Assembly: GCF_018598185.1 (NCBI RefSeq)
Contig: NZ_JAHESC010000020.1
Location: 62,001 to 126,000 of the forward strand
Source: Dawidia soli
GTDB lineage: Bacteria > Bacteroidota > Bacteroidia > Cytophagales > Cyclobacteriaceae
DNA: 64,000 bases
Reading direction: 5' to 3'
Shown here: piece after piece, positions 1 to 64,000 of the stretch
Layout of the letters: each line of letters opens with the position of its first letter
How positions within the stretch are numbered: position 1 is the first letter of the stretch
Position numbers and translations under genes: made by a program
The notes under the pieces: model-generated
What the model was told of the DNA's origin: nothing
Database searches by the model: none
What the model saw: only the letters and a program-made list of their open reading frames with translations

Positions 1-925
1 CGTCTTTCAGCGCCGGGCTGCCCAGTATGTTAAAGGGCATCTGCGTGCCACGGCCCAGGCTGATGTCGGTACCTTCAAAGAGGCAGATCGAGGGGTACAG
101 GCGTATGGCCTGGTCGTTCGGCAGGTTGGGAGAAGGCTTGACCGGCAGCGAGTAGTCGTCGGTATGTTTCCAGTTCAGGAGCGGCACCACTTCGAAGTCG
201 CATTTGCGCTGGCCGTCGAGCCAGCCTTCGCCGTTGATCATGCCGGCCATTTCGCCCAGCGTCATGCCGTGGGTGAAGGGAATGGGGTGCATGGCCAGGA
301 AGGACTTGAACTCGGGCTTGCGTACAGGGCCATCGACATAGCTGCCGTTGGGGTTGGGCCGGTCGAGGATGATGAGGTGTTTGTTGTTTTCGGCGCAGGC
401 CTCCATAAGGTAATGCAGCGTGCTGATATAGGTATAGAAGCGGGCGCCGACGTCCTGGATGTCAAAGATAACGATGTCGATATCGGCCAGCTGCCGGGGT
501 GTGGGCTTACGGTTTTTGCCGTAGAGCGATACGACCAGCACGCCGGTTTGGTGATCGATGCTGTCGTTCACATGCTCGCCATCGGCGGCGTTGCCGCGAA
601 AACCGTGCTCGGGCCCAAAGATCTTGACCAGGTTGACGCCCCGGCTTTTGAGGGTATCGGCCAGGTGGGTTTTGTTCACCAGGGCGGTGTTGTTGACGAC
701 CAGGGCCACGCGCTTGCCGGCCAGTTTGGGCAGCAATACGTCGAGCCGGGCCGCGCCGACAACCACGTCCGGAGGCGGGGCAGGGGCCTGGGTTGCGACC
801 GGCGGAGGTTCCGTTGCCGGTGTACGGGGGCCGGCGTGGCACCGGACCAGGGCCAGCAGGCAGAGGGCTAACAGCCCGGGTTGGAGCAAAAGAGCGGTTC
901 GGATGGCTGTAGTACGTACTTTCAT
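1..925 (-). CDS. NamZ-type exo-beta-N-acetylmuramidase (DUF1343), 3' end cut by window edge
   Basis: The reverse-strand reading frame runs from an ATG at 925 off the left edge, giving at least 308 residues. A short N-terminal hydrophobic segment (LLLQPGLLALCLLAL) followed by a Pro/Thr-rich stretch indicates export. The mature part carries the DUF1343/NamZ hallmarks GPEHGFRG and DIQDVGARFYTY, followed by LDRPNP and GEWLDGQ-like turns. Characterised NamZ proteins release terminal N-acetylmuramic acid from peptidoglycan fragments, which fits a role in cell-wall recycling in the periplasm. The family is about 400 residues long, so roughly the last quarter is missing here. The gene is divergent from the ABC permease at 1018 with about 90 bp between them. 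Family assignment is firm; the precise substrate is inferred. Confidence 0.88.
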   Translation of the reverse strand, partial: MKVRTTAIRTALLLQPGLLALCLLALVRCHAGPRTPATEPPPVATQAPAPPPDVVVGAARLDVLLPKLAGKRVALVVNNTALVNKTHLADTLKSRGVNLVKIFGPEHGFRGNAADGEHVNDSIDHQTGVLVVSLYGKNRKPTPRQLADIDIVIFDIQDVGARFYTYISTLHYLMEACAENNKHLIILDRPNPNGSYVDGPVRKPEFKSFLAMHPIPFTHGMTLGEMAGMINGEGWLDGQRKCDFEVVPLLNWKHTDDYSLPVKPSPNLPNDQAIRLYPSICLFEGTDISLGRGTQMPFNILGSPALKD

Positions 926-1017
926 AAGAACGGGCGGTTGTTTTGCGGACAGTTGATTATGGACCGTTCAAGTCCTACTTTTACGACCATATTTAGCTGA
1001 AAAGGTAATAATTAGGC

Positions 1018-2238
1018 TTGAACCTTTCGTATTTCATATCTAAAAGAATCAGCCGGGAGCAGCGGTCGGGTTTTGCCTCGACGATCCACAAGATCGCCAT
1101 TGTCAGCATCGGCATTGGGCTGGGTGCTGCCATCGTCTCGTTCCTGATCATGAAGGGGTTTCAGGAAACCATCCAGAATAAAATATACGGCTTCAACGGC
1201 CACTTGCTCATCACCAAGCTTACCCCCAGCAACTCCGTGGATGAAGAGCCGATGGATTTTCACATCGACGCGTATGATCATCCCGAGCAATATCCCTATA
1301 TCCGCCACATGCAGGAGTATGCACACAAGACCGGGTTGGTAAAGACCGAGGATGAAGTGTTGGGGGTCGTGTTTAAAGGTGTCGGCAAAAGCTTTGATCA
1401 AAAGGCCTTTCGCGAAAACCTGGTGGCGGGTGAGTTCATCGACTTTCCAGACTCCAGTCATTCCAACCAGGTAGTGATCAGCCAGATCATCGCCGACAAG
1501 TTACGGGCGAAGGTCGGCGATTTTATAATTGTACACTTTTTCCAAAACCCGCCACGCTTTCGCAAGCTGAAGATCGCCGGTATTTATGAGACAAATCTGT
1601 CGGAGTATTTTGACAGCAAAGTAATTCTGGGTGATATTCGCCTGATCGCCCGGTTGAACGATTGGGCTGAGGGCGTCAGCGGTGGGCTGGAAGTGTTCGT
1701 GTATGATCCGGAGCATGCGGAAGAAGCGCGCGAGGTGCTGGCGGAGTCGACCGATTTTGATATGCGTATAGACCTGATCAGCGAGCGCTATCAACAGGTG
1801 TTTGAATGGTTGGGGCTTGTAAACCGACAGGTGGTAATTTTGTTATGCATTATACTCACCGTGGTATGTGTAAACATGATTTCGATCGTGTTGATTTTGG
1901 TGATGGAGCGTACACAAATGATAGGTATGTTGAAAGCGTTGGGAGGTAACGATCGCCTGGTACGATCGATTTTTATATACCAGGGTTTCAGTCTTGTAAT
2001 AAAAGGCCTGTTTTTAGGCAATTTGATCGGATTGGGCCTCTGTAGCTTGCAGTATTATTTTAAAATCGCTAAACTGAATCCTCATGACTATTACATGAGT
2101 TTTGTGCCCATTAGCTGGCACTGGGAGACCGTAGGGATGCTTAATTTATTGACACTCATGGTTGTTACCGCAGTATTGATTATCCCTACCGAGGTTATTG
2201 TCCGTATCCGGCCCATTAAGGCTATTCGTTTTGATTAG
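1018..2238 (+). CDS. LolC/LolE-like ABC transporter permease (FtsX/MacB family)
   Basis: A 406-residue inner-membrane protein of the lipoprotein-releasing type. It has one membrane segment near residues 25-50 (HKIAIVSIGIGLGAAIVSF), a large periplasmic domain of about 200 residues, and three C-terminal membrane segments (around 270-295, 315-345 and 370-395), the FtsX/MacB topology. The translation must start at TTG 1018, because an in-frame TAA lies at 1009-1011 and no ATG precedes the conserved start MNLSYFISKRIS. No ATPase partner is encoded beside it; in Bacteroidota the LolD-like ATPase is often elsewhere. Role: probably extraction of lipoproteins from the inner membrane or a related mechanotransmission function. 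The family call is secure, the exact substrate is inference. Confidence 0.85.
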   Translation: MNLSYFISKRISREQRSGFASTIHKIAIVSIGIGLGAAIVSFLIMKGFQETIQNKIYGFNGHLLITKLTPSNSVDEEPMDFHIDAYDHPEQYPYIRHMQEYAHKTGLVKTEDEVLGVVFKGVGKSFDQKAFRENLVAGEFIDFPDSSHSNQVVISQIIADKLRAKVGDFIIVHFFQNPPRFRKLKIAGIYETNLSEYFDSKVILGDIRLIARLNDWAEGVSGGLEVFVYDPEHAEEAREVLAESTDFDMRIDLISERYQQVFEWLGLVNRQVVILLCIILTVVCVNMISIVLILVMERTQMIGMLKALGGNDRLVRSIFIYQGFSLVIKGLFLGNLIGLGLCSLQYYFKIAKLNPHDYYMSFVPISWHWETVGMLNLLTLMVVTAVLIIPTEVIVRIRPIKAIRFD

Positions 2239-2279
2239 TTAATCCGTGGTTATAAGCGTTTAAACTTCAAATAATTTCC

Positions 2280-2287
2280 TATTTTTG
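2280..2287 (+). promoter_or_regulatory. Candidate Bacteroidota -7 element upstream of the gene at 2330
   Basis: TATTTTTG matches the TAnnTTTG -7 consensus exactly and ends 42 nt before the ATG at 2330. No convincing TTTG -33 element was seen at the expected distance, so only the -7 half is supported. Confidence 0.4.
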
Positions 2288-2329
2288 TTGATGTAAGGAG
2301 CCCACCTTATATCGAAATGTTTTAATGTT

Positions 2330-2887
2330 ATGCAATTAAAATTCAAAAATCCGGTCAGGCCTGACCTGACCTCAACTATCCAGAAGCGCAACCGCCGGCT
2401 TCAGGCGTTCTTTAACGCCAAGAATCTGGATGTGCGGTTGCACGGCGACGCTCAAAATCCGCTCATGGTATTGTGCGGATGCGTAGGACTGTCTGCTTAT
2501 GTTCACAACTTTGACCTGCGTATGTTGGACAAACCCAACCAGGGAGAGGTTATGCGCATCTTTAAGCTGACAGAGATCGTACAAGGTACACGCGAAGATG
2601 TTGTAGAATGGCTGCAGCAGTATCCGCAAATGCCTTTGTATCGTATCCAGCACGCAGGTAGCAAGCTGTTTTTATGTGGTTTCAACTTTGTTGACCGCGA
2701 GCAGAAATTAGGCCGGTATCCGGTCTTTGCCCGTGAAGACTACCACATTTACAAACAGCGTGAAGCTGCGGAAGACATCCTCAACATGCTGAAAGAGGAC
2801 GGTTACGAAGTGGAAATTACCGAGCCCGATCTCGAGCTGGTGAAATCACACGTCGGTCCGATCACTTTTGTCGGCCTGGAGGATTAG
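2330..2887 (+). CDS. Conserved-looking cytoplasmic protein of unknown function
   Basis: 185 residues, no signal peptide and no obvious membrane segment. I do not recognise the family. The N-terminus is basic (KNPVRPDLTSTIQKRNRRLQAFF), the middle is mixed alpha/beta with a CGCVGLSAYVHNF stretch, and the C-terminus is acidic (EVEITEPDLELVKSHVGP). The codon use is somewhat more AT-rich than the neighbouring genes. It has its own candidate -7 element at 2280 and converges on the glycosyltransferase at 2970. ATG at 2330 is the only sensible start. It is probably a real gene because the frame is open, protein-like in composition and bounded by a promoter and a strong intergenic hairpin. Function cannot be inferred. 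Confidence 0.7.
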   Translation: MQLKFKNPVRPDLTSTIQKRNRRLQAFFNAKNLDVRLHGDAQNPLMVLCGCVGLSAYVHNFDLRMLDKPNQGEVMRIFKLTEIVQGTREDVVEWLQQYPQMPLYRIQHAGSKLFLCGFNFVDREQKLGRYPVFAREDYHIYKQREAAEDILNMLKEDGYEVEITEPDLELVKSHVGPITFVGLED

Positions 2888-2906
2888 CTGACGTGATTTG
2901 ATCCGT

Positions 2907-2940
2907 TGGTTCGCGGGCAGGTCAGCTTGTCCGCGAACCA
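2907..2940. terminator. Strong stem-loop between two convergent genes
   Basis: The arms TGGTTCGCGG and CCGCGAACCA pair perfectly over 10 bp, and the stem extends by five more pairs including G-T wobbles to a TCAG loop. It sits between the convergent genes ending at 2887 and 2970. There is no T-tract, so it may be a processing/stabilising hairpin rather than an intrinsic terminator. Confidence 0.5.
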
Positions 2941-2969
2941 GCGGGTTGGATGTGAGTTGTCCTGAACGC

Positions 2970-3734
2970 TTAGCGTGCCGCCGTAACGGCTGGGTTGGGA
3001 ATATACTTTCTGAACCAGCTTTGAATGGTCATTTGCAAGACCCCGAAGAAGGCTTCCTTGAAGATGCCCGGAGACATCTTTGACTCACCGCGTGTGCGGT
3101 CGGTAAAGATGATCGGCACTTCTGCCAGCTTGAAGCCGAATTTCCAGGCAAGGAATTTCATCTCGATCTGGAAGGCATATCCCACAAAACGTATCTGGTC
3201 GAGCGCGATCGTCTCGAGCACGACACGCCGGTAGCAAACAAAGCCCGCCGTTGTATCGTGTATCGGAATGCTCGTGATCATGCGCACATAGCTGCTGGCA
3301 AAGTACGACAACAACACCCGCCCCATGGGCCAGTTCACAACATTTACCCCCGTAGCATAACGCGAGCCGATCGATACATCGCTGCCGTGCTCGGCGCACG
3401 AGAGGTATAGATGTACCAGGTCCTTCGGATCGTGCGAGAAGTCGGCATCCATTTCCAGGATGTACTCATAGCCTTTGGCGAGCGCGAATTTGAACCCTGC
3501 GATATAGGCGGTTCCCAATCCCTGCTTCCCCGGGCGTTTTAACAGGTGCAGGCGGGTGCCTTGCGTGTTGTAGGTGATCTGAAGTTGCTCGACAATTTCG
3601 GCGGTGCCGTCGGGAGAGTTGTCGTCTACAATGAGAATGTCAAAATCCTTGGGCAGTGCAAATACGGTATCGATGATCGCGCGGATATTCTCGCGTTCCT
3701 TATACGTGGGAATAATGACGATAGCGTTACTCAC
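2970..3734 (-). CDS. Polyprenol monophosphomannose synthase-like GT2 glycosyltransferase (DPM1 type)
   Basis: 254 residues with the GT2/DPM1 signature order: VIIPTYKERENI at the N-terminus, DILIVDDNSPDGTAEIV near residues 33-50, the metal-binding DxD region EMDADFSHDP near 94-103, and RTRGESKM near the C-terminus. It transfers a sugar, classically mannose from GDP-mannose, onto a polyprenyl phosphate at the cytoplasmic face of the membrane. It lacks the C-terminal multi-pass GtrA-like domain of larger homologues, and its size fits soluble DPM1-type enzymes. Start ATG at 3734 gives the expected N-terminus. Single-gene unit, divergent from the DUF4412 gene. The family is secure; which sugar and which lipid are inferred. 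Confidence 0.88.
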   Translation of the reverse strand: MSNAIVIIPTYKERENIRAIIDTVFALPKDFDILIVDDNSPDGTAEIVEQLQITYNTQGTRLHLLKRPGKQGLGTAYIAGFKFALAKGYEYILEMDADFSHDPKDLVHLYLSCAEHGSDVSIGSRYATGVNVVNWPMGRVLLSYFASSYVRMITSIPIHDTTAGFVCYRRVVLETIALDQIRFVGYAFQIEMKFLAWKFGFKLAEVPIIFTDRTRGESKMSPGIFKEAFFGVLQMTIQSWFRKYIPNPAVTAAR

Positions 3735-4075
3735 GACTGATTTTGGATTATAGCAAAACTAAAAAAAGACTGCGTTTATACAATTCATTCGCGGGGCCAA
3801 AGGTCGATTTTTTGCCGTGTGTGGTCGTTTGCGACGGCGCTTATGTCGCGATTGTGTCGCGTGAGCCCAGTTTTTCCCTTTTATTCACCGAACGCGCCCC
3901 GGTAAAATTTAACATACGGTGTGCGGCTCGCCGGGGTCTATTTTTGCATTGGCGAAGAATCCGTTACTTTGGCAACGTTCGGCCCGCCGCCACCGCCCAA
4001 CGGATAACCTGGCTGGCACGGTAATCGTACTACAGAACGCTGACATAAAAACCCTTAAACATTTATAAACATCGT
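3735..4075. other. Divergent intergenic region, about 340 bp
   Basis: It separates the divergently transcribed glycosyltransferase and DUF4412 genes. Apart from the candidate promoter at 3941-3971, I see no RNA gene, repeat or convincing small coding sequence. An open frame at 3743-4024 has no family resemblance and no clear ribosome-binding context. Confidence 0.5.
3941..3971 (+). promoter_or_regulatory. Candidate promoter for the DUF4412 gene
   Basis: TTTTTG at 3941-3946 and TACTTTG at 3965-3971 are separated by 18 bp, close to the Bacteroidota -33/-7 arrangement (the -7 has one base fewer than TAnnTTTG). It lies about 105 bp upstream of the ATG at 4076. Confidence 0.35.
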
Positions 4076-4918
4076 ATGAGACAACTATTCTTCGCCGCCG
4101 TGTTGCTGGTCCTGGTTTTGCCGGGATACGCGCAACTGTTCGAAGGCACGATCCACTGGAAGATGGAAGCTGAGATCACCGATCCCGCTACCAAAGCCAA
4201 GATGGAAGAGGCACAAAAGAAAATGAACGATCCCGCCACGCAGGCGCAGATGAAGGAGCTGGAGGCAAAAATGAACGACCCCCAGTTTAAGGCCATGATG
4301 GAAGCCAACCCCCAGATGAAAACGCAAATGGAGGCGATGATCAAGGCTGCGAAAGGAGGCAGCATTCAGTCGTTCATACCGACGGGCTTCGAGCTCAAGA
4401 CCAAAAATGGCAACGCCCTGACCAGAATGGAGGGCGGGATCATGGCCAATATGGAGGTACTCTACCTGAAGGACAAGAACCAATCGTACCGCATTGACCG
4501 CGAAAGCAAAACCTACTCGGTATTGCCGAAAGGAGACGAACACCAGGACGATAAGACCAAGACCCCCGAGGTGAAAGTTACCAAGACGGCGGAAACCAAA
4601 AGGATCCTGGACTATACCTGTACCAAGTATGTTGCCGAAAGCACCTACCAGGGCAAAAAGAGCACGCAGATCTTCTGGACCACCACCGACATCAAAGACT
4701 TCGATATGAAGGGCATGTCACAACAGCGCCTGGGCAACAATCCGCAACGTTTGTTCTATGAGAAGATCGACGGCGTGCCGCTGCGCATCGAGATGACAGT
4801 TCCCGAAGGGAACATGACCATGGAAGTTACCTCTGTGAAACGTCACGCATTACCCGCTGCCGACTTTGCTATACCGGCAGGGTATAAAGAGACACCGCTT
4901 TCGATGTTTGGCCGGTAA
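4076..4918 (+). CDS. Secreted DUF4412-domain protein
   Basis: 280 residues with a signal peptide (LFFAAVLLVLVLPGYAQ). A region at about residues 35-95 is built from repeated KMNDPxxxAxM units rich in Met, Lys and Glu, likely a short helical or coiled segment. The DUF4412 domain follows, recognisable by YLKDKNQSYRID, the internal CTKYVAE core and KIDGVPLRIEM. Bacteroidota encode many such periplasmic or outer-membrane-associated proteins of unknown function. It is monocistronic, with a candidate promoter about 105 bp upstream and an intrinsic terminator directly downstream. The Met-rich repeat could bind metal, but that is speculation. Confidence 0.82.
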   Translation: MRQLFFAAVLLVLVLPGYAQLFEGTIHWKMEAEITDPATKAKMEEAQKKMNDPATQAQMKELEAKMNDPQFKAMMEANPQMKTQMEAMIKAAKGGSIQSFIPTGFELKTKNGNALTRMEGGIMANMEVLYLKDKNQSYRIDRESKTYSVLPKGDEHQDDKTKTPEVKVTKTAETKRILDYTCTKYVAESTYQGKKSTQIFWTTTDIKDFDMKGMSQQRLGNNPQRLFYEKIDGVPLRIEMTVPEGNMTMEVTSVKRHALPAADFAIPAGYKETPLSMFGR

Positions 4919-4941
4919 TACGGCGTGTTATCGTGAGAGGA

Positions 4942-4977
4942 GGATCGGCTTACCCTTCGGTATACCGATCCTTTTTT
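4942..4977 (+). terminator. Intrinsic terminator of the DUF4412 gene
   Basis: GGATCGG pairs with CCGATCC and is followed by TTTTTT. It starts about 24 bp after the stop codon at 4918. Confidence 0.85.
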
Positions 4978-4990
4978 ATTTATCAGCGAC

Positions 4991-5022
4991 AAAAAAAGAC
5001 CCGGAACGTTAGATCCCGGGTC
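4991..5022 (-). terminator. Intrinsic terminator of speA
   Basis: On the minus strand GACCCGG pairs with CCGGGTC and runs into seven T residues (AAAAAAA at 4991-4997 on the plus strand). It lies just downstream of the stop of the decarboxylase gene at 5050 and back to back with the terminator of the opposing gene. Confidence 0.85.
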
Positions 5023-5049
5023 CTTATACCTGTAAAAGGAAATATAGAA

Positions 5050-6441
5050 TTAGTATCCCAATACTTTCAGCATGCTCTCGGCCGTCTGCTGGGCAGCAAA
5101 CAGGCGGGTCGTGATCTCGCCGTCTTCGTTGCGGTCGATCAGCACGTGCTGCGGGGCCGGTACGAGGCAGTGTTGAATGCCGCCGTAGCCACCGAGTGAT
5201 TCCTGGTAAGCACCCGTGTGGAAGAAACCGATGTATAAAGGCTCTTCGTCATTGATCATCGGCAAAAACACCTCGCCCGTGTGGGCTTCGGAGTTGTAGT
5301 AGTCCATGCTGTCGCACGTCAGCCCCCCCATGTTCACTTTGTGGTATGGATCGTCCCACTTGTTGGCGGCCAGCAATACGTATTTCTGGTTGAGGCCCCA
5401 TGCATCGGGCAGGTGGGTGATGAACGAGCCGTCGATCATATACCACAGCTCTTTGTCGTTCTGCAGCTTCTGGTCGATGACGCTGTACAGCACGGCACCG
5501 CTTTCGCCTACGGTATAGCTACCGAACTCGGTAAAGATATTCGGTACCGGTACATTATTCTTGTCGCAGATCCACTTGATGTTTTCCACGATCTGCTCGA
5601 TCATGTACTTGTAATCGTAATGGAATGTGAGCGATGTTTTGATCGGGAAGCCGCCGCCAATGTCGATCGAGTCGAGTGAGGGGCAGATCTTTTTCATTTC
5701 GCAATACTTAAAGACGAAGCGGCTCAGCTCGCTCCAGTAGTATGCGGTATCTTTAATGCCGGTGTTGATGAAGAAGTGAAGCATCTTGAGCGATGCCTTT
5801 TCACTCTTCTCGATATTTTCGCGATAGAACGGAATAATGTCGCTATAGCGGATGCCCAGGCGCGAAGTATAAAACTCGAACTTGGGTTCTTCGTCGGCCG
5901 CCACGCGAATGCCCACGCGGTAGGGATTCTTAACGTTCTTTTCGTATTCCTCGAATTCACCCATCTCGTCCAGGATCGGAATGCAGTTGTGGAAACCGTC
6001 GTTGAGGAGGTCGGAGATGTATTGTGTGTACAGCGGCATTTTAAAGCCGTTGCACAATATGTACGTGTCTTTGGTGATCTTGCCTTTGGCGTAGAGGGAT
6101 CGTACGATGGGAATGTCGAATGCCGACGACGTTTCCATGTGCACGTCTTCATTTTTTACAGCCTCTTCCAGGACAAAGGAAAAGTGCGAAGACTTGGTGC
6201 AATAGCAATACGTGTATTTGCCGTTGTATTTGAATTTCTCCAGGGCAGCCTTAAAAAGAGCCTGTACCGAGCGAATATTCTCGCTTATTCGGGGCAGGTA
6301 GGTCAGCTTGAGGGGGGTTCCGTATTTTTTGATGATGTCCATCACGGGGACATCGTTAAACAGCAATTCGTGGTCGCGGACCTTAAATTCTTTTTGAGGA
6401 AACTCAAAAGTTTGCTCAATCAGTTCGCGGTAGCTCTTCAT
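5050..6441 (-). CDS. speA: Arginine decarboxylase, short fold-III type
   Basis: 463 residues. A PLP-dependent fold-III (alanine-racemase-like) decarboxylase: the PLP lysine is at about K83 in YCYCTKSSH, the glycine loop is SIDIGGGFP, and the catalytic cysteine lies in GGLTCDSMD near the C-terminus. Bacteroidota homologues of this length are annotated as arginine decarboxylase, making agmatine from arginine for polyamine synthesis. The classical SpeA of enterobacteria is about 630-660 residues, so this is the compact form. It is divergent from the arginase gene at 6788, followed by a DHS-family gene and argS, an arginine-centred neighbourhood. The substrate could in principle be another basic amino acid or a carboxylated polyamine, but context favours arginine. 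Confidence 0.82.
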   Translation of the reverse strand: MKSYRELIEQTFEFPQKEFKVRDHELLFNDVPVMDIIKKYGTPLKLTYLPRISENIRSVQALFKAALEKFKYNGKYTYCYCTKSSHFSFVLEEAVKNEDVHMETSSAFDIPIVRSLYAKGKITKDTYILCNGFKMPLYTQYISDLLNDGFHNCIPILDEMGEFEEYEKNVKNPYRVGIRVAADEEPKFEFYTSRLGIRYSDIIPFYRENIEKSEKASLKMLHFFINTGIKDTAYYWSELSRFVFKYCEMKKICPSLDSIDIGGGFPIKTSLTFHYDYKYMIEQIVENIKWICDKNNVPVPNIFTEFGSYTVGESGAVLYSVIDQKLQNDKELWYMIDGSFITHLPDAWGLNQKYVLLAANKWDDPYHKVNMGGLTCDSMDYYNSEAHTGEVFLPMINDEEPLYIGFFHTGAYQESLGGYGGIQHCLVPAPQHVLIDRNEDGEITTRLFAAQQTAESMLKVLGY

Positions 6442-6787
6442 TTACTCCGTTGTCTGTTAGTCTGTTGAACGTCTTTAAAGGTAATGGCTTTAATTCGGTG
6501 CGGAGGGCTTCCTGCGCCGGTCTTTTTATTGTCAGTAGTCTACTACAGGTCGCTTGCGGCTGTTGCAGCGAACAGATAGTGACGAACGCTCTGGCAAAGG
6601 GTGCAATATTGGGATAAATTTGCCATCTTTGCAATAATTCATTTGGAACCCATGGTTAATCGCTTTTCCGATCTCATTGTCCCGGCCCACACCGGTCAGC
6701 CCGACCTCTAAGGGCGGACGGAAGCGCGTTTTTTTAACTGAATCCTGCGGTTAACCATTTATTCATCAAACCTTAATAGACATTGTC
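6442..6787. other. Divergent intergenic region between speA and the arginase gene
   Basis: About 346 bp. A perfect -7 match TAAATTTG lies at 6615-6622 and a near match CATCTTTG at 6624-6631, either of which could start transcription toward the arginase gene with a leader of about 150 nt. A small inverted repeat AGTAG-T-CTACT occurs near 6535-6546. No RNA gene or riboswitch was recognised. Confidence 0.4.
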
Positions 6788-7750
6788 GTGAAAGAGCTAA
6801 AGATCATTGAAGTGAAGTCCGAAATCGGTGCCGGAACCCGCGGCGCCAGCCTGGGGGTAGAAGCCATGAAGATCGCCAGCCTCGATCTGCAGTCGGATTT
6901 TTTTAAACAACACGATTCCGTAGAAGTAGAAAATGTCAACGAGCTTCTCTTTGACGGTGCCAAGCACGTGCACGCCAAGTTCATCGACGGTGTCATGATC
7001 ATGGAAGAGCGCGTTTGCCTGGAGGTATACGAAACCATCTTCGACGAATTCTTCCCCCTGGTCATGGCCGGTGACCACAGCACGGCCTACGGAACCATCG
7101 CCGGCATCAAGAAAGCACACCCCAAGGCGCGCCTGGGCGTGATCTGGATCGATGCCCACGCCGACATCCACACACCGTTCACCACGCCGTCGGGCAACAT
7201 GCACGGCATGTCCCTGGCCATGGCCTGTGGTATCGACAACTTTGAGTGTAAGGTCAACGACCCGCTCGGCGAGACCCTCGAGTACTGGGAACAGATCAAG
7301 GACGTAGGCATGCCCGGTCCGAAGATCTATCCCGAGGACATTGTGTACATCGGCGTACGCGAGCTGGAGAAACCGGAGAACTACCTGCTGAACAAATACA
7401 ACGTCAACTTCATCGAGATCGAAGATGTACAGCGCGAAGGCGCGCAAGCCATTGCCCGCAAGGCGTTGGCCATGCTCGACCACTGCGATTTTATCTACGT
7501 GTCGTTTGACGTCGACAGCCTCGACAGCCACGTGTCCACGGGCACCGGCACACCGTCGCCCAACGGCCTGACTGTTGCAGAAGCGAAAACGCTTAACACC
7601 GAGCTGGCACGCGACCCGAAGGTTTGCGCCTGGGAGATCGTAGAGGTCAACCCCACACTGGATACAGAGAACCGGATGGCGGAGAGTGCCTTCGAGATCA
7701 TGGAGGCGACGGCCAAGGCCATCGTCAGCCGCCCGGTACTGGCTGAATAA
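6788..7750 (+). CDS. Arginase of the ureohydrolase family
   Basis: 320 residues starting at GTG (6788). All ureohydrolase metal motifs are present: AGDHS, WIDAHADIHTP and SFDVDSLDS. The loop after DAHAD reads TTPSGNMHG, which matches the substrate-binding SGNxHG of true arginases rather than the agmatinase pattern. It would hydrolyse arginine to ornithine and urea using two Mn ions in the cytoplasm. Lying between speA and a DHS-family gene, it could instead act on an arginine-derived guanidino compound such as agmatine. The position equivalent to Asn130 of rat arginase is His here (DIHTP versus DINTP), the main deviation. Ureohydrolase family certain; arginase favoured over agmatinase. Confidence 0.8.
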   Translation: MKELKIIEVKSEIGAGTRGASLGVEAMKIASLDLQSDFFKQHDSVEVENVNELLFDGAKHVHAKFIDGVMIMEERVCLEVYETIFDEFFPLVMAGDHSTAYGTIAGIKKAHPKARLGVIWIDAHADIHTPFTTPSGNMHGMSLAMACGIDNFECKVNDPLGETLEYWEQIKDVGMPGPKIYPEDIVYIGVRELEKPENYLLNKYNVNFIEIEDVQREGAQAIARKALAMLDHCDFIYVSFDVDSLDSHVSTGTGTPSPNGLTVAEAKTLNTELARDPKVCAWEIVEVNPTLDTENRMAESAFEIMEATAKAIVSRPVLAE

Positions 7751-7762
7751 TCAGATTTTTTA

Positions 7763-8395
7763 TCATTTAGGCGACGGTTCCTCGAGTAAGGCAATGTACT
7801 CGCGGATCGTCGTCATCATGTTGCCGCGGATGATCGGGTCGGTCACAAACTTGGGTATGTTCGCGGGTTTGGACAAAATGCGGTAGGTGGCTTTGGTGCG
7901 GTGGGGCGAGAGTCGTTCCAGGCGCCAACTGCCGGCCAGCTCCATGCGCGTAACGCCCTTGCGCACGGGCGCACGCACGGCGTCGACGTACGATTCAAAG
8001 GTGATGAACAGGCTGCCTGGGTTTTCGCGAACAAGGCGGTAGATCAGGTAATGGTCCTGGTCGCTGACCGGCCAGGGTATGTCGTGATAGGAATATTCGA
8101 ACCACGTGGTTGTATCGGGTTGTTTGTACACTTCAAACTCGGATACATGGCTTTGCCAGCGCTCGATCAGCGCTTCGTTCTGAATGAGGTGTAGTCCCTC
8201 GTAAATGGTGTTGTTAAAGAAAAATTCGCCCTTTACTTCCCGCGCATCCAGCGGTGGAGTGGTCTTCGGAAACGTGATCCAGCGCTCGTAGATGCTGATA
8301 TCGCCGTCTTTTTTTACCAGTTCAAACCCCTCGTTGTCCTGTGCTTTCGTGGCAAGGGCCGCGAAACTACAAAACACCCATACGTACATCTTCAT
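7763..8395 (-). CDS. Secreted START/SRPBCC-domain protein
   Basis: 210 residues with a short signal peptide (MYVWVFCSFAALATKAQ). The remainder resembles START lipid-binding proteins: GFELVKKDGDISIYERWI at the N-terminus, IPWPVSDQDHYLIYRL in the middle and a helical C-terminus IIRGNMMTTIREYIALL that closes the pocket. START domains bind a hydrophobic ligand in a helix-grip fold; the ligand here is unknown. It converges on the arginase gene with only 12 bp between stop codons and no terminator hairpin in the gap. Its periplasmic location is inferred from the signal peptide. Confidence 0.78.
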   Translation of the reverse strand: MKMYVWVFCSFAALATKAQDNEGFELVKKDGDISIYERWITFPKTTPPLDAREVKGEFFFNNTIYEGLHLIQNEALIERWQSHVSEFEVYKQPDTTTWFEYSYHDIPWPVSDQDHYLIYRLVRENPGSLFITFESYVDAVRAPVRKGVTRMELAGSWRLERLSPHRTKATYRILSKPANIPKFVTDPIIRGNMMTTIREYIALLEEPSPK

Positions 8396-8491
8396 AGATC
8401 TTTAATAATTTACCAATAAGCGCGCTGGTTTTGATAACGCGCAATCTTTAGTTTTTCTTAATTTCGCCCCGGAATTTGAATAACACAAGTC

Positions 8492-9469
8492 ATGAGCCAG
8501 AACAGACCAATATCGTCGTTTATTGAAAAGAATTTTCTGCATTTTAACGCTGCTGCGTTAGTAGATGCCGCAAAAGGCTACAAGCAACACATTGCCGAAG
8601 GCAAGAAAATGATGGTAACGCTGGCCGGCGCCATGAGTACAGGCGAGCTGGGCATCAGCTTTGCCGAAATGATCCGCCAGAACAAGGTGCACATCATTTC
8701 CTGCACCGGTGCCAACCTCGAAGAGGACATCATGAACCTGGTGGCGCACTCGCACTATAAGCGCATTCCCAACTACCGCGACCTCACCCCTGAGCAGGAG
8801 TGGGGCCTGCTGGAGAACCACCTCAATCGTGTAACCGATACGTGTATTCCAGAAGAGGAAGCGTTCCGCCGTCTGCAAAAGCACCTGTTCCAGGTGTGGA
8901 AAGACGCCGAAGACGCCGGCGAGCGCCTGTTTCCGCACGAGTTTATGTTCCGCATGCTGAACAGCGGCGACCTGAAACAATATTACGAGATCGACCCCAG
9001 GAACTCCTGGATGATCGCAGCGGCCGAGCGCAACATGCCGATGGTCGTGCCGGGCTGGGAAGACTCTACTATGGGCAATATCTTCGCATCGTACGTATTA
9101 ACGGGCGAGCTGAAGGCCAGCACCATGAAGTCCGGTATCGAATACATGGTATGGCTGGCAGACTGGTATACCGAAAACTCCGGCAAGGACGGTATCGGCT
9201 TCTTCCAGATCGGTGGCGGTATTGCCGGTGACTTTCCGATCTGCGTGGTGCCGATGCTGCACCAGGACCTGGAACGCGACAATGTTCCATTTTGGAGCTA
9301 CTTCTGCCAGATCAGCGACTCGACAACCAGCTATGGCTCGTACTCGGGCGCGGTACCCAACGAGAAAATTACGTGGGGCAAGCTGAGCATCGAAACGCCT
9401 AAATTTATTGTTGAATCGGATGCGACCATCGTCGCGCCCCTGATGTTTGCCTACATACTCGAGTGGTAG
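8492..9469 (+). CDS. Deoxyhypusine-synthase-family protein, probable polyamine synthase
   Basis: 325 residues, a full-length DHS-like protein. It has GAMSTGELG near the N-terminus (NAD site), SCTGANLEEDI, the HGFxxP-type FQIGGGIAGDFPI region, and the catalytic lysine in ITWGK at about residue 297, equivalent to the lysine that forms the enzyme-substrate imine. Bacteria lack eIF5A, so the product cannot be deoxyhypusine; characterised bacterial relatives transfer an aminobutyl group to a free diamine, for example making homospermidine. Context beside speA and arginase supports a polyamine role. It is followed by argS after 16 bp, so the two are probably co-transcribed. The exact product is not determined by sequence. 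Confidence 0.85.
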   Translation: MSQNRPISSFIEKNFLHFNAAALVDAAKGYKQHIAEGKKMMVTLAGAMSTGELGISFAEMIRQNKVHIISCTGANLEEDIMNLVAHSHYKRIPNYRDLTPEQEWGLLENHLNRVTDTCIPEEEAFRRLQKHLFQVWKDAEDAGERLFPHEFMFRMLNSGDLKQYYEIDPRNSWMIAAAERNMPMVVPGWEDSTMGNIFASYVLTGELKASTMKSGIEYMVWLADWYTENSGKDGIGFFQIGGGIAGDFPICVVPMLHQDLERDNVPFWSYFCQISDSTTSYGSYSGAVPNEKITWGKLSIETPKFIVESDATIVAPLMFAYILEW

Positions 9470-9485
9470 CACGGGTATCTTTTTT

Positions 9486-11501
9486 ATGAACGTAGATCAG
9501 TCACTTCGCACAGCGGTCAAACAAGCGGCCGAGGCCCTGTTTGGACAACCGCTGGAAACCATACAACTCCAACCCACCAACGCCGAGTTTGAAGGGTCGC
9601 ATACCGTGGTGTGCTTCCCCCTGACCAAACTGTCGCGCAAGGGCCCCGAAGAAACAGCGCGCCTGGTAGGCGACTACCTGGTGCAGCATGCCGGCATTGT
9701 CAGCAAATACAATGTGGTAAAGGGCTTCCTGAATCTTGTCCTGAGCGACCAGGTATGGGTAGATGTACTGCGCGCGATTGTTGCCAACCCGCACTACGGT
9801 CAGCTGCCGGACAACGGGCAGGAGATCATGATCGAATACTCGTCGCCCAATACCAACAAGCCCTTGCACCTCGGCCACCTGCGCAACAACTTCCTGGGCT
9901 GGAGCGTAAGCGAGATTTACAAGAACAACGGCTATACCGTACGTAAAGTACAGATCATCAACGACCGCGGTATCCACATCTGTAAGTCGATGGCTGCCTG
10001 GAAGCTGTATGGCGACGGCGAGACGCCGCAGAGCAGCGGCATGAAGGGCGATCACCTGGTGGGCAAGTACTATGTGCTGTTCGAGTCGCAGTTCCGGAAA
10101 GAGATCGGAGAGTTGATTGATAAGCGCAATGCAGAACAACCTTTCATTGAGGTGATGAGTATTTTCTTCCGTGAAAATCCAACTGCAACTAATTTCGTTT
10201 TCGACTATGAGGGAGACGCGCCGTTCGTTGTAGAGCGTAGCAATACTTCTGTGCAATATGTTGAGTGGGAAGCGCTCAGGAAGATATTAGTGAAAACATT
10301 CGATGATATTTCCAGGCTGGTGCAAGGAAAAAAGAAGGGTGCTTCACTGATGTATGAATGGCTGAAGCCTGTACTGAGCGAGGAAACTATATTTACAAAA
10401 GCGCAAGATATGCTGCGCAAGTGGGAGCAGAAGGACCCCGACACGGTGGCCCTCTGGCAAACCATGAATGGTTGGGTGTACGATGGTTTTGGCGCTACCT
10501 ACGCCCGCATGGGTGTAGATTTTGATAAGTTGTATTACGAATCAGACACCTACCTGCTGGGCCGCGACGAAGTGCTGAGAGGCCTGGAGAAAGGTATATT
10601 CTTTAAGAAGGAAGACGGCTCCGTCTGGGTAGACCTGACAGCCGACGGTCTGGACCAAAAAGTATTGCTGCGTTCCGATGGCACATCGGTATATATGACG
10701 CAGGACATCGGCACGGCCATTTTGCGTTTCCGCGATTTCCCGAAGATCACCGGTCAGGTATATACCGTGGGCAATGAGCAGGAATATCACTTCAAGGTGT
10801 TGTTCCTGATCCTGGGCAAACTGGGCTACGACTGGGCCAAGCGTTGCTTCCACCTTTCCTACGGCATGGTCGACCTGCCTACCGGCAAGATGAAGTCGCG
10901 TGAGGGAACCGTGGTAGATGCCGACGACCTCATGCAGGAAATGTACGAGGAGGCAGAAAAGCAAACCCGTGAGCTGGGCAAGTTAGAAGACATGAGTGGC
11001 GAAGAGGCCAAGCGTCTTTTTAATATGATCGGACTCGGCGCGCTGAAGTTCTTCCTGCTGAAGGTAGATCCCAAAAAACGCATGTTATTTGACCCGCAGG
11101 AGTCGATCCAGCTGCAAGGCTTTACCGGTCCGTTTGTACAGTACACCCACGCACGCATCCGCTCCATCCTTCGCAAGGCCGACAGCATGGGGCTGCGGGT
11201 ATCTGCAGCCGATCTGAATAGTGTGATCGCGCTGGAGCCCGCAGAGCGTGAAGCGCTGCAAGTGTTGAGCATATTTGAAACCAAAGTGCAGGAAGCAGCG
11301 CGGGAATACGCCCCTTCCATCATTGCTAATTATGCCTACGACCTGGCGAAGGAATACAACAAATTCTACCAAAGTGTTCCGATCTTGCCCGAGACAGATG
11401 CAAATAAATTAAAGTTCCGCATTGCCTTGTCCCGGTCTATTGCCGACGCCATAAAGCGTGCCATGTACATGCTGGGTATCGACGTACCCGAGCGGATGTA
11501 A
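9486..11501 (+). CDS. argS: Arginyl-tRNA synthetase with a roughly 90-residue insertion
   Basis: 671 residues from ATG 9486. The frame extends upstream to 9447, but that part overlaps the DHS gene and lacks homology. Class I synthetase: PLHLGHLRNN is the HIGH motif, GKMKSREGT replaces KMSKS, and the C-terminal DALR anticodon-binding domain contains FVQYTHARIRSILRKAD. Typical bacterial ArgS is 550-600 residues. The excess lies at about residues 208-305, between KYYVLFESQFRKEI and AQDMLRKWEQ, where relatives have a short helical linker. The encoding DNA (about 10110-10400) is noticeably AT-richer than the flanks. The enzyme charges tRNA-Arg in the cytoplasm; catalytic motifs are intact, so it should be active. 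Confidence 0.95.
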   Translation: MNVDQSLRTAVKQAAEALFGQPLETIQLQPTNAEFEGSHTVVCFPLTKLSRKGPEETARLVGDYLVQHAGIVSKYNVVKGFLNLVLSDQVWVDVLRAIVANPHYGQLPDNGQEIMIEYSSPNTNKPLHLGHLRNNFLGWSVSEIYKNNGYTVRKVQIINDRGIHICKSMAAWKLYGDGETPQSSGMKGDHLVGKYYVLFESQFRKEIGELIDKRNAEQPFIEVMSIFFRENPTATNFVFDYEGDAPFVVERSNTSVQYVEWEALRKILVKTFDDISRLVQGKKKGASLMYEWLKPVLSEETIFTKAQDMLRKWEQKDPDTVALWQTMNGWVYDGFGATYARMGVDFDKLYYESDTYLLGRDEVLRGLEKGIFFKKEDGSVWVDLTADGLDQKVLLRSDGTSVYMTQDIGTAILRFRDFPKITGQVYTVGNEQEYHFKVLFLILGKLGYDWAKRCFHLSYGMVDLPTGKMKSREGTVVDADDLMQEMYEEAEKQTRELGKLEDMSGEEAKRLFNMIGLGALKFFLLKVDPKKRMLFDPQESIQLQGFTGPFVQYTHARIRSILRKADSMGLRVSAADLNSVIALEPAEREALQVLSIFETKVQEAAREYAPSIIANYAYDLAKEYNKFYQSVPILPETDANKLKFRIALSRSIADAIKRAMYMLGIDVPERM

Positions 11502-11514
11502 GTCGTATCCATTG

Positions 11515-11580
11515 CTGGCGCAAGAGTTAGCGCGCAGCGCGTCTCTTGTGCCTATACTGTCGCCAGTTTGCAACTGGCGG
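11515..11580. repeat. Dispersed hairpin repeat, copy A
   Basis: The outer stem CTGGCGCAAGAG / CTCTTGTGCC is followed by ACTGT and a second stem GCCAGTT-TGC-AACTGGC. It shares CTGGCGCAAG..CTTGTGCC and ACTGT with copies at 26939, 39317 and 42106. It lies between the convergent argS and GH64 genes. Confidence 0.75.
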
Positions 11581-11600
11581 GCAGAAACAAGATCTGACGA

Positions 11601-11639
11601 AAAAGGCCGTCCTGATATTGCCGGGACGGCCTTTTTTTT
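11601..11639. terminator. Bidirectional intrinsic terminator between argS and the GH64 gene
   Basis: GGCCGTCC (11605-11612) pairs with GGACGGCC (11624-11631), flanked by AAAA on the left and eight T residues on the right, so it can serve both convergent genes. Confidence 0.88.
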
Positions 11640-11653
11640 ATTTCAGCGTAGAT

Positions 11654-13573
11654 TTATTCCTTTATGATTTTCTCTTTGCGGATAGTCAGGTCATGCCTCT
11701 CAACCACCACAATGTGCACACCAGGCTTCAGCTGCTGTACAGAGATAGCGCTGCCGGGGTTTTCCACCGTCATCATTCGCTGACCGCCGATGGTGTAAAT
11801 GCTCACGCGTTTCACATGCTCCGCAGCGTGTATGGACAGCTGGTCCCGCACAGGGTTCGGCGAAAGCACCACGGCGTTCTCTTCCTGTAACGTTACCGCA
11901 GCGACCGTCTTGTTTTCAGATTGACTACGCGCGCTGGCGGCGGCGGTACTCGCCACGGTTATGTGGTTCAGGTTGAATCCGCCGGTGGAGGTCGCAATCC
12001 CGATGGAGTACGTACCGGCAGGCAACGTTACGTCGTGCGATACATTCGTCCAGTTTTGCCAGCCGCCGGTGTTGGGAATCGTCACGCTACCCAGCTGGGT
12101 GGCGCCGGCATCTTTCTCCAGCCGCAGTGTTGTGCCGCCATTCGGCGACGCCACACGATACGTGACGCGATACGTGCCAGCCTGCGGTATCGTAATGTCA
12201 TAGGCCATCCAGTCACCCGCGTCGATCCAGCCCACGTTCAGTCCGCCACCGGTGTCGGTAGTGGCTTCGGTTTGCACGCCTGCCATATAGGTCCACGACT
12301 CCGCCTGGATCACCGTGCTGAACCCGTTGCCACCGGTTGTACCGGCAAAGCCCCCGATCGTAACAGTCGCCCGTATAGGCGAAGAAGCATTGACGGTCGA
12401 TGACTGGTCGAACGCATCGTCGTAGCAGAAGCCGTACGAGAAGCCCTCGTGGCTCAGGGCAGTGTTGTGCCAGAATTTAGCATACCAGTTATAGGGCGAT
12501 GTGCCGTAATAGCCCGTAGCAGGTCCGAAGTTCTGCGTTGCGCCGGTGGCCAGGTTGAGGTTGATGGCGTGGCGGTTAATAGCAGCACAGATTTGCGTCT
12601 GCACGGCTTTGTCTATACCGCTGCCGGCGGCCAGTACGCCGCTGCCTTCCAGCGCTTCGATGGTGGTGGGCTTGCGTGTGATCGTCGCGATCGCCCCGTC
12701 AGAGGCGCGCGTAAACGTAAAGGTTTGTCCGGATACGCGCCCGCGCCACGTGCCGACATCGCCGCCGTTGAACACGAGGTCGCCGGAAGTATATTTCGAC
12801 CAGATGGCGTCAATATAGCCGCCAAAATAATTGGCTTGCGCGCCGCCGGGTAAGAAGGCTTGTGTCTTCGACGGGCAATGGATAATGCCTTTAGCAACAT
12901 CATAGCAGCTCGCAAATTGCGACGGGGCCGTAGACTGCCACAGGGCCAGGACTTCAGCATGCGTTTTAATCTCGCCCACTTTTTTATAGAAGTTGTTATT
13001 ACCCCAGACTTCCAGACCCATCGGATATTGATAGGCATCGACACGCGTCGTGTTGGCCCATAATCCGTTGGTGGCGTTGGCCAGCTCGATGATCTCATAG
13101 CGAACGCCCTGGTTCGGGTCGTTGGGGTTGGCCAGGTTCGGCGCGGCATAACCACCCGTGGCGCCGAAGAAATACAAATAAAGTTGCGAGTTGAATGCGA
13201 TCAGGATCCGGCATCCGACGATACCCGGTATCTGGATCGTTTTATTGGGAATTTCACTCAGGCGTGCAAAACAGTTGGCATACCGGCCATTGCCACCGGG
13301 GCCCTGGTCACCGTTGTATACCGGCCCCTGCACGGTATTGTCGGCCGTGCTCATGGTCCGCACCGCGCCGGTGCGCGTATCGATCCAAACGTGGTTATCG
13401 TTGATGATACCAACCACTGCTACATACACATTGGCGTCGGTATAGGCCGATCTGTTTTGCAGCGTAAAGGGTATCGTAGGCTGGCTCCAGGCCTGACTGG
13501 CATAAAGCACGAAGGCGATAGCAATGATCGCCGGCAGGCGGAAATTCCACCTGCGGTAAAGTAGGGTGTTCAT
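11654..13573 (-). CDS. Secreted GH64 beta-1,3-glucanase with CBM6 and T9SS sorting domain
   Basis: 639 residues in a clear modular order. Signal peptide (about 1-31, ending ASQAWSQ). GH64-type catalytic domain (about 32-405) starting IPFTLQNRSAYTDANVYVAVVG and ending with FSYGFCYDDAFDQSS. CBM6-like carbohydrate-binding module (about 420-545) with IQAESW and GWIDAGDWMAYDI. C-terminal type IX secretion sorting domain (about 565-639) with LSPNPVRDQLSI and IYTIGGQRM. GH64 enzymes cleave beta-1,3-glucans (laminarin, curdlan, fungal walls), giving oligosaccharides. The T9SS tail predicts export across the outer membrane and surface attachment or release. It is monocistronic; a perfect 16-bp palindrome lies 68 bp upstream of the start. 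No SusC/D pair is adjacent. Confidence 0.85.
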   Translation of the reverse strand: MNTLLYRRWNFRLPAIIAIAFVLYASQAWSQPTIPFTLQNRSAYTDANVYVAVVGIINDNHVWIDTRTGAVRTMSTADNTVQGPVYNGDQGPGGNGRYANCFARLSEIPNKTIQIPGIVGCRILIAFNSQLYLYFFGATGGYAAPNLANPNDPNQGVRYEIIELANATNGLWANTTRVDAYQYPMGLEVWGNNNFYKKVGEIKTHAEVLALWQSTAPSQFASCYDVAKGIIHCPSKTQAFLPGGAQANYFGGYIDAIWSKYTSGDLVFNGGDVGTWRGRVSGQTFTFTRASDGAIATITRKPTTIEALEGSGVLAAGSGIDKAVQTQICAAINRHAINLNLATGATQNFGPATGYYGTSPYNWYAKFWHNTALSHEGFSYGFCYDDAFDQSSTVNASSPIRATVTIGGFAGTTGGNGFSTVIQAESWTYMAGVQTEATTDTGGGLNVGWIDAGDWMAYDITIPQAGTYRVTYRVASPNGGTTLRLEKDAGATQLGSVTIPNTGGWQNWTNVSHDVTLPAGTYSIGIATSTGGFNLNHITVASTAAASARSQSENKTVAAVTLQEENAVVLSPNPVRDQLSIHAAEHVKRVSIYTIGGQRMMTVENPGSAISVQQLKPGVHIVVVERHDLTIRKEKIIKE

Positions 13574-13640
13574 AGATGTTGTGTGTTTCGGGTACTCCGT
13601 AAAGCTAAGGGAATAGCCACACCAACACCGGGCGACTGAT

Positions 13641-13656
13641 TGAGCGGTACCGCTCA
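13641..13656. promoter_or_regulatory. Perfect 16-bp palindrome upstream of the GH64 gene, candidate operator
   Basis: TGAGCGGTACCGCTCA is its own reverse complement. It lies 68 bp upstream of the GH64 start (13573) and just upstream of a one-mismatch -7 element (TAGCTTTA on the minus strand, 13600-13607), a position suiting an activator or repressor site. Confidence 0.4.
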
Positions 13657-13680
13657 GTTATTAAAAGGCAGGAAGCAGAC

Positions 13681-13719
13681 AAAAAACAGAGGCCTTCCCG
13701 AAAATAGGGGAAGGCCTCT
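13681..13719 (-). terminator. Intrinsic terminator of the YceI gene
   Basis: On the minus strand a 12-bp stem AGAGGCCTTCCC / GGGAAGGCCTCT is followed by a T-rich run (AAAAAAC on the plus strand at 13681-13687). It begins about 24 bp after the YceI stop codon. Confidence 0.88.
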
Positions 13720-13742
13720 GCTGTTCTATTGCAAAGAAGCGA

Positions 13743-14270
13743 TTAGCTCTTCACCACTTCTACGTTCAGGTTCAGCTTCACGTCGTCACCGACAACCATG
13801 CCACCCGCTTCTGTCAGGGCGCTCCAGCTCAGGCCGAAATCTTTACGGTTGATCTTACCGTTCAGTTCAAAACCGGCCTTGATGTTGCCCCAGGGATCTT
13901 TCATGATGCCACCGTATTCTACATCCAGGGTAACAGACTTTGTTACGCCGCGTACCGTCAGGTCGCCGGTCAGCGCATAGCTGTCGGCAGATTTTTTCTT
14001 CAGCACACCGTTCTTAAAAGTGATGCTCGGGTGTTGAGCCGCTGCAAAGAAATCGTCAGACTTCAGGTGGCCGTCGCGGTCGGCCTGGTTGGTATCGATG
14101 CTGTCCACGTCCAGGCTGAACGAAGCCTTGGCGCCGTCGAAGTTCTCACCATCAGCCTCGATGCTGCCCGAGAACTTTTTGAACGCTCCCGTAACGGTAG
14201 AGATCACCAGGTGTTTTACTTTGAATTGTACCTCGCTGTGGGTAGGGTCGATGTTCCAGATAGTTGCCAT
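13743..14270 (-). CDS. YceI-family protein
   Basis: 175 residues from ATG 14270 (MATIWNIDPTHSEVQF). The reading frame continues 96 nt upstream, but the added residues are not YceI-like. Family features are DPTHSEVQFKVKHL at the N-terminus, FSLDVDSIDTN, DDFFAAAQHPSITF and the terminal GDDVKLNLNVEV. YceI proteins form a lipocalin-like beta barrel that binds a polyisoprenoid ligand. Unlike E. coli YceI there is no signal peptide, so this copy is probably cytoplasmic. It lies 142 bp downstream of a Crp/Fnr-family regulator on the same strand, which may control it, and ends in a strong terminator. Confidence 0.92.
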   Translation of the reverse strand: MATIWNIDPTHSEVQFKVKHLVISTVTGAFKKFSGSIEADGENFDGAKASFSLDVDSIDTNQADRDGHLKSDDFFAAAQHPSITFKNGVLKKKSADSYALTGDLTVRGVTKSVTLDVEYGGIMKDPWGNIKAGFELNGKINRKDFGLSWSALTEAGGMVVGDDVKLNLNVEVVKS

Positions 14271-14412
14271 AATCTTTAAAGTTTTTATTGTGTTAGAATG
14301 TTTTTCGTCGTTTTGACAATACAAAAGTAGCCGCTCACCCCACCGGGATCGCTTGACATAGAACAAGAAAGATTAGATAGTTTATTGAACTAGGTTAAGA
14401 CCGGCCCTGCAA

Positions 14413-14997
14413 TCAGGACTTTTCCATCAGCCGGCGACGCACCTTGCTGAGGAATTCCGGTGTAATGCCCAGGTAGGAGGCGATGTATTTCAGGGGCACG
14501 TACTGCTCCAAAGATGGGTATTTTTCACGGAATTGCTGATAACGCTCGTCGGCCGTGGCCGAATAGCTCTGAATAATGCGGTGCTGCTGGGTGATGAGTG
14601 AATTCTGGAAGATAATGCGGAAATACCGCTCAAAACGCGGTATCCGCTCCAGCAGCTGCTCCATGCTGGCCTTGGGCAGCAACCATACCTCGCTGTCGGC
14701 CAGGCCCTTGGTCGTGTAAATGGACGGGATCTGTTTGGTAAAGCTGTGCAGGTCGCCCGTCCACCAGCCCGTGGTGGCAAACTGGATCACGTGGTCGACA
14801 TCCTCCTTATCCGTAAAATAGGTCATCAGGCAGCCGGCATTGACAAAGATAAAACACCGTGTCAGCTCACCCTCCCGCTCGATCATCTCGCCCTGGCGTA
14901 CCCGCTGGGGCAGCAGGAGGGAAGTGAAAAAGGCCGTCTCATCATCCGTCAGGGAGATGTGACGCCCAATGGCGGAAAGGATCGTGGCCGTGTTCAT
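14413..14997 (-). CDS. Crp/Fnr-family transcriptional regulator
   Basis: 194 residues from ATG 14997. An N-terminal cyclic-nucleotide-binding-like beta barrel (about 20-120; GEMIEREGELTRCFIFVNAG) is followed by a dimerisation helix and a C-terminal helix-turn-helix (about 160-190; PLKYIASYLGITPEFLSKVRRRL). There is no four-cysteine Fnr cluster, and the cAMP-contact Arg-Ser pair is not evident, so the effector is unknown; this subgroup is abundant in Bacteroidota. A longer frame reaching 15402 overlaps the divergent YkgJ gene and is not supported. It starts 27 bp from the YkgJ gene start, so the two must share or overlap promoter DNA. Confidence 0.88.
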   Translation of the reverse strand: MNTATILSAIGRHISLTDDETAFFTSLLLPQRVRQGEMIEREGELTRCFIFVNAGCLMTYFTDKEDVDHVIQFATTGWWTGDLHSFTKQIPSIYTTKGLADSEVWLLPKASMEQLLERIPRFERYFRIIFQNSLITQQHRIIQSYSATADERYQQFREKYPSLEQYVPLKYIASYLGITPEFLSKVRRRLMEKS

Positions 14998-15024
14998 GGA
15001 CGGTAAAAATAATAACTTTGCGGA

Positions 15025-15507
15025 ATGGATGTAGACCGGTTTCGTGAGCAGGCAAAAAAACGCGCCCCCGAGAACAAGAAGTTTCTGCAAGGGTTGAAAC
15101 GCAAGGATCCGCGCGTGGTGGATGACCGTTTCCACCAGGCCCACGAGGATGTCTTCGAAGAGATCGACTGCCTGGCCTGCGCGAACTGCTGCAAGACCAC
15201 CAGCCCCATATTCTACCAGCACGACATCGAGCGCGCCGCCAGGGCCCTGCGCATGAAGCCGGGCGACTTCGTGGAGAAGTACCTGCGCATAGACGAAGAC
15301 AAAGACTACGTGCTGCAAACGGCCCCATGCCCCTTTCTGGACCACGATAACTATTGCAGCATCTACGAAGACCGACCCAAAGCGTGTCGCGAATACCCGC
15401 ACACCGACCGAAAGAAGATGGTGCAGATCCTGGAGTTGACCTATAAGAACACGCTGGTCTGCCCTGCGGTGTTGGAAATGACGGAAAGATTAAAGAAGAT
15501 ATTCTAA
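15025..15507 (+). CDS. YkgJ-family cysteine-cluster protein
   Basis: 160 residues with the YkgJ (CxxCxxCC) pattern: DCLACANCCKTT near residue 50, then CPFLDHDNYCSIYEDRPKAC at about 112-131 and a last Cys-Pro near 150. The set of eight cysteines is expected to bind a metal or Fe-S centre. No biochemical role is established for most members. It is divergent from the Crp/Fnr-type regulator with only 27 bp between start codons. The start ATG at 15025 is preceded by a weak ribosome-binding context. Confidence 0.88.
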   Translation: MDVDRFREQAKKRAPENKKFLQGLKRKDPRVVDDRFHQAHEDVFEEIDCLACANCCKTTSPIFYQHDIERAARALRMKPGDFVEKYLRIDEDKDYVLQTAPCPFLDHDNYCSIYEDRPKACREYPHTDRKKMVQILELTYKNTLVCPAVLEMTERLKKIF

Positions 15508-15513
15508 GAACAG

Positions 15514-15550
15514 ACTCTGCGCGGAGCGGTTACAAAACCCCACGCAGAGT
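15514..15550. terminator. Stem-loop between convergent YkgJ and TPR-CHAT genes
   Basis: ACTCTGCG (15514-15521) pairs with CGCAGAGT (15543-15550). A second small hairpin CTTCG/CGAAG follows at 15563-15577. There is no T-tract, so termination strength is uncertain. Confidence 0.45.
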
Positions 15551-15593
15551 ATCTGCTATTTGCTTCGCGCTCCGAAGTCTTGGCGTAGGAAGG

Positions 15594-18500
15594 TTATTCT
15601 AATCCGATCATGATGAACGCACCCCAGTAGATAGGCTCGGGATAGTCCGCACGCAACTCCTTCTTGGCACCGATAAAGCTTTCGCGCAGGTTGCCCGTGT
15701 TAAGCCATTTCTGGTAGAACTTCAGCATCAGCTTCTGCGTGGCTTCGTCGTCTACCTTGAACATGCTCATGATCAAAATCTTTGCACCGGCCACGAGGAA
15801 GGCCCGTTGCAGACCGTATACCCCTTCACCGGCTTCCATATCGCCAAGGCCCGTCTCACAGGCGCTGAGCACCACCAGGTCGGTTTTATCGAGGTTGAGG
15901 CTCATCGCCTCATAGGCCGTCAGGATGCCGTTCTCCATGTTGAAGTTATACTGGGTCTTGTCCATCAGGTCGCCGGCGCCGCGCAGCAACAAGCCCGTCC
16001 GCATCAGCGGATTTTGCGTCAGCACCGCTTCGTTGCCTTCGATCTCCTGTTCCAGGTTCACCGGCACCGAAGGGCGGTAGAAACCGTGCGTGGCGATGTG
16101 GAAGATCTTGGGATTGTTCAGCTCCTTGATCTTTTCTTCCGACGCCAGCTTTTCCATGTACTCTGCCGTCAGCCAGCCCTTTTGTTTCAGCATAAACTGC
16201 ACCTGCGTTACTTCCTTCTCGGTGCCGGGCAGTGACGAGATACGCTGATCGGCAGAAGCCGTGAGATAGAACGACGGGTTGCCAAACATCGTGGCCGTGT
16301 TTTCGTTGGTCGTAGGGCGCGTCTTGATGCTGCGCAGGTATAGATCCTTGGTGTTGCTCACCAATACGATGTTGGCATTGTCTATGACGTATTTACCATC
16401 CGGAGTGGGAATGGCTTCCAGGTTGATCTGGTTATAGACCCCATCGGCACTCAGGTATACCGTGGCCGCCTGGCCGATCTCACGGGCAATAGGCTCCCAG
16501 AAGACTCCATACGAGTAGGTGTCGGGCACCTTGCCGATAATAGCGTTGCGATAGAACTTGAAGAAGCGGGTCTCCAGCTTCTTGCCGTCTTTCAGCATAA
16601 CCACCTTGGGCTTCGCCATATCTTTCTTGATATACAGCGCCGCATAGATGATCGAGTCCGTAAACGTGTGGTTGAAATGACGGTAACGCACCATCTCGAT
16701 CGCCACATCGTTTGGTTTGAGGATTTTTTTGATGTCCTCAAAGGTGATGCGCTTGTCGTCAAAGTTCTGGCCGAACAGCTCGGACCGTTGGCTCAGGTCT
16801 TTTTCCAGGCGCTCCACTTCCTGTTGCAGGCCCATCGGGTCGATCTGGTTCTCTGCCAGCTGCGCCGGACTCATCGAGAGCGCCAGCGTCAGCAGCTCTT
16901 TCTTCTGCACCCAGGTAGTATACTGGTTTTTTAACGCTTCATCCGTGCTGTTGAGAATGCGCTCGCGTATTTTGATGGAGGAGCTCAGCAGCAGCGCCTT
17001 GGTCAGCAACTGGTAGTTGTAGATCTTGCCCGCCAGGTCCTTGAAGTCTTCCAGGTTGCTGAAAGCAAGCGTATTGTAAAACTCAAAATCGCCCTTGATG
17101 GTATTCCAGTATTTGGCCTTTTCGCGCTCGCTCAACGCCGGGAAGAATTCCTTGATGAACTTCTCGTAGTTGTTCAGCGACTCTTCGATCATATTCTTCG
17201 ATCGCTTGTAGTCCTGCTGCATGTAATACACCTTGCTGAGCTTGGAAAGCACCTTCACATACTCGGGGTGCGTACGGCTGAAGAACTTCTCGTACAGGTT
17301 TTTGGCCTGGTTGTAAAATTCTTCCGACTTCTTATAGTTCTTCTGCTGGTAGTACACATCGCCCGTCAGCGTATATATGCCGGCTGCGTTGATGTTGTTT
17401 TTTGTACCCGTCTTGGTACGCCAGATGGTTTCGGCCACCGTCAGTGCATGGAAGGCGATGTCGAACTTCTTTTCCGAGATATACAGCACGGCTACGCTCT
17501 TCAGGATCTCTGCATACTGCGGGTTGTCTTTGCCCAGGCGGTTCTCGATGATCGTGCGGGCCTCCAGCATCAGTTTTTCTACCTCCTTGCTGTTGTCGCC
17601 TTTGTAGAATTTGATCAGCGCCAGTTGCGCCAGCGAACGGGCTACTTCGATATGGTTACGGCTGAATTGCTTCTCCTGGCTGCTCAGTGCCTTGGTAATG
17701 TTCTCTTCGGCCTTGTCATAGTCACCAAGCGTATAGTATATATCGCTCAGCAGCTTTTGGGTAGGGGCCGTTTTGGTAGAGGTCATGCCGTATGTCCTGA
17801 CGGCGATCTGATTGGCGCGGATGGCCGTGCGCTCGGCCTCGGTATAGTCGCCCTTGGCCAGCAATAGCCGCCCCTTGTTCACCAGCGGATCGATCAGGCG
17901 GCGGGACGTATTGCCATAGAGCTTTTCGGATGCAGGAATTTGGTCGCTCACCAGGCGGTCTGCTTCCGAGAAACGGCCCAGCTGGATAAAGAGCGCAGAC
18001 AGCTCTTCTTCGGCCGAAAGCTCGCTGTTCAGGTCGGTCTTCGAACGTGTGATCAGCTTGTTGGAACGCTCGAGGTTGCTCTCCGCTTCATCAAACATAC
18101 CTTTGATACCGTACAACTTGGCTTGCGTCTCCAACGCATTGATATAGGTGGGACGCCACTCTTTGTAATCACGGTTTTCTTTCAGATCGATGATTTCGAG
18201 CGCTTTGATCAAACCTTTCTCGGCGTCCTCATATTCACCCAGCTTGAGCTGCAGCTCCGCAATTTTGTTCAGTTCCGCAGCGTAGAGGATATCTTCGTTA
18301 CGATATTTTTCACGGGCCGCGAACAGCGCCGCCTTCAGTGTCTTGGAGGCGCGGGCGTACGAGTCCACGGCCTCGTAGTAGGTAGCGACGTGGTTGAGGA
18401 TATCGAGCAAGTCCTTGTGGCGGTCACCGATCTGTTGCGCGACTATTTTAGTATAGCTCTCCTCATAGATCTTGCCCGCTTCTTCAAATTTATCAGTGTA

Positions 18501-19823
18501 GTCCAGGAAAAAATTAGCCATCGAAATGCGCGACAGATGATAGGCCGGCGAAGTTTCACCATAGAGCTCTTTCTCGATCTCCAGGCGCTGGTTCAGGTAA
18601 TTTTCCGCGTTGGAATAGCGTTTTTCCGCCAGCGCACCGTTGTACAAAAAACTCAGGATCTTGAGCGCGGTCGGGTGATTGCGCGGCAGGGTCTTCGCGT
18701 TTAACACCGCCAGTGCTTCGCCCTCCAGGTTCTTGGTTTTATCACGTCCGATTCTGGTATCGAACTCTACCGCCTGCAGATTGATGCGTACCACGCTGCC
18801 TTTTGAAAAATACTTGCTCAGTACTCTTTCGAATTCCACCTTGGTATTGACATAACGATTTTTTTCTTCATCTACCAGCAGCTTGTGCAGATAAGTGATA
18901 TAGAGATCTTGAGCAAGGGTATTCGTGGGATTTACTTTTTTCTTCAGATCGTCCAGCGTGCGGTTGAGCTCAAGGGACTTTGGAAGCGTAAAGTTACCGT
19001 TTTCGATGAGGTAGAGTGCCCACTGATAGTTGTTGCGTTCCGCCGAGATGTCGGTCTCACCCAGGAAGCGCCGTTGGCTTCTGAGCCACGTGCTCGCCGC
19101 GGTAAAGGCCGAATCGGCGCTGATCAGGCTCCCTTTTTTGCTGTAGGCTATGGCAATCTGTGTCAGCAGGCGTCCATAGTCGCCGTACCGTTGCACCAGC
19201 TCTGTTTCCGGCACACGTTGAGTCTTGATGGTACCACCCTCAACCTTGGTTTCCTTATCTACCGCACGACCGGCAAAGAAACTTTCCTGCTCGCGCATGA
19301 TTTCCAGGGCGTCGTTACAGAATCCCTGGCCGATCATGGCTTCGCTTTCGATCAGAGCAATATCGCCTTTCAGCAGGTCGGTCATCTGCCCCGTGCGGAC
19401 GAGTTGCTCTTTGGCCTTCGTGATGTATTCCCGGCTGATGTGATAGTTACCGTAAGCGTTATAGATTTCGGCAACGTCGATCAGTGTCGTGGCATAGCTG
19501 GCGCTGTTTTCGCCAAACACGGCCAGGCTGGAGGCCTGCGCGTTTTCCAGCGCTTTGTCAAAGCCACCCAACATACCCAACGCCAGGCCAATGCGGGCCT
19601 CGCGCAGGTACAGCCCCGGCATATAGGCGTTCTGCGGACCCATCTTGGCCACAATCGTCTTTTTGAGCTTCGCAAGCGAGCTTTCGGCTTTCTCAAAGCT
19701 GCCCCCGGCATACAACGCATCGATCTTGGCGAGCGACTTGTCATACTTTTTATTTTGCGTGAATGCAGGTTGGGCACACGCCAGGAACAGCGCAACCAAC
19801 AGGAGGATCCCGTTTTTCTTCAT
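15594..19823 (-). CDS. Secreted TPR-repeat protein with C-terminal CHAT protease domain
   Basis: 1409 residues from ATG 19823 (MKKNGILLLVALFLACAQPAFTQ, a signal peptide, possibly with a Cys for lipidation inside LFLAC). Residues about 25-1000 are a long array of TPR-type helical repeats, for example GEYEDAEKGLIKALEI and GDYDKAEENITKALSS. A charged linker at about 1000-1150 follows, and the last 260 residues are a CHAT (caspase-HetF-associated) domain. The catalytic pair is visible: His in HIATHGFY at about 1246 and Cys in VLSACETG at about 1322. CHAT domains are caspase-like cysteine proteases usually activated by their repeat region. A signal peptide on a protease of this clan suggests periplasmic action. 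A frame extension to 20192 overlaps the divergent CDF gene and was not used. Confidence 0.88.
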   Translation of the reverse strand: MKKNGILLLVALFLACAQPAFTQNKKYDKSLAKIDALYAGGSFEKAESSLAKLKKTIVAKMGPQNAYMPGLYLREARIGLALGMLGGFDKALENAQASSLAVFGENSASYATTLIDVAEIYNAYGNYHISREYITKAKEQLVRTGQMTDLLKGDIALIESEAMIGQGFCNDALEIMREQESFFAGRAVDKETKVEGGTIKTQRVPETELVQRYGDYGRLLTQIAIAYSKKGSLISADSAFTAASTWLRSQRRFLGETDISAERNNYQWALYLIENGNFTLPKSLELNRTLDDLKKKVNPTNTLAQDLYITYLHKLLVDEEKNRYVNTKVEFERVLSKYFSKGSVVRINLQAVEFDTRIGRDKTKNLEGEALAVLNAKTLPRNHPTALKILSFLYNGALAEKRYSNAENYLNQRLEIEKELYGETSPAYHLSRISMANFFLDYTDKFEEAGKIYEESYTKIVAQQIGDRHKDLLDILNHVATYYEAVDSYARASKTLKAALFAAREKYRNEDILYAAELNKIAELQLKLGEYEDAEKGLIKALEIIDLKENRDYKEWRPTYINALETQAKLYGIKGMFDEAESNLERSNKLITRSKTDLNSELSAEEELSALFIQLGRFSEADRLVSDQIPASEKLYGNTSRRLIDPLVNKGRLLLAKGDYTEAERTAIRANQIAVRTYGMTSTKTAPTQKLLSDIYYTLGDYDKAEENITKALSSQEKQFSRNHIEVARSLAQLALIKFYKGDNSKEVEKLMLEARTIIENRLGKDNPQYAEILKSVAVLYISEKKFDIAFHALTVAETIWRTKTGTKNNINAAGIYTLTGDVYYQQKNYKKSEEFYNQAKNLYEKFFSRTHPEYVKVLSKLSKVYYMQQDYKRSKNMIEESLNNYEKFIKEFFPALSEREKAKYWNTIKGDFEFYNTLAFSNLEDFKDLAGKIYNYQLLTKALLLSSSIKIRERILNSTDEALKNQYTTWVQKKELLTLALSMSPAQLAENQIDPMGLQQEVERLEKDLSQRSELFGQNFDDKRITFEDIKKILKPNDVAIEMVRYRHFNHTFTDSIIYAALYIKKDMAKPKVVMLKDGKKLETRFFKFYRNAIIGKVPDTYSYGVFWEPIAREIGQAATVYLSADGVYNQINLEAIPTPDGKYVIDNANIVLVSNTKDLYLRSIKTRPTTNENTATMFGNPSFYLTASADQRISSLPGTEKEVTQVQFMLKQKGWLTAEYMEKLASEEKIKELNNPKIFHIATHGFYRPSVPVNLEQEIEGNEAVLTQNPLMRTGLLLRGAGDLMDKTQYNFNMENGILTAYEAMSLNLDKTDLVVLSACETGLGDMEAGEGVYGLQRAFLVAGAKILIMSMFKVDDEATQKLMLKFYQKWLNTGNLRESFIGAKKELRADYPEPIYWGAFIMIGLE

Positions 19824-19979
19824 GATAGGGGATGTTAGATATTTTTGGGCGTATAAATTTACGAATTCCCCGACACTATCGTACGCCCACGGAAGCAGTT
19901 TGTGCAGCACCCTTGCAGAAAGGGTAAAAATACGGTATCTGCACTCCTGTTGCAGCCGTTTTGTGCCGACTTTTGAGCC

Positions 19980-20945
19980 ATGGGGCATCATCATCACGAC
20001 CATCCGCACGACCACGATCATACACATGATCACGGGCATCGCCACGGACACAGCCATGCGCACGGCCACCATCACCACTACAGCGGTAATAACATTGCTG
20101 TAGCCTTCTGGTTGAACCTGGGCTTTGCGTTGCTGGAATTGGTCGGAGGCCTTTATACCAACTCGGTGGCTATATTGTCCGACGCGCTGCACGACCTCGG
20201 CGATAGCTTGTCATTGGGCACGGCGTGGTTCTTCGAACGGAAGTCGCGGCAGCAACCCGATGCCATCTATACTTACGGCTATAAACGGTTCTCGCTCGTC
20301 GGCGCGTTTATCAACGCCGTAGTGCTTACTGTCGGCTCCATCTTTATTCTGGTAGAAGCGTTTAAACGACTGTGGCATCCCGAGCAGCCCGATGCCACCG
20401 GCATGCTCGTATTTGCCGTTATTGGTATACTCGTAAACGGAGCAGCCATGCTGCGTCTCAAACGCGGAGACTCCATCAACGAAAGGGTCTTGTCACTGCA
20501 TTTTCTGGAAGATGTACTGGGCTGGGTAGCAGTATTGATCGGAGCCATCGTCATGAAGTTTGCCGACGTACCCATCATCGATCCGTTGCTGTCCATGATT
20601 ATCGGCGGCATTATCCTGTTCAACGTATACCGCAACATCCGCGGAGCATTCCAGATCATGCTGCAAGGCGTGCCCCGGAATATACCCGAGGCGTCGGTGC
20701 GCAAAGAACTGGCTACCTTCGAAGAAGTAGAGGCATTGCACGACCTGCACATCTGGACGCTCGACGGCACGTTCAATATTCTGACAACGCACATCGTACT
20801 GCGGCAGCCGTTGGAGCCCGAGCCCCTCGAAGCACTAAAGACGCGTATCAAAAAACAACTGCAAACCCTCGGCATTCAGCATGCCACGATTGAATTTGAA
20901 ATAAAAGGCTATGCGGCGTGCGACACCACGCCGGTGGTACATTAA
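19980..20945 (+). CDS. CDF-family metal cation exporter with His-rich N-terminus
   Basis: 321 residues. The first 34 residues are mostly His with Asp and Gly (HHHHDHPHDHDHTHDH...), a metal-sensing or metal-loading tail. Six membrane segments follow with the CDF metal-site motifs SVAILSDALHDLGD (TM2) and LSLHFLEDVLGW (TM5; the classical HxxxD is HFLED), then a cytoplasmic C-terminal domain with ALHDLHIWTLDGT. CzcD/ZitB-type proteins export Zn, Co or Cd in exchange for protons. It is transcribed alone, divergent from the TPR-CHAT gene and convergent with the methyltransferase, with 19 bp separating the stop codons. Confidence 0.93.
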   Translation: MGHHHHDHPHDHDHTHDHGHRHGHSHAHGHHHHYSGNNIAVAFWLNLGFALLELVGGLYTNSVAILSDALHDLGDSLSLGTAWFFERKSRQQPDAIYTYGYKRFSLVGAFINAVVLTVGSIFILVEAFKRLWHPEQPDATGMLVFAVIGILVNGAAMLRLKRGDSINERVLSLHFLEDVLGWVAVLIGAIVMKFADVPIIDPLLSMIIGGIILFNVYRNIRGAFQIMLQGVPRNIPEASVRKELATFEEVEALHDLHIWTLDGTFNILTTHIVLRQPLEPEPLEALKTRIKKQLQTLGIQHATIEFEIKGYAACDTTPVVH

Positions 20946-20964
20946 CCCCTCAAAGTACACGACA

Positions 20965-21738
20965 TTATGCCTGCGGCTCGACCAGCAGGAACTCCTTTGT
21001 TACCAGGAAGTCGAACGGAAAGAAATTGATGTTGTATTTCTTCAGCAGCGTAGCGCGATTCAGGATCGTATGACTCTTGCGAAACAACGTACGCAGCCCA
21101 TTGGCATGCAGGATCTCCTGCAGCTTGGCGTGTGTAAGGTGATTGAGCCCGGCATAGACCTCTTTGATCGTGCCTTCTTCCTCACCCACGATGGTATGAT
21201 TCCGCTCCTCCAGCATCTTGTTCAGAATAGGCTTAGGCAGGAATTGGCACCAGGGAATCTTAATAATATGCGTAAGGTGCGACGCATAGGGACTGCGCCA
21301 CGGCGGATAACTGATAAAGATCTTGCCACCGGCCGCAAGTGATTTTTTAACGCTGGCCAGCAATCGGCGCAGTAAGTTGATTTCAATATGCTCGACCACG
21401 TCGTTGATAAAGACCAGGTCGAATTTCTCCGGAAACGGGTTTAATAGAATATTACGCTTTTCAAACCGGGCATTTTCAATATGCAATTCCTGCTGCAAGT
21501 GCTTGGCGATAGTGATATGGTGATTATCGATGTCTACGCCCGTCACTTCACAATTCCAATGCTTGGCGTACCACAACGTCATGCCGCCCATGCCACAGCC
21601 AAAGTCCAACACCTTCATACCGGTCAGGTCGAACTTTTCTTTGATCAGGGCTTTATCGAGAATTAAGTGAGAATCTTCTGCTTGAAAATTGTTCCGGGCG
21701 TAGGCCACACCTTCAGCAAACTGGGCTTCCGTCAACAT
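20965..21738 (-). CDS. Class I SAM-dependent methyltransferase
   Basis: 257 residues. Rossmann-type methyltransferase motifs: KVLDFGCGMGGMTLW (motif I) near residue 42, VTGVDIDNHHI (acidic loop), FDLVFINDVVEHIE (motif II/III) and GGKIFISYPPW. This UbiG/MenG-like arrangement is shared by many small-molecule methyltransferases, and the C-terminal part (about 170-257) contains no recognisable substrate domain. The gene stands alone; upstream is a 364-bp non-coding gap after the mutase gene. A perfect -7 element on this strand lies far upstream at 22016-22023. Substrate cannot be predicted. Confidence 0.85.
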   Translation of the reverse strand: MLTEAQFAEGVAYARNNFQAEDSHLILDKALIKEKFDLTGMKVLDFGCGMGGMTLWYAKHWNCEVTGVDIDNHHITIAKHLQQELHIENARFEKRNILLNPFPEKFDLVFINDVVEHIEINLLRRLLASVKKSLAAGGKIFISYPPWRSPYASHLTHIIKIPWCQFLPKPILNKMLEERNHTIVGEEEGTIKEVYAGLNHLTHAKLQEILHANGLRTLFRKSHTILNRATLLKKYNINFFPFDFLVTKEFLLVEPQA

Positions 21739-22102
21739 GGGGGTAAGGGTTGTTTTTGGTTACGTTACATACTAAACACGTGCCGCGCACTACGCGCTGC
21801 GACATACTTCCCCAAACGCGCACATTCCATGCGCACGGCAGGGCCACCAACTCAGATTCGTACTTAGTAGTCACAAGGGTTCACCCGGAATCGCTGCGAT
21901 AGAATGGATGCAAAACGCATCACACAAGCGATTACAGACTAAAACGCTTACACACATCCGGCAGAAATACGCGCACGACAGGTACGGGATAGATAGTACT
22001 GTCCACCGGTTGTAGCAAAGATAAGATGAAATCACGAATGTGCTGACGGGAACAGGAAAATCACCCGTGTGTATTATTCTCTACAGATGTAGACTATGGT
22101 CG
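21739..22102. other. Intergenic region, 364 bp, upstream of the methyltransferase
   Basis: It lies between two minus-strand genes. It contains TATCTTTG on the minus strand (22016-22023), a perfect -7 match that would give a 5' leader of about 270 nt to the methyltransferase start. A 28-codon minus-strand frame from 21955 was seen but is not supported. No RNA family was recognised. Confidence 0.4.
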
Positions 22103-25100
22103 CTACGACTTCATAAGCTTCCCTAGTATTTCCTTCGCCGCATCCGTAATAACAGTTCCCGGCCCGAAGATAAACGAGACACCGGCGCTATAGAGAAAAT
22201 CATAATCCTGCTGCGGTATAACCCCTCCCGCCACAACCATAATGTCCGGCCGCCCGATCTTACCCAGCGCCTCGATCAGCGCAGGTACCAATGTCTTATG
22301 TCCACCCGCCAAACTGGACGCCCCCACAATGTGCACATCGTTTTCGGCGGCTTGCATGGCAACTTCGTCCGGCGTCTGAAACAGCGGCCCGATGTCGACA
22401 TCAAAGCCCAGGTCGGCAAAGCTTGTCGCAATCACCTTGGCGCCGCGATCATGACCATCCTGTCCCATTTTTGCCACCAGGATCCGCGGCCGTCGGCCGT
22501 CGAGCGCGGCAAACTGATCTGACAGCGCACGCACATCTTCAAATACTTGCTGGTTCTTCATTTCGCCTGCATATACACCTGCAATAGAACGTACACTGGC
22601 CTTGTAACGTCCAAATACTTTTTCCAACGCCGTCGAGATCTCGCCCAACGTTGCACGTGCACGCGCCGCGTCGACCGCCAGCGCCAGCAAGTTACCTTCA
22701 CCCGTCGTAGCCGATGTGGTCAGCGCATGCAGCGCAGCCTCCACGGCCCCATTGTCGCGCGAAACCTTCAGCGCCGCCAGCCGGTCAACCTGCTCTTGTC
22801 GCACAGCAACGTTGTCAACCTCCAGGATGTCAAAGTCAGTCTTGTCCGTAACAGTATATTTATTTACACCGACGATCACATCTTTGCCCGCATCGATCCG
22901 CGCCTGCTTGGCCGCAGCCGCCTGCTCGATGCGCATCTTAGGCAAACCGCTTTCAATGGCCTTTGTCATCCCGCCGAGTTTTTCTACTTCCTGGATCAGC
23001 TCCCATGCCTTCTCGGCAAGCTCCGCCGTGAGATTCTCCAGGTAATACGATCCAGCAAGCGGATCGACCGTGCGGGTGATTCCCGTTTCCTTTTCAATGA
23101 ACAGTTGCGTATTACGGGCAATGCGGGCCGAGAAGTCGGTCGGCAGGGCAATGGCCTCGTCGAGCGAGTTGGTGTGCAGCGATTGCGTGCCGCCGCAGAT
23201 AGCCGCCAGCGCCTCGATATACGTGCGTGTTACATTGTTATACGGGTCTTGCTCGGTCAGGCTCCACCCCGACGTTTGGCAATGCGTTCGCAGCGCCATC
23301 GACTTGGGATTGGCTGGCTGGAATTGGTTTACCAGGTACGACCACAACAACCGGCCCGCGCGCATCTTCGCTACCTCCATAAAAAAGTTCATACCGATGC
23401 CCCAGAAGAACGACAGGCGCGGCGCAAAGTCGTCGATGGCGATACCGGCAGCAAGCCCTGTGCGGATATACTCCAATCCATCCGCCAGGGTATAGGCCAG
23501 CTCCAAATGCGCCGGCGCACCCGCCTCGTGCATGTGGTAGCCGCTGATGCTGATGGAATTGAACTTAGGCATGTGGCGCGAAGTATAGGCAAAGATATCC
23601 GCTACAATGCGCATCGACGGCCCCGGCGGATAGATATAGGTATTACGGACCATAAACTCCTTCAGGATGTCGTTCTGGATCGTGCCGCTCAGTTGTTTTG
23701 GCGCGACACCCTGCTCTTCCGCGGCCACAATATAAAAGGCCATGATTGGAAGCACGGCGCCATTCATCGTCATCGACACCGACATCTTGTCAAGGGGGAT
23801 CTGGTCGAAGAGGATCTTCATGTCCAGCACCGAGTCGATCGCCACCCCGGCCTTGCCCACATCGCCCGTTACACGCGGATGATCGGAGTCATAGCCACGG
23901 TGCGTAGCCAGGTCAAACGCGACCGACAGGCCTCGCTGCCCCGCCGCCAGGTTGCGACGGTAAAAGGCGTTGGAGTCCTTGGCCGTCGAGAAGCCCGCAT
24001 ACTGGCGGATCGTCCACGGCTTCGTGGTATACATCGTGGCATACGGCCCGCGCAGATAAGGCGGCAACCCCGAAGGATAATCGAGGTGGACCAGGTCGTC
24101 CACGGTTTCCGGCGCGTAAGCCGGAAGCACCGCGATCTTCTCCGGGCTCAGCCAGGGAAGATCTTTACCTTCCGGCAGGGGTGTGACCGGAGGATATACA
24201 CGCGCCGGCAACTTTTGCGGCAGCAGCCGCTTGACTTCAGCAATGATCGCCTGGATCGCCGCCTCCGCGGTATATGCGCCCGCCAGCGGGTCGGCAACCT
24301 TGTCGAGGTAACTTTCTTCACGCAGGATACTGCCCGCATTGCGGGCAATGCGGCGCAGCGTCGCATTGTTCTCGTCTTCGGGAAGCACCGACAAGGCACT
24401 ACAGCCCCCGAGTATAGAAGCCAGCGAGACCGCCGTAGCCTTGAGCATCGTGCCATGCGGTGCATAGGCCTCTGCCGCAAACGCCTCCGACCTCACATGA
24501 ATATGTAGGGCGTCCAGCGGCAGATCCTGTATACCGTACGTATCGACCAGCTCCAGGTATAAATACCGCAGCGCCTTGAGCTTGGCCACCTCCAGGATAA
24601 AGTCATTTTCTGTCTCTACCGAGATGGCTACTTGACGCACAGCGCTGGCCGTCGTGCTCCCGGCACGTACCGTCGCATCGATGGCCGCCGCGGCGCGCGT
24701 CAGCGACTCGACAACCTCTTGTACCGGCGTTGTGCGGTGAACGATCATACCCAGCGTGCGAAGCCTGCTTTGATTCGCAACAGGCGTCACCGCAACAGAA
24801 GTGGGTAGAAAGAGCGCGCCCGAAAGGGAATCAGCGGGATAGGCCTGCCGTTCTATATAAGAAGTTAACGCCGCCAGGTGAACGGGTGTTGATAACCAGA
24901 AGCTTACGCTGCAGTAAGGCCAGTCGACACCCGCCAGCAAAGCGGCCATGTCAACCGGCGACGCCTCCGGCAGCTTAAATAAAATTCCATCAGCGCCCTG
25001 GGCCAGGTGTTCCAGGGCAGTTTGGTTTGCGATACGGACATCAAAAACCGTGATCAACGGCTGATTCCACCAATGCCGGGCGCCGGCATACGGATCGGAA

Positions 25101-25306
25101 GCAGGCGGAAGCGTGAATGGAGCGCCGTTCGGGCGATTATGCGGACCGTAATAAGGACCAAACGATAGATTGTCTTCCGTGGCCCAGGCCAAAGTTTCAT
25201 CCGGGTTTTTTCCGTCAAGCTCGTGTGACGCGGTGCGATACCAGTCGGCCTGCGTGGTTTTCGGAAAGGCCTCCTGTAACAACTCCTGGAACGTTTTTTC
25301 AGCCAT
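22103..25306 (-). CDS. Single-chain methylmalonyl-CoA mutase, MutA-MutB fusion
   Basis: 1067 residues from ATG 25306 (a TTG three codons upstream is an alternative). Residues about 1-390 match the small, non-catalytic MutA subunit ([33 protein letters not shown]). Residues about 400-1067 match the large catalytic MutB subunit: [33 protein letters not shown] with the catalytic histidine, and a C-terminal cobalamin domain with DGHDRG (His ligand about 952). It isomerises (R)-methylmalonyl-CoA to succinyl-CoA using adenosylcobalamin. Most Bacteroidota keep mutA and mutB as adjacent genes; here they are joined by a short linker near residue 390 ([10 protein letters not shown]), and the usual MutB N-terminal extension is shortened. 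No frameshift is apparent, and no G-protein chaperone domain is present. Confidence 0.92.
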
Positions 25307-25494
25307 GCTGTGCAATTCAACTCAATTTTAGCTAAGTTTTTTTCAACCGTTTGCGTTTTTATTTTAAAAATTTGGAAGCACATTTTTTTCCGGAAAATCA
25401 AGACGAAAGGCGCTTGTTTTCTTAATCTCTTTTTTCACATCTTTGTCTCCCTTTCCCCGGCGGGGAACTCAAAATCCTAACAAATTCAGATCTC
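25307..25494. promoter_or_regulatory. dnaA upstream region
   Basis: AT-rich, 188 bp, between divergent mutase and dnaA genes. CATCTTTG (25438-25445, one mismatch to TAnnTTTG) with TTG at 25414-25416 is a plausible dnaA promoter. TTTTTCACA at 25431-25439 fits a relaxed DnaA box (TTWTNCACA) and overlaps it; as the only such site it is weak evidence for autoregulation. Confidence 0.35.
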
Positions 25495-26922
25495 ATGGAA
25501 GTTAGCTGTGGTACAGTATGGAACGATTGTCTGGAAGTCATTCGCGAGAATGTTGGCGAAGAGAATTTCAGCACTTGGTTCAAGCCCATCGTTCCACTTC
25601 GCGTGGAGGGGGATATACTGACCATACAGGTACCTTCGCAGTTCTTCTACGAATGGCTCGAAGAGCACTATGTGCCCGTATTAAAGAAAGCCATACACAC
25701 CGTACTCGGCCCCACCGGCCGCCTCGAATATTCCGTGGTAGTAGACAGCGGTAACAAGCAGGCACCCGCCGTGTCCGTAAACTACCCTGTACACGGTACC
25801 ATCACCAACCGCCGCAGCGGTGTGAACGGCGGCTTTGAAAACAGCGACTATTCACCGTTTACCTTTAAAGCGCTTAACCCGCAAACCGTAAACTCACGGC
25901 TGAACCCAGCCTATACATTCGATAACTTTGTAGAAGGCGACTGTAACCGCCTGGCGCGCTCCGCAGGACTCGCCGTAGCCAAAAAGCCCGGCGTAACCTC
26001 GTTTAACCCGCTCATGCTCTACGGTGGAGTAGGGGTAGGCAAGACCCACCTCGTACAGGCCATCGGCAACGAGATCAAAAACAACATGCCGGGCAAAGTA
26101 GCCCTGTATATCGACCAGAACGATTTCACCACGCAGTTCCTCAACGCCCTGCAAAATCACAAGGTCCAGGAATTTCAGAACTACTACCTGCAGGTAGACC
26201 TCCTCATATTGGACGACGTGCAGTTCCTCGCAGGCCGCGAGAAAACACAGGAGATGTTCTTCCACATCTTCAACCAGCTGCACCAGTCGGGCAAGCAGAT
26301 CATCATGACCAGCGACTGCCCGCCCCGCGACATGAAAGGCTTCCAGGAACGCCTGCTGTCCCGCTTCAAATGGGGACTTACCGCAGACCTGCAAGAGCCC
26401 GATTTCGAAACAAAGCTGGCGATCATCAACCGCAAAATGCTGGCCGACGGCATCCAGATCCCGACAGAAGTGTCGGAGTACCTGGCCTATAGCGTCGACA
26501 CCAACCTGCGCGACATGGAAGGCGTTCTGAACTCGCTCATCTTCCACGCCACCCTGCTCAAAAAAGAGATCGACCTCGACCTGGCCAAAGAGGTGTTAAA
26601 GAATATCATCAAGGAAATACAGTCCGACGTCAGCGTCGACTTCATCCAAAAGACTGTAGCCGAGTACTTTAAAGTCGACCTCGACGCCATGAAAGGCAAA
26701 GTGAAGAAACGCGAGATCGTGATCCCCCGCCAGGTGGCCATGTATTTCTGCAAACGCTTCACCCAGCTCACCCTCGCCCTGATCGGCGAGAACTTTGGCG
26801 GCCGCGACCACAGCACCGTCATCCACGCCCTGGAGTCCGTAGAAGACATGATGAAAACCGACGCCAACTTCCGCGGCTCCGTAGAAGAGCTCGGCAAAAA
26901 ACTGAAGCTCCGCGTAGCATAA
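25495..26922 (+). CDS. dnaA: Chromosomal replication initiator DnaA
   Basis: 475 residues with all four DnaA domains. Domain I: about 1-85 (DCLEVIRENVGEENFSTWF). A variable linker follows. The AAA+ domain spans about 145-350, with Walker A GGVGVGKTHL, Walker B LLILDDVQFL and sensor 1 MTSDCPP. The C-terminal DNA-binding domain ends with the signature GGRDHSTVIHA near 440. It binds DnaA boxes and melts oriC with ATP. Start ATG 25495 gives the standard N-terminus. The gene is monocistronic and is not followed by dnaN, recF or gyrB, unlike the classical arrangement. Immediately downstream are a dispersed hairpin repeat and an array of 11-bp repeats before nuoA. Confidence 0.97.
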   Translation: MEVSCGTVWNDCLEVIRENVGEENFSTWFKPIVPLRVEGDILTIQVPSQFFYEWLEEHYVPVLKKAIHTVLGPTGRLEYSVVVDSGNKQAPAVSVNYPVHGTITNRRSGVNGGFENSDYSPFTFKALNPQTVNSRLNPAYTFDNFVEGDCNRLARSAGLAVAKKPGVTSFNPLMLYGGVGVGKTHLVQAIGNEIKNNMPGKVALYIDQNDFTTQFLNALQNHKVQEFQNYYLQVDLLILDDVQFLAGREKTQEMFFHIFNQLHQSGKQIIMTSDCPPRDMKGFQERLLSRFKWGLTADLQEPDFETKLAIINRKMLADGIQIPTEVSEYLAYSVDTNLRDMEGVLNSLIFHATLLKKEIDLDLAKEVLKNIIKEIQSDVSVDFIQKTVAEYFKVDLDAMKGKVKKREIVIPRQVAMYFCKRFTQLTLALIGENFGGRDHSTVIHALESVEDMMKTDANFRGSVEELGKKLKLRVA

Positions 26923-26938
26923 ACCTCTGGCTGAACAC

Positions 26939-27017
26939 CTGGCGCAAGTGTCTAGCACTAAGCGTCAGCGCGGGTGCGGTCACTTGTGCCTGTTACTGTA
27001 GGCAGTTTGTAACTGCC
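26939..27017. repeat. Dispersed hairpin repeat, copy B
   Basis: Outer stem CTGGCGCAAGTG / CACTTGTGCC, then ACTGT and a second stem GGCAGTT-TGT-AACTGCC. Relative to copy A both stems carry paired base changes that preserve pairing. It lies 16 bp after the dnaA stop. Confidence 0.75.
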
Positions 27018-27047
27018 GTCAAAAGTCCGTTCTCGTTTCAAATGCCC

Positions 27048-27102
27048 ACCTTACGGCGACCTTACAGTGACCTTATAGCTACCTTATAGCGACCTTATAG
27101 CG
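27048..27102. repeat. Five tandem 11-bp repeats after dnaA
   Basis: Consecutive units are ACCTTACGGCG, ACCTTACAGTG, ACCTTATAGCT, ACCTTATAGCG and ACCTTATAGCG, followed by a degenerate ATATTCAGCC. The period of 11 bp is close to one helical turn, so all units face the same side of the DNA, a pattern typical of protein-binding iterons. It lies between dnaA and the nuoA promoter. Confidence 0.85.
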
Positions 27103-27209
27103 ATATTCAGCCATACCAAAGCCATACTTAAAGCAGGGATTAGCCATGGCAACGTTACCCCAAGCCTATCCTTTTGCCGTTTTCTTCCATAGAAATACAC
27201 ATCTTCTCC

Positions 27210-27217
27210 TATCTTTG
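27210..27217 (+). promoter_or_regulatory. Candidate -7 element of the nuo operon
   Basis: TATCTTTG matches TAnnTTTG exactly and ends 8 nt before the nuoA ATG at 27226, predicting an almost leaderless transcript. No clear -33 TTTG was seen at the expected distance. Confidence 0.5.
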
Positions 27218-27225
27218 ATTCCGTT

Positions 27226-27753
27226 ATGGCCGATCGGGATCATTATCTATCAGCATTCGGAGAAATCCTGCTCTATACCCTCGCGGGGATCATCTTTATT
27301 GTAGTAACCCTGTTGGTATCCAGGCTCGTACGTCCCCATCGCCCCAACCCCGAAAAACTCACCACCTACGAAAGCGGCGAAGAGCCCATCACGGCCGCGT
27401 GGACGCAGTTCAACATGCGCTTCTATGTCGTAGCACTGATCTTCCTGCTTTTCGAGGTAGAGATCGTCTTTTTATTCCCCTGGGCAACAGTATTTGCCAA
27501 TAAAGCGCTCGCCGCGCAAACCAACGGCGCGTGGGCGTGGTTTTCACTCATAGAAATGGTGGTGTTTGTCGCCATCCTGGCGCTCGGCCTGGCCTACGCA
27601 TGGGTCAACGGGCACCTGGACTGGATCAAACCCAACCCGCGGCCAACCGAGTATAAATCGCCGGTGCCGGGTGCGCTGTACGACCGCGTAAACGAACGCT
27701 ACCGCTCCTCGCACAGCACCACACCGGGCAACGCCGCGTCAACTGAAAAATAG
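27226..27753 (+). CDS. nuoA: NADH-quinone oxidoreductase subunit A
   Basis: 175 residues with three membrane segments (about 14-36, 70-95 and 103-128) and the NuoA core motifs [11 protein letters not shown] and [21 protein letters not shown]. It belongs to the membrane arm of complex I near the quinone-binding junction. The protein is longer than E. coli NuoA (147) because of a hydrophilic C-terminal tail of about 40 residues ([15 protein letters not shown] onward), commonly seen in Bacteroidota. First gene of nuoABCD, 5 bp before nuoB. A candidate -7 element lies directly upstream. Confidence 0.95.
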
Positions 27754-27758
27754 CGTGT

Positions 27759-28292
27759 ATGAAGGGACTACTGGATCAGAAGTTTGAACAAGGAGGGGTG
27801 ATCGTTACACGCCTGGACGACCTGCTTAACTGGGCACGTCTGTCGTCCATGTTTCCGATGACCTTTGGTATAGCATGCTGTGCCATCGAGTTTATGAGCA
27901 CTGGCACAACCGTATACGACATGGAGCGCTTTGGCATGGCCCCGCGCTCATCGCCGCGCCAGGCAGACGTGATGCTCATCGCCGGCACCGTAACCTTTAA
28001 AATGGCCGATCGCATCAAGCGCCTGTACGAACAGATGGCCGAGCCCCGCTACGTCATCTCCATGGGCTCGTGCGCCAACTGCGGCGGCCCATACTGGCAG
28101 CATGGCTATCACGTGGTGAAAGGTGTAGACCGCATCATCCCGGTAGATGTATATGTACCGGGTTGCCCGCCCCGCCCCGAAGCGCTTATCGGCGGCTTCC
28201 TGAAGCTACAGGAAAAGATCCGCCAGGAAACGCTCATGGCCCCGACGGCCGTAGCCAGGCTGCTGGCTGAAAAAGAAAACGTACAAGCCTGA
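27759..28292 (+). CDS. nuoB: NADH-quinone oxidoreductase subunit B
   Basis: 177 residues. It carries the four cysteines that bind the terminal [4Fe-4S] cluster N2: the tandem CC in [11 protein letters not shown], the Cys in [12 protein letters not shown] and the Cys in [10 protein letters not shown]. Cluster N2 passes electrons to quinone, so this subunit is in the connecting module of complex I. It sits between nuoA and nuoC with spacings of 5 bp on each side, indicating one transcript and coupled translation. No unusual feature. Confidence 0.97.
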
Positions 28293-28297
28293 CCGTT

Positions 28298-28780
28298 ATG
28301 ACCCTCGATACCATCGCTTCGATACTCAAAAGTGCACTCGGCGATATACCGCTGCAGCCCGACGCCAACGCCACCCCACAAGCGCTGATCGTGGAACGTG
28401 CACACATACTGGCCGTTTGTAAAACGGCGCATCAACATCCCGAGCTATATTTTGACATGCTGTCGTGTGTCACTGGGCTGGACAACGGCCCGCAAGCGAA
28501 CACCCTGGAGGTGATCTATAATTTATACTCCATACCCTTCAACCTGCACCTGATGCTAAAGGTCGTTCTGCCGCGCGAAAGCCCCGAGGTAGACTCGGTT
28601 GCGTCCGTATGGCGTACCGCCGATTGGCATGAGCGCGAAGCGTTCGATATGTACGGCATTCACTTTACGAACCATCCCGACCTGCGCCGCATCCTGATGC
28701 CCGCAGACTGGGAAGGATATCCGTTGCGAAAGGACTACCAGGATCCGCAATATTACCGCGACATTAAAATAGAATACTGA
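28298..28780 (+). CDS. nuoC: NADH-quinone oxidoreductase subunit C
   Basis: 160 residues, the 30-kDa subunit of complex I. Signature at the C-terminus: WRTADWHEREAFDMYGIHF followed by HPDLRRILMPADWEGYPLRKDY. It is a separate polypeptide, not fused to NuoD as in E. coli. It helps form the quinone-binding peripheral arm with NuoB and NuoD. 15 bp separate it from nuoD. Confidence 0.96.
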   Translation: MTLDTIASILKSALGDIPLQPDANATPQALIVERAHILAVCKTAHQHPELYFDMLSCVTGLDNGPQANTLEVIYNLYSIPFNLHLMLKVVLPRESPEVDSVASVWRTADWHEREAFDMYGIHFTNHPDLRRILMPADWEGYPLRKDYQDPQYYRDIKIEY

Positions 28781-28795
28781 CCGCAGCGCAGGCCC

Positions 28796-30016
28796 ATGAC
28801 AACAAACACGGTACAATACAAATACAAAGAAGGCAACCTGTCGCGCTCGGAGCCCAACAAGCTGCGGCCCGAGAACCTGCGCTCGGAAGAAATGATCGTC
28901 AACCTCGGCCCGCAGCACCCCTCCACGCACGGCGTGCTTCGGCTCGAAGTGTTGCTCGACGGCGAGATCGTCCAGGACGTCGTGCCCCACATCGGCTACC
29001 TGCACCGTTGCTTTGAAAAGCACGCCGAAAATCTGCCCTACAACCAGATCATCCCATTCGTCGATCGCCTGGACTACGTGGCGTCGATGAACAACGAGCA
29101 TGCCTATGCCATGGGCGTAGAGCGCATGCTCGGCATCGCCGACCAGATCCCCAAGCGCGTAGAATATATCCGCGTGCTGGTAGCCGAACTGAACCGCATC
29201 GCCTCGCACTTCATCGCCATAGGCACGTACGGCATGGACATCGGCGCTTTTACACCGTTCTTCTGGATCATGCGCGACCGCGAGCACATCCTGCGCTTGC
29301 TGGAGTGGGCGTCGGGTGCGCGATTGTTATATAATTATATCTGGATCGGAGGATTGTTCTACGACCTGCCCGTGGGCTTTGAAGAACGCTGCCGCGAATT
29401 TGTACAGTATATAAAACCCAAGCTGCAGGAACTGGACGATGTCCTCCTGCAGAACAAGATCTTCATCGATCGTACCGCCAACGTCGGCGTGCTGCCACTC
29501 GACCTGGCCATCAACGCGGGCGTTACCGGTCCCGTGCTGCGGGGCTCCGGCCTCCGCTTCGACCTGCGCCGCGTCGACGGATATTCCGTATATCCGGAAT
29601 TGGAATTTGACGTACCGGTGGGAGAGGGAAAAATGGGCAACGTGGGCGACTGCTGGGACCGCACCTATGTACGCTACCGCGAGCTGCACGAATCCATTCG
29701 CATCATCGAACAGTGCCTCGTGCAGCTTACCGGCGATCATCAACGCACACGCGATTTTGACCCGCAGGCATTGGTACCCAAAAAGATCCGCCCCAAAGCG
29801 CAGGACTTTTATGTACGGGCAGAGATCCCTAAAGGAGAACTGGGCTTCTTCTTCCGCGCCGACGGGCGCAACGATATACCGTTCCGGTGCAAGTGCCGCT
29901 CGTGCAGCTTCGTCAACCTGTCGGTATTGCCGGAAATATCCAAGGGCATACTCATTGCCGACCTCATCGCCATCATCGGGTCGATCGACGTCGTCATGGG
30001 CGAAGTAGACCGCTAA
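28796..30016 (+). CDS. nuoD: NADH-quinone oxidoreductase subunit D
   Basis: 406 residues, the 49-kDa subunit. Hallmarks are [13 protein letters not shown] near residue 38, [15 protein letters not shown] near 82-96 and the C-terminal [19 protein letters not shown] region ending DVVMGEVDR, which lines the quinone chamber. It is the last nuo gene here: no nuoE-N follows within the window, and the next gene is the NAD(P)HX repair enzyme 53 bp downstream. Complex I must therefore be completed by a second nuo cluster elsewhere. Confidence 0.97.
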
Positions 30017-30069
30017 GCATAACCGGCAGGCATGATGTTTTCGCCACTCGTAACATACAAAACCGCCGC

Positions 30070-31563
30070 ATGACGAAGATTCTGACAACCGACCAGATCC
30101 GTGCCCTCGATGCCTATGTTATCAAGCATGAACCCATCGCATCTATTGACCTCATGGAGCGTGCAAGCCAGCAATTCGTGGATTGGTTAGAGGATAACGC
30201 GGGTGACGCACACTGCTATGGAATTGTTTGCGGCACCGGCAATAATGGAGGTGACGGCCTGGCCATCGCGCGTTTGTTGGTGGAACTCGACTATGACGTA
30301 AAGGTATGGATCGTGGAGGGAGGCAAACCCAGCGCAGACTTCGAAATCAATCGGGCTCGTTTGCCAGAGAAAGTTGAAGTACACATGATTACCGGGACCC
30401 CGGCTCCGGGAATTTTCGATTGGTGTACTTTGTTGGTTGACGCACTCTTCGGTTCCGGCCTTTCGCGGCCATTGGAAGGTATATACGCCGATGTGATCGA
30501 TTGCATCAATGCAGCAGAGGCGTTGTGTGTAGCCGTAGATATACCCTCCGGGTTACGCGCCGATGGTCCGTCACAAGGTGCTATCGTTCGTGCCACGGAT
30601 ACGATATCGTTTCAGGTGCCTAAGTTAGCGTTCTTCTTTGCGTCCAGCGCTCGGTATATCGGCGACTGGCATACGGTTAATATAGTTCCATGGAATCTGT
30701 GCGAAGATTTTTTTGAAAAGACAGAAACCGATCACCACGTGGTCGACAATGTCTACCACCTGAAGAAGCATCGCGAGAAGTTTAGTCATAAAGGCACGTA
30801 TGGTCATGCATTGCTGGTGGCGGGCAGTTACGGTAAAATGGGAGCTGCGATCCTGGCGGCACGTGCGTTACTACGAGCAGGAGTAGGGTTGCTGACGATT
30901 CACACGCCCGCACGTGGTTACGCTATTTTGCAGCAGGCCGTGCCTGAGGCTATGGTGAGCATTGACCCCCTTGAAGATTATGCCAGCGCGTTGCCATCGT
31001 CAGACGGGTATTCCGTCATAGGCATAGGGCCCGGCCTGGGTCAGGCAGACGTCACGGTAAAGATGATGCATAAGATTTTAGAAGCTTACCGCAAGCCGAT
31101 GGTGATCGACGCTGACGCGCTTAACATCCTGGCGGCGCATCGCGAGCTACTGTCGCTGGTGCCGCCCGGCAGCATCCTGACACCCCATCCCAAAGAGTTT
31201 GAGCGCCTGGCGGGCAAGACCGCCAACGAGTTTGAGCGATTGGAGAAACAAAAGGCATTGGCACGGCAGCTAAGGTCTGTGGTCGTGGTAAAGGGTGCGT
31301 ATTCATCCATTGCCAGCCCCGAGGGTGTGGTCTACTTCAATACCACGGGCAACCCGGGCATGGCTACCGGCGGCACGGGCGACGTACTCACAGGTATTCT
31401 GACGGGCCTCCTGGCTCAGTCCTATCCGTCCCTGGATGCTGCTATTCTAGGGGTGTATTTGCATGGTCTGGCAGGAGACCTGGCAGCACATAAGTTGGGT
31501 GTAGATTCACTGATTGCTTCCGATCTCATCCGATATTTGCCGGCGGCCTTCCGGAAAATCTAA
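30070..31563 (+). CDS. nnr: Bifunctional NAD(P)H-hydrate epimerase / ADP-dependent NAD(P)HX dehydratase
   Basis: 497 residues from ATG 30070; the open frame continues upstream into nuoD but that part has no homology. The N-terminal half (about 1-215) is the YjeF_N/NnrE epimerase with CGTGNNGGDGLAIARLL and VDALFGSGL. The C-terminal half (about 230-497) is the NnrD dehydratase of the ribokinase-like fold, with GHALLVAGSYGKMGAA, GPGLGQ, TPHPKEFERL and NTTGNPGMATGGTGDVL. Together they repair hydrated NADH and NADPH, a damage product. Co-directional with nuoABCD, 53 bp downstream, which links repair to heavy NADH turnover. The base composition appears slightly less GC-rich than the nuo genes. Confidence 0.95.
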   Translation: MTKILTTDQIRALDAYVIKHEPIASIDLMERASQQFVDWLEDNAGDAHCYGIVCGTGNNGGDGLAIARLLVELDYDVKVWIVEGGKPSADFEINRARLPEKVEVHMITGTPAPGIFDWCTLLVDALFGSGLSRPLEGIYADVIDCINAAEALCVAVDIPSGLRADGPSQGAIVRATDTISFQVPKLAFFFASSARYIGDWHTVNIVPWNLCEDFFEKTETDHHVVDNVYHLKKHREKFSHKGTYGHALLVAGSYGKMGAAILAARALLRAGVGLLTIHTPARGYAILQQAVPEAMVSIDPLEDYASALPSSDGYSVIGIGPGLGQADVTVKMMHKILEAYRKPMVIDADALNILAAHRELLSLVPPGSILTPHPKEFERLAGKTANEFERLEKQKALARQLRSVVVVKGAYSSIASPEGVVYFNTTGNPGMATGGTGDVLTGILTGLLAQSYPSLDAAILGVYLHGLAGDLAAHKLGVDSLIASDLIRYLPAAFRKI

Positions 31564-31620
31564 CCTAACCCCAGGATTCCTCGCGAAAGCGCTTATTTTT
31601 AGTGCCTCAAACCCGCAGGC

Positions 31621-32154
31621 ATGCAACTATCCGACAAGATCAAACATACGATCCGCGATGTGCGCGATTATCCCAAACCGGGCGTCGTGTTTAAAGACAT
31701 TACCCCCATCCTGGCCGATCCGCTGCTGATGAATGAAATGATCACCCAGCTCAAAACCGATCTGAAAGACCTTCGGCTCGATGCCATCGCCGCCGTAGAG
31801 GCCCGTGGCTTCATTTTCGGCGCCATCCTGGCCCATGCGCTCAACTGCCGGTTTATTCCCATCCGCAAGGCCGGAAAGCTTCCCTATAAGACCGTACAGC
31901 AGGAATACAGCCTGGAGTATGGCACCGCGGCCATCGAAATGCACGAAGATGCCCTGCAGCCCGGCTGGCGTGTACTCGTGCACGACGACGTGCTGGCCAC
32001 CGGGGGTACCGCCGGGGCCGCCGCCAACCTCGTACGGCATTCCGGCGCCGAGCTGGCAGGTTTTTCCTTCATTATTAATTTGAGCTTTTTGCCGGGAGAG
32101 CTAAACCTTCTGCACCATTTTGGAGTTAAGCCTCAATACCTGGTGACCTATTGA
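31621..32154 (+). CDS. apt: Adenine phosphoribosyltransferase
   Basis: 177 residues. Type I phosphoribosyltransferase: DYPKPGVVFKDITPIL at the N-terminus, AVEARGFIFGA, RKAGKLPYKT and the PRPP-binding motif VLVHDDVLATGGTA. It salvages adenine to AMP in the cytoplasm. Full length for the family (about 170-180). It follows nnr by 57 bp on the same strand, with TTATTTTTA about 30 nt upstream resembling a -7 element with one mismatch, so it may have its own start. Confidence 0.96.
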   Translation: MQLSDKIKHTIRDVRDYPKPGVVFKDITPILADPLLMNEMITQLKTDLKDLRLDAIAAVEARGFIFGAILAHALNCRFIPIRKAGKLPYKTVQQEYSLEYGTAAIEMHEDALQPGWRVLVHDDVLATGGTAGAAANLVRHSGAELAGFSFIINLSFLPGELNLLHHFGVKPQYLVTY

Positions 32155-32191
32155 CGGCGAGGTGGGATGAATCCCCCAGGTACCGTGCTTT

Positions 32192-32782
32192 ATGGAGGAT
32201 GTCGTCCATATTCCGATGTTTCCGCTATCCATTCTACCCCTGCCTGGCGAGTGGGTACCGTTGCATATTTTTGAGCCTCGTTACCGCCAGCTGTTGGAAG
32301 ATGCCTCTGCAAAAGATGTTTCCTTCGGTATTTACCTTTCGCACCACATGAACCTGGCCCAGATCGGTTCGCTCGTGCGCCTGGAAAGCATCCTGAAACA
32401 ATATCCCGGCGGCGAGTCTGATATCATCGTACGGTGCCTGGACACCTTCGACACCGAAAAATTACAACGCACCTTCGATGCCGATAAGTTGTACCCCGGG
32501 GGCTACGTGCGCTACCATCATGTAGACGCCGCACGCCGGCCCAGCACCATACTATACGATATATTCATGCTATACATGCAGCGCCGGAATATTACCCGGC
32601 AGATTGCCCCTTTTAGCATATATCATATTGCGCAGGAGCTGAGCCTCGACTTGCGCGACCGCTATAAGTTTTTACAGTTGCCAGAAAGCCGCCAGGAAAT
32701 GTTTCTACAGAACCGCATCCATTACCAGGAGCAGTTGCTCGAAGAGGAGGAGAAGAGCAAGGATCTTTACCACCTCAATTAA
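32192..32782 (+). CDS. LON peptidase substrate-binding (PUA-like) domain protein
   Basis: 196 residues resembling the N-terminal domain of Lon protease without ATPase or protease parts: IPMFPLSILPLPGEWVPLHIFEPRYRQLLEDA at the N-terminus is the family signature. The C-terminal half is helical and ends in an acidic/basic tail (LLEEEEKSKDLYHL). Stand-alone LON-domain proteins are common in Bacteroidota; their role is not established, with substrate recognition or regulation suggested. The gene lies 37 bp after apt and may be co-transcribed with it. Confidence 0.85.
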   Translation: MEDVVHIPMFPLSILPLPGEWVPLHIFEPRYRQLLEDASAKDVSFGIYLSHHMNLAQIGSLVRLESILKQYPGGESDIIVRCLDTFDTEKLQRTFDADKLYPGGYVRYHHVDAARRPSTILYDIFMLYMQRRNITRQIAPFSIYHIAQELSLDLRDRYKFLQLPESRQEMFLQNRIHYQEQLLEEEEKSKDLYHLN

Positions 32783-33029
32783 TTTTTCTTATTAATTTAT
32801 TGTTAAAACCCTTACATCGGCCAACCGGGCGTTCGGCAGGGAGTTATTCGTTGCCCCGTCGGGCGCAGAATAGTTTTGTTCGGTGAGGCCTGCATGCCAC
32901 GGAATAAAAAGAAGCGTGAAGGTTGTAAGCCCCTGTGCAAAAGGCCCCCATTAACGATTCAATAACGTTTGCAACGAAACTTTTAGCAACCCTACTACGT
33001 GTTAGCACCAAACTTTTAAAAAACGAGTC

Positions 33030-33344
33030 ATGAAAAAATTGGCACTGGTATTTGGTATGTTTCTGGTAGCGGGCGTTGTATTGGCAAAAGAAAATCCGGC
33101 TCCTGTTGAACGTGTAGGTGTTATGCAATTCGGTACTACTTTGAAGGTGTTCTACAAAGGAGTGGAGTCTAATGATGTAAAGGTCTCTATCTATGACGAG
33201 GCAAACCGCCTCATCTATAAAGAGACGATCCGGAAAGTTGACGGTTTTATCAGACCTTACAACCTGTCTCAATTGAGCAAAGGCAACTATACCGTCGAAG
33301 TGATCGACGGCGCTGTACGCGAGCTCGAGCACGTAACCATCTAA
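33030..33344 (+). CDS. Small secreted single beta-domain protein, paralogue of the gene at 33708
   Basis: 104 residues: signal peptide (KKLALVFGMFLVAGVVLA) and one beta-rich domain of about 80 residues with LKVFYKG, VKVSIYDEANRLIYKE, DGFIRPYNLSQLSKGNYTVEVID. The pattern resembles an Ig-like or sorting-type beta-sandwich but not the canonical T9SS tail. The following gene contains two copies of the same domain. Function unknown; the predicted location is the periplasm or cell surface. A GCAAACGTT motif (reverse orientation, 32964-32972) occurs 58 bp upstream. Confidence 0.78.
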   Translation: MKKLALVFGMFLVAGVVLAKENPAPVERVGVMQFGTTLKVFYKGVESNDVKVSIYDEANRLIYKETIRKVDGFIRPYNLSQLSKGNYTVEVIDGAVRELEHVTI

Positions 33345-33449
33345 TCGCCGCAGCAAGCAGGTAACGTTTGTTGTTGCAATAATATTTCGTAACGACCACG
33401 CTACTGCTAATGAAATACGGATAGAATAGTAGATTGCAGAATTATATAG

Positions 33450-33483
33450 AAGGCGTCCTTTTACGAGGGACGCCTTTTGTGTT
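33450..33483 (+). terminator. Intrinsic terminator of the small secreted protein gene
   Basis: AAGGCGTCC pairs with GGACGCCTT, followed by TTGTGTTTTT. It lies about 105 bp after the stop codon at 33344. Confidence 0.75.
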
Positions 33484-33668
33484 TTTACCGCCAGGCTGCA
33501 AAATAGCCTATTGCAAACGTTGTATTAAATAATTTTCTCCTGATAGCGTTTGCACCCGGGTTTGTACGAGCATTTTGAGCATTTCGCGAAGGAAATTTTA
33601 TGCAAACGTTGTTTGTAGAATTAAATGAGGTTTCCTTACAAACTCCAACCATCCGCATAACCCACCCG

Positions 33669-33676
33669 TATATTTG
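33669..33676 (+). promoter_or_regulatory. Candidate -7 element for the two-domain secreted protein
   Basis: TATATTTG is an exact TAnnTTTG match ending 31 nt before the ATG at 33708. No -33 TTTG is seen at the ideal distance. Confidence 0.45.
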
Positions 33677-33707
33677 TATCGTAATCAAAACACAAACACA
33701 TACAATT

Positions 33708-34292
33708 ATGAAAACAAGATCACTTTTCATCGCAGCACTTTTCGCAGCAGCGTCTTTAGCAGCTTTTGGAAAGGAAGAGCCGAGCAACCGAGGTTTGGCT
33801 GTAGTACCTGTTAAAGGCTCTGAAGTATTCAAAGTTATCTACAAAGGCGAAACAGCCGGTAAGGTAAAACTGAATATCTACAATACGCAATCACAACTGG
33901 TCTTCACAGAATCATTCACCGGTACAGATGGCTTCATCTGCCCGCTGAACTTCACAGGCCTGGCTTACGGTGATTATACCATCGAACTGATCGACGCTAC
34001 GGGCAAGAGAACTGAGAAAGTAAGCTACAAGCCCGCAGTAGCCGCCGCAGCGAAAAACGTACACATCTCGAAACTGGCTAAAGAAAACGGCAAGTACCTG
34101 GTGTCGATCGCTGCTCAAGGTAACGAGCAGATCAGCGTAAAGATCTATGATGCAGCCAACAACCTGGTGCACAGCGAAACCAAAAACGTAGACGGTAACT
34201 TCGCGCAACTGTATACAGTGAAAAATGTAAACGGTGCATTGACTTTCGAAGTGACCGACAACGCCGGTAACACCAAGACCGTACGCTTCTAA
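33708..34292 (+). CDS. Secreted protein with two tandem beta-domains
   Basis: 194 residues from ATG 33708; the frame is open upstream to 33600, but the signal peptide KTRSLFIAALFAAASLAAFG fixes the start. Two repeats follow: about residues 30-105 (FKVIYKGETAGKVKLNIYNT, TGTDGFICPLNFTGLAYGDYTIELID) and about 115-194 (YLVSIAAQGNEQISVKIYDA, TFEVTDNAGNTKTVRF). Each resembles the single domain of the protein at 33030, implying duplication. Function unknown; probably an extracytoplasmic adhesion-like or structural protein. No lipobox and no canonical T9SS tail. It ends before a perfect inverted repeat and a terminator-like hairpin. Confidence 0.8.
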   Translation: MKTRSLFIAALFAAASLAAFGKEEPSNRGLAVVPVKGSEVFKVIYKGETAGKVKLNIYNTQSQLVFTESFTGTDGFICPLNFTGLAYGDYTIELIDATGKRTEKVSYKPAVAAAAKNVHISKLAKENGKYLVSIAAQGNEQISVKIYDAANNLVHSETKNVDGNFAQLYTVKNVNGALTFEVTDNAGNTKTVRF

Positions 34293-34311
34293 GCACCGGT
34301 CCCGTCACGCG

Positions 34312-34332
34312 GTTTCATACCCGGTATGAAAC
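34312..34332. repeat. Perfect inverted repeat after the two-domain secreted protein
   Basis: Arms GTTTCATACC and GGTATGAAAC of 10 bp each are separated by one C. It lies 20 bp after the stop codon and directly before the terminator hairpin, so it is either part of a double 3' hairpin or a protein-binding site. Confidence 0.6.
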
Positions 34333-34370
34333 AAAGGCCTTTCCGATTCGTTCGGAGGGGCTTTTGTGTT
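34333..34370 (+). terminator. Probable terminator of the two-domain secreted protein gene
   Basis: AAAGGCCTTTCCGA pairs imperfectly with TCGGAGGGGCTTTT, ending in CTTTTGTGTTTT. The stem includes G-T pairs. Confidence 0.65.
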
Positions 34371-34490
34371 TTATAAGGGGACGAACGGCGTATAGCCTCG
34401 CCCCAGGCACGACCCCACCTGACTTCCTACATTTTTATTTTTCCCCGAAATCGCTACTTTTACCCTATCACAAACGATAAACCTACCGGT

Positions 34491-35348
34491 ATGAAAAAAA
34501 TTCTTGTTCCAACCGATTTTTCCAAAGAAGCCAATCTTAGTGCTGACGTCGCCGCCGACATCGCCCGGCGTTCCGGTGCCGAGCTCATCCTGCTGCACGT
34601 AATCGAAGAAGCCAGCGAAAGCTCTTTCAGTGTAGAAGGCGAAGCAACCTACGAAGGAAATTGGGAGGATAAGGTGTTTACCTTGAAGCTCATTGAAAAA
34701 GCCAAAAAGCAAATGGCCAAGCTTGCCGGCGACGCCAAGTTCGAAGGTGTAAAAGTGCGTCAGGAACTGCGCGTGGGTACGCCCTTTCACGGCATGAATG
34801 CTATCATCACCGATCGCAAGGTTGACCTCGTTGTGATGGGTACTGCCGGCCGCACCGAGCTGGAAGACATGATCATCGGCTCGAACACCGAAAAAGTAGT
34901 ACGCCACTCACACTGCCCCGTACTGACCGTACGCAACAAACCCGCCCGCAAGGAATTTAAGAACATTGTATATGCTACCGCGATGGAAAAAGACGAAGAG
35001 ATCTTCTCGCGCTTTGTACGCCGCACACAGCAAATGTACGATTCCACCATCCACCTGGTGCGCATCAATACCCCCGGCAACTTCCAGCGCGACACCGTCG
35101 TGAAAAAGTATATGGAAGACTTCGCGAAGAAACTGCAACTGAAGAACTATACCATCAACGTGTTCAACGACCTGACCGAAGAAGAAGGCATTGTATACTT
35201 TGCTGACAGCATCAACGCCGACCTGATCGCCATGGCGACACACGGCCGCACAGGCTTCGCTCATGTATTGGCCGGCAGCATTGCCGAAGACGTGGTGAGC
35301 CACTCCAGACGCCCGGTAATGACCTTCGTCACCAAACGCCGTAAATAA
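34491..35348 (+). CDS. Tandem universal stress protein (UspA family)
   Basis: 285 residues made of two Usp domains. Domain 1 (about 1-150): KKILVPTDFSKEANLS and the ATP-binding-type motif GTAGRTELEDMIIGSNTEKVV. Domain 2 (about 158-285): KNIVYATAMEKDEE and ATHGRTGFAHVLAGSIAEDVV. Tandem Usp proteins act in the cytoplasm in response to stress or starvation; many bind ATP. It is monocistronic with a strong terminator downstream. Near-consensus TACTTTTA lies about 35 nt upstream of the start. Confidence 0.93.
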   Translation: MKKILVPTDFSKEANLSADVAADIARRSGAELILLHVIEEASESSFSVEGEATYEGNWEDKVFTLKLIEKAKKQMAKLAGDAKFEGVKVRQELRVGTPFHGMNAIITDRKVDLVVMGTAGRTELEDMIIGSNTEKVVRHSHCPVLTVRNKPARKEFKNIVYATAMEKDEEIFSRFVRRTQQMYDSTIHLVRINTPGNFQRDTVVKKYMEDFAKKLQLKNYTINVFNDLTEEEGIVYFADSINADLIAMATHGRTGFAHVLAGSIAEDVVSHSRRPVMTFVTKRRK

Positions 35349-35372
35349 CCTTCACCAGGCCCATCGGCACAA

Positions 35373-35405
35373 AAGGCCACTTCCATTGCGGGAGTGGCCT
35401 TTTTT
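35373..35405 (+). terminator. Intrinsic terminator of the uspA-type gene
   Basis: GGCCACTTCC pairs with GGGAGTGGCC, followed by TTTTTT. About 25 bp after the stop codon. Confidence 0.88.
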
Positions 35406-35485
35406 ATGGATCAACCGTTTCCTGAAAATGATTAAATTGCTAATCCTTTGCCCTGTCTAACCAATAAAAACACGAATTCCTGCCC

Positions 35486-38020
35486 ATGGAAGAGTTTTTT
35501 AGTTTCCTGATCTTTATTATCCTGGTCATTCTTGTTGTGCTGATCGCCAACCTGCGCACCAAGCTGCAAAACCAGATCACCGTCCTGCAATTGAAGATCG
35601 ACGATCTCAAAGCCGAGCTTGGTAAAGTCCGGTTTAAAGAAGGCCCCATACCGGCACCCACGTCCCCCCGCGAAGAGGTAAAGCCACAGCCAGCCATCCC
35701 CTCGGTACCGCCCGTGCCCGTATCGCGGCCCGTTACGCCGCCGCCCATACCCACACCGGTGCCACCACCGGTTGTGCCGCCCGTACAGGCCCCGGCGCCA
35801 CCCAAACCCAAAACCGTAGCACCCCCGGTGCGGCAGGAAGCCGCTGCAATAACGGTCCGGCCACTGTCGGAAACCATCACGCCCCCGCCGGCATACGTGC
35901 CCCCGGCCCCCAAACCGGCCAAACCCGGGTTCTTCGAACGCAACCCCGACCTGGAAAAATTCATCGGCGAGAACCTGGCCAACAAGATCGGTATCGGCAT
36001 CCTGGTACTCGGCATCGGTTTCTTTGTGAAATATGCCATTGACCAGCAATGGATCAACGAGATCGGCCGCGTGTTCATCGGCATTCTCTGCGGCGGCATC
36101 CTGCTGGGCGTCGCGCACCGCCTGCGCAAGACCTTCGCGCCCTTTAGCTCCGTGCTCGTAGGCGGCGGTATCGCCGTGTTATACTTTACGATAGGAATAG
36201 CCTTCCACGACTATCAGCTCTTTTCACAGACCGCCGCGTTTTTACTCATGGTAGTGATCACCGGCTTTGCCATTGTGTTGTCCCTGGGCTATAACCGCAT
36301 CGAGCTGGCCGTACTGGCCATCCTCGGCGGCTTTGCCACACCCATCATGGTCAGCACCGGCGAAGGCAATTACGTCGTATTGTTCACCTACATCCTCATA
36401 CTGGACATCGGCATGCTTGTCCTGGCATATTACAAGAAGTGGAACCTGGTGAACATCGTGTCATACGTATTCACGATGATCTTGTATTTCACCTGGCTCG
36501 CCGGTCGCTTCGACAGCGAGAACATGGGCATGGTGGCGGGCGCGCTGATATTTGCCACGTTGTTCTATATCGTGTTCTTCCTCATGAACGTCATCAACAA
36601 CCTGCGCCAGCGCACAACCTTCAAGGCTATCGAGATCAGCCTGCTGCTCAGCAATACATTCCTGTATTACACCGCCGGCATGATCATCCTGCGCGAAGCC
36701 CCCGCCAGCGACTTCCGCGGGTTGTTCACGGCAACGTTGGCAGTCTTCAACTTCGTCTTTGCATACAGTCTGTATAAAAACACACGTGTCGACCGCAACC
36801 TGGTTTTCCTGTTGATCGGCCTGGTGCTGACCTTCATCAGTCTGGCAGCCCCGGTGCAGCTGGAAGGGAATTATATCACACTCTTCTGGGCAGCCGAAGG
36901 CGTACTGCTGTTGTGGCTGTCGCAAAAGTCAGGCATTCGCCTGATGAAAGTGGGCTCCGTGCTCGTCATGATGCTCATGGGCTGCAGCCTGATCATGGAC
37001 TGGGAACAACTCTACCGGCCGGCGCAGGAATACATGCCGGTAGTGTTGAACAAAGCCTATATCACCGGCGTGGTATCGCTCATCTCCATCGCCTTAACCG
37101 TGTACTTCCTCCGGTTTGAAACGGATGAACGCGACGCCGACTACATGGGCCCGTACCGTCAGACATTGATTGTTGCGGGCGTATTGGTCCTGTATGCATC
37201 ACAATACCTCGAATTACAATATCAGATTTACCGCTTTGTAGAAGCCGGGAGCGCCGGGCTGATCATTATCGGCGCCTATAACATGCTGTTCATCGCCGGC
37301 CTGCTGATAGCAGTAAAACGCACGTCATATCCCGATCGCATAAAACAAGCCTTTGCGCTGTCGGGACCCGTGGCGATGTTCTCCTTCCTGTTATTCTATC
37401 ATAGTCAGATCATCGACGCACGCGATGGCTACCTGATGGGCGATATATCCGGCACCGGGTTTGCGTTCCACTACATATATGTCGTATTGCTGTTGGTGGT
37501 ATGCATCCTAACCCTGCGCCAGGTACGCGAGATGAAAGCCTTTAACGCTTCCACCGGCAATCTGTACGCCTGGTTCTACGTATTCTTCTTTGTATTCCTG
37601 GCCAGCGCCGAGCTGGATCACGGCATTCTGCTGTTGGCAGGACCGGCAGATAGCGATGCCCTCGACCACATACTCCGCCAGAACCACAAGATCGGCTTCC
37701 CCATCCTCTGGGGACTGGCAGCATTCCTGCTGATCTTTATCGGCCTGCGCCAACGCAGGAAACACCTGCGGATCATCTCGCTCACGTTGCTCCTGGTCAC
37801 ACTGCTCAAGCTGTTTATTATGGACTTGAAAGGAATCTCCGAAGGCGGCAAGATCGCAGCCTTTATCTCGCTGGGAGTATTGCTGCTGGTCGTATCGTTC
37901 ATGTACCAGCGTCTTAAAAAACTGTTGCTGACCGACGAGCCCGCAGCGCCGGAAACGTCCACACTACCGACAGGGAATGAAGAGATACCGGGTACGGAAA
38001 TAAAAGGAGAGAACGCATGA
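35486..38020 (+). CDS. DUF2339 multi-pass membrane protein
   Basis: 844 residues. N-terminal membrane anchor (about 5-22), a coiled segment (about 25-50), a Pro-rich linker (about 55-150; PPPIPTPVPPPVVPP), then the DUF2339 core starting FIGENLANKIGIGILVLGIGFFVKYA and containing about 20 or more membrane segments to residue 810, with LGGFATPIMVSTGEG typical of the family. The C-terminal tail is hydrophilic and acidic. DUF2339 proteins have no established function. It overlaps the next gene by 4 bp (ATGA), indicating translational coupling and a probable complex with the DUF3999-like protein. Nothing suggests truncation. Confidence 0.87.
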   Translation: MEEFFSFLIFIILVILVVLIANLRTKLQNQITVLQLKIDDLKAELGKVRFKEGPIPAPTSPREEVKPQPAIPSVPPVPVSRPVTPPPIPTPVPPPVVPPVQAPAPPKPKTVAPPVRQEAAAITVRPLSETITPPPAYVPPAPKPAKPGFFERNPDLEKFIGENLANKIGIGILVLGIGFFVKYAIDQQWINEIGRVFIGILCGGILLGVAHRLRKTFAPFSSVLVGGGIAVLYFTIGIAFHDYQLFSQTAAFLLMVVITGFAIVLSLGYNRIELAVLAILGGFATPIMVSTGEGNYVVLFTYILILDIGMLVLAYYKKWNLVNIVSYVFTMILYFTWLAGRFDSENMGMVAGALIFATLFYIVFFLMNVINNLRQRTTFKAIEISLLLSNTFLYYTAGMIILREAPASDFRGLFTATLAVFNFVFAYSLYKNTRVDRNLVFLLIGLVLTFISLAAPVQLEGNYITLFWAAEGVLLLWLSQKSGIRLMKVGSVLVMMLMGCSLIMDWEQLYRPAQEYMPVVLNKAYITGVVSLISIALTVYFLRFETDERDADYMGPYRQTLIVAGVLVLYASQYLELQYQIYRFVEAGSAGLIIIGAYNMLFIAGLLIAVKRTSYPDRIKQAFALSGPVAMFSFLLFYHSQIIDARDGYLMGDISGTGFAFHYIYVVLLLVVCILTLRQVREMKAFNASTGNLYAWFYVFFFVFLASAELDHGILLLAGPADSDALDHILRQNHKIGFPILWGLAAFLLIFIGLRQRRKHLRIISLTLLLVTLLKLFIMDLKGISEGGKIAAFISLGVLLLVVSFMYQRLKKLLLTDEPAAPETSTLPTGNEEIPGTEIKGENA

Positions 38021-39255
38021 GAAAGTTTGTAGGCGCATGGATAGCAGGGTGGCTGATCGGCATCGCCGCCCAGGCGCAGGAGTTTCACGCCGTGGCTACG
38101 CTGCCTTCAGTAGCCGCCGACGGTTTCTATCGGGTACAGCTGTCACCCGCGGTAACACCGTATCTCAACAGCACGTTTTCCAACGCGCGCATCTACGACG
38201 CTCAGGGACGGGAAGTGCCCTATGTCTTCCAGGAAGAACAGCCGTTATATGCGCACCAGCAATTCCGCGAATATACCATCGTCGAAAAAACACAGGAGCC
38301 GAAGTGTTGCACCTCTCTTGTGCTGAGCAATCCCGATCGCCGCCCCATCAATAACATCAGCCTGCAGATCCGCAATGCCGATGTGAGCAAAGAGGCTATA
38401 TTGTCAGGCAGTGATGATCGTACGAATTGGTTTGTGATTCGCGACCGGTTTAGGTTGACGGCGTCGGATAACGCGAATGGCACCGCAGAGGTCAAAGCCG
38501 TAAACTTTCCGCTGAGCGACTACGCATACTACCGGTTGCAGATCGCCGACTCGACCAGCGGCCCCCTGAATATTCTGAAGGCCGGGTATTATGACGTGCT
38601 GACCTATACAGGCGCGTACGCGGAAGTTCCCGTACGACAAATGCTCGTGACCGACACGACCGCCAAAAAACAAACGTATATCCGGTTGATGTTCGATACG
38701 CTGCACGTAGTGGATAAGGTCATGTTGACAATGACCAATGCACCCTATTTTCTGCGCCAGGCAACGGTTTATGCACGGCACACACGTACCACGAAGAAAG
38801 GCGACGTAGCCTATTACACACCCGTAACAAAGCTCGAAGTCAGCTCGAAGCAAGCATCGGAGGTATACCTGGAGGCCGTAAAGACAACCGAGCTCATGAT
38901 AGCCGTCGACAATGAAAACAACCCGCCGTTGACCGTGGCGACCGTCAAAGCCAGCCAGTTGAACCGGTATTTGATCGCCTGGCTAAAGAAGGGCGAAGCA
39001 TACACCATGAAGTTCGGTCCCGACGACCTGGGCATGCCCGGCTACGACCTCGCATACTTCCGCGATAGCATCCCCAACAACCCCGGCCTGATGGCCGTCG
39101 GTCCCATTACCGCCCTACACAAACCACAGGCAGAGGACTCCACCCCCACGATCTTTACAAATCGCAACATCGTCTGGGTAGCAATCGTAGCAATTATTGC
39201 CATACTCGGCTTCATGACGCTACGCCTGGCCAAAGACGCCAAAAAAGATTCTTAA
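38017..39255 (+). CDS. DUF3999-like periplasmic protein anchored by a C-terminal membrane segment
   Basis: 412 residues: signal peptide (about 1-21, ending AAQAQ), a beta-rich extracytoplasmic region (about 22-380) with FYRVQLSPAVTPYL, FSNARIYDAQGREVPYVF and a second domain with discoidin-like spacing near 115-210, and a membrane segment near 385-406 (IVWVAIVAIIAILGFM) with a short basic tail. Gene order beside DUF2339 matches that of DUF3999 genes in other phyla, which is the main reason for the name; direct sequence similarity is only partial by eye. Its start overlaps the DUF2339 stop by 4 bp. Function unknown. Confidence 0.7.
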   Translation: MRKFVGAWIAGWLIGIAAQAQEFHAVATLPSVAADGFYRVQLSPAVTPYLNSTFSNARIYDAQGREVPYVFQEEQPLYAHQQFREYTIVEKTQEPKCCTSLVLSNPDRRPINNISLQIRNADVSKEAILSGSDDRTNWFVIRDRFRLTASDNANGTAEVKAVNFPLSDYAYYRLQIADSTSGPLNILKAGYYDVLTYTGAYAEVPVRQMLVTDTTAKKQTYIRLMFDTLHVVDKVMLTMTNAPYFLRQATVYARHTRTTKKGDVAYYTPVTKLEVSSKQASEVYLEAVKTTELMIAVDNENNPPLTVATVKASQLNRYLIAWLKKGEAYTMKFGPDDLGMPGYDLAYFRDSIPNNPGLMAVGPITALHKPQAEDSTPTIFTNRNIVWVAIVAIIAILGFMTLRLAKDAKKDS

Positions 39256-39287
39256 AAGTCGGATACAAAACAAAGAGCTAAGGGGGA

Positions 39288-39445
39288 GTAGGGGCGTAGC
39301 CCCTACAAACACAAACCTGGCGCAAGTCTTCCGACGGAGGGAGGGCGACTTGTGCCCAGCACTGTTCATGTGCGCAAGGGAGGGGGTCTCCGACCGCCGG
39401 CCGCCCCGCAAATTGTTTTCGAGCCCCACGGGCAACAGCCATCAG
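39288..39445. repeat. Dispersed structured repeat, long copy C
   Basis: It contains three hairpins in order: GTAGGGGC-GTA-GCCCCTAC; CTGGCGCAAGTC / GACTTGTGCC followed by ACTGT; and GGGGGTC-TCC-GACCGCC, then a conserved tail AAATTGTTTTCGAGCCCCAC and CAACAGCCAT. It is closely similar along its length to copy D at 42080. It lies between convergent genes. Confidence 0.85.
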
Positions 39446-39551
39446 TTGCCATCACAGGTATTTATAACGCGCCCACAATGTCTTCTTATACAAGCGCACA
39501 ACGCAGCCGGTAGTGCCCACCGCCGTAGCCAGTCTATACACCAACAAGCAG

Positions 39552-39977
39552 TCAAAGCTTATAAGCCTGTCTTGCCAATAGCTTCCAGGCGCCTTTTTGC
39601 TTTTGCCACACCAGCAAGATTCCCAGTGATACATTTCCAGGCTTTCCACCATCGTTGGTCTCTGCCTGGAATTTATGACGCACGAGCGCGGTATTATCCG
39701 ATAGCGTGATCTTCTGTTCCGATAAAGTGATCGAAACAAAATCCGACTGCCCACCGGCAATCGTCTCTACAAACGAAGCCCGGTTTTCGATCTTACCACT
39801 GGAGTGGCCGTAGCTGAGATCGTCGGCCGTCAGGTTCTCTAACGCAGCACGGTCTGCATTGACCATGGCCGCGCGCAGTGCTTCCACCGCAGCCGCCACG
39901 TCTTTCTCTCCGCCCTTCTGAGCCCAGGCAGGCGCAGCCAGCAGCGCCATCAGCATAATAAGGATACTTGATTTCAT
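39552..39977 (-). CDS. Secreted NTF2-like (DUF4440-type) protein
   Basis: 141 residues from ATG 39977; a GTG at 40004 is an alternative, but MKSSILIMLMALLAAPAWAQ from 39977 is a clean signal peptide. The body is a cone-shaped alpha+beta fold of the SnoaL/DUF4440 kind: AAAVEALRAAMVNADRAALENLTADDLSYGHSSG, followed by strands ITLSDNTALVRHKFQAET and WKLLARQAYKL. Such proteins may be small-molecule-binding or enzymatic; the pocket residues are not diagnostic. It follows the acyl-CoA dehydrogenase gene by 26 bp on the same strand and may share its transcript. Confidence 0.82.
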   Translation of the reverse strand: MKSSILIMLMALLAAPAWAQKGGEKDVAAAVEALRAAMVNADRAALENLTADDLSYGHSSGKIENRASFVETIAGGQSDFVSITLSEQKITLSDNTALVRHKFQAETNDGGKPGNVSLGILLVWQKQKGAWKLLARQAYKL

Positions 39978-40003
39978 AGGATATAAAAGGATATTGGTAT
40001 ACA

Positions 40004-41359
40004 CTAAACAAAAGCACTCTGACCGGTGATCGAGCGGCCTACGATCAACGTGTTGATCTCCTTCGTGCCCTCATACGAATAGATCGCTTCCGCATCGGCC
40101 ACAAAGCGGGCAATGTCGTATTCGATCAGGATGCCGTTACCGCCAAACAGCTCGCGGGCATGGCTCACGATGTCGCGCGTACGTAACGTGCAAAACACCT
40201 TGGCCAAAGAAGCCTGCTCGTCCGTCAGCTTGCCATTGTCCTGCAGTTGTGAAAGCCGGCACACCATGGTCTGCATAGCCGTAAGGTTACTCAGCATTTG
40301 TACAAGCAAGTCTTGTACCATCTGGAAGCTGCTGATCGTGCGGCCGAACTGTTTTCGCTCGTTCGTATAACGCAGCGCGCTTTCATATGCGCCACGCGCA
40401 CAGCCCACGGCTTGCCAGGCAACCCCGGCGCGTGTCATGCGCAGTACGTTGGCAGTGTCTTTGAACGAGTTGGCGTTTTGCAAGCGGTTACGTTCAGGTA
40501 CGGCACAGTTTGTAAGCGTAATGAGCGCGTTCTGCACAATGCGCAGCGCCATCTTACCACGGATCTTGTCAGCCTGAAAGCCTTCTGATCCCTTTTCAAC
40601 AATAAAACCTTTGACGTTTCCATCATCGAGGTCACGCGCCCAGATCACCACGAGGTCGGCAAACGTAGCGTTACCGATCCATTTCTTCTGGCCATTGAGG
40701 ATCCACGTATCACCTTCACGCTTACACGTACACGTCAGGCCGCCCGCCGCACCCGAGCCCACTTCTGGCTCGGTCAAACCAAAGGCGCCGATCTTTTCCA
40801 TGCGTTGCATCGGCGGCAGCCACTGCTGCTTTTGTTCTTCCGAACCGCAGTAATAGATCGAGCCCATCGCCAGACCGCTTTGAACACCAAAGAACGTGGA
40901 GGTAGAACAATCGACACGCGCCATTTCCATTGCCAGAAAACCTTCTAACAAGCTGGACTTCCCCGGGCAACCATATCCCTCGTACGTCAGGCCGCAGATG
41001 TTGAGCTTGGCCATCTCGGGAATGATGTGATGCGGAAATTCATCCTTGAGCCAGTACTCGTTGGCAATGGGCGCGATATGCTCGCGCATAAACTCCCGCA
41101 CCTGGAGCTGGATGGCCCGTTCTTCGGGCGTAAGCCACTGGTGCAGGTCGTAGAAGTCGCCGTCTATTTCCGGAAAGGCGTGTTTCTTCTTCCCGCCTTC
41201 CATGAACTTCATGAGCTTTTGCAGGTCTTCCTGCTTCATCGAGCTGACCAGCCCGACCATTTTATTCAGGTCTACCTTTTCGGCCAGCACACCGATCTTG
41301 TCGAGGTCGAGCTGCTGGAATAGTCCTACCGTGGCTTTTATTTTTTTGAAGATAGACAT
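40004..41359 (-). CDS. Acyl-CoA dehydrogenase, glutaryl-CoA dehydrogenase-like
   Basis: 451 residues from ATG 41359. An unusual N-terminal helical extension of about 60 residues (LDLDKIGVLAEKVDLNKMVGLVSSMKQEDLQKL) precedes the ACAD fold: GLTEPEVGSGAAGGL (FAD/substrate), WILNGQKKWIGNATFAD, and ARELFGGNGILIEYDIARF. The catalytic glutamate is in YSYEGTKEI near residue 430. The FAD enzyme oxidises the alpha-beta bond of an acyl-CoA, passing electrons to ETF. Motifs such as KKWIGNATFAD resemble glutaryl-CoA dehydrogenases, although the substrate is not certain. 26 bp before the NTF2-like gene on the same strand. Confidence 0.88.
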   Translation of the reverse strand: MSIFKKIKATVGLFQQLDLDKIGVLAEKVDLNKMVGLVSSMKQEDLQKLMKFMEGGKKKHAFPEIDGDFYDLHQWLTPEERAIQLQVREFMREHIAPIANEYWLKDEFPHHIIPEMAKLNICGLTYEGYGCPGKSSLLEGFLAMEMARVDCSTSTFFGVQSGLAMGSIYYCGSEEQKQQWLPPMQRMEKIGAFGLTEPEVGSGAAGGLTCTCKREGDTWILNGQKKWIGNATFADLVVIWARDLDDGNVKGFIVEKGSEGFQADKIRGKMALRIVQNALITLTNCAVPERNRLQNANSFKDTANVLRMTRAGVAWQAVGCARGAYESALRYTNERKQFGRTISSFQMVQDLLVQMLSNLTAMQTMVCRLSQLQDNGKLTDEQASLAKVFCTLRTRDIVSHARELFGGNGILIEYDIARFVADAEAIYSYEGTKEINTLIVGRSITGQSAFV

Positions 41360-41569
41360 ATACAGGGTGTTGACGAATACAGCCAAAGTAAACATAATTT
41401 GGGTTCGCCTGACACCAGCTGTGGAAGATTGGATACGGACCCCACGGGGAATATGTGAGGGGTGCTTTTAAGATATTGTTTTACAGGCACTTGGAGGTAC
41501 TTTGGACGGCATTTTTGATGGCACAGAAATTTAGCCCCCATCGGGAAATAACACTAAAAAGATACCATT

Positions 41570-41992
41570 ATGGCAACGATAGAAAAAAATTACGAAGTGG
41601 ATAACCGCACCGGGTTAAACCACGAAGGACGCGATGCAAACACGCCGGTACGCCGTCTCACGGCAACGTCTATTATCGGCGACCGCGTAGAAAACGAACA
41701 GGGCGACAACCTGGGTAAGATCGAAAACCTCATGGTCAACCTTGAAGACGGAGGCATTGAATACGCCGTCATCGACTTTGGCTCATTCCTCGGCATGGGC
41801 GGCAAGCTCTTTGCTATACCTTTCTCCGAACTGCTCCTCGACGAAGACCGCGAGCTGTTCATCCTCAAGCGCAGCAAAGACTACCTGAAACAGATCCCAG
41901 GCTTTGACAAGAACCACTGGCCCGACACGAACGACCACTCATACTTCAACGACGTAAACACGTATTGGGGCGCACCCTATCCGCACTATTAA
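41570..41992 (+). CDS. PRC-barrel domain protein
   Basis: 140 residues. The PRC-barrel core runs from about residue 30 to 105 (TSIIGDRVENEQGDNLGKIENLMVNLEDGGIEYAVIDFG, then GKLFAIPFSEL). The N- and C-terminal ends are hydrophilic and disordered-looking, the latter ending WGAPYPHY. Stand-alone PRC-barrel proteins are frequent in environmental bacteria and have been tied to stress or photosynthetic complexes; no role can be assigned. Monocistronic, with a terminator just downstream. Confidence 0.92.
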   Translation: MATIEKNYEVDNRTGLNHEGRDANTPVRRLTATSIIGDRVENEQGDNLGKIENLMVNLEDGGIEYAVIDFGSFLGMGGKLFAIPFSELLLDEDRELFILKRSKDYLKQIPGFDKNHWPDTNDHSYFNDVNTYWGAPYPHY

Positions 41993-42013
41993 CAATACTC
42001 AGGTATAGACGTA

Positions 42014-42055
42014 ATAAAGGCGGTCCCGAAATTCTCAGGGCCGCCTTTATTTTTA
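42014..42055 (+). terminator. Intrinsic terminator of the PRC-barrel gene
   Basis: AAAGGCGGTCC pairs with GGGCCGCCTTT (one G-T pair), followed by ATTTTTA. About 25 bp after the stop. Confidence 0.85.
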
Positions 42056-42079
42056 CGGAGCACCGAAAAAGTTTGGGGT

Positions 42080-42235
42080 GATAGGGGCGGAGCTCTACAC
42101 GGGACCTGGCGCAAGTCTTCCGACCGAAGGGAGGGCGACTTGTGCCCAGCACAGTTCGTGCACTCAATGGAGGGGGTCTCCGACCCCCGGCCGCCCGGTA
42201 AATTGTTTTCGAGCCCCACAAGCAACAGCCATTAG
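42080..42235. repeat. Dispersed structured repeat, long copy D
   Basis: Nearly the same as copy C: TAGGGGCGGAGC, stem CTGGCGCAAGTC / GACTTGTGCC, ACAGT in place of ACTGT, then a perfect GGGGGTC-TCC-GACCCCC hairpin and the AAATTGTTTTCGAGCCCCAC tail. It lies between the convergent PRC-barrel and NIPSNAP genes. Confidence 0.85.
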
Positions 42236-42256
42236 TCCACACCTGCCGTATAATTA

Positions 42257-43036
42257 TTATATATCCGAATATGCCGTAGCATTCAACAGATACTGCGTAT
42301 TCTTCAACATGTTATTCTTATACTCCGGCGCCGCCAGCAACTTCTTCCACGCTGCGTCCTCCGTAAACGTCTTCCAATGCTCCTCGCGCGAAGCGCGGTT
42401 ATCAAACGAGGTCATATACATGAAGTTCGGCCGGTTAGCGCCTGCCAGCACTTCAGCATAGAACACTGCATTAAAGCCAAGACGGTGAAAGAGCTTGATC
42501 TCTCCCCCTTCGTTAAACATATGGATCTTGTTACGCGAGATTTTTTCCGTATGCCCCTCATAGCTGCGCAACTCGTAAACACGGTTAGACTGTGGACCGG
42601 TAAGCTTTGGCAAGGTCATGACCGGCGCGTCGGCAAACGCCTTCAGCAGGATCGTCTCGATGCGGCTATACGGTGGTGAGGTGTAGGGGGCATCGATGTA
42701 GTCGCGCCCTGCCGCTTGATATTGTTTATCTTTTTCCAGGGTTTCGTTAAGGGTCGTGAACTGTTCTACTGTCTGGTAGGGGATCAGCACGACAATGCGC
42801 TTGCCGGCATAAGCGGTGTCGGTGGCGATGGGCGTGAAAACGCCTACGCGGGCAATACCGGCGCGGTGCAGGGCAGGCAGGTAGGCATCCTTCAGGAACC
42901 GGTGCAGGCGGTCGGCCTGATCGGGTTGGTTGATATGGTAGATGCGGATCTCATAGAATTCGCGCTTGGGAGCCGTCCTGGCATACGTGGCCAGACCGGC
43001 CAGCAGCAGACAGAAGAAGGAGAAAAATTTCATCAT
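42257..43036 (-). CDS. NIPSNAP-family protein with two tandem domains
   Basis: 259 residues from ATG 43036 (or 43033). Signal peptide KFFSFFCLLLAGLATYA. Two ferredoxin-like NIPSNAP units: FYEIRIYHINQPDQADRLHRFLKDAYLPALHRAG (about 28-60) and VYELRSYEGHTEKISRNKIHMFNEGGEIKLFHRLGF (about 150-190), with MYMTSFDNRASREEHWKTF between strands of the second. NIPSNAP proteins are dimeric alpha-beta barrel-like; bacterial secreted forms have no known function. Divergent from tetR at 43194, with the tetR operator lying between them. Confidence 0.9.
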   Translation of the reverse strand: MMKFFSFFCLLLAGLATYARTAPKREFYEIRIYHINQPDQADRLHRFLKDAYLPALHRAGIARVGVFTPIATDTAYAGKRIVVLIPYQTVEQFTTLNETLEKDKQYQAAGRDYIDAPYTSPPYSRIETILLKAFADAPVMTLPKLTGPQSNRVYELRSYEGHTEKISRNKIHMFNEGGEIKLFHRLGFNAVFYAEVLAGANRPNFMYMTSFDNRASREEHWKTFTEDAAWKKLLAAPEYKNNMLKNTQYLLNATAYSDI

Positions 43037-43153
43037 AATCGGATGGTTGTGTTCGAACGAAGGTAACAAACGTTTTCATAACGCAATTCAGGGGATGTGA
43101 CCAACCGGCGAAAAGGCAGGAGCAATGGTCGGAAAGAAAATAATTGAATATGG

Positions 43154-43186
43154 AAATATAACTGAACGAACATTCATTTATATTTG
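43154..43186. promoter_or_regulatory. Near-palindromic operator overlapping the tetR -7 element
   Basis: AAATATAACTGAAC (43154-43167), four centre bases GAAC, then ATTCATTTATATTT (43172-43185), giving 12 of 14 arm positions paired. It overlaps the -7 element TATATTTG at 43179-43186, so a bound TetR protein would block transcription. The core TGAACGAACATTCA resembles known TetR operators. Confidence 0.7.
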
Positions 43187-43193
43187 TGCCGTT

Positions 43194-43787
43194 ATGCGAG
43201 CACGCGACGAACAGAAGGAAGAGGCCATCCGGCAGGAAGCGCTCAAGATGATCGTAGAAGAGGGGTTCGATGGATTGAGCATGCAAAAGCTGGCAAAGGC
43301 CGCGGGTGTATCACCGGCGACTATCTATATCTACTATAAGGACCGCGACGATCTGATCGTGCAGCTGTGGGTGCACGAAATGAATAAAATGATCGACGCC
43401 ACCTTAAAAGATTTTGATCCCGATGCGCCCTTTGCCGAGGGACTACGCGTACAGTGGATGAATCGGGCGCACTACAGCATCGACAATCCCCTGAACTCGG
43501 AATTTCTCGAACAGATAAAACATTCTCCCTATCATTACGTCTCCATCGACAAGGTGGATCCCCGGTTCCTCGACGCCATGCAACGGTTTGTACACAACGG
43601 CATTCGCCGCAAGGAGGTCGTGAAGCTGCCGATGGAAGTATACTGGTCTGTCGCATTCGCGCCCCTGTATAACCTGGTGCGCATGCACATGGCCGGTCGT
43701 GGACTCGGAGGTCGTCAGCCGTTTACGCTCGACGATAAGATGTTGGAACAAACACTCAAACTTGTGATTAAAGCGCTGACGCCATGA
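43194..43787 (+). CDS. TetR/AcrR-family transcriptional regulator
   Basis: 197 residues from ATG 43194; a longer frame from 43125 lacks homology and would read through the operator. N-terminal HTH: RQEALKMIVEEGFDGLSMQKLAKAAGVSPATIYIYYKDRDDL, the family signature. The C-terminal ligand-binding domain is variable. The -7 element ends just 7 nt before the ATG and a 32-bp near-palindrome covers it, so autoregulation is expected. It overlaps the next gene by 4 bp (ATGA), and an MFS exporter follows, the usual repressor-efflux arrangement. The ligand is unknown. Confidence 0.93.
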   Translation: MRARDEQKEEAIRQEALKMIVEEGFDGLSMQKLAKAAGVSPATIYIYYKDRDDLIVQLWVHEMNKMIDATLKDFDPDAPFAEGLRVQWMNRAHYSIDNPLNSEFLEQIKHSPYHYVSIDKVDPRFLDAMQRFVHNGIRRKEVVKLPMEVYWSVAFAPLYNLVRMHMAGRGLGGRQPFTLDDKMLEQTLKLVIKALTP

Positions 43788-44053
43788 GAGTAAGATCCTT
43801 AACCCCTTCTGCTATGACACGATACCCGCAAGAGACGCCGACCATTCTGGTGTTGAAGACCAACATTGCCGACCAGGCATGCCTCAACAAAATTGCTCCC
43901 GTGTTGAGCGGTGACAAACGCATTCTGCGGTGGAACGTAGACCAGCAGGACATAGACAATGTGTTGCGCATCGAGTGCGAGGAGCTCACGTATGAAGACA
44001 TCTTCCACATGGTCTTAAAGGCCGGCCTGTGGTGTGAAGAATTGCCCGACTAA
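43784..44053 (+). CDS. Small HMA-like (ferredoxin-fold) protein
   Basis: 89 residues from the ATG overlapping the tetR stop (an internal ATG at 43814 is possible). The secondary-structure pattern beta-alpha-beta-beta-alpha-beta (TILVLKTNI, DQACLNKIAPVL, RILRWNVDQQDIDNVLRIECEEL, YEDIFHMVLKAGLWCEEL) resembles heavy-metal-associated domains, but the metal-binding CxxC is missing; only scattered cysteines remain at ACLNK, RIECEE and LWCEE. Located between tetR and an MFS exporter in one transcript. It may bind a ligand or metal differently, or assist the exporter; this is inference. Confidence 0.72.
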   Translation: MRVRSLTPSAMTRYPQETPTILVLKTNIADQACLNKIAPVLSGDKRILRWNVDQQDIDNVLRIECEELTYEDIFHMVLKAGLWCEELPD

Positions 44054-44080
44054 GCCGGCCGTATAAACTCGACTAGAATT

Positions 44081-45361
44081 ATGACCAAAGAAAAACTTTT
44101 CACCCGATATGAATCCTTCGTGATAGCCGTCTTGGCGTTCATCCAGTTTACCGTTATTCTTGATTTTATGGTGTTGTCGCCGCTGGGCAACATCGTGATG
44201 CCGGCGCTTCAAATGAGTCCGGCCCAGTTCAGCCGCGTCGTGGCAGGCTATGCCATAAGTGCAGGCATCTCGGGCCTGGTGACGGCCAGTTTTGCCGATA
44301 AGTTCGATCGCAAAAAAATGTTGCTTTTCTTTTATGTAGGCTTTGTGATCGGAACAGCGTTGTGTGCGCTGGCAACAGACTACACGTCGCTGCTCCTGGC
44401 GCGTATCGTAACCGGTATATTCGGTGGTGTAATCAGTTCCATTACATATGCCATCATTACCGACCTCTTTCGCCTGGAAGTGCGTGGTCGTGTCATGGGC
44501 TTTGTACAAATGGCGTTTGCCGCCAGCCAGGCACTAGGTATTCCCGCGGGATTAAAACTGGCTACCATGTTTGAATGGCATGTGCCCTTTACCATGATTG
44601 TAGGCATTAGTATCGTTGCCGGTATCATCATCGCGCTTTATCTGAAACCCGTGGCGGATCACCTACAGGAACGCGCGCGCGTCAACGCCTTCCGGCACCT
44701 GGTCTCAACCCTACAAAAGCCGCATTATCTACGCACATTTGCTGCGACTACGCTGTTGGCCACGGGCGGTTTTATGCTGATGCCGTTCGGAACCGAATTC
44801 ATGGAGCATAATCTGAAGATAGATAAAGAAATAATTTATCTGGTATATATATTCACAGGTATCTGTACCATCATTACAGGGCCACTCATTGGAAAATTCA
44901 GTGACTCGGTTGGTAAATACCCGGTGTTCGTTGCCGGTTCGATTCTGAGCATTATCATGGCCATCGTCTATTGCAACCTGGGCATTACACCTCTATGGGT
45001 TGTTACCATCTTGAGCATGGTCATGTTTGTGGGCGTATCGTCTCGTATGATTTCGTCTTCCGCACTGATTTCGGCAGTACCTGTGCCGGCAGACCGGGGT
45101 GCTTTCATGAGTATAAACTCAGCGGTTCAGTACATCGCTGGTGGGATTGCAGCGGTCATCGCCGGACAGATTATTGTCAAGCGACCGGATGGCTACCTCG
45201 AACACTATAACAGGCTGGGCTATGCGGTAACGATCTCCATGCTGATAACGATCGCCCTGATGTATTTGGTGCATCGCTACGTTCAGCGAAACTCGTCTAA
45301 AACCGAGGGCAAGCCAGTGGTGAACGCAGAATCAGAAGTGTCGGTGGCAGCTACTAAGTAG
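44081..45361 (+). CDS. MFS efflux transporter under TetR control
   Basis: 426 residues with 12 predicted membrane segments. Motif A is between TM2 and TM3 (GLVTASFADKFDRKKMLLF), and a variant of motif C-like glycine pattern occurs in TM5 (FVQMAFAASQALGIPAGL). Start MTKEKLFTRYESFVIAVLAFIQFTVILDFMV resembles drug/proton antiporters. It follows tetR and the HMA-like gene by 27 bp. A likely export target is a small hydrophobic compound sensed by TetR, though identity is unknown. The stop codon overlaps the convergent DUF3820 gene by 8 bp. Confidence 0.88.
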   Translation: MTKEKLFTRYESFVIAVLAFIQFTVILDFMVLSPLGNIVMPALQMSPAQFSRVVAGYAISAGISGLVTASFADKFDRKKMLLFFYVGFVIGTALCALATDYTSLLLARIVTGIFGGVISSITYAIITDLFRLEVRGRVMGFVQMAFAASQALGIPAGLKLATMFEWHVPFTMIVGISIVAGIIIALYLKPVADHLQERARVNAFRHLVSTLQKPHYLRTFAATTLLATGGFMLMPFGTEFMEHNLKIDKEIIYLVYIFTGICTIITGPLIGKFSDSVGKYPVFVAGSILSIIMAIVYCNLGITPLWVVTILSMVMFVGVSSRMISSSALISAVPVPADRGAFMSINSAVQYIAGGIAAVIAGQIIVKRPDGYLEHYNRLGYAVTISMLITIALMYLVHRYVQRNSSKTEGKPVVNAESEVSVAATK

Positions 45362-45602
45362 GGGGAAACGCTCGCTTCAGCGGAACCAGCAAGTACTCAA
45401 GCCCGTTGATCTTGATCTCATAGATCGTAGATAAGATCATGCCCAGTTTGCCCGCGGGAAAACCCTCGCGGGCAAACCACTCTAAATAGTGCACGGGCAA
45501 ATCACAGATGATCGTGTCCTTGTATTTGCCGAACGGCATCCGCATGGTCACGATCTTTTTTAATATATCGGGGTCGGTGGCCTGGGGCATTACGGGTTCC
45601 AT
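45354..45602 (-). CDS. DUF3820-family small protein
   Basis: 82 residues. Family pattern: MRMPFGKYKDTIICDLPVHYLEWFAREGFPAGKLG and IYEIKINGLEYLLVPLKR. DUF3820 proteins are short and related to a domain found near exonuclease (Rnt/DnaQ-type) proteins; the function is unknown. It converges with the MFS gene, overlapping its 3' end by 8 bp, and lies 11 bp downstream of the ClC gene, so it is likely the last gene of a ClC-DUF3820 unit. Confidence 0.85.
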   Translation of the reverse strand: MEPVMPQATDPDILKKIVTMRMPFGKYKDTIICDLPVHYLEWFAREGFPAGKLGMILSTIYEIKINGLEYLLVPLKRAFPPT

Positions 45603-45613
45603 ACGTCGTTGGC

Positions 45614-47386
45614 TTATACAGATTGCAATAACTCTTCACGATACTTGGTCAGGATACTGGACTTCGATACAAACCCCAGGTACGTCGTGTTGTCGACCAC
45701 CGGTAAATTCCACTGGTTGGTCTCTTCAAACTTCTTGAGAATGGTATGAAAGTTATCCTGCGGCGAAATAACTGCCGGCAGCGGGCTCATCAGGTCACGC
45801 ACCCAGACCTTTTCATACTGGTCATGCTTGAAGATGATGTTCCGCACGTTGTCGAGATAGACCAGGCCCACCAGCTCGTTATCGTTCAGCACCGGAAAGA
45901 TGTTGCGCTTAGAAATCGAGATGGCTTTCACCAGGTCTTGTAACGACTCGTTGGAACGGATCACCGAGAAGTTTTTCTCGATCAGGTCCATCAGCTCCAG
46001 GCGGCTCAGCAGCGACTTGTCACGGTCCTCGATCGGCGACCGCAGCTTCAGCGACAGCTTCTTGCCCTCCATCGACAGCGGCTCGACGTAGTGGGTCACC
46101 ACGGTGCTGATAGCCGCTACCAGCATCAGCGGGATCATCAGCTCATAGCCGCCGGTGATCTCGGCAATAAGGAACACCGCCGTCAGCGGCGCATAGAACA
46201 CACCGGCCAGCAAACCCGCCATGCCGACCAGCGCAAAGTTAGTCTCGGGAATATGTGTCAGTCCTGAAAGGTTAATCACTCGGGCAAATATAAATCCCAG
46301 GTACGCCCCCATAAACAACGAAGGGCCGAAGCTGCCACCGTTGCCACCGCTGCCGATCGTGAGCGCGGCCGCCACACATTTCAGCAACGCAGCGCCCCCC
46401 AGAAAGATCAACAGGATAGATTCCGACGAGATAGCATCTTGAAAGATACTGTTCTGAGCCAGCTCGGCCGGCTTCAGCTGTGACAATACCTTGATCGTTT
46501 CATACCCTTCGCCAAAAAGCGGCGGAAAGATCAGCAACAGGAGCATGAGACACACACCGCCGATGATGACCCGCACGGTATTGTTGCCGATACCGCGCAT
46601 CTTGCCGGTCACCCACTCAAACGTGCGCGCAAAGTATAGCGAGAGCAACCCCGTCAGAACACCCAGGGCGATGTACCACGGCACATTGTAGTAGTTGAAC
46701 GGTTCTGTTAATGCGAACGAAAGCACAACACCTTGTGCCAGGATGATCTTGGAGAGCAGAGCACCACACGCCGCCGAGATGATCAGCGGTATGAACGCCG
46801 AGGCGCTCACATCGGTCAGCAACACCTCGATCGCAAAAAGCACCCCCGCGATCGGTGAGCTGAAGGCCGCGGCAATGCCAGACGCCGCGCCACACGCCAG
46901 GAGGATCGTGCGCTCCTTGTACGATAGCCGGTACGTGCGCCCGTAGTTGGAGCCAATGGCCGACCCGGTTGTTACCATCGGCGACTCCAACCCCGTCGAG
47001 CCACCAAAGCCAACCGTGAGGGCAGCCGTGACCAGGTGCGTGTACATCTGGCTGGAAGGCAGCACACTTGATTTTTTGGCAATGGCATAAGCAATCTCGG
47101 CCGTGCCTTTTTTGAATTCACCCTTCAGCGCCTTCTGCACGTAAAAAACAGTCAGGCCAATGCCGATCATCGGAAACAACGTGAAGAGAAAGAACTCTTC
47201 ATAGTTGTGCGAGTAATAGACCACCAGCCGCTCGATGGAGTGAACGAAGTATTTCAGAATGATGGCCGCCAGCCCCGACGAAAGTCCCACAATGATGCTG
47301 GAAAGTATAAAGAACTGTCGTACCGAGAGTTTTTCACGCACGTACAACATCAATCGGCTTACGAAGCCATGAACACGTCTAATCAT
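45614..47386 (-). CDS. ClC-type chloride channel/transporter with CBS domains
   Basis: 590 residues: about 10-12 ClC membrane helices (to residue about 430) and a C-terminal CBS pair (about 450-585). Selectivity motifs: GFGGSTGLESP (E of GxExP gate retained), GSGGNGGSFGPSLFMG and FYAPLTAVFLIAEIT. In the helix with FSSPIAGVLFAIEVLL, the position equivalent to the internal proton glutamate of E. coli ClC (the second E of IIEE) appears to be Val. That would favour a channel-like or uncoupled mode. It lies upstream of the DUF3820 gene. The alignment by eye leaves the exact position open. Confidence 0.9.
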   Translation of the reverse strand: MIRRVHGFVSRLMLYVREKLSVRQFFILSSIIVGLSSGLAAIILKYFVHSIERLVVYYSHNYEEFFLFTLFPMIGIGLTVFYVQKALKGEFKKGTAEIAYAIAKKSSVLPSSQMYTHLVTAALTVGFGGSTGLESPMVTTGSAIGSNYGRTYRLSYKERTILLACGAASGIAAAFSSPIAGVLFAIEVLLTDVSASAFIPLIISAACGALLSKIILAQGVVLSFALTEPFNYYNVPWYIALGVLTGLLSLYFARTFEWVTGKMRGIGNNTVRVIIGGVCLMLLLLIFPPLFGEGYETIKVLSQLKPAELAQNSIFQDAISSESILLIFLGGAALLKCVAAALTIGSGGNGGSFGPSLFMGAYLGFIFARVINLSGLTHIPETNFALVGMAGLLAGVFYAPLTAVFLIAEITGGYELMIPLMLVAAISTVVTHYVEPLSMEGKKLSLKLRSPIEDRDKSLLSRLELMDLIEKNFSVIRSNESLQDLVKAISISKRNIFPVLNDNELVGLVYLDNVRNIIFKHDQYEKVWVRDLMSPLPAVISPQDNFHTILKKFEETNQWNLPVVDNTTYLGFVSKSSILTKYREELLQSV

Positions 47387-47422
47387 TCCTGCGGCGTTTG
47401 GAGGTGGGCAAGATAGGAAAGA

Positions 47423-48718
47423 TCACCGGTTCTCCCAACCTGCATACTTCGAACGAAAGTAGAGCATCGACGCCAGGATGAGCACTGCGCCCAGCAGGGA
47501 TACGATGTAGCCGGAGTGGATGAACACGTGTACCCAACTGACTTCGGCGTAGCCAAATTCCTTGAAGAACAGTACACTGATACTGCCCAGGTAACCAAAG
47601 GAGTCGGCCATGTACATGATAAATCCCACCGTACCGGCGTAACGGAACGTGGCGATAAGACGGTCAAAAAAAATGCTGTTGAACGGCACATAGCCCAGGT
47701 ACAATCCCAGGCCGATCAGGATCATCCACGCAGGCGCACCGATGGTATGCTGTTCAAATAAAAAAGTACTCACGCCGATCAGGATCATGCCTGCGGCAAT
47801 GATGAGGTGATTGATCATCAACGCACGCGCATTATTCCGGATCAGCATGATGCTGCCGATAATGATCAGCACAGCAATGGACACCGGCACTTCCGTGGCC
47901 GTGAAGATGCCGGCCGATTGCCCATACCCCAGCGTCTTCCAAACCTCGGCCGAGAAGTTATCGCGAAAATCGCGGAACGTCGTCAATAAAATATACGTCA
48001 GCGTAAACAGAATAATGCCCGGCAGAAAGGTGCGCACAAAACGTCTGCGCTCGGCGCCATCCATCGGTTGCCGGCGCGTACGCAACGCCTCGTCCAGGGG
48101 CGATGGTGGCGGCAACTTGTCGACAAGCCACAAGAAGATGAGCATCGGTATGGCAAAGAGTAAACAGGCCACAAAGGGCATCCACATCTCGGGTACGTGC
48201 CAGTCGCGCATGATAAAGGCCCCCGAGGAACGCGAGAGACCTCCCGAGAAGATAAAGCTCACCGACAACGCCGCCGTCAGTACTTCGGTGGTGCGTCGCC
48301 CCTCCAGGTAGCCGAACACCATGCCCCACACCATGCCGAGCGGGAAGCCGTTGGTAAAGATGAAGAGAATATTGTACGGCGGCGGCACCAGGGCGAAGAG
48401 CAGCCACGAGAGGCTGGCCACCCCGGTCATCAACAGAATGCCAAAGGCGCGGGAACGCGCCTTGAGCTCGGCGATAACCTTGATGCCGATAACCTTCGAG
48501 AGCGCATAACCCAATACCTGGGCGATGACGAGCCAGACCTTATAGCTGACGCCCGCGAAGACAAGCCCCTCAAACGTCGCGGCGGTGAATGCCTTACGAA
48601 ATGCAAAGATGCAGGTATACAGACAAAACGCGGCTACCGATGCGTAGAGCGTAAACCAGAATGTATTTGCGCTTTTGAGCCAGCGCGTGAGCGGATGTTC
48701 GACAAGGGAAGAAGCCAT
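47423..48718 (-). CDS. DUF5690-family MFS-like membrane protein
   Basis: 431 residues from ATG 48718 (or ATG 48724). Twelve hydrophobic helices with MFS-like spacing: TLYASVAAFCLYTCIFAFRKAFT at the N-terminus, GMVWGMVFGYLEGRRTTEVLTA, and a charged central loop (PSPLDEALRTRRQPMDGAERRRFV, about 210-235). The family is widespread in Bacteroidota, and its substrate is not established. Located 53 bp downstream of the XRE-cupin regulator on the same strand, consistent with local regulation, and upstream of the ClC gene (36 bp). Confidence 0.85.
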   Translation of the reverse strand: MASSLVEHPLTRWLKSANTFWFTLYASVAAFCLYTCIFAFRKAFTAATFEGLVFAGVSYKVWLVIAQVLGYALSKVIGIKVIAELKARSRAFGILLMTGVASLSWLLFALVPPPYNILFIFTNGFPLGMVWGMVFGYLEGRRTTEVLTAALSVSFIFSGGLSRSSGAFIMRDWHVPEMWMPFVACLLFAIPMLIFLWLVDKLPPPSPLDEALRTRRQPMDGAERRRFVRTFLPGIILFTLTYILLTTFRDFRDNFSAEVWKTLGYGQSAGIFTATEVPVSIAVLIIIGSIMLIRNNARALMINHLIIAAGMILIGVSTFLFEQHTIGAPAWMILIGLGLYLGYVPFNSIFFDRLIATFRYAGTVGFIMYMADSFGYLGSISVLFFKEFGYAEVSWVHVFIHSGYIVSLLGAVLILASMLYFRSKYAGWENR

Positions 48719-48771
48719 ACACATACCGGCGCGCCGGCGCCTGGTGCAATATGGCTATTTTTTGATAAAAT

Positions 48772-49377
48772 CTATTTCGACAGCAGGAAGCTCACAACCA
48801 GCATCACCACCTTGCGCCGCGATCGGTTGACCGGCAGGTGAGGAGCAGAGGTGTTAAAGTAGATCGAGTCGCCTTCGTCCAGGCGGATCGTTTCCTGGTT
48901 GATCTGATACTCGCAGCTTCCCGACAGGATATATTGAAACGCATAGCCGTCGGTGGTGGTGGGTCGACCCTTCGCGCCGGGGTCCAGCGTCAGCAGCATC
49001 GCCTCCATGGCGCAGTTGGGAATGTTTTGCGAGAGAATATATTGATAGTGAAAACCGGCGCCGGCTTCGCGGTCGATGGACGTGCATTCGCCCTTCTTCA
49101 CGAGCAGGTATTCGCGCCCGTTCAGCAGCACCATTTCTTCAAAAAATTCCTTTAAGGAGATATCGAGCGACTGCAGGATCATGATAAAGACCGGCAGGGA
49201 AGGGATGGTGCGTGAATTCTCTACTTTGGAGAGCAGCCCTTTGCTGACGTTCGAGCGCAGGGCGAGTTGTTGGATGGTGTAGTTCTTTTCGAGCCGTACA
49301 GACCGTATCTTTTTAGCGATCCGTGACACTACTTCATTGTCGATCATACCCGGTTGAGGTTTCCTGGCGGTAAACAT
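48772..49377 (-). CDS. XRE-family regulator with C-terminal cupin domain
   Basis: 201 residues from ATG 49377 (ATG at 49347 and TTG at 49383 are alternatives). N-terminal XRE helix-turn-helix: IRSVRLEKNYTIQQLALRSNVSKGLLSKVENSRTIPSLPVFIMI. C-terminal cupin (about 100-200): DGYAFQYILSGSCEYQINQETIRLDEGDSIYFNTSAPH. In this class the cupin senses a small molecule. It lies directly upstream of the DUF5690 membrane protein, which it probably controls. A 16-bp inverted repeat 35 bp upstream of the start (49412-49427) is a candidate operator. Confidence 0.9.
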   Translation of the reverse strand: MFTARKPQPGMIDNEVVSRIAKKIRSVRLEKNYTIQQLALRSNVSKGLLSKVENSRTIPSLPVFIMILQSLDISLKEFFEEMVLLNGREYLLVKKGECTSIDREAGAGFHYQYILSQNIPNCAMEAMLLTLDPGAKGRPTTTDGYAFQYILSGSCEYQINQETIRLDEGDSIYFNTSAPHLPVNRSRRKVVMLVVSFLLSK

Positions 49378-49411
49378 AAACAATCCTTGCAGCCCTGCGT
49401 ACCTCCCAAAC

Positions 49412-49427
49412 CACGCCGCACGGCGTG
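49412..49427. promoter_or_regulatory. Inverted repeat upstream of the XRE-cupin gene, candidate operator
   Basis: CACGCCG-CA-CGGCGTG: seven perfect base pairs around a CA centre. It lies 35 bp upstream of the XRE-cupin start codon, a usual place for autoregulatory binding. Confidence 0.4.
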
Positions 49428-49548
49428 TTAAACCAATGTTATCCCCCGCAAACCATTTCCCGAGGGAAAACCGGCAGGCCCGTGCAGCCAGCTCGTAAAC
49501 GTTAATAGAAGTTTAATGTGCCGCAGGATGGGTAGGGTAGACGGGAAA

Positions 49549-49582
49549 CGAAAAAAGCCGCCCCAGCGACTGGGACGGCTTC
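49549..49582 (-). terminator. Intrinsic terminator of trxA
   Basis: On the minus strand AAGCCGTCCCAG pairs with CTGGGGCGGCTT (one mismatch or G-T pair), followed by TTTT. It lies about 23 bp after the trxA stop. Confidence 0.85.
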
Positions 49583-49604
49583 CTATATATACACCGCCGG
49601 CAGC

Positions 49605-49928
49605 TTATGCCACCTGAGCCGATAATTTTTGATTCAGCACCGACTTGGGCACAGCACCAACTTGCTTGTCAACCACCTGGCCGCCTTTGAACACCAGCAG
49701 GGTCGGGATGCTCCGCACACCGAAACGAGCCGTTACAGTCGGGTTTTCATCGACATTCAATTTGCCGATAACTGCTTTGCCTTCGTAATCGCCGGCGAGT
49801 TCTTCTACCACCGGTCCGATCATCTTACAGGGACCACACCATTCGGCCCAGAAGTCTACCAATACAGGCTTATCAGAATTTATGATCTGATCGAAGTTAG
49901 CATCTGTAAGTTCAATTGCTTTTCCCAT
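49605..49928 (-). CDS. trxA: Thioredoxin
   Basis: 107 residues, full-length classical thioredoxin: FWAEWCGPCKMIGP with the redox pair at about residues 31 and 34, the cis-proline motif RSIPTLLVF, and the C-terminal helix. It reduces protein disulfides in the cytoplasm with thioredoxin reductase. No signal peptide. It has its own -7 element upstream on the minus strand and its own terminator, so it is monocistronic. It is followed upstream by dnaE on the same strand. Confidence 0.97.
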   Translation of the reverse strand: MGKAIELTDANFDQIINSDKPVLVDFWAEWCGPCKMIGPVVEELAGDYEGKAVIGKLNVDENPTVTARFGVRSIPTLLVFKGGQVVDKQVGAVPKSVLNQKLSAQVA

Positions 49929-50016
49929 GAGAGTTATGTGTTATAAATTATGTTCTTTCAATAAGTGTCGTCTTCTTTTGTTATCAGAAGGTGGTTCACA
50001 TTCACTTATCCCAACA

Positions 50017-50024
50017 CAAAGGTA
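50017..50024 (-). promoter_or_regulatory. Candidate -7 element of trxA
   Basis: On the minus strand TACCTTTG matches TAnnTTTG exactly, about 89 nt upstream of the trxA start. A TTTG (50037-50040, minus strand) is present but spaced only 12 bp away. Confidence 0.45.
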
Positions 50025-50046
50025 ATTTATTTAGTTCAAAGTTCGT

Positions 50047-50078
50047 GCCTGCCCCTGCCGGCAGGCAGGCTTGCCTGC
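50047..50078. repeat. GC-rich hairpin cluster between dnaE and trxA
   Basis: CCTGCCGGCAGG (50054-50065) is a perfect 12-bp palindrome, overlapping a second hairpin GCAGGC-TT-GCCTGC (50065-50078). It is 8 bp downstream of the dnaE stop codon and could end or protect the dnaE transcript. Confidence 0.55.
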
Positions 50079-50085
50079 GTACCGG

Positions 50086-53000
50086 TTAAAAAACCACTTC
50101 CACGTCTATTTCTCCCGCTTTTTTCATTTGTTTGACCATGTCGTTTACCGGGTTGACACGAAATTTTCGGCTCATCAGCTCCAGGTTGATCCTTTCCTGG
50201 TCGTCCGTCAGCTTCAGGTACAACGGCGTGTTACCCGAAAATTCCTGGCAAACCGTCTCGATCTTGCCGATCAGGTCGCGGGTCAGCTCCCGGGTATTCA
50301 TGCGGATCTTAACCCCCTTGCTGCGCTTCACACCGATCTCGTTCAACAGGTCGATGTTGCGTATCTTAAACTCCACGTTCTGCTGGCCCCAGTTGTTTTT
50401 CACCACCGCCCCCTCTATAAAGAGAAACCAGCCAAGGCTCATAAAGTTCTTGAACTTCAGGTAATCTTCGCTAAAGAGCACGAACGAATAGTTGCCGGTG
50501 TAATCCTCGACCGTAAACTTGCCAAAAGGCTTGCCGGTCTTGGTCGTGCGGTGCTCGACTACCGACACAATGCCCCCGAGCTTCAGCTCCCGGCCCAGCA
50601 GCGGGTCCAGCTCGGACAGCTTATTACACGTAATGGTGCAGAAGTGATCCATCTCAAACTTGAAGTTGTCAAGCGGGTGCCCGGAGATATAGATACCGAC
50701 CACCTCTTTTTCCAGGTTGAGCTTTTCGATCTCGCTGTAAGGCTCCACGTACTCGATACGCGGCTTGGGCATCGATGTGCCGCTGCCGCCGCCGAAGAGG
50801 CTTGCTTGAGCGCTTTGCTCGTCTTGCTGCGTTTTGATGGCAAACTTGATGGCCTTTTCCAGCAGGCTGATGTCGCCGTCTTTGGCAAACACATACTGCC
50901 GGCGGTGTACACCTTCAAAACAATCGAGCGCTCCCGACAGCGCCAGGCATTCAAGCGTCTTTTTGTTAACCGACCGTTGCGCCATGCGCTTGGTCAGATC
51001 GAAAATGTCTTCAAAGGGCCCACGGGCGTCGCGCTCCTGAATGATGGCATCCACGGCTGCTTCGCCGGCACCCTTGATAGCCCCCAGACCGAAGCGGATC
51101 TCGCCGGCCTTGTTTACTTCAAAGAATATACCCGACTCGTTCACGTGCGGGCCCAGTACTTTTATACCCAAACTGCGGCATTCTTCGATAAAGAAGGTAA
51201 CGTTCTCGAGGTTGCTCTGCGAGTGCGTCAATACCGCCGCCATATACTCGGCCGGATAGTTGGCTTTCAGGTAAGCGGTATGATAGGCAACCAGCGAATA
51301 ACAGGTAGAGTGCGATTTGTTAAAGGCGTATTGCGCAAAAGCCTCCCAGTCGGTCCAAACCTTTTCACAGATCTCCTTGGCGTGGCCGCGTTCACCGGCA
51401 CCCTTGATGAATTTGTCTTTCATCTTGTCCAGTACCGCCTTTTGCTTTTTACCCATCGCTTTCCGCAGTACGTCGGCATCACCCTTGCTAAAGCCCGCCA
51501 GGCTCTGCGACAACAACATAACCTGTTCCTGGTACACCGTGATACCGTACGTCTCTGCCAGGTATTCCTCCATCGGGGCCAGGTCGTAGGTGATCGGCTC
51601 GCGCCCGTGCTTGCGGTTAACGAACGCCGGAATATATTCCATCGGCCCCGGACGATACAGGGCGTTCATGGCAATAAGATCTTCGAATTTGTCGGGCTTG
51701 AGCTGACGCAGGTATTTCTGCATGCCCACACTTTCAAACTGGAACGTACCTGTGGTTTCGCCGCGTTGAAAGAGCTGATAGGTAGCCGGGTCGTCCAGCG
51801 GGATCTCGTCGACAACGATGTCGATGCCGCGGCTCTTCTTCACGTTCCGCACGGCCGTGTTGATGATGGAGAGGGTCGTTAACCCCAGGAAGTCCATCTT
51901 CAGCAGCCCCGCGCTTTCCACCACGCTGTTGTCAAACTGCGTGACAAGCATTTCAGAATCCTTGGCCGTTGACACCGGCACGAACTTGGTCAGATCGTCG
52001 GGCGTAATGATCACACCGCACGCATGCGTACCCGTGCTTCGCACCGAGCCTTCGAGGATCAACGCCTGCTTCAGAACGTCTGCGCGCAGGTCGGTGCCGT
52101 TCTTGATGTCTGCCAGTTCCCTGACTTCGTCAAACGCCATGTCCAGCGACGTGCCCGGTTTCTCCGGGATCATCTTCGCCAGCAGGTTGGCATCCGCCAG
52201 CGGCAGCTCCATCACGCGCGCGCAGTCACGAATGGACGACTTGGCCGCCATGGTACCATACGTAATGATCTGGGCAACCTGCGTCTTGCCATATTTATCG
52301 ATCACGTATTTTAATACGCGGTCGCGACCCTCGTCGTCAAAGTCGATATCGATATCGGGCAGTGATACGCGATCCGGGTTAAGAAAACGCTCGAACAGCA
52401 GATCGTATTTGATCGGGTCCACGTTAGTGATACCGATGGCGTACGCTACCGCCGACCCCGCGGCCGAACCCCGGCCCGGCCCAACCGATACACCCATTTC
52501 GCGCGCACGCGAGGTAAAGTCCTGTACAATGAGGAAGTAGCCCGGATAACCCGTCTTCTGGATCGTATCCAACTCAAAGTCCAGGCGCTCACGGATCTCC
52601 TGCGTGATCTCGGGATAACGCTTCTCAGCACCCTTGTAGGTCAGATAGCGCAGGTAAGCATCCTGGCTTTCGAACTCCGGTGGAATGTCGAACTTGGGCA
52701 GAAGCACGCTGCGCTCGAGCGTATACGGCTCGATCTTGTCAAGGATCTCGCTGATCGTCTCGACCGCTTGCGGCAGGTCGCGGAAGATGGATTTCATCTC
52801 GTCCTGCGACTTCAGATAATATTCGTTGTTGGCCAGGCCGTAGCGCGTGCCCCGGCCGTAACCGATCGGCGTCGACTTGAACTCGCCTTCCTTGATACAC
52901 AGCAATACATCGTGGGCGTTCGCCTCCTCTTTGTCGAGGTAGAACGACTCGTTGGCCGCGAAGTATTTCACGCCATACTTCTCCGCAAAGCGCAGCAGCA

Positions 53001-54279
53001 CTTTGTTGACGTGATCTTCCTGCGGAATACCGTGCCGGTTCAGCTCGATGTAAAAGTCCTCGCCAAACAGGTTGTGCCACCATTTGAAAGCCTCCTCGGC
53101 CTGCTTCTCACCCACGTTCAGGATGAGGTAGGGCACCTCGCTTGACAGGCCCCCCGTGGTAGCGATCAGGTCCTGCTTATATTCTTCGATCAGCGCCTTG
53201 TCGATCCGCGCGTGGATCCCGTACAGACCTTCCAGGAACGCCAGCGAGCTGAGCTTGGCGATGTTGTGATAACCGTTTTTGTTTTTGGCCAGCAGCACCT
53301 GGTTAAAGCGCTTGTCCGGAGCGTCCTTTGTAAACTTGTTTTTCCGGCGCTCCTCCGACACATAGAACTCGCAGCCCACAATGGCCTTGATCTCGTGGTT
53401 GGTCGCTTCACGCACAAACTTAAAGGCGCCGTACATGTTGCCCAGGTCCGTCAGCGCAATGGCCGGCATGCCCAGGGCCTTCGCCTTGCTGATGATCGAT
53501 TTGATGTCCGGCGTTGCCTGCAGAACCGAGTACTGCGAGTGCACCCGCAAGTGCACGAACGGCTTGTCCGTCATCGGAGCAACCTCCGTAGACTTCAGGC
53601 TGTAGCCGGCGTCTTGTTTCTTGTCGCGCTTGGCAAAGTTGGCCGCTTCCAGGTTGGGAGCTTCGTATACGATCTCTTCCACCGGCGTGGCGTCCAGGGG
53701 TTTGACCACCTTGTGGGTCAGCAGGCCAAAGAAGCATCGCGCAGTAGCCGCTACGTCGTATGCCGCGTCGTGGGCAGCATCGAAGCCCAGCCCGAAGAGC
53801 TTTTCGTGCAGCTCGATCAGCTTGGGCATCTTCAGCCTGCCGCCGATACCGCCCTGAAGCTGGCAGAAGTCAACAGAGGAAATACCCGTGTCGAGGCGCG
53901 CCAGCGTCGTAAACTGCTCGGGCGCAAGCTGCAGGCGCAGGAACTCGGCACCGATAATGTTGATATCGAACTCGATGTTGTGACCCACGAGCAACTGCGT
54001 CCGGGTCAGGTCCTGAATAAAGGTACTGAGTACGGTTAACAGGTCGTGACCTTCTTCCTGGGCGCGTTGCGTCGAGATGCCGTGTATTTGCTCGGCGTTG
54101 AAGGGAATGTCAAAGCCGTCGGGCCTGACAATATAGTTGTGCTGCGAAATGAGCTTGCCGCGATTGTCGTGAAGCTCCCAGGCCAGCTGCACCAGCCGTG
54201 GCCAGTTGTCGAGGTCAGATAACGGGGCCGTTTTATTACGAGGAAGACCGGTGGTCTCCGTATCGAAGATCAAATACAT
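50086..54279 (-). CDS. dnaE: DnaQ-DnaE fusion: DNA polymerase III alpha with N-terminal proofreading exonuclease
   Basis: 1397 residues. Residues about 1-195 are a DEDDh exonuclease: FDTETTG (D6, E8), HNIEFD, and HDAAYD. A linker of about 40 residues then leads into a complete DnaE: PHP region FVHLRVHSQYS (about 240), palm with PDIDIDFDDEGRDRV, fingers and beta-clamp/tau-binding parts, and a C-terminal OB fold (LKLGGIVSVVEHRTTKTGKPFGKFTVED). In the PHP motif the first His of HxH is Arg, as in E. coli DnaE, so PHP proofreading is likely lost and the fused exonuclease replaces it. A beta-clamp-binding stretch near QASLFGG. The enzyme is the main chromosome replicase. Confidence 0.93.
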   Translation of the reverse strand: MYLIFDTETTGLPRNKTAPLSDLDNWPRLVQLAWELHDNRGKLISQHNYIVRPDGFDIPFNAEQIHGISTQRAQEEGHDLLTVLSTFIQDLTRTQLLVGHNIEFDINIIGAEFLRLQLAPEQFTTLARLDTGISSVDFCQLQGGIGGRLKMPKLIELHEKLFGLGFDAAHDAAYDVAATARCFFGLLTHKVVKPLDATPVEEIVYEAPNLEAANFAKRDKKQDAGYSLKSTEVAPMTDKPFVHLRVHSQYSVLQATPDIKSIISKAKALGMPAIALTDLGNMYGAFKFVREATNHEIKAIVGCEFYVSEERRKNKFTKDAPDKRFNQVLLAKNKNGYHNIAKLSSLAFLEGLYGIHARIDKALIEEYKQDLIATTGGLSSEVPYLILNVGEKQAEEAFKWWHNLFGEDFYIELNRHGIPQEDHVNKVLLRFAEKYGVKYFAANESFYLDKEEANAHDVLLCIKEGEFKSTPIGYGRGTRYGLANNEYYLKSQDEMKSIFRDLPQAVETISEILDKIEPYTLERSVLLPKFDIPPEFESQDAYLRYLTYKGAEKRYPEITQEIRERLDFELDTIQKTGYPGYFLIVQDFTSRAREMGVSVGPGRGSAAGSAVAYAIGITNVDPIKYDLLFERFLNPDRVSLPDIDIDFDDEGRDRVLKYVIDKYGKTQVAQIITYGTMAAKSSIRDCARVMELPLADANLLAKMIPEKPGTSLDMAFDEVRELADIKNGTDLRADVLKQALILEGSVRSTGTHACGVIITPDDLTKFVPVSTAKDSEMLVTQFDNSVVESAGLLKMDFLGLTTLSIINTAVRNVKKSRGIDIVVDEIPLDDPATYQLFQRGETTGTFQFESVGMQKYLRQLKPDKFEDLIAMNALYRPGPMEYIPAFVNRKHGREPITYDLAPMEEYLAETYGITVYQEQVMLLSQSLAGFSKGDADVLRKAMGKKQKAVLDKMKDKFIKGAGERGHAKEICEKVWTDWEAFAQYAFNKSHSTCYSLVAYHTAYLKANYPAEYMAAVLTHSQSNLENVTFFIEECRSLGIKVLGPHVNESGIFFEVNKAGEIRFGLGAIKGAGEAAVDAIIQERDARGPFEDIFDLTKRMAQRSVNKKTLECLALSGALDCFEGVHRRQYVFAKDGDISLLEKAIKFAIKTQQDEQSAQASLFGGGSGTSMPKPRIEYVEPYSEIEKLNLEKEVVGIYISGHPLDNFKFEMDHFCTITCNKLSELDPLLGRELKLGGIVSVVEHRTTKTGKPFGKFTVEDYTGNYSFVLFSEDYLKFKNFMSLGWFLFIEGAVVKNNWGQQNVEFKIRNIDLLNEIGVKRSKGVKIRMNTRELTRDLIGKIETVCQEFSGNTPLYLKLTDDQERINLELMSRKFRVNPVNDMVKQMKKAGEIDVEVVF

Positions 54280-54612
54280 CTACAAAAAATCGTTCAGTGG
54301 TTGAGGGTGTAAAGTTAATACACCCCGGCGGCAGGAAAAGTTTTATTTCAATTCAAATCCAAAACTGACATGTAAACGGCCGCCCGCCTCCCGCAGGGTA
54401 CGGGCATCCGGACCATTTCCATAACACCGCGGTGTTAACCACGCTGGCACCGATCGTACGATACAGCACATGTTTCATTTTGGGAATAATGTTCAAATCT
54501 GGATCTGCTATTCGAGAAATTAATTCTCTGAAACTTTGTTATCTGATTGACAACCAAGTCCTTGCTTGTTGGGCCTGATTGTTGGTGTTAACGTGATGTA
54601 TAACGTAAAATT
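54280..54612. other. Intergenic region upstream of dnaE
   Basis: About 330 bp between the divergent dnaE and the small membrane peptide. No RNA, repeat or convincing promoter was identified; GTGTAAAGTTAATACACC near 54309-54326 is a weak inverted repeat (GTGTAAAG / TAATACAC). Confidence 0.4.
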
Positions 54613-54720
54613 ATGAAGAACTGGCTCAAATGGGTCGTCTCTTTCCTCCGTAAAGAATGGTTCCTCCTGGTGGCGATCGTCGTCATCGCGCTCATCATCT
54701 TATTGTTCGAATTCGTTTAG
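54613..54720 (+). CDS. Small single-pass membrane peptide, 35 residues, upstream of sdhC
   Basis: A 36-codon frame (ATG 54613 to TAG 54720) too short for usual calling. It encodes a basic, tryptophan-bearing amphipathic start (MKNWLKWVVSFLRKEWF) and a continuous hydrophobic helix (LLVAIVVIALIILLFEFV). The composition and positive-inside layout are those of a genuine single-pass membrane microprotein. It lies 207 bp upstream of sdhC on the same strand. No strong Shine-Dalgarno site, but an A-rich leader (AACGTAAAATT) as usual in this phylum. It could be a subunit or regulator of complex II or unrelated; no homologue was recognised. Confidence 0.6.
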   Translation: MKNWLKWVVSFLRKEWFLLVAIVVIALIILLFEFV

Positions 54721-54927
54721 TTTTAGTACATGCAGACAGCTTGAACACCCTCGCCTCACGTGTACCCTATACACACGTATCTATCTGTAAACCATCGACT
54801 CTCTTCTCCACGCAGGAGCACAAACAGCGGGTCAGATTTCCCTATTTAGAACATTTATAAAGTAATGTTCAACTTGGTGAAATAGGCTTTGCGAACTAAT
54901 TTTCGCAAAAATTCTGAAAGCCTAAAT
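54721..54927. other. Gap between the small membrane peptide gene and sdhC
   Basis: 207 bp. No RNA gene was seen. TTGGTGAAATAGGCTTTG near 54874-54891 has a TTTG-like -7 with non-ideal spacing and may be the sdh promoter. Confidence 0.3.
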
Positions 54928-55611
54928 ATGAATTGGTTTACCAAGCTTCTGACGAGCACCCTCGGCAGAAAACTGATGATGGCCCTGACGGGTCTTTTCC
55001 TGATCCTTTTTCTTGTCGTACACTTGATCGGTAATCTTCAGCTCCTCAAACACGATGGGGGAGAGGCGTTCAATGTTTATGCGAAGTTCATGACAAGCAA
55101 TCCGCTGATCAAGACAGTGTCCTACGTGAACTATGCCTGCATCCTGATCCACATCATCTGGGCCTTGTTGCTCACGATGCACAATCGCAAAGCGCGCGGT
55201 TCCGAGGGATATGCGGTAAGCAAAAACTCCTCGGCCTGGACATCGCGGAACATGGGCATCCTGGGTACCTTCATCCTGATCTTCCTGGTCATCCACCTGC
55301 AAGGGTTTTGGGCAAAGATGCATTGGGGCAACATCCCGGTGAAAGTATACGACGGCCAGGAAGTGAAAGACCTGTACGCGGTCGTGGCGTTTGCCTACAG
55401 CAACATCCTCTGGGTAGCCATCTATGTCTTCAGCATGCTTGTCCTGGCCTTCCACCTGTGGCACGGCTTCGCCAGCACCTTCCAGACGCTGGGCCTGAAC
55501 CACCTCAAGTACAACCAGCCCATCCGGTTTGTCGGCAGAGCCTTCTCGATCATCGTGCCGGTGCTGTTTGCGATCATCCCGATCGTCATGTACCTGACGA
55601 CCCCTCACTAA
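54928..55611 (+). CDS. sdhC: Succinate dehydrogenase cytochrome b subunit
   Basis: 227 residues from ATG 54928 (MNWFTKLLTSTLGRKLMMALTG); an upstream in-frame codon at 54889 is less likely. Five membrane helices with the B-type single-subunit cytochrome b layout of Bacteroidota, including HLIGNLQLLKH, NYACILIHIIWALLLTMHNRKAR, FLVIHLQGFWAK, and a C-terminal LAFHLWHGFASTFQTLGLNH that holds a haem-ligating histidine. It anchors the SdhAB dimer and conveys electrons to menaquinone. First gene of sdhCAB, 34 bp before sdhA. Confidence 0.94.
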   Translation: MNWFTKLLTSTLGRKLMMALTGLFLILFLVVHLIGNLQLLKHDGGEAFNVYAKFMTSNPLIKTVSYVNYACILIHIIWALLLTMHNRKARGSEGYAVSKNSSAWTSRNMGILGTFILIFLVIHLQGFWAKMHWGNIPVKVYDGQEVKDLYAVVAFAYSNILWVAIYVFSMLVLAFHLWHGFASTFQTLGLNHLKYNQPIRFVGRAFSIIVPVLFAIIPIVMYLTTPH

Positions 55612-55645
55612 TTAATTAAATCAGCGCAATTCGCGAGTCATTTAT

Positions 55646-57571
<1,926 letters not shown>

Positions 57572-57580
57572 GAGGCTTCC

Positions 57581-58351
57581 ATGAAGATTACACTTAAGAT
57601 CTGGAGACAAAAGAACAACACCTCCAAAGGTGCCTTTAAGGTGTACCAGCATGAACACGTGTCGGAAGATATGTCGTTCCTGGAAATGCTGGACGTGCTG
57701 AACAACGAACTGGTAGTAAAGGGAGAGGAGCCCGTGGCATTCGACCACGACTGCCGCGAAGGTATCTGCGGTATGTGCAGTCTATATATCAACGGCCGTC
57801 CGCACGGCCCGCAGCAGACCACCACATGCCAGCTGCACATGCGTACATTCAAAGACGGCGAAACGATCGTGGTCGAGCCATGGCGCGCCAAGGCGTTCCC
57901 CGTCGTAAAAGACCTGGTGGTAGACCGCACCGCCTTCGACCGCATTCAGCAAGCCGGCGGTTACGTGTCGGTGAACACGGGCGGCGTACCCGACGGTAAC
58001 GCCATACCGATTCCCAAGAAGGTGGCAGACGAAGCCATGGACGCCGCGCAGTGCATTGGTTGCGGCGCCTGCGTAGCCGCCTGTAAGAACGCTTCCGCCA
58101 TGCTGTTTACCAGCGCGAAGATTTCGCAGCTCGCCCTGCTGCCGCAAGGCCAGGCCGAACGCAAAGAACGCGCAGAGAAGATGGTTGCACAGATGGACGC
58201 CGAAGGTTTCGGTGCCTGTACCAACACCGGTGCCTGCGAAGCCGAATGTCCGAAAGGCATCAGCCTGACCAACATTGCCCGCATGAACCGCGAGTACTTT
58301 ATGGCCACGCTGACCTCCTACGAAGTACAAGCCAAAGGCGACGGCGCCTGA
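57581..58351 (+). CDS. sdhB: Succinate dehydrogenase iron-sulfur subunit
   Basis: 256 residues with all three Fe-S centres. [2Fe-2S] cysteines in CREGICGMC followed by TTTCQLHM; [4Fe-4S] and [3Fe-4S] cysteines in [13 protein letters not shown] and [15 protein letters not shown]. It carries electrons from SdhA to the membrane subunit. End of the sdhCAB operon; a strong bidirectional terminator follows 24 bp downstream. Confidence 0.97.
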
Positions 58352-58374
58352 TCGCCCGGTCCCGATAACCATAG

Positions 58375-58412
58375 AAAAAGCCCCACGCGGTAGTACCGGG
58401 TGGGGCTTTTTT
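58375..58412. terminator. Bidirectional terminator between sdhB and the CHRD-like lipoprotein gene
   Basis: AGCCCCAC pairs with GTGGGGCT, flanked by AAAA on the left and TTTTTT on the right. It separates two convergent genes. Confidence 0.88.
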
Positions 58413-58431
58413 ATGGCATTTCTTCCGAATC

Positions 58432-58953
58432 TTATTCGCTCTTGCAGCTGGCAAAAAAGCCGCCGCGGGCAGAAGTGTCGTTGGTAAAGGCGCTGCCGAT
58501 ATTGCCGCCGGCCAGTACCACGTCGCGGCCGGGACCGCTGGCCGCCAGGTGCACTTTAATACAGGCGTTCAGGTTAACGAGTTTCTGGTAATCCATGGGC
58601 GTCTCGTCGCCAGCGTGGGAGAGGAGGGTCTCGCTCAGGCCGGTCTTGCCCAGCACCGGGTTGAGGAGCGCGTAAACGTCGGCATCCGGCTCGCCAATGC
58701 TGCCCAGGTGCAGGTGCACGGGCAACTGAACGTCACCATCGGTGCCCGACAGCGCCACCACGATCACCGCCTGACCGTCTTTTTTCTCCTTGAACGTTAC
58801 CGTGCCGCTGATGTCGTAGGCCGCGTCCGGAGGAGCCGCCAGCGCATATACGCTCTCATTGCCGGTAAAATCGCTCGGGGTGCTCTCCTGGTTCTGATCC
58901 TGGCACCCGAATAGGGCCGCCGCGAGGGCCACACACGTAAAGAATCGTTTCAT
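58432..58953 (-). CDS. CHRD-like domain lipoprotein
   Basis: 173 residues with a lipoprotein signal (MKRFFTCVALAAALFGC; lipobox LFGC, lipidated Cys at about 17). The mature part resembles a CHRD-type beta domain: YDISGTVTFKEKKDGQAVIVVAL, then LPVHLHLGSIGEPDADVYALL, and NACIKVHLAASGPGRDVVLAGGNIG. Such lipoproteins sit at the inner leaflet of the outer membrane or on the surface; function unknown. Monocistronic. Confidence 0.75.
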   Translation of the reverse strand: MKRFFTCVALAAALFGCQDQNQESTPSDFTGNESVYALAAPPDAAYDISGTVTFKEKKDGQAVIVVALSGTDGDVQLPVHLHLGSIGEPDADVYALLNPVLGKTGLSETLLSHAGDETPMDYQKLVNLNACIKVHLAASGPGRDVVLAGGNIGSAFTNDTSARGGFFASCKSE

Positions 58954-59132
58954 AAAAGCCGGATTTGCTGATAAAGTTAAAATAAAATGGGTTTCCCTGG
59001 TCGTTTAACCGTCTATCACCCGTAGATTTGTTTTGAGTGGTCCGCGACGTGTGTGATGGGTGTGGGCGTGTGCTTAAGTACTTTTGGCACGGATGTGGCT
59101 ACTGTCTAACGCGAATTCCTTTGAGTTATTTT

Positions 59133-60503
59133 GTGAAACGACTTTTTATCCTCCTCCTGATTGCGTTGGCCGGGTGCAGCCCCAAGGTGCAGCCGCCGGA
59201 CCCTGAGTCTTTAAAGCCGGCATGGCTCAAGACAGCCCCCTACCAGGATGGCTATTATACCGGCATCGGCCACAGCCTGAAAGGTAACGACACCAACTAT
59301 ATCCAGGCAGCCAAAAAGAGCGCCCTGGAAGACCTCATCTCCGATATCAAGGTAAACGTATCCAGCACCTCGGTGCTGAGCCAGTTCGAAGCCGACAAGA
59401 AATTTACCGAGCAGTACGAGCAGATCATCAAGACCACCGCTGCCGACGAGATCGAAGAGTTCGAGCTGGTCGAAGCCTGGGAAGATCCCAGCAACTACTG
59501 GGTATACTATCGTCTCTCCATCGCGCGCTACCGCCAGATCAAAGAAGAACAAAAACGCAACGCCACCCTGCTGGCCACCGACTACCTGCAAAAGGCCCGC
59601 GATGCCGAGCGGGCGGGGGAACGGCTGCAGTCTGTAAACTATTATTTCCAGGCCTTCCGCAGCATTGAAAAATACCTGGGCGAAGCCATCCGCGTGACGA
59701 TCGACGGCAAAGAGGTATTGTTGGCCAACGAAATCTACGCATCGATCCAGGCGACGCTCGACAGGATCTCTCTGCGGGTAGACCCCGCCGTGATCGAGCT
59801 CAACCGACGCGTGCAGCAAAGCGCGCAGACGGTCGTCATGGCCAAAGCATACTATAAAGACCTGAACAAACCGGCCGCGGCGTTACCCCTGGTGGCCGCG
59901 TTCGAAAAGGGCGCCGGCGATGTATTCCCGAATTACCGCACCGATCAGCTCGGGCAGTCCAAGATCCTGCTGAATAAGATCGGCTCGAAAGACATCGAGC
60001 AAACCGTGGGCGTGCGGGTGGATATCGACGCGCTCAGCGGCAGCGGCAACTCACCCATCTACACGCTGGTGGCGCGTACGCTCCACGTACCCGCTGCGCA
60101 GGTAGCGCTGAAGGTACAACGCCCCCTGGTATACCTCACGGCCGAAGAGCGTAGCCTCGGCGTCACCAAAGCCACCGTACAGATCAGCAATAAGCTCCGC
60201 AACCTGCTGGCCAACAACGGCTTTGAATTTACCGACGACAAACGCAAGGCCGACCTGTGGTTCGACATCCAGTCCGATTCCGAAAAGGGCTCTGTAACCG
60301 GCAGCATTTATGTTACGTATCTGACGGGAGTCATCAAGGTGGTGACGGTAAAAGAAAACAAAGAAATATACGCCACCACGCTGGACCGCATCAAGGGCTA
60401 CGGCCTGGATTACGACAAATCCAGCATCGATGCCTATGCCAAAGCCATCGATACGCTCGAAAAAGACCGTATGAACGAGCTTCTCAATACCGTACTTCAA
60501 TAA
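59133..60503 (+). CDS. LPP20-family lipoprotein, large form
   Basis: 456 residues from GTG 59133; the longer frame from 59037 lacks a signal peptide. GTG gives MKRLFILLLIALAGCS, a perfect lipoprotein signal with Cys at about 15. The first third resembles LPP20 proteins (KPAWLKTAPYQDGYYTGIGHSLKG, AAKKSALEDLISDIKVNVSS). The remainder is not recognised: a helical region (about 165-250) with KARDAERAGERLQSVNYYFQAF, and a beta-rich C-terminus ending in IDTLEKDRMNELLNTVL. It precedes a second, shorter LPP20-like lipoprotein gene by 92 bp, suggesting paired function in envelope or motility; no function is known. Confidence 0.75.
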   Translation: MKRLFILLLIALAGCSPKVQPPDPESLKPAWLKTAPYQDGYYTGIGHSLKGNDTNYIQAAKKSALEDLISDIKVNVSSTSVLSQFEADKKFTEQYEQIIKTTAADEIEEFELVEAWEDPSNYWVYYRLSIARYRQIKEEQKRNATLLATDYLQKARDAERAGERLQSVNYYFQAFRSIEKYLGEAIRVTIDGKEVLLANEIYASIQATLDRISLRVDPAVIELNRRVQQSAQTVVMAKAYYKDLNKPAAALPLVAAFEKGAGDVFPNYRTDQLGQSKILLNKIGSKDIEQTVGVRVDIDALSGSGNSPIYTLVARTLHVPAAQVALKVQRPLVYLTAEERSLGVTKATVQISNKLRNLLANNGFEFTDDKRKADLWFDIQSDSEKGSVTGSIYVTYLTGVIKVVTVKENKEIYATTLDRIKGYGLDYDKSSIDAYAKAIDTLEKDRMNELLNTVLQ

Positions 60504-60595
60504 GAGTAAACATACATGCGTGATTTCTCGCACTTCGCTTCAGTTTGGTATCTCATTTGCATCTCATAATTTGTAACTAAAATTTCCATTTGAAT

Positions 60596-61168
60596 ATGAA
60601 AAAGTTCACCTACTCTACCCTCATGTTGGTTGCCCTGGGCGGCGCGTTCCTCGCCGGCTGTAAAGGCAGCAAAAAAACGCAGGCACCCAAAGGCGAGATC
60701 GAAGTAGTCGTACCTTGCTCAGGCCCCGATTTCTTCACTACCAATAAATTCTTCCGTGCCAACTCCATCGGCCAAAGCCAGGACCAGGTAACTTCTAAGA
60801 AGAAGGCCCTTGCCAACGCCCGCGCAGAACTGGCGTCCAGCATTCAGACAACCGTAAAGGCTGTAACCGACAACTATACCAACTCCCGCGAAATGAACAA
60901 TAAAGAGGAGGTAGAAGAGCGCTTCGAACAGCTGAACCGCGAGATCGTAGACCAGAAGCTTACCGGCCTGAAGACCATCTGCGAAAAGCTGATGAAAACA
61001 GAAGACGGTAGCTATAAGACGTACATCGCCATCGAGCTTTCGGCCGATGAGCTGGTGGCCAGCTACAACGAAAAAATGTCAAAAGACGACCGTCTCAAGA
61101 TCGACTACGACTACGAGAAGTTCAAAGAGACCTTCGAAAAAGAAATGGATAAACTGAGCAACCAGTAA
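60596..61168 (+). CDS. LPP20-like lipoprotein, short form
   Basis: 190 residues from ATG 60596. Lipobox LAGCKGSKK near residue 20. Mature protein: FFRANSIGQSQDQVTSKKKALANARAELASSIQTTVKAVTDN (LPP20-like helix), then a Glu/Lys-rich helical tail and a C-terminal helix ending in DKLSNQ. Shares with the preceding 456-residue protein the same order of signal peptide, LPP20 helix and charged region. Ends before a terminator at 61196. Function unknown. Confidence 0.72.
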   Translation: MKKFTYSTLMLVALGGAFLAGCKGSKKTQAPKGEIEVVVPCSGPDFFTTNKFFRANSIGQSQDQVTSKKKALANARAELASSIQTTVKAVTDNYTNSREMNNKEEVEERFEQLNREIVDQKLTGLKTICEKLMKTEDGSYKTYIAIELSADELVASYNEKMSKDDRLKIDYDYEKFKETFEKEMDKLSNQ

Positions 61169-61195
61169 GCTTGCAGCCAGACCTGTTCTGAGAAA

Positions 61196-61224
61196 AAGCC
61201 ACGGGTATATGCCGTGGCTTTTTT
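61196..61224 (+). terminator. Intrinsic terminator of the short LPP20 gene
   Basis: AAGCCACGG pairs with CCGTGGCTT, with a T-run continuing to 61224. Its T-run merges into the -7 element of the next gene (TATTTTTG, 61224-61231). Confidence 0.8.
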
Positions 61225-61231
61225 ATTTTTG
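61224..61231 (+). promoter_or_regulatory. Candidate -7 element of the J-domain gene
   Basis: TATTTTTG is an exact TAnnTTTG match ending 8 nt before the ATG at 61240, again predicting a near-leaderless transcript. It overlaps the end of the preceding terminator. Confidence 0.45.
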
Positions 61232-61239
61232 TTATCTGC

Positions 61240-62040
61240 ATGAAAGACTATTACGCGATCCTGGGTATACGTGCTACCGCGCACGCTGCGGAAATCAAAC
61301 GCGTATACCGGCGGTTGGTGGTGCAATACCATCCCGACAAGAATCCCGATCCGCAGGCGCACGCCTATATGGCCGAGATCAACGAGGCCTATGATGTATT
61401 GGGTGATCCCGACGCTCGTGCGGCGTATGACCTGCGCCGGACGCAAGGATGGACCGACCTGGTCGCCACTACGACCGCCGCCGGGCAGACACCCCCGCCG
61501 CCGAGACACCGCGATCCGAAATATCGTCCGCGGCCGGCACCGACCATGAGCGCGCGTCGTCAACGGGAAGCGTTAATGAACAAGTGCGTGCCGTATATAA
61601 AGTGGTTCAACTACGTGGGATTACTGGTGACCGTGTTGTTCGCGCTGGATTATGTGTTACCCTACTCCGTAGTGGAAAGCGAAGTAGAAAATTATTATTT
61701 TCAACGGCCCGGAGGACGCGGCCGTAACCTGTCGGCCGTGCTGCACCTGTCGCTGACCAACGGTGATCATCTGAAAGTGTACGATTATGACGGACCCCGG
61801 CCGGTCCAGGCGCGCGTGCAATACAGACGCACCCTGGTGTATCACACGGCCATGTCGCTGTATTACCAGGCAACGGATTTCAAAATGGGCTATAACTACC
61901 GGGCGCTGGCCCTCTTTCCCATCGTACTGTTAGGCACGTCGCTGGCCGCCGTACTGCGCCGCAAGAACATCGAGTTTTTCTTTAATGCCAGTTTTGTCAA
62001 CGGCCTGCTGCTCGTCATCACATTATGGTTAATTTTGTAG
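61240..62040 (+). CDS. J-domain (DnaJ-type) membrane protein
   Basis: 266 residues. N-terminal J-domain (about 1-65) with DYYAILGI and the diagnostic HPD in VVQYHPDKNP, followed by NEAYDVLGDPDARAAYD. A Pro-rich linker (about 80-105) leads to a membrane segment (about 122-145) and two further segments near 218-265. There are no zinc-finger or DnaJ substrate domains. It is probably a membrane-tethered co-chaperone that recruits DnaK to a local client. It ends 1 bp before the SUI1-like gene, so the two are translationally coupled. Confidence 0.9.
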   Translation: MKDYYAILGIRATAHAAEIKRVYRRLVVQYHPDKNPDPQAHAYMAEINEAYDVLGDPDARAAYDLRRTQGWTDLVATTTAAGQTPPPPRHRDPKYRPRPAPTMSARRQREALMNKCVPYIKWFNYVGLLVTVLFALDYVLPYSVVESEVENYYFQRPGGRGRNLSAVLHLSLTNGDHLKVYDYDGPRPVQARVQYRRTLVYHTAMSLYYQATDFKMGYNYRALALFPIVLLGTSLAAVLRRKNIEFFFNASFVNGLLLVITLWLIL

Positions 62041-62041
62041 C

Positions 62042-62392
62042 ATGAGCAAAAAGAACAACGACTGGAAAAAACGCGACGGGGTGGTCTACTCCACCAGCAG
62101 CGATTTTGAGTTCTCCTATCAGCAGGACGACGAAGCTCAAACGTTGCCGCCCCAGCAACAGAACCTGCGCGTGCAGCTCGACAAGAGCGGGCGCGCCGGC
62201 AAACAGGTAACGCTCGTCACCGGGTTTATCGGCACGGCCGCCGATCTCGATACACTCACCAAGCTCATTAAAACCAAATGCGGTGTGGGCGGCTCGCAGA
62301 AAGACGGTGAGGTGCTCATACAAGGCGATGTACGCGACAAGGTAGTACAGATCCTGCAAAAAGAAGGATACAAGGCCAAGCGCATCGGCTAA
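62042..62392 (+). CDS. SUI1/YciH-type translation initiation factor
   Basis: 116 residues. C-terminal SUI1 domain: VQLDKSGRAGKQVTLVTGF, LIKTKCGVGGSQKDGEVLIQGDVRDKVVQILQKEGYKAKRIG; the N-terminus is a hydrophilic tail. SUI1/eIF1-like proteins influence start-codon choice; in bacteria the role is less clear (YciH). The start ATG lies 2 bp after the stop of the J-domain gene, a coupled pair. Complete. Confidence 0.92.
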   Translation: MSKKNNDWKKRDGVVYSTSSDFEFSYQQDDEAQTLPPQQQNLRVQLDKSGRAGKQVTLVTGFIGTAADLDTLTKLIKTKCGVGGSQKDGEVLIQGDVRDKVVQILQKEGYKAKRIG

Positions 62393-62500
62393 GGCCGCGC
62401 CTTCCAGCCATTTTATAGGCCTTTCCTGTAGGCAGCATGTAGCGCAGCCGAAAACCTGATTATCTTTCCGCCCAGAACTTAACCATTAACCTACGTTTTA

Positions 62501-64000
62501 ATGAAGACTCCTTATGTCGCCGCGCGGCTGAGCCTGGCGCTGGTGTGGCTGCTTATCGCAGGCCCGCTGTTGGCTCAGGAAGAACGCGAGCTGCTGCCAG
62601 TTACCGGCACGTACGCCATTACCCACGTCACCATTATTCAAAGTCCCGGTCGCATTGTTGACAAAGGCACCGTGGTGATCAAAGACGGGCTGATAAAGGC
62701 TGTCGGCAAGAATATACCTGTACCCCCCGAAGCCATGGTGCTGAAGGGCGATAGCCTGTACGTATACGCAGGCTTTATCGACGGCCTTTCCCACGCCGGC
62801 GTAAATAAACCCAACAACGAGAACCGCGATCGCGTCAAAGATCCGGGCAACCCACCGCCCGACCGGGCCGGCATTACGCCGCAAACGGATGTACGCAATT
62901 TTCTGAACCCTGCCGACAAGGCCGTGGAAGAGCTGCGGGCGATCGGATTTACCACGGCGCACGTTGTGCCGCACGGGGGCATGTTGCCCGGTGCGGGTGC
63001 ACTGGTCTGGCTGGGCGGACGCACGGCCGACGACATGGTGCTGCAGCCCCAAACATCATTCTTTTCAACGCTGGCCACGGCCGATCGCATCTATCCTGTT
63101 ACCGTCATCGGCGTGATGGCCAAGTGGCGTGAGCTATACCGCCAGGCCGTACAGGCAAAAGGGTATGCCACGACCTACGCCTCCGCGCGCAACGGTATGA
63201 AGCCCGCCGCGACGGACCGGGTGCTGGAAGCGTTTTACCCCGTGATCGATAAAAAGATGCCCGTACTCTTCCAGGCCGAGAAGGCCCTCGACGTGCATCG
63301 CGTGCTCGACCTGCAAAAAGGCCTGGGCTTTCCGCTCGTCGTAGCCGAGGTAAAGGAAGGTTGGGATGTGGCCCCTAAGCTCAAAGCCGCCAACGCCAAA
63401 GTATTCCTCAGCCTGCAGCTGCCCGAAGAGAAGAAAGAAGAAAAGAAAGACGAGCCGCTCAAATCCATGAGCGCGCAAGAGAAAGAAGCGCTGGACAAAC
63501 GCAAGACAGAGTTCACAGCAAAATATACCGGCCAGGCCGTAGCCTTTCAAAAGGCCGGCGTGCCGTTCGGCTTCTCGGCACTGCAGGTAAAAACCGGTGA
63601 CATCCGCGGCAACCTGCGCAAGATCATCAAAGCCGGGCTTACCGAAGATCAGGCCCTGGCAGCCCTGACGACGACACCGGCGCAACTGCTGGGAGTATCG
63701 GATATGCTGGGCTCCGTCGATGCAGGCAAGGTGGCCAACCTCGTCGTCACACGCAAACCGTACTTCGATGAGAAGTCCGTCGTGCATTATGTGTTTGTAA
63801 ACGGCATACTGTATAAAATGGACCTTGCCGCCGCCAAGAAAGAAGCGGCGAAGGTAGCCCTCGAAGGCGAGTGGACGGTAACGTCCGAAACACCGCAGGG
63901 CAAGACCGAAGCATTGCTCACGATCAAGAAAGAAGGTGCGCAGCTCGGCGGCACCGTGTCGGGCGATTTCTTACCGCAGCCCGTGACACTGACCACCCTT
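62501..64000 (+). CDS. Secreted amidohydrolase-like protein, 3' end cut by the window edge
   Basis: At least 500 residues from ATG 62501 with a signal peptide (RLSLALVWLLIAGPLLAQ). Amidohydrolase fold: AITHVTIIQSPGRIVDKGTVVIKDGLIKAVG, YAGFIDGLSHAG near 90, and C-terminal LTTTPAQLLGVSDMLGSVDAGKVANLVVT. The usual metal-binding HxH after the FID strand is replaced by LxH (GLSH), and no second clear HxH or Asp was found, so this part may be catalytically inactive or the start of a two-domain enzyme continuing past the edge. After the fold a beta segment (LEGEWTVTSETPQGKTEALLTI) begins. Confidence 0.8.
   Translation, partial: MKTPYVAARLSLALVWLLIAGPLLAQEERELLPVTGTYAITHVTIIQSPGRIVDKGTVVIKDGLIKAVGKNIPVPPEAMVLKGDSLYVYAGFIDGLSHAGVNKPNNENRDRVKDPGNPPPDRAGITPQTDVRNFLNPADKAVEELRAIGFTTAHVVPHGGMLPGAGALVWLGGRTADDMVLQPQTSFFSTLATADRIYPVTVIGVMAKWRELYRQAVQAKGYATTYASARNGMKPAATDRVLEAFYPVIDKKMPVLFQAEKALDVHRVLDLQKGLGFPLVVAEVKEGWDVAPKLKAANAKVFLSLQLPEEKKEEKKDEPLKSMSAQEKEALDKRKTEFTAKYTGQAVAFQKAGVPFGFSALQVKTGDIRGNLRKIIKAGLTEDQALAALTTTPAQLLGVSDMLGSVDAGKVANLVVTRKPYFDEKSVVHYVFVNGILYKMDLAAAKKEAAKVALEGEWTVTSETPQGKTEALLTIKKEGAQLGGTVSGDFLPQPVTLTTL

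Follow-up and report, generated by a model that had tools for sequence, protein, structure and literature searches.

In Escherichia coli, TnpA_REP processes single-stranded REP DNA of one strand only, requires an irregular zone in its substrate and cuts at a CT beside the REP (PMC8266576). The ends of IS200/IS605 elements such as IS608 and ISDra2 are likewise hairpins read as one DNA strand by an HUH-Y1 enzyme (PMC8266576). Some TIRs are double palindromes (PMC3733652). In the part of PMC3733652 available to us, Bacteroidetes are mentioned in connection with CGTC repeats only, and these are said to have no dedicated transposase. For the RAYTs of subclass 2.6 (group 5 of Bertels), which occur in Bacteroidetes, the available text of PMC6006769 describes flanking "atypical secondary structures" without GT[AG]G, copies of which are found elsewhere in the genome. 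The proteins of this subclass are given there as about 179 aa long, with NH[LIV]H, WQ and YIH[QN]NP motifs and about 82 residues between the HuH motif and the Tyr (PMC6006769).

The hairpin repeats described here, from Dawidia soli, resemble each of these systems in part. As in the subclass 2.6 REPtrons of the accessible PMC6006769 text, we find in a member of the Bacteroidota class 2 RAYTs of about 180 aa with HuH, WQ and YIHxNP motifs and atypical flanks that have dispersed copies. Going beyond that text, we measure a common plan of the elements and find stem types common to RAYT flanks and dispersed copies. Judging from the available part of PMC8266576, the repeats share with the REPs of E. 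coli and of Stenotrophomonas and Marinomonas a RAYT in the same genome and a CT beside the element, and with those of E. coli an irregularity in the stem. Recognition of one strand only, in folded single-stranded form, would be a further trait in common. The E. coli REPs, however, have a GTAG foot and an AA-GC bulge in a single hairpin, whereas the foot found here reads CT-NN-C(G.T)C in most cases, and the first hairpin is often followed by a second. Like the GTAG- and CGTC-tagged REPs and the TIRtrons (PMC3733652, in part), the repeats are short intergenic palindromes that can form dimers, and they are linked to RAYTs as the GTAG and TIR types are; unlike those repeats, they carry neither a GTAG nor a CGTC tag at the foot of the first hairpin. 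With the IS200/IS605 elements they share the HUH-Y1 fold of the enzyme, but the motif here is Y---NP instead of Y---Q, and the hairpins are widely spread without the gene. A survey of the open-access literature by title returned no bacterial-repeat paper on the 10-mer of the first stem and none on REP in Chitinophaga.

Hairpin repeats in the window

The window analysed here is a stretch of 64,000 nucleotides, positions 62001-126000 of one contig in a 7.48 Mb draft genome (G000). Exact copies of CTGGCGCAAG occur in it at 11515, 26939, 39317 and 42106 only. Each is followed by a paired CTTGTGCC in the layout CTGGCGCAAG-NN-loop-NN-CTTGTGCC, and pairing of GGCGCAAG with CTTGTGCC leaves a single G.T, the fourth pair counted from the foot. 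The inner NN pairs are AG/CT at 11515, TG/CA at 26939 and TC/GA at both 39317 and 42106. The earlier note on this DNA, which had listed these four sites with common flanking arms and differing but paired NN positions, was thus exact in both positions and pairs.

All four copies lie on the plus strand. The first starts 14 nt past the end of an arginyl-tRNA synthetase-like (argS-like) gene (9447-11501). Its hairpin I (11515..11552) consists of CT and a GGCGCAAGAG/CTCTTGTGCC stem with the G.T as pair 4, and hairpin II (11562..11578, GCCAGTT-TGC-AACTGGC) follows after 9 nt. The second copy starts 17 nt past the end of dnaA (25495-26922). Here hairpin I (26939..26990) has CT and a GGCGCAAGTG/CACTTGTGCC stem, again with the G.T as pair 4, together with an inner stem GCACT/GGTGC, and hairpin II (27001..27017, GGCAGTT-TGT-AACTGCC) is 10 nt away. 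The copies at 39317 and 42106 represent a longer subtype. Both have a GGCGCAAGTC/GACTTGTGCC hairpin I, with loop TTCCGACGGAGGGAGGGC in the former (39317..39356) and TTCCGACCGAAGGGAGGGC in the latter (42106..42146). Their second hairpins are GGGGGTC-TCC-GACCGCC, which is imperfect (39382..39398), and GGGGGTC-TCC-GACCCCC (42172..42188). The longer unit common to these two copies ends at about 39446 and 42236, respectively, and is 88% alike across 112 nt. The covariation of the second stem that had been claimed for the repeats (GCCAGTT/AACTGGC versus GGCAGTT/AACTGCC) is therefore present at 11515 and 26939, but does not extend to 39317 and 42106, where the second hairpin is a different one of the GGGGGTC-TCC-GACCCCC type.

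Folding energies of the copies at 11515 and 26939 were far below those of shuffled sequences (z -4.36 and -4.63; none of 200 shuffles as good), while the 132-133 nt stretches at 39317 (z +1.09) and 42106 (z -1.44) were not clearly stabler than their shuffles. With DNA energies, five copies gave z values of -3.9 to -4.9. Counting the 10-mer with at most one mismatch within the window gave 14 occurrences against a shuffle mean of 6.1, and 3 of 100 shuffles reached as high a count. As this excess is mild, the case for a repeat family rests on the whole genome.

Two further features were noticed beside these copies. Directly after the dnaA copy lies another dispersed repeat, about 115 bp long (window 27040-27171), with 17 more matches in the genome at 79-89%, and next to it are 11-bp tandem repeats (about 27048-27102). 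Just downstream of the first copy, between convergent genes, there is a separate terminator-like hairpin, GGCCGTCC/GGACGGCC with a T-run (11605-11639), so that termination there does not require the repeat.

A dispersed family in the genome

Throughout the genome there are 134 occurrences of CTGGCGCAAG, compared with 13 of the reversed pattern, which served as a control. The gapped hairpin GGCGCAAGN{4,34}CTTGTGCC, which we refer to as the AAG type, is found 57 times against 0 in the control. A related CCGG type is found 35 times against 3; two CCGG-type hairpins are present in the congener G120 and none in five other congeners. A covariance model was built from 15 copies, two of which were those at 11515 and 26939. 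The genome scan scored 150 of 2559 first-look candidates and gave at least 120 matches at E ≤ 0.1, training copies included, a number that is a lower bound. The two training copies in the window scored 88.2 and 67.7 bits with this model, and the copies at 42106 and 39317 scored 32.3 and 30.7 bits, respectively.

We then examined whether letters change in pairs. The alignment to the model comprised 101 matches from 75 loci, of which 99 rows were distinct. Paired cells accounted for 98.2% of 1607, compared with 87.1% in shuffles; two-sided changes were observed in 12 of the 17 pairs (6.4 in shuffles), and double-change cells numbered 176 (45 in shuffles). When one strand was slid against the other, only 32-43% of the cells were paired. 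As the alignment was fitted to the same structure, these values are biased in its favour, but they are far from those of the shuffles and slides. At the fourth pair of hairpin I, the 98 lettered rows had GU in 94 cases, UG in two, G-C in one and no pair in one. These results confirm that the four window copies belong to a large dispersed repeat family in which the fold is kept while the letters change, and demonstrate both the family and its covariation. Instead of a few copies with unpaired changes, the scan returned many copies with paired ones.

Hairpin I lacks the canonical GT[AG]G at its foot, and for this reason the element is not filed as a canonical GTAG REP; of the 82 copies with a hairpin II, 26 have GTRG at the foot of this second hairpin. 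The genome also harbours five hairpins with a GGTTC stem (a count that follows the rules on RAYT flanks and overlaps given below), two of which have the exact loop of the 42106 copy. Relative to that copy, both partners of two adjacent pairs are exchanged in these hairpins, and the wobble has the opposite orientation.

Some copies are composite: in place of the 3' half of hairpin I they have a separate palindrome similar to CCCGATAGCTATCGGG and then GTGCC. These were observed at L005:1501-1588, L022:1501-1582, L085:1699-1796, L089:1565-1667, L096:1513-1592 and L104:1512-1592. In addition, when contig starts were inspected, seven copies were found within 250 bases of one (C50, C51, C65, C70, C92, C93 and C101 of G000), which suggests that longer multi-copy sequences with the element break the assembly.

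RAYT genes and their flanks

The genome has four genes with the Pfam domain Y1_Tnp. Three of them (at loci L033, L032 and L034) scored above the NCBIfam RAYT cut-off (108.8, 101.1 and 101.4 bits versus 80) and below that for IS200 (26-27 versus 55 bits). Their motif is YIHENP (L033) or YIHNNP, and not the Y---Q of IS200 transposases. The proteins are 182-183 aa long, with 83 residues from HuH to Tyr. In an alignment of 24 RAYT rows, H60, H62, W124, Y145, N149 and P150 were invariant; small departures from the published motifs are SHVH in L032 and L034 and the YIHENP of L033. From these motifs, together with length and host, the three proteins would be assigned to subclass 2.6 (group 5).

A search of PDB sequences with a single RAYT sequence gave nothing at E 0.01, and a RAYT profile matched TnpA_REP (4er8). 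The predicted fold of the RAYT from Parachryseolinea silvisoli (72% identical) matched 4er8 and IS200 transposases (Foldseek E 3.9e-6), with a Z of 11.5 for 4er8 and slightly higher values, up to 13.3, for IS608 chains. The model has a mean pLDDT of 73.2, with residues 147-183 below 50.

When the covariance model was run on the neighbourhoods, inverted copies with matching stems were found on both sides of all three RAYT genes. The flanks of L033 are of the AAG stem type, as are the window copies. Those of L032 and L034 are of the CCGG type, GGCGCCGG/CCGGTGCC, with hairpin II GGCGGTC/GACCGCC; one copy at L034 has GGCAGTC/GACTGCC instead. The two subfamilies differ by two stem pairs exchanged on both sides, with the G.T kept. 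This demonstrates the linkage between RAYT genes and the repeats. The earlier note had proposed that the hairpin is selected or copied as a structure, in the manner of REP elements, and had pointed to a covariance scan and to a RAYT gene as places to look; the 120 matches, a pair covariation far above shuffles and three RAYT genes, each between inverted copies of one stem type, bear this out.

Taking into account that the RAYTs have the IS200 Y1 fold, one may ask if the repeats are debris of an IS200/IS605 insertion sequence instead of products of a RAYT system. There is indeed one IS200-like transposase gene, the fourth Y1_Tnp gene (L031, G000:C26:32767-33108), with the motif YIGNQHEHH, which resembles subclass 1.2 as far as the PMC6006769 text at hand describes it. 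No convincing match to the hairpins was present at its locus (best E 0.081, 10.1 bits), and L031 was ruled out as the source of the repeats. With the flanked genes carrying RAYT motifs and scores, we regard an origin from an insertion sequence as extremely improbable.

Orientation and gene context

Among the 120 copies, 33 lie within 300 bp of another, and the remaining 87 are single. The 17 neighbour pairs at this distance comprise 12 that are heads-out (+-), one heads-in (-+) and four in tandem (--). The heads-out order is that of the two ends of a RAYT locus minus the gene, as in REPINs, and inverted two-unit elements are thus present in this genome.

Positions relative to genes were determined with greedy ORF calls, which assigned the 42106 copy to a reading frame that probably does not represent a gene. 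Copies were outside ORFs in 76 of 98 cases, against 260 of 1960 random placements. The contexts of 94 copies were tandem in 52, convergent in 35 and divergent in 7 (127, 70 and 36 for random intergenic positions). In tandem contexts, 28 copies had the element on the coding strand and 9 on the other. For single copies the corresponding numbers were 19 and 4, 20 and 7, and 15 and 8 as the ORF cut-off was raised. We tentatively take the bias as an argument against a purely selfish reading and for a possible RNA effect.

This strand excess bears on the possibility that the hairpins are mainly RNA elements, transcribed in 3'-UTRs where they stabilise or end messages, with the pairs kept for that purpose. 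The proximity of copies to stop codons, as after dnaA and the argS-like gene, would fit, and G.U pairs are allowed in RNA. However, the bias fades under stricter ORF calls, and at 35 of the 94 copies the neighbouring genes converge, so that either strand may be transcribed. T-runs follow only 7 of 100 copies, and a scan with loops of 3-8 nt detected no terminator-like site at the dnaA copy; a role as terminators was rejected on these grounds. The window gave no Rfam match at the gathering threshold. A scan of five element loci gave one match below it, Leu_leader in L036 (27.4 versus 50 bits, E 0.043), which we took as chance. Inverted copies around RAYT genes would also be left unexplained. 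We therefore consider it unlikely that the hairpins act mainly in RNA, and the structured RNA that had been offered as an alternative to REP elements finds little support. On the other hand, the modest coding-strand bias may leave room for a secondary effect at the RNA level.

RAYT loci across the Bacteroidota

We examined 107 RAYT loci, composed of 25 of the 30 loci L112-L141 (L116, L124, L133, L134 and L140 were incomplete and dropped), 80 further loci, and L032 and L034. The 80 were the best of 566 from a scan of named genomes; by title nearly all are from Bacteroidota, with exceptions including Fodinibius, a Chlorobiota MAG and a MAG labelled Thalassovita. At 81 of the 107 loci, the RAYT has homologous hairpins in inverted orientation no more than 350 nt away, and the other 26 loci had no homologous pair. 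Among the controls, such pairs were seen in 2 of 91 flanks taken at a distance of 800-1150 nt and in 1 of 107 shuffled flanks. Some loci seem to be duplicate records, and 78 of the 81 positives remain after removal of identical hairpin pairs.

The 156 flank hairpins of these 78 nonredundant loci were inspected for a single imperfect pair. This was G.T in 96, A.C in 13 and another mismatch in 20, and 27 hairpins were perfect. The pair taken for each locus was the best-scoring homologous one, which is sometimes hairpin II or has a partner read backwards (for example at L034 and L119) and accounts for some of the A.C and perfect counts. The wobble is common, but not universal, among flank hairpins. 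As A.C is G.T seen from the other strand, the irregular pair marks one of the two strands. With the wobble set as pair 4, CT directly precedes pair 1 in 68 of 95 hairpins against a background of 6%; since the position of the wobble is fixed in this test, it is the spacing that is measured. Wobble position, CT spacing and strand asymmetry are thereby demonstrated. A second hairpin was present on the inner side of 47 of 113 hairpins and on the outer side of 11, a count made on hairpins that already had CT and wobble and including a few dubious long ones (L118, L201). The stems themselves vary widely, examples being GGTTCAAG/CTTGGACC, CCCGCAAG/CTTGTGGG, GCGCGGAAG/CTTCCGTGC and GTTTGGAGT/ACTTCAAAC. 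Two RAYT loci, L235 and L272, have one G.T end and one T.G end.

Co-occurrence of gene and repeat

A stricter version of the model scan, which returns 39 matches in G000 instead of 120, was run on 118 genomes of the GTDB family. There were 27 hits outside G000, at least nine of which are no further than 400 nt from one of the RAYT matches listed. Matches to the RAYT protein were present in 91 of the 118 genomes.

The stem type of RAYT flanks was compared with that of dispersed hairpins in eight hand-picked genomes; GGTTC-rich G001, G040, G064, G070, G097 and G114 lie outside this flank set. The hairpin counts include RAYT flanks and some overlapping starts. Five genomes with GGTTC-flanked RAYTs (G085, G050, G053, G043 and G039) had 13, 9, 8, 7 and 6 GGTTC hairpins, respectively, and no exact GGCGC hairpin. 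Conversely, G014, with GGCGC flanks, had 12 GGCGC hairpins and no GGTTC hairpin. The GGCGC side is the weaker one: three of the four copies in G024 and the single copy in G007 are RAYT flanks, and no exact GGCGC hairpin was found in G035, G042 and G061, whose flanks are GGCGC-like but inexact (G061 has one GGTTC hairpin). Both types are present in G000 (57 GGCGC and 5 GGTTC) and in G019 (29 and 3). In view of these cases and of the GGTTC-rich genomes outside the set, we give no weight to a Fisher value calculated for the eight genomes. Ladders of identical hairpins (GGCGCAAGCGTCCGCTTGTGCC and a variant), spaced by about 1.2-2.4 kb, were observed at G019:C123:91-6045 and G014:C27:1109-4826, and are possibly tandem arrays of whole RAYT units; the ladder in G019 surrounds a RAYT match.

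Within the genus, AAG-type hairpins number 57, 32, 8 and 5 in G000, G120, G119 and G121, each of which has a RAYT at least 71% identical to that of L033. The congeners G118, G074 and G122, with distant or fragmentary RAYT matches only, have no exact AAG-type hairpin. Co-occurrence of gene and repeat is thus demonstrated for the genus (4 of 4 with a close RAYT versus 0 of 3 without; Fisher 0.029, with the seven genomes being related and not independent points). In G118 (C46:324552-324987, L280), the RAYT match is in two fragments, and a nearby hairpin has a GTTCAAG/CTTGGAC stem. Decay of the RAYT gene and loss of the repeat may go together in this genome.

The RAYT locus of G120 is identical in every base to that of P. 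silvisoli, a member of the Bacteroidota, which places the genus in Fulvivirgaceae, Cytophagales. Twelve collinear blocks of at least 150 bp connect the window with the part of the G120 genome used for comparison, and the 11 intervening gaps include four in which the window copies are located. A fifth gap (window 49522-49552) is occupied in G120 by two inverted copies in heads-in order and in the window by 31 bases of other sequence. G120 lacks both the 42106 copy and that at the L035 site. At the dnaA site, G120 has an 11-base match, CTGGCGCAAGT, which we read as a remnant of a copy, and no empty site; after the argS-like gene, its copy sits further downstream. At the handful of sites compared, we observed neither an insertion event nor a target duplication.

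A copy directly after dnaA, together with the mostly intergenic placement, would also be expected if hairpins near dnaA and housekeeping genes were regulatory or chromosome-organising sites of the host that the RAYT merely copies or resembles. The sites, however, differ between congeners at the few positions compared with G120, and three congeners have no exact AAG-type hairpin. We hold host sites of this kind to be very unlikely.

Discussion

Taken together, the hairpins are very probably miniature elements of the REP/REPIN type that belong to RAYT/TnpA_REP (HUH-Y1) proteins of subclass 2.6. In this reading, a unit starts with 5'-CT, continues with a hairpin I of about 8-11 bp whose fourth pair is a wobble and, after a linker of about 8-11 nt, often has a hairpin II. 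Two inverted units form the ends of each RAYT locus, or REPtron, and units are otherwise scattered mainly between genes, as single copies or as inverted, mostly heads-out pairs resembling REPINs.

How the elements spread can be suggested by analogy. The system has the same parts as that of E. coli, namely an HUH-Y1 enzyme, a CT at a fixed place and an irregular pair that marks the strand, and from this we infer recognition of a folded strand and cutting at the CT. Only one strand of the unit, folded as single-stranded DNA, would be bound by the RAYT. The stem and the wobble, which is an A.C mismatch on the other strand, would serve as its recognition features. Cutting would take place at the adjacent CT, perhaps during replication, and units would be copied or moved about the genome through this activity. 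Selection would then act on the fold and its irregular pair and not on the letters, which would lead to compensatory changes.

We further raise, tentatively and with a little less than even confidence, the possibility that the recognition signal of subclass 2.6 is a shape at a fixed place rather than a sequence. This shape would consist of CT, three pairs and a wobble or mismatch whose orientation can be flipped (from CGC/GTG to TTC/GGA). The stem letters would drift freely provided that pairing and the irregular pair were kept, and new REP families could arise by compensated drift without loss of the transposase. The loci with mixed ends (L235 and L272) and the G000 copies that have the loop of the 42106 copy but a flipped wobble fit such a signal.

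REP elements are well studied in Proteobacteria. What is added here is a plan for the Bacteroidota element, together with the wobble rule. Reading the repeats as RAYT-dependent REP elements would explain the compensatory changes without invoking a new RNA. The plan of CT, a wobble at pair 4 and, often, a second hairpin can be used as a search rule for a large class of repeats. It would also give a biochemical handle on how a single-strand transposase distinguishes the two strands of a near-perfect palindrome.
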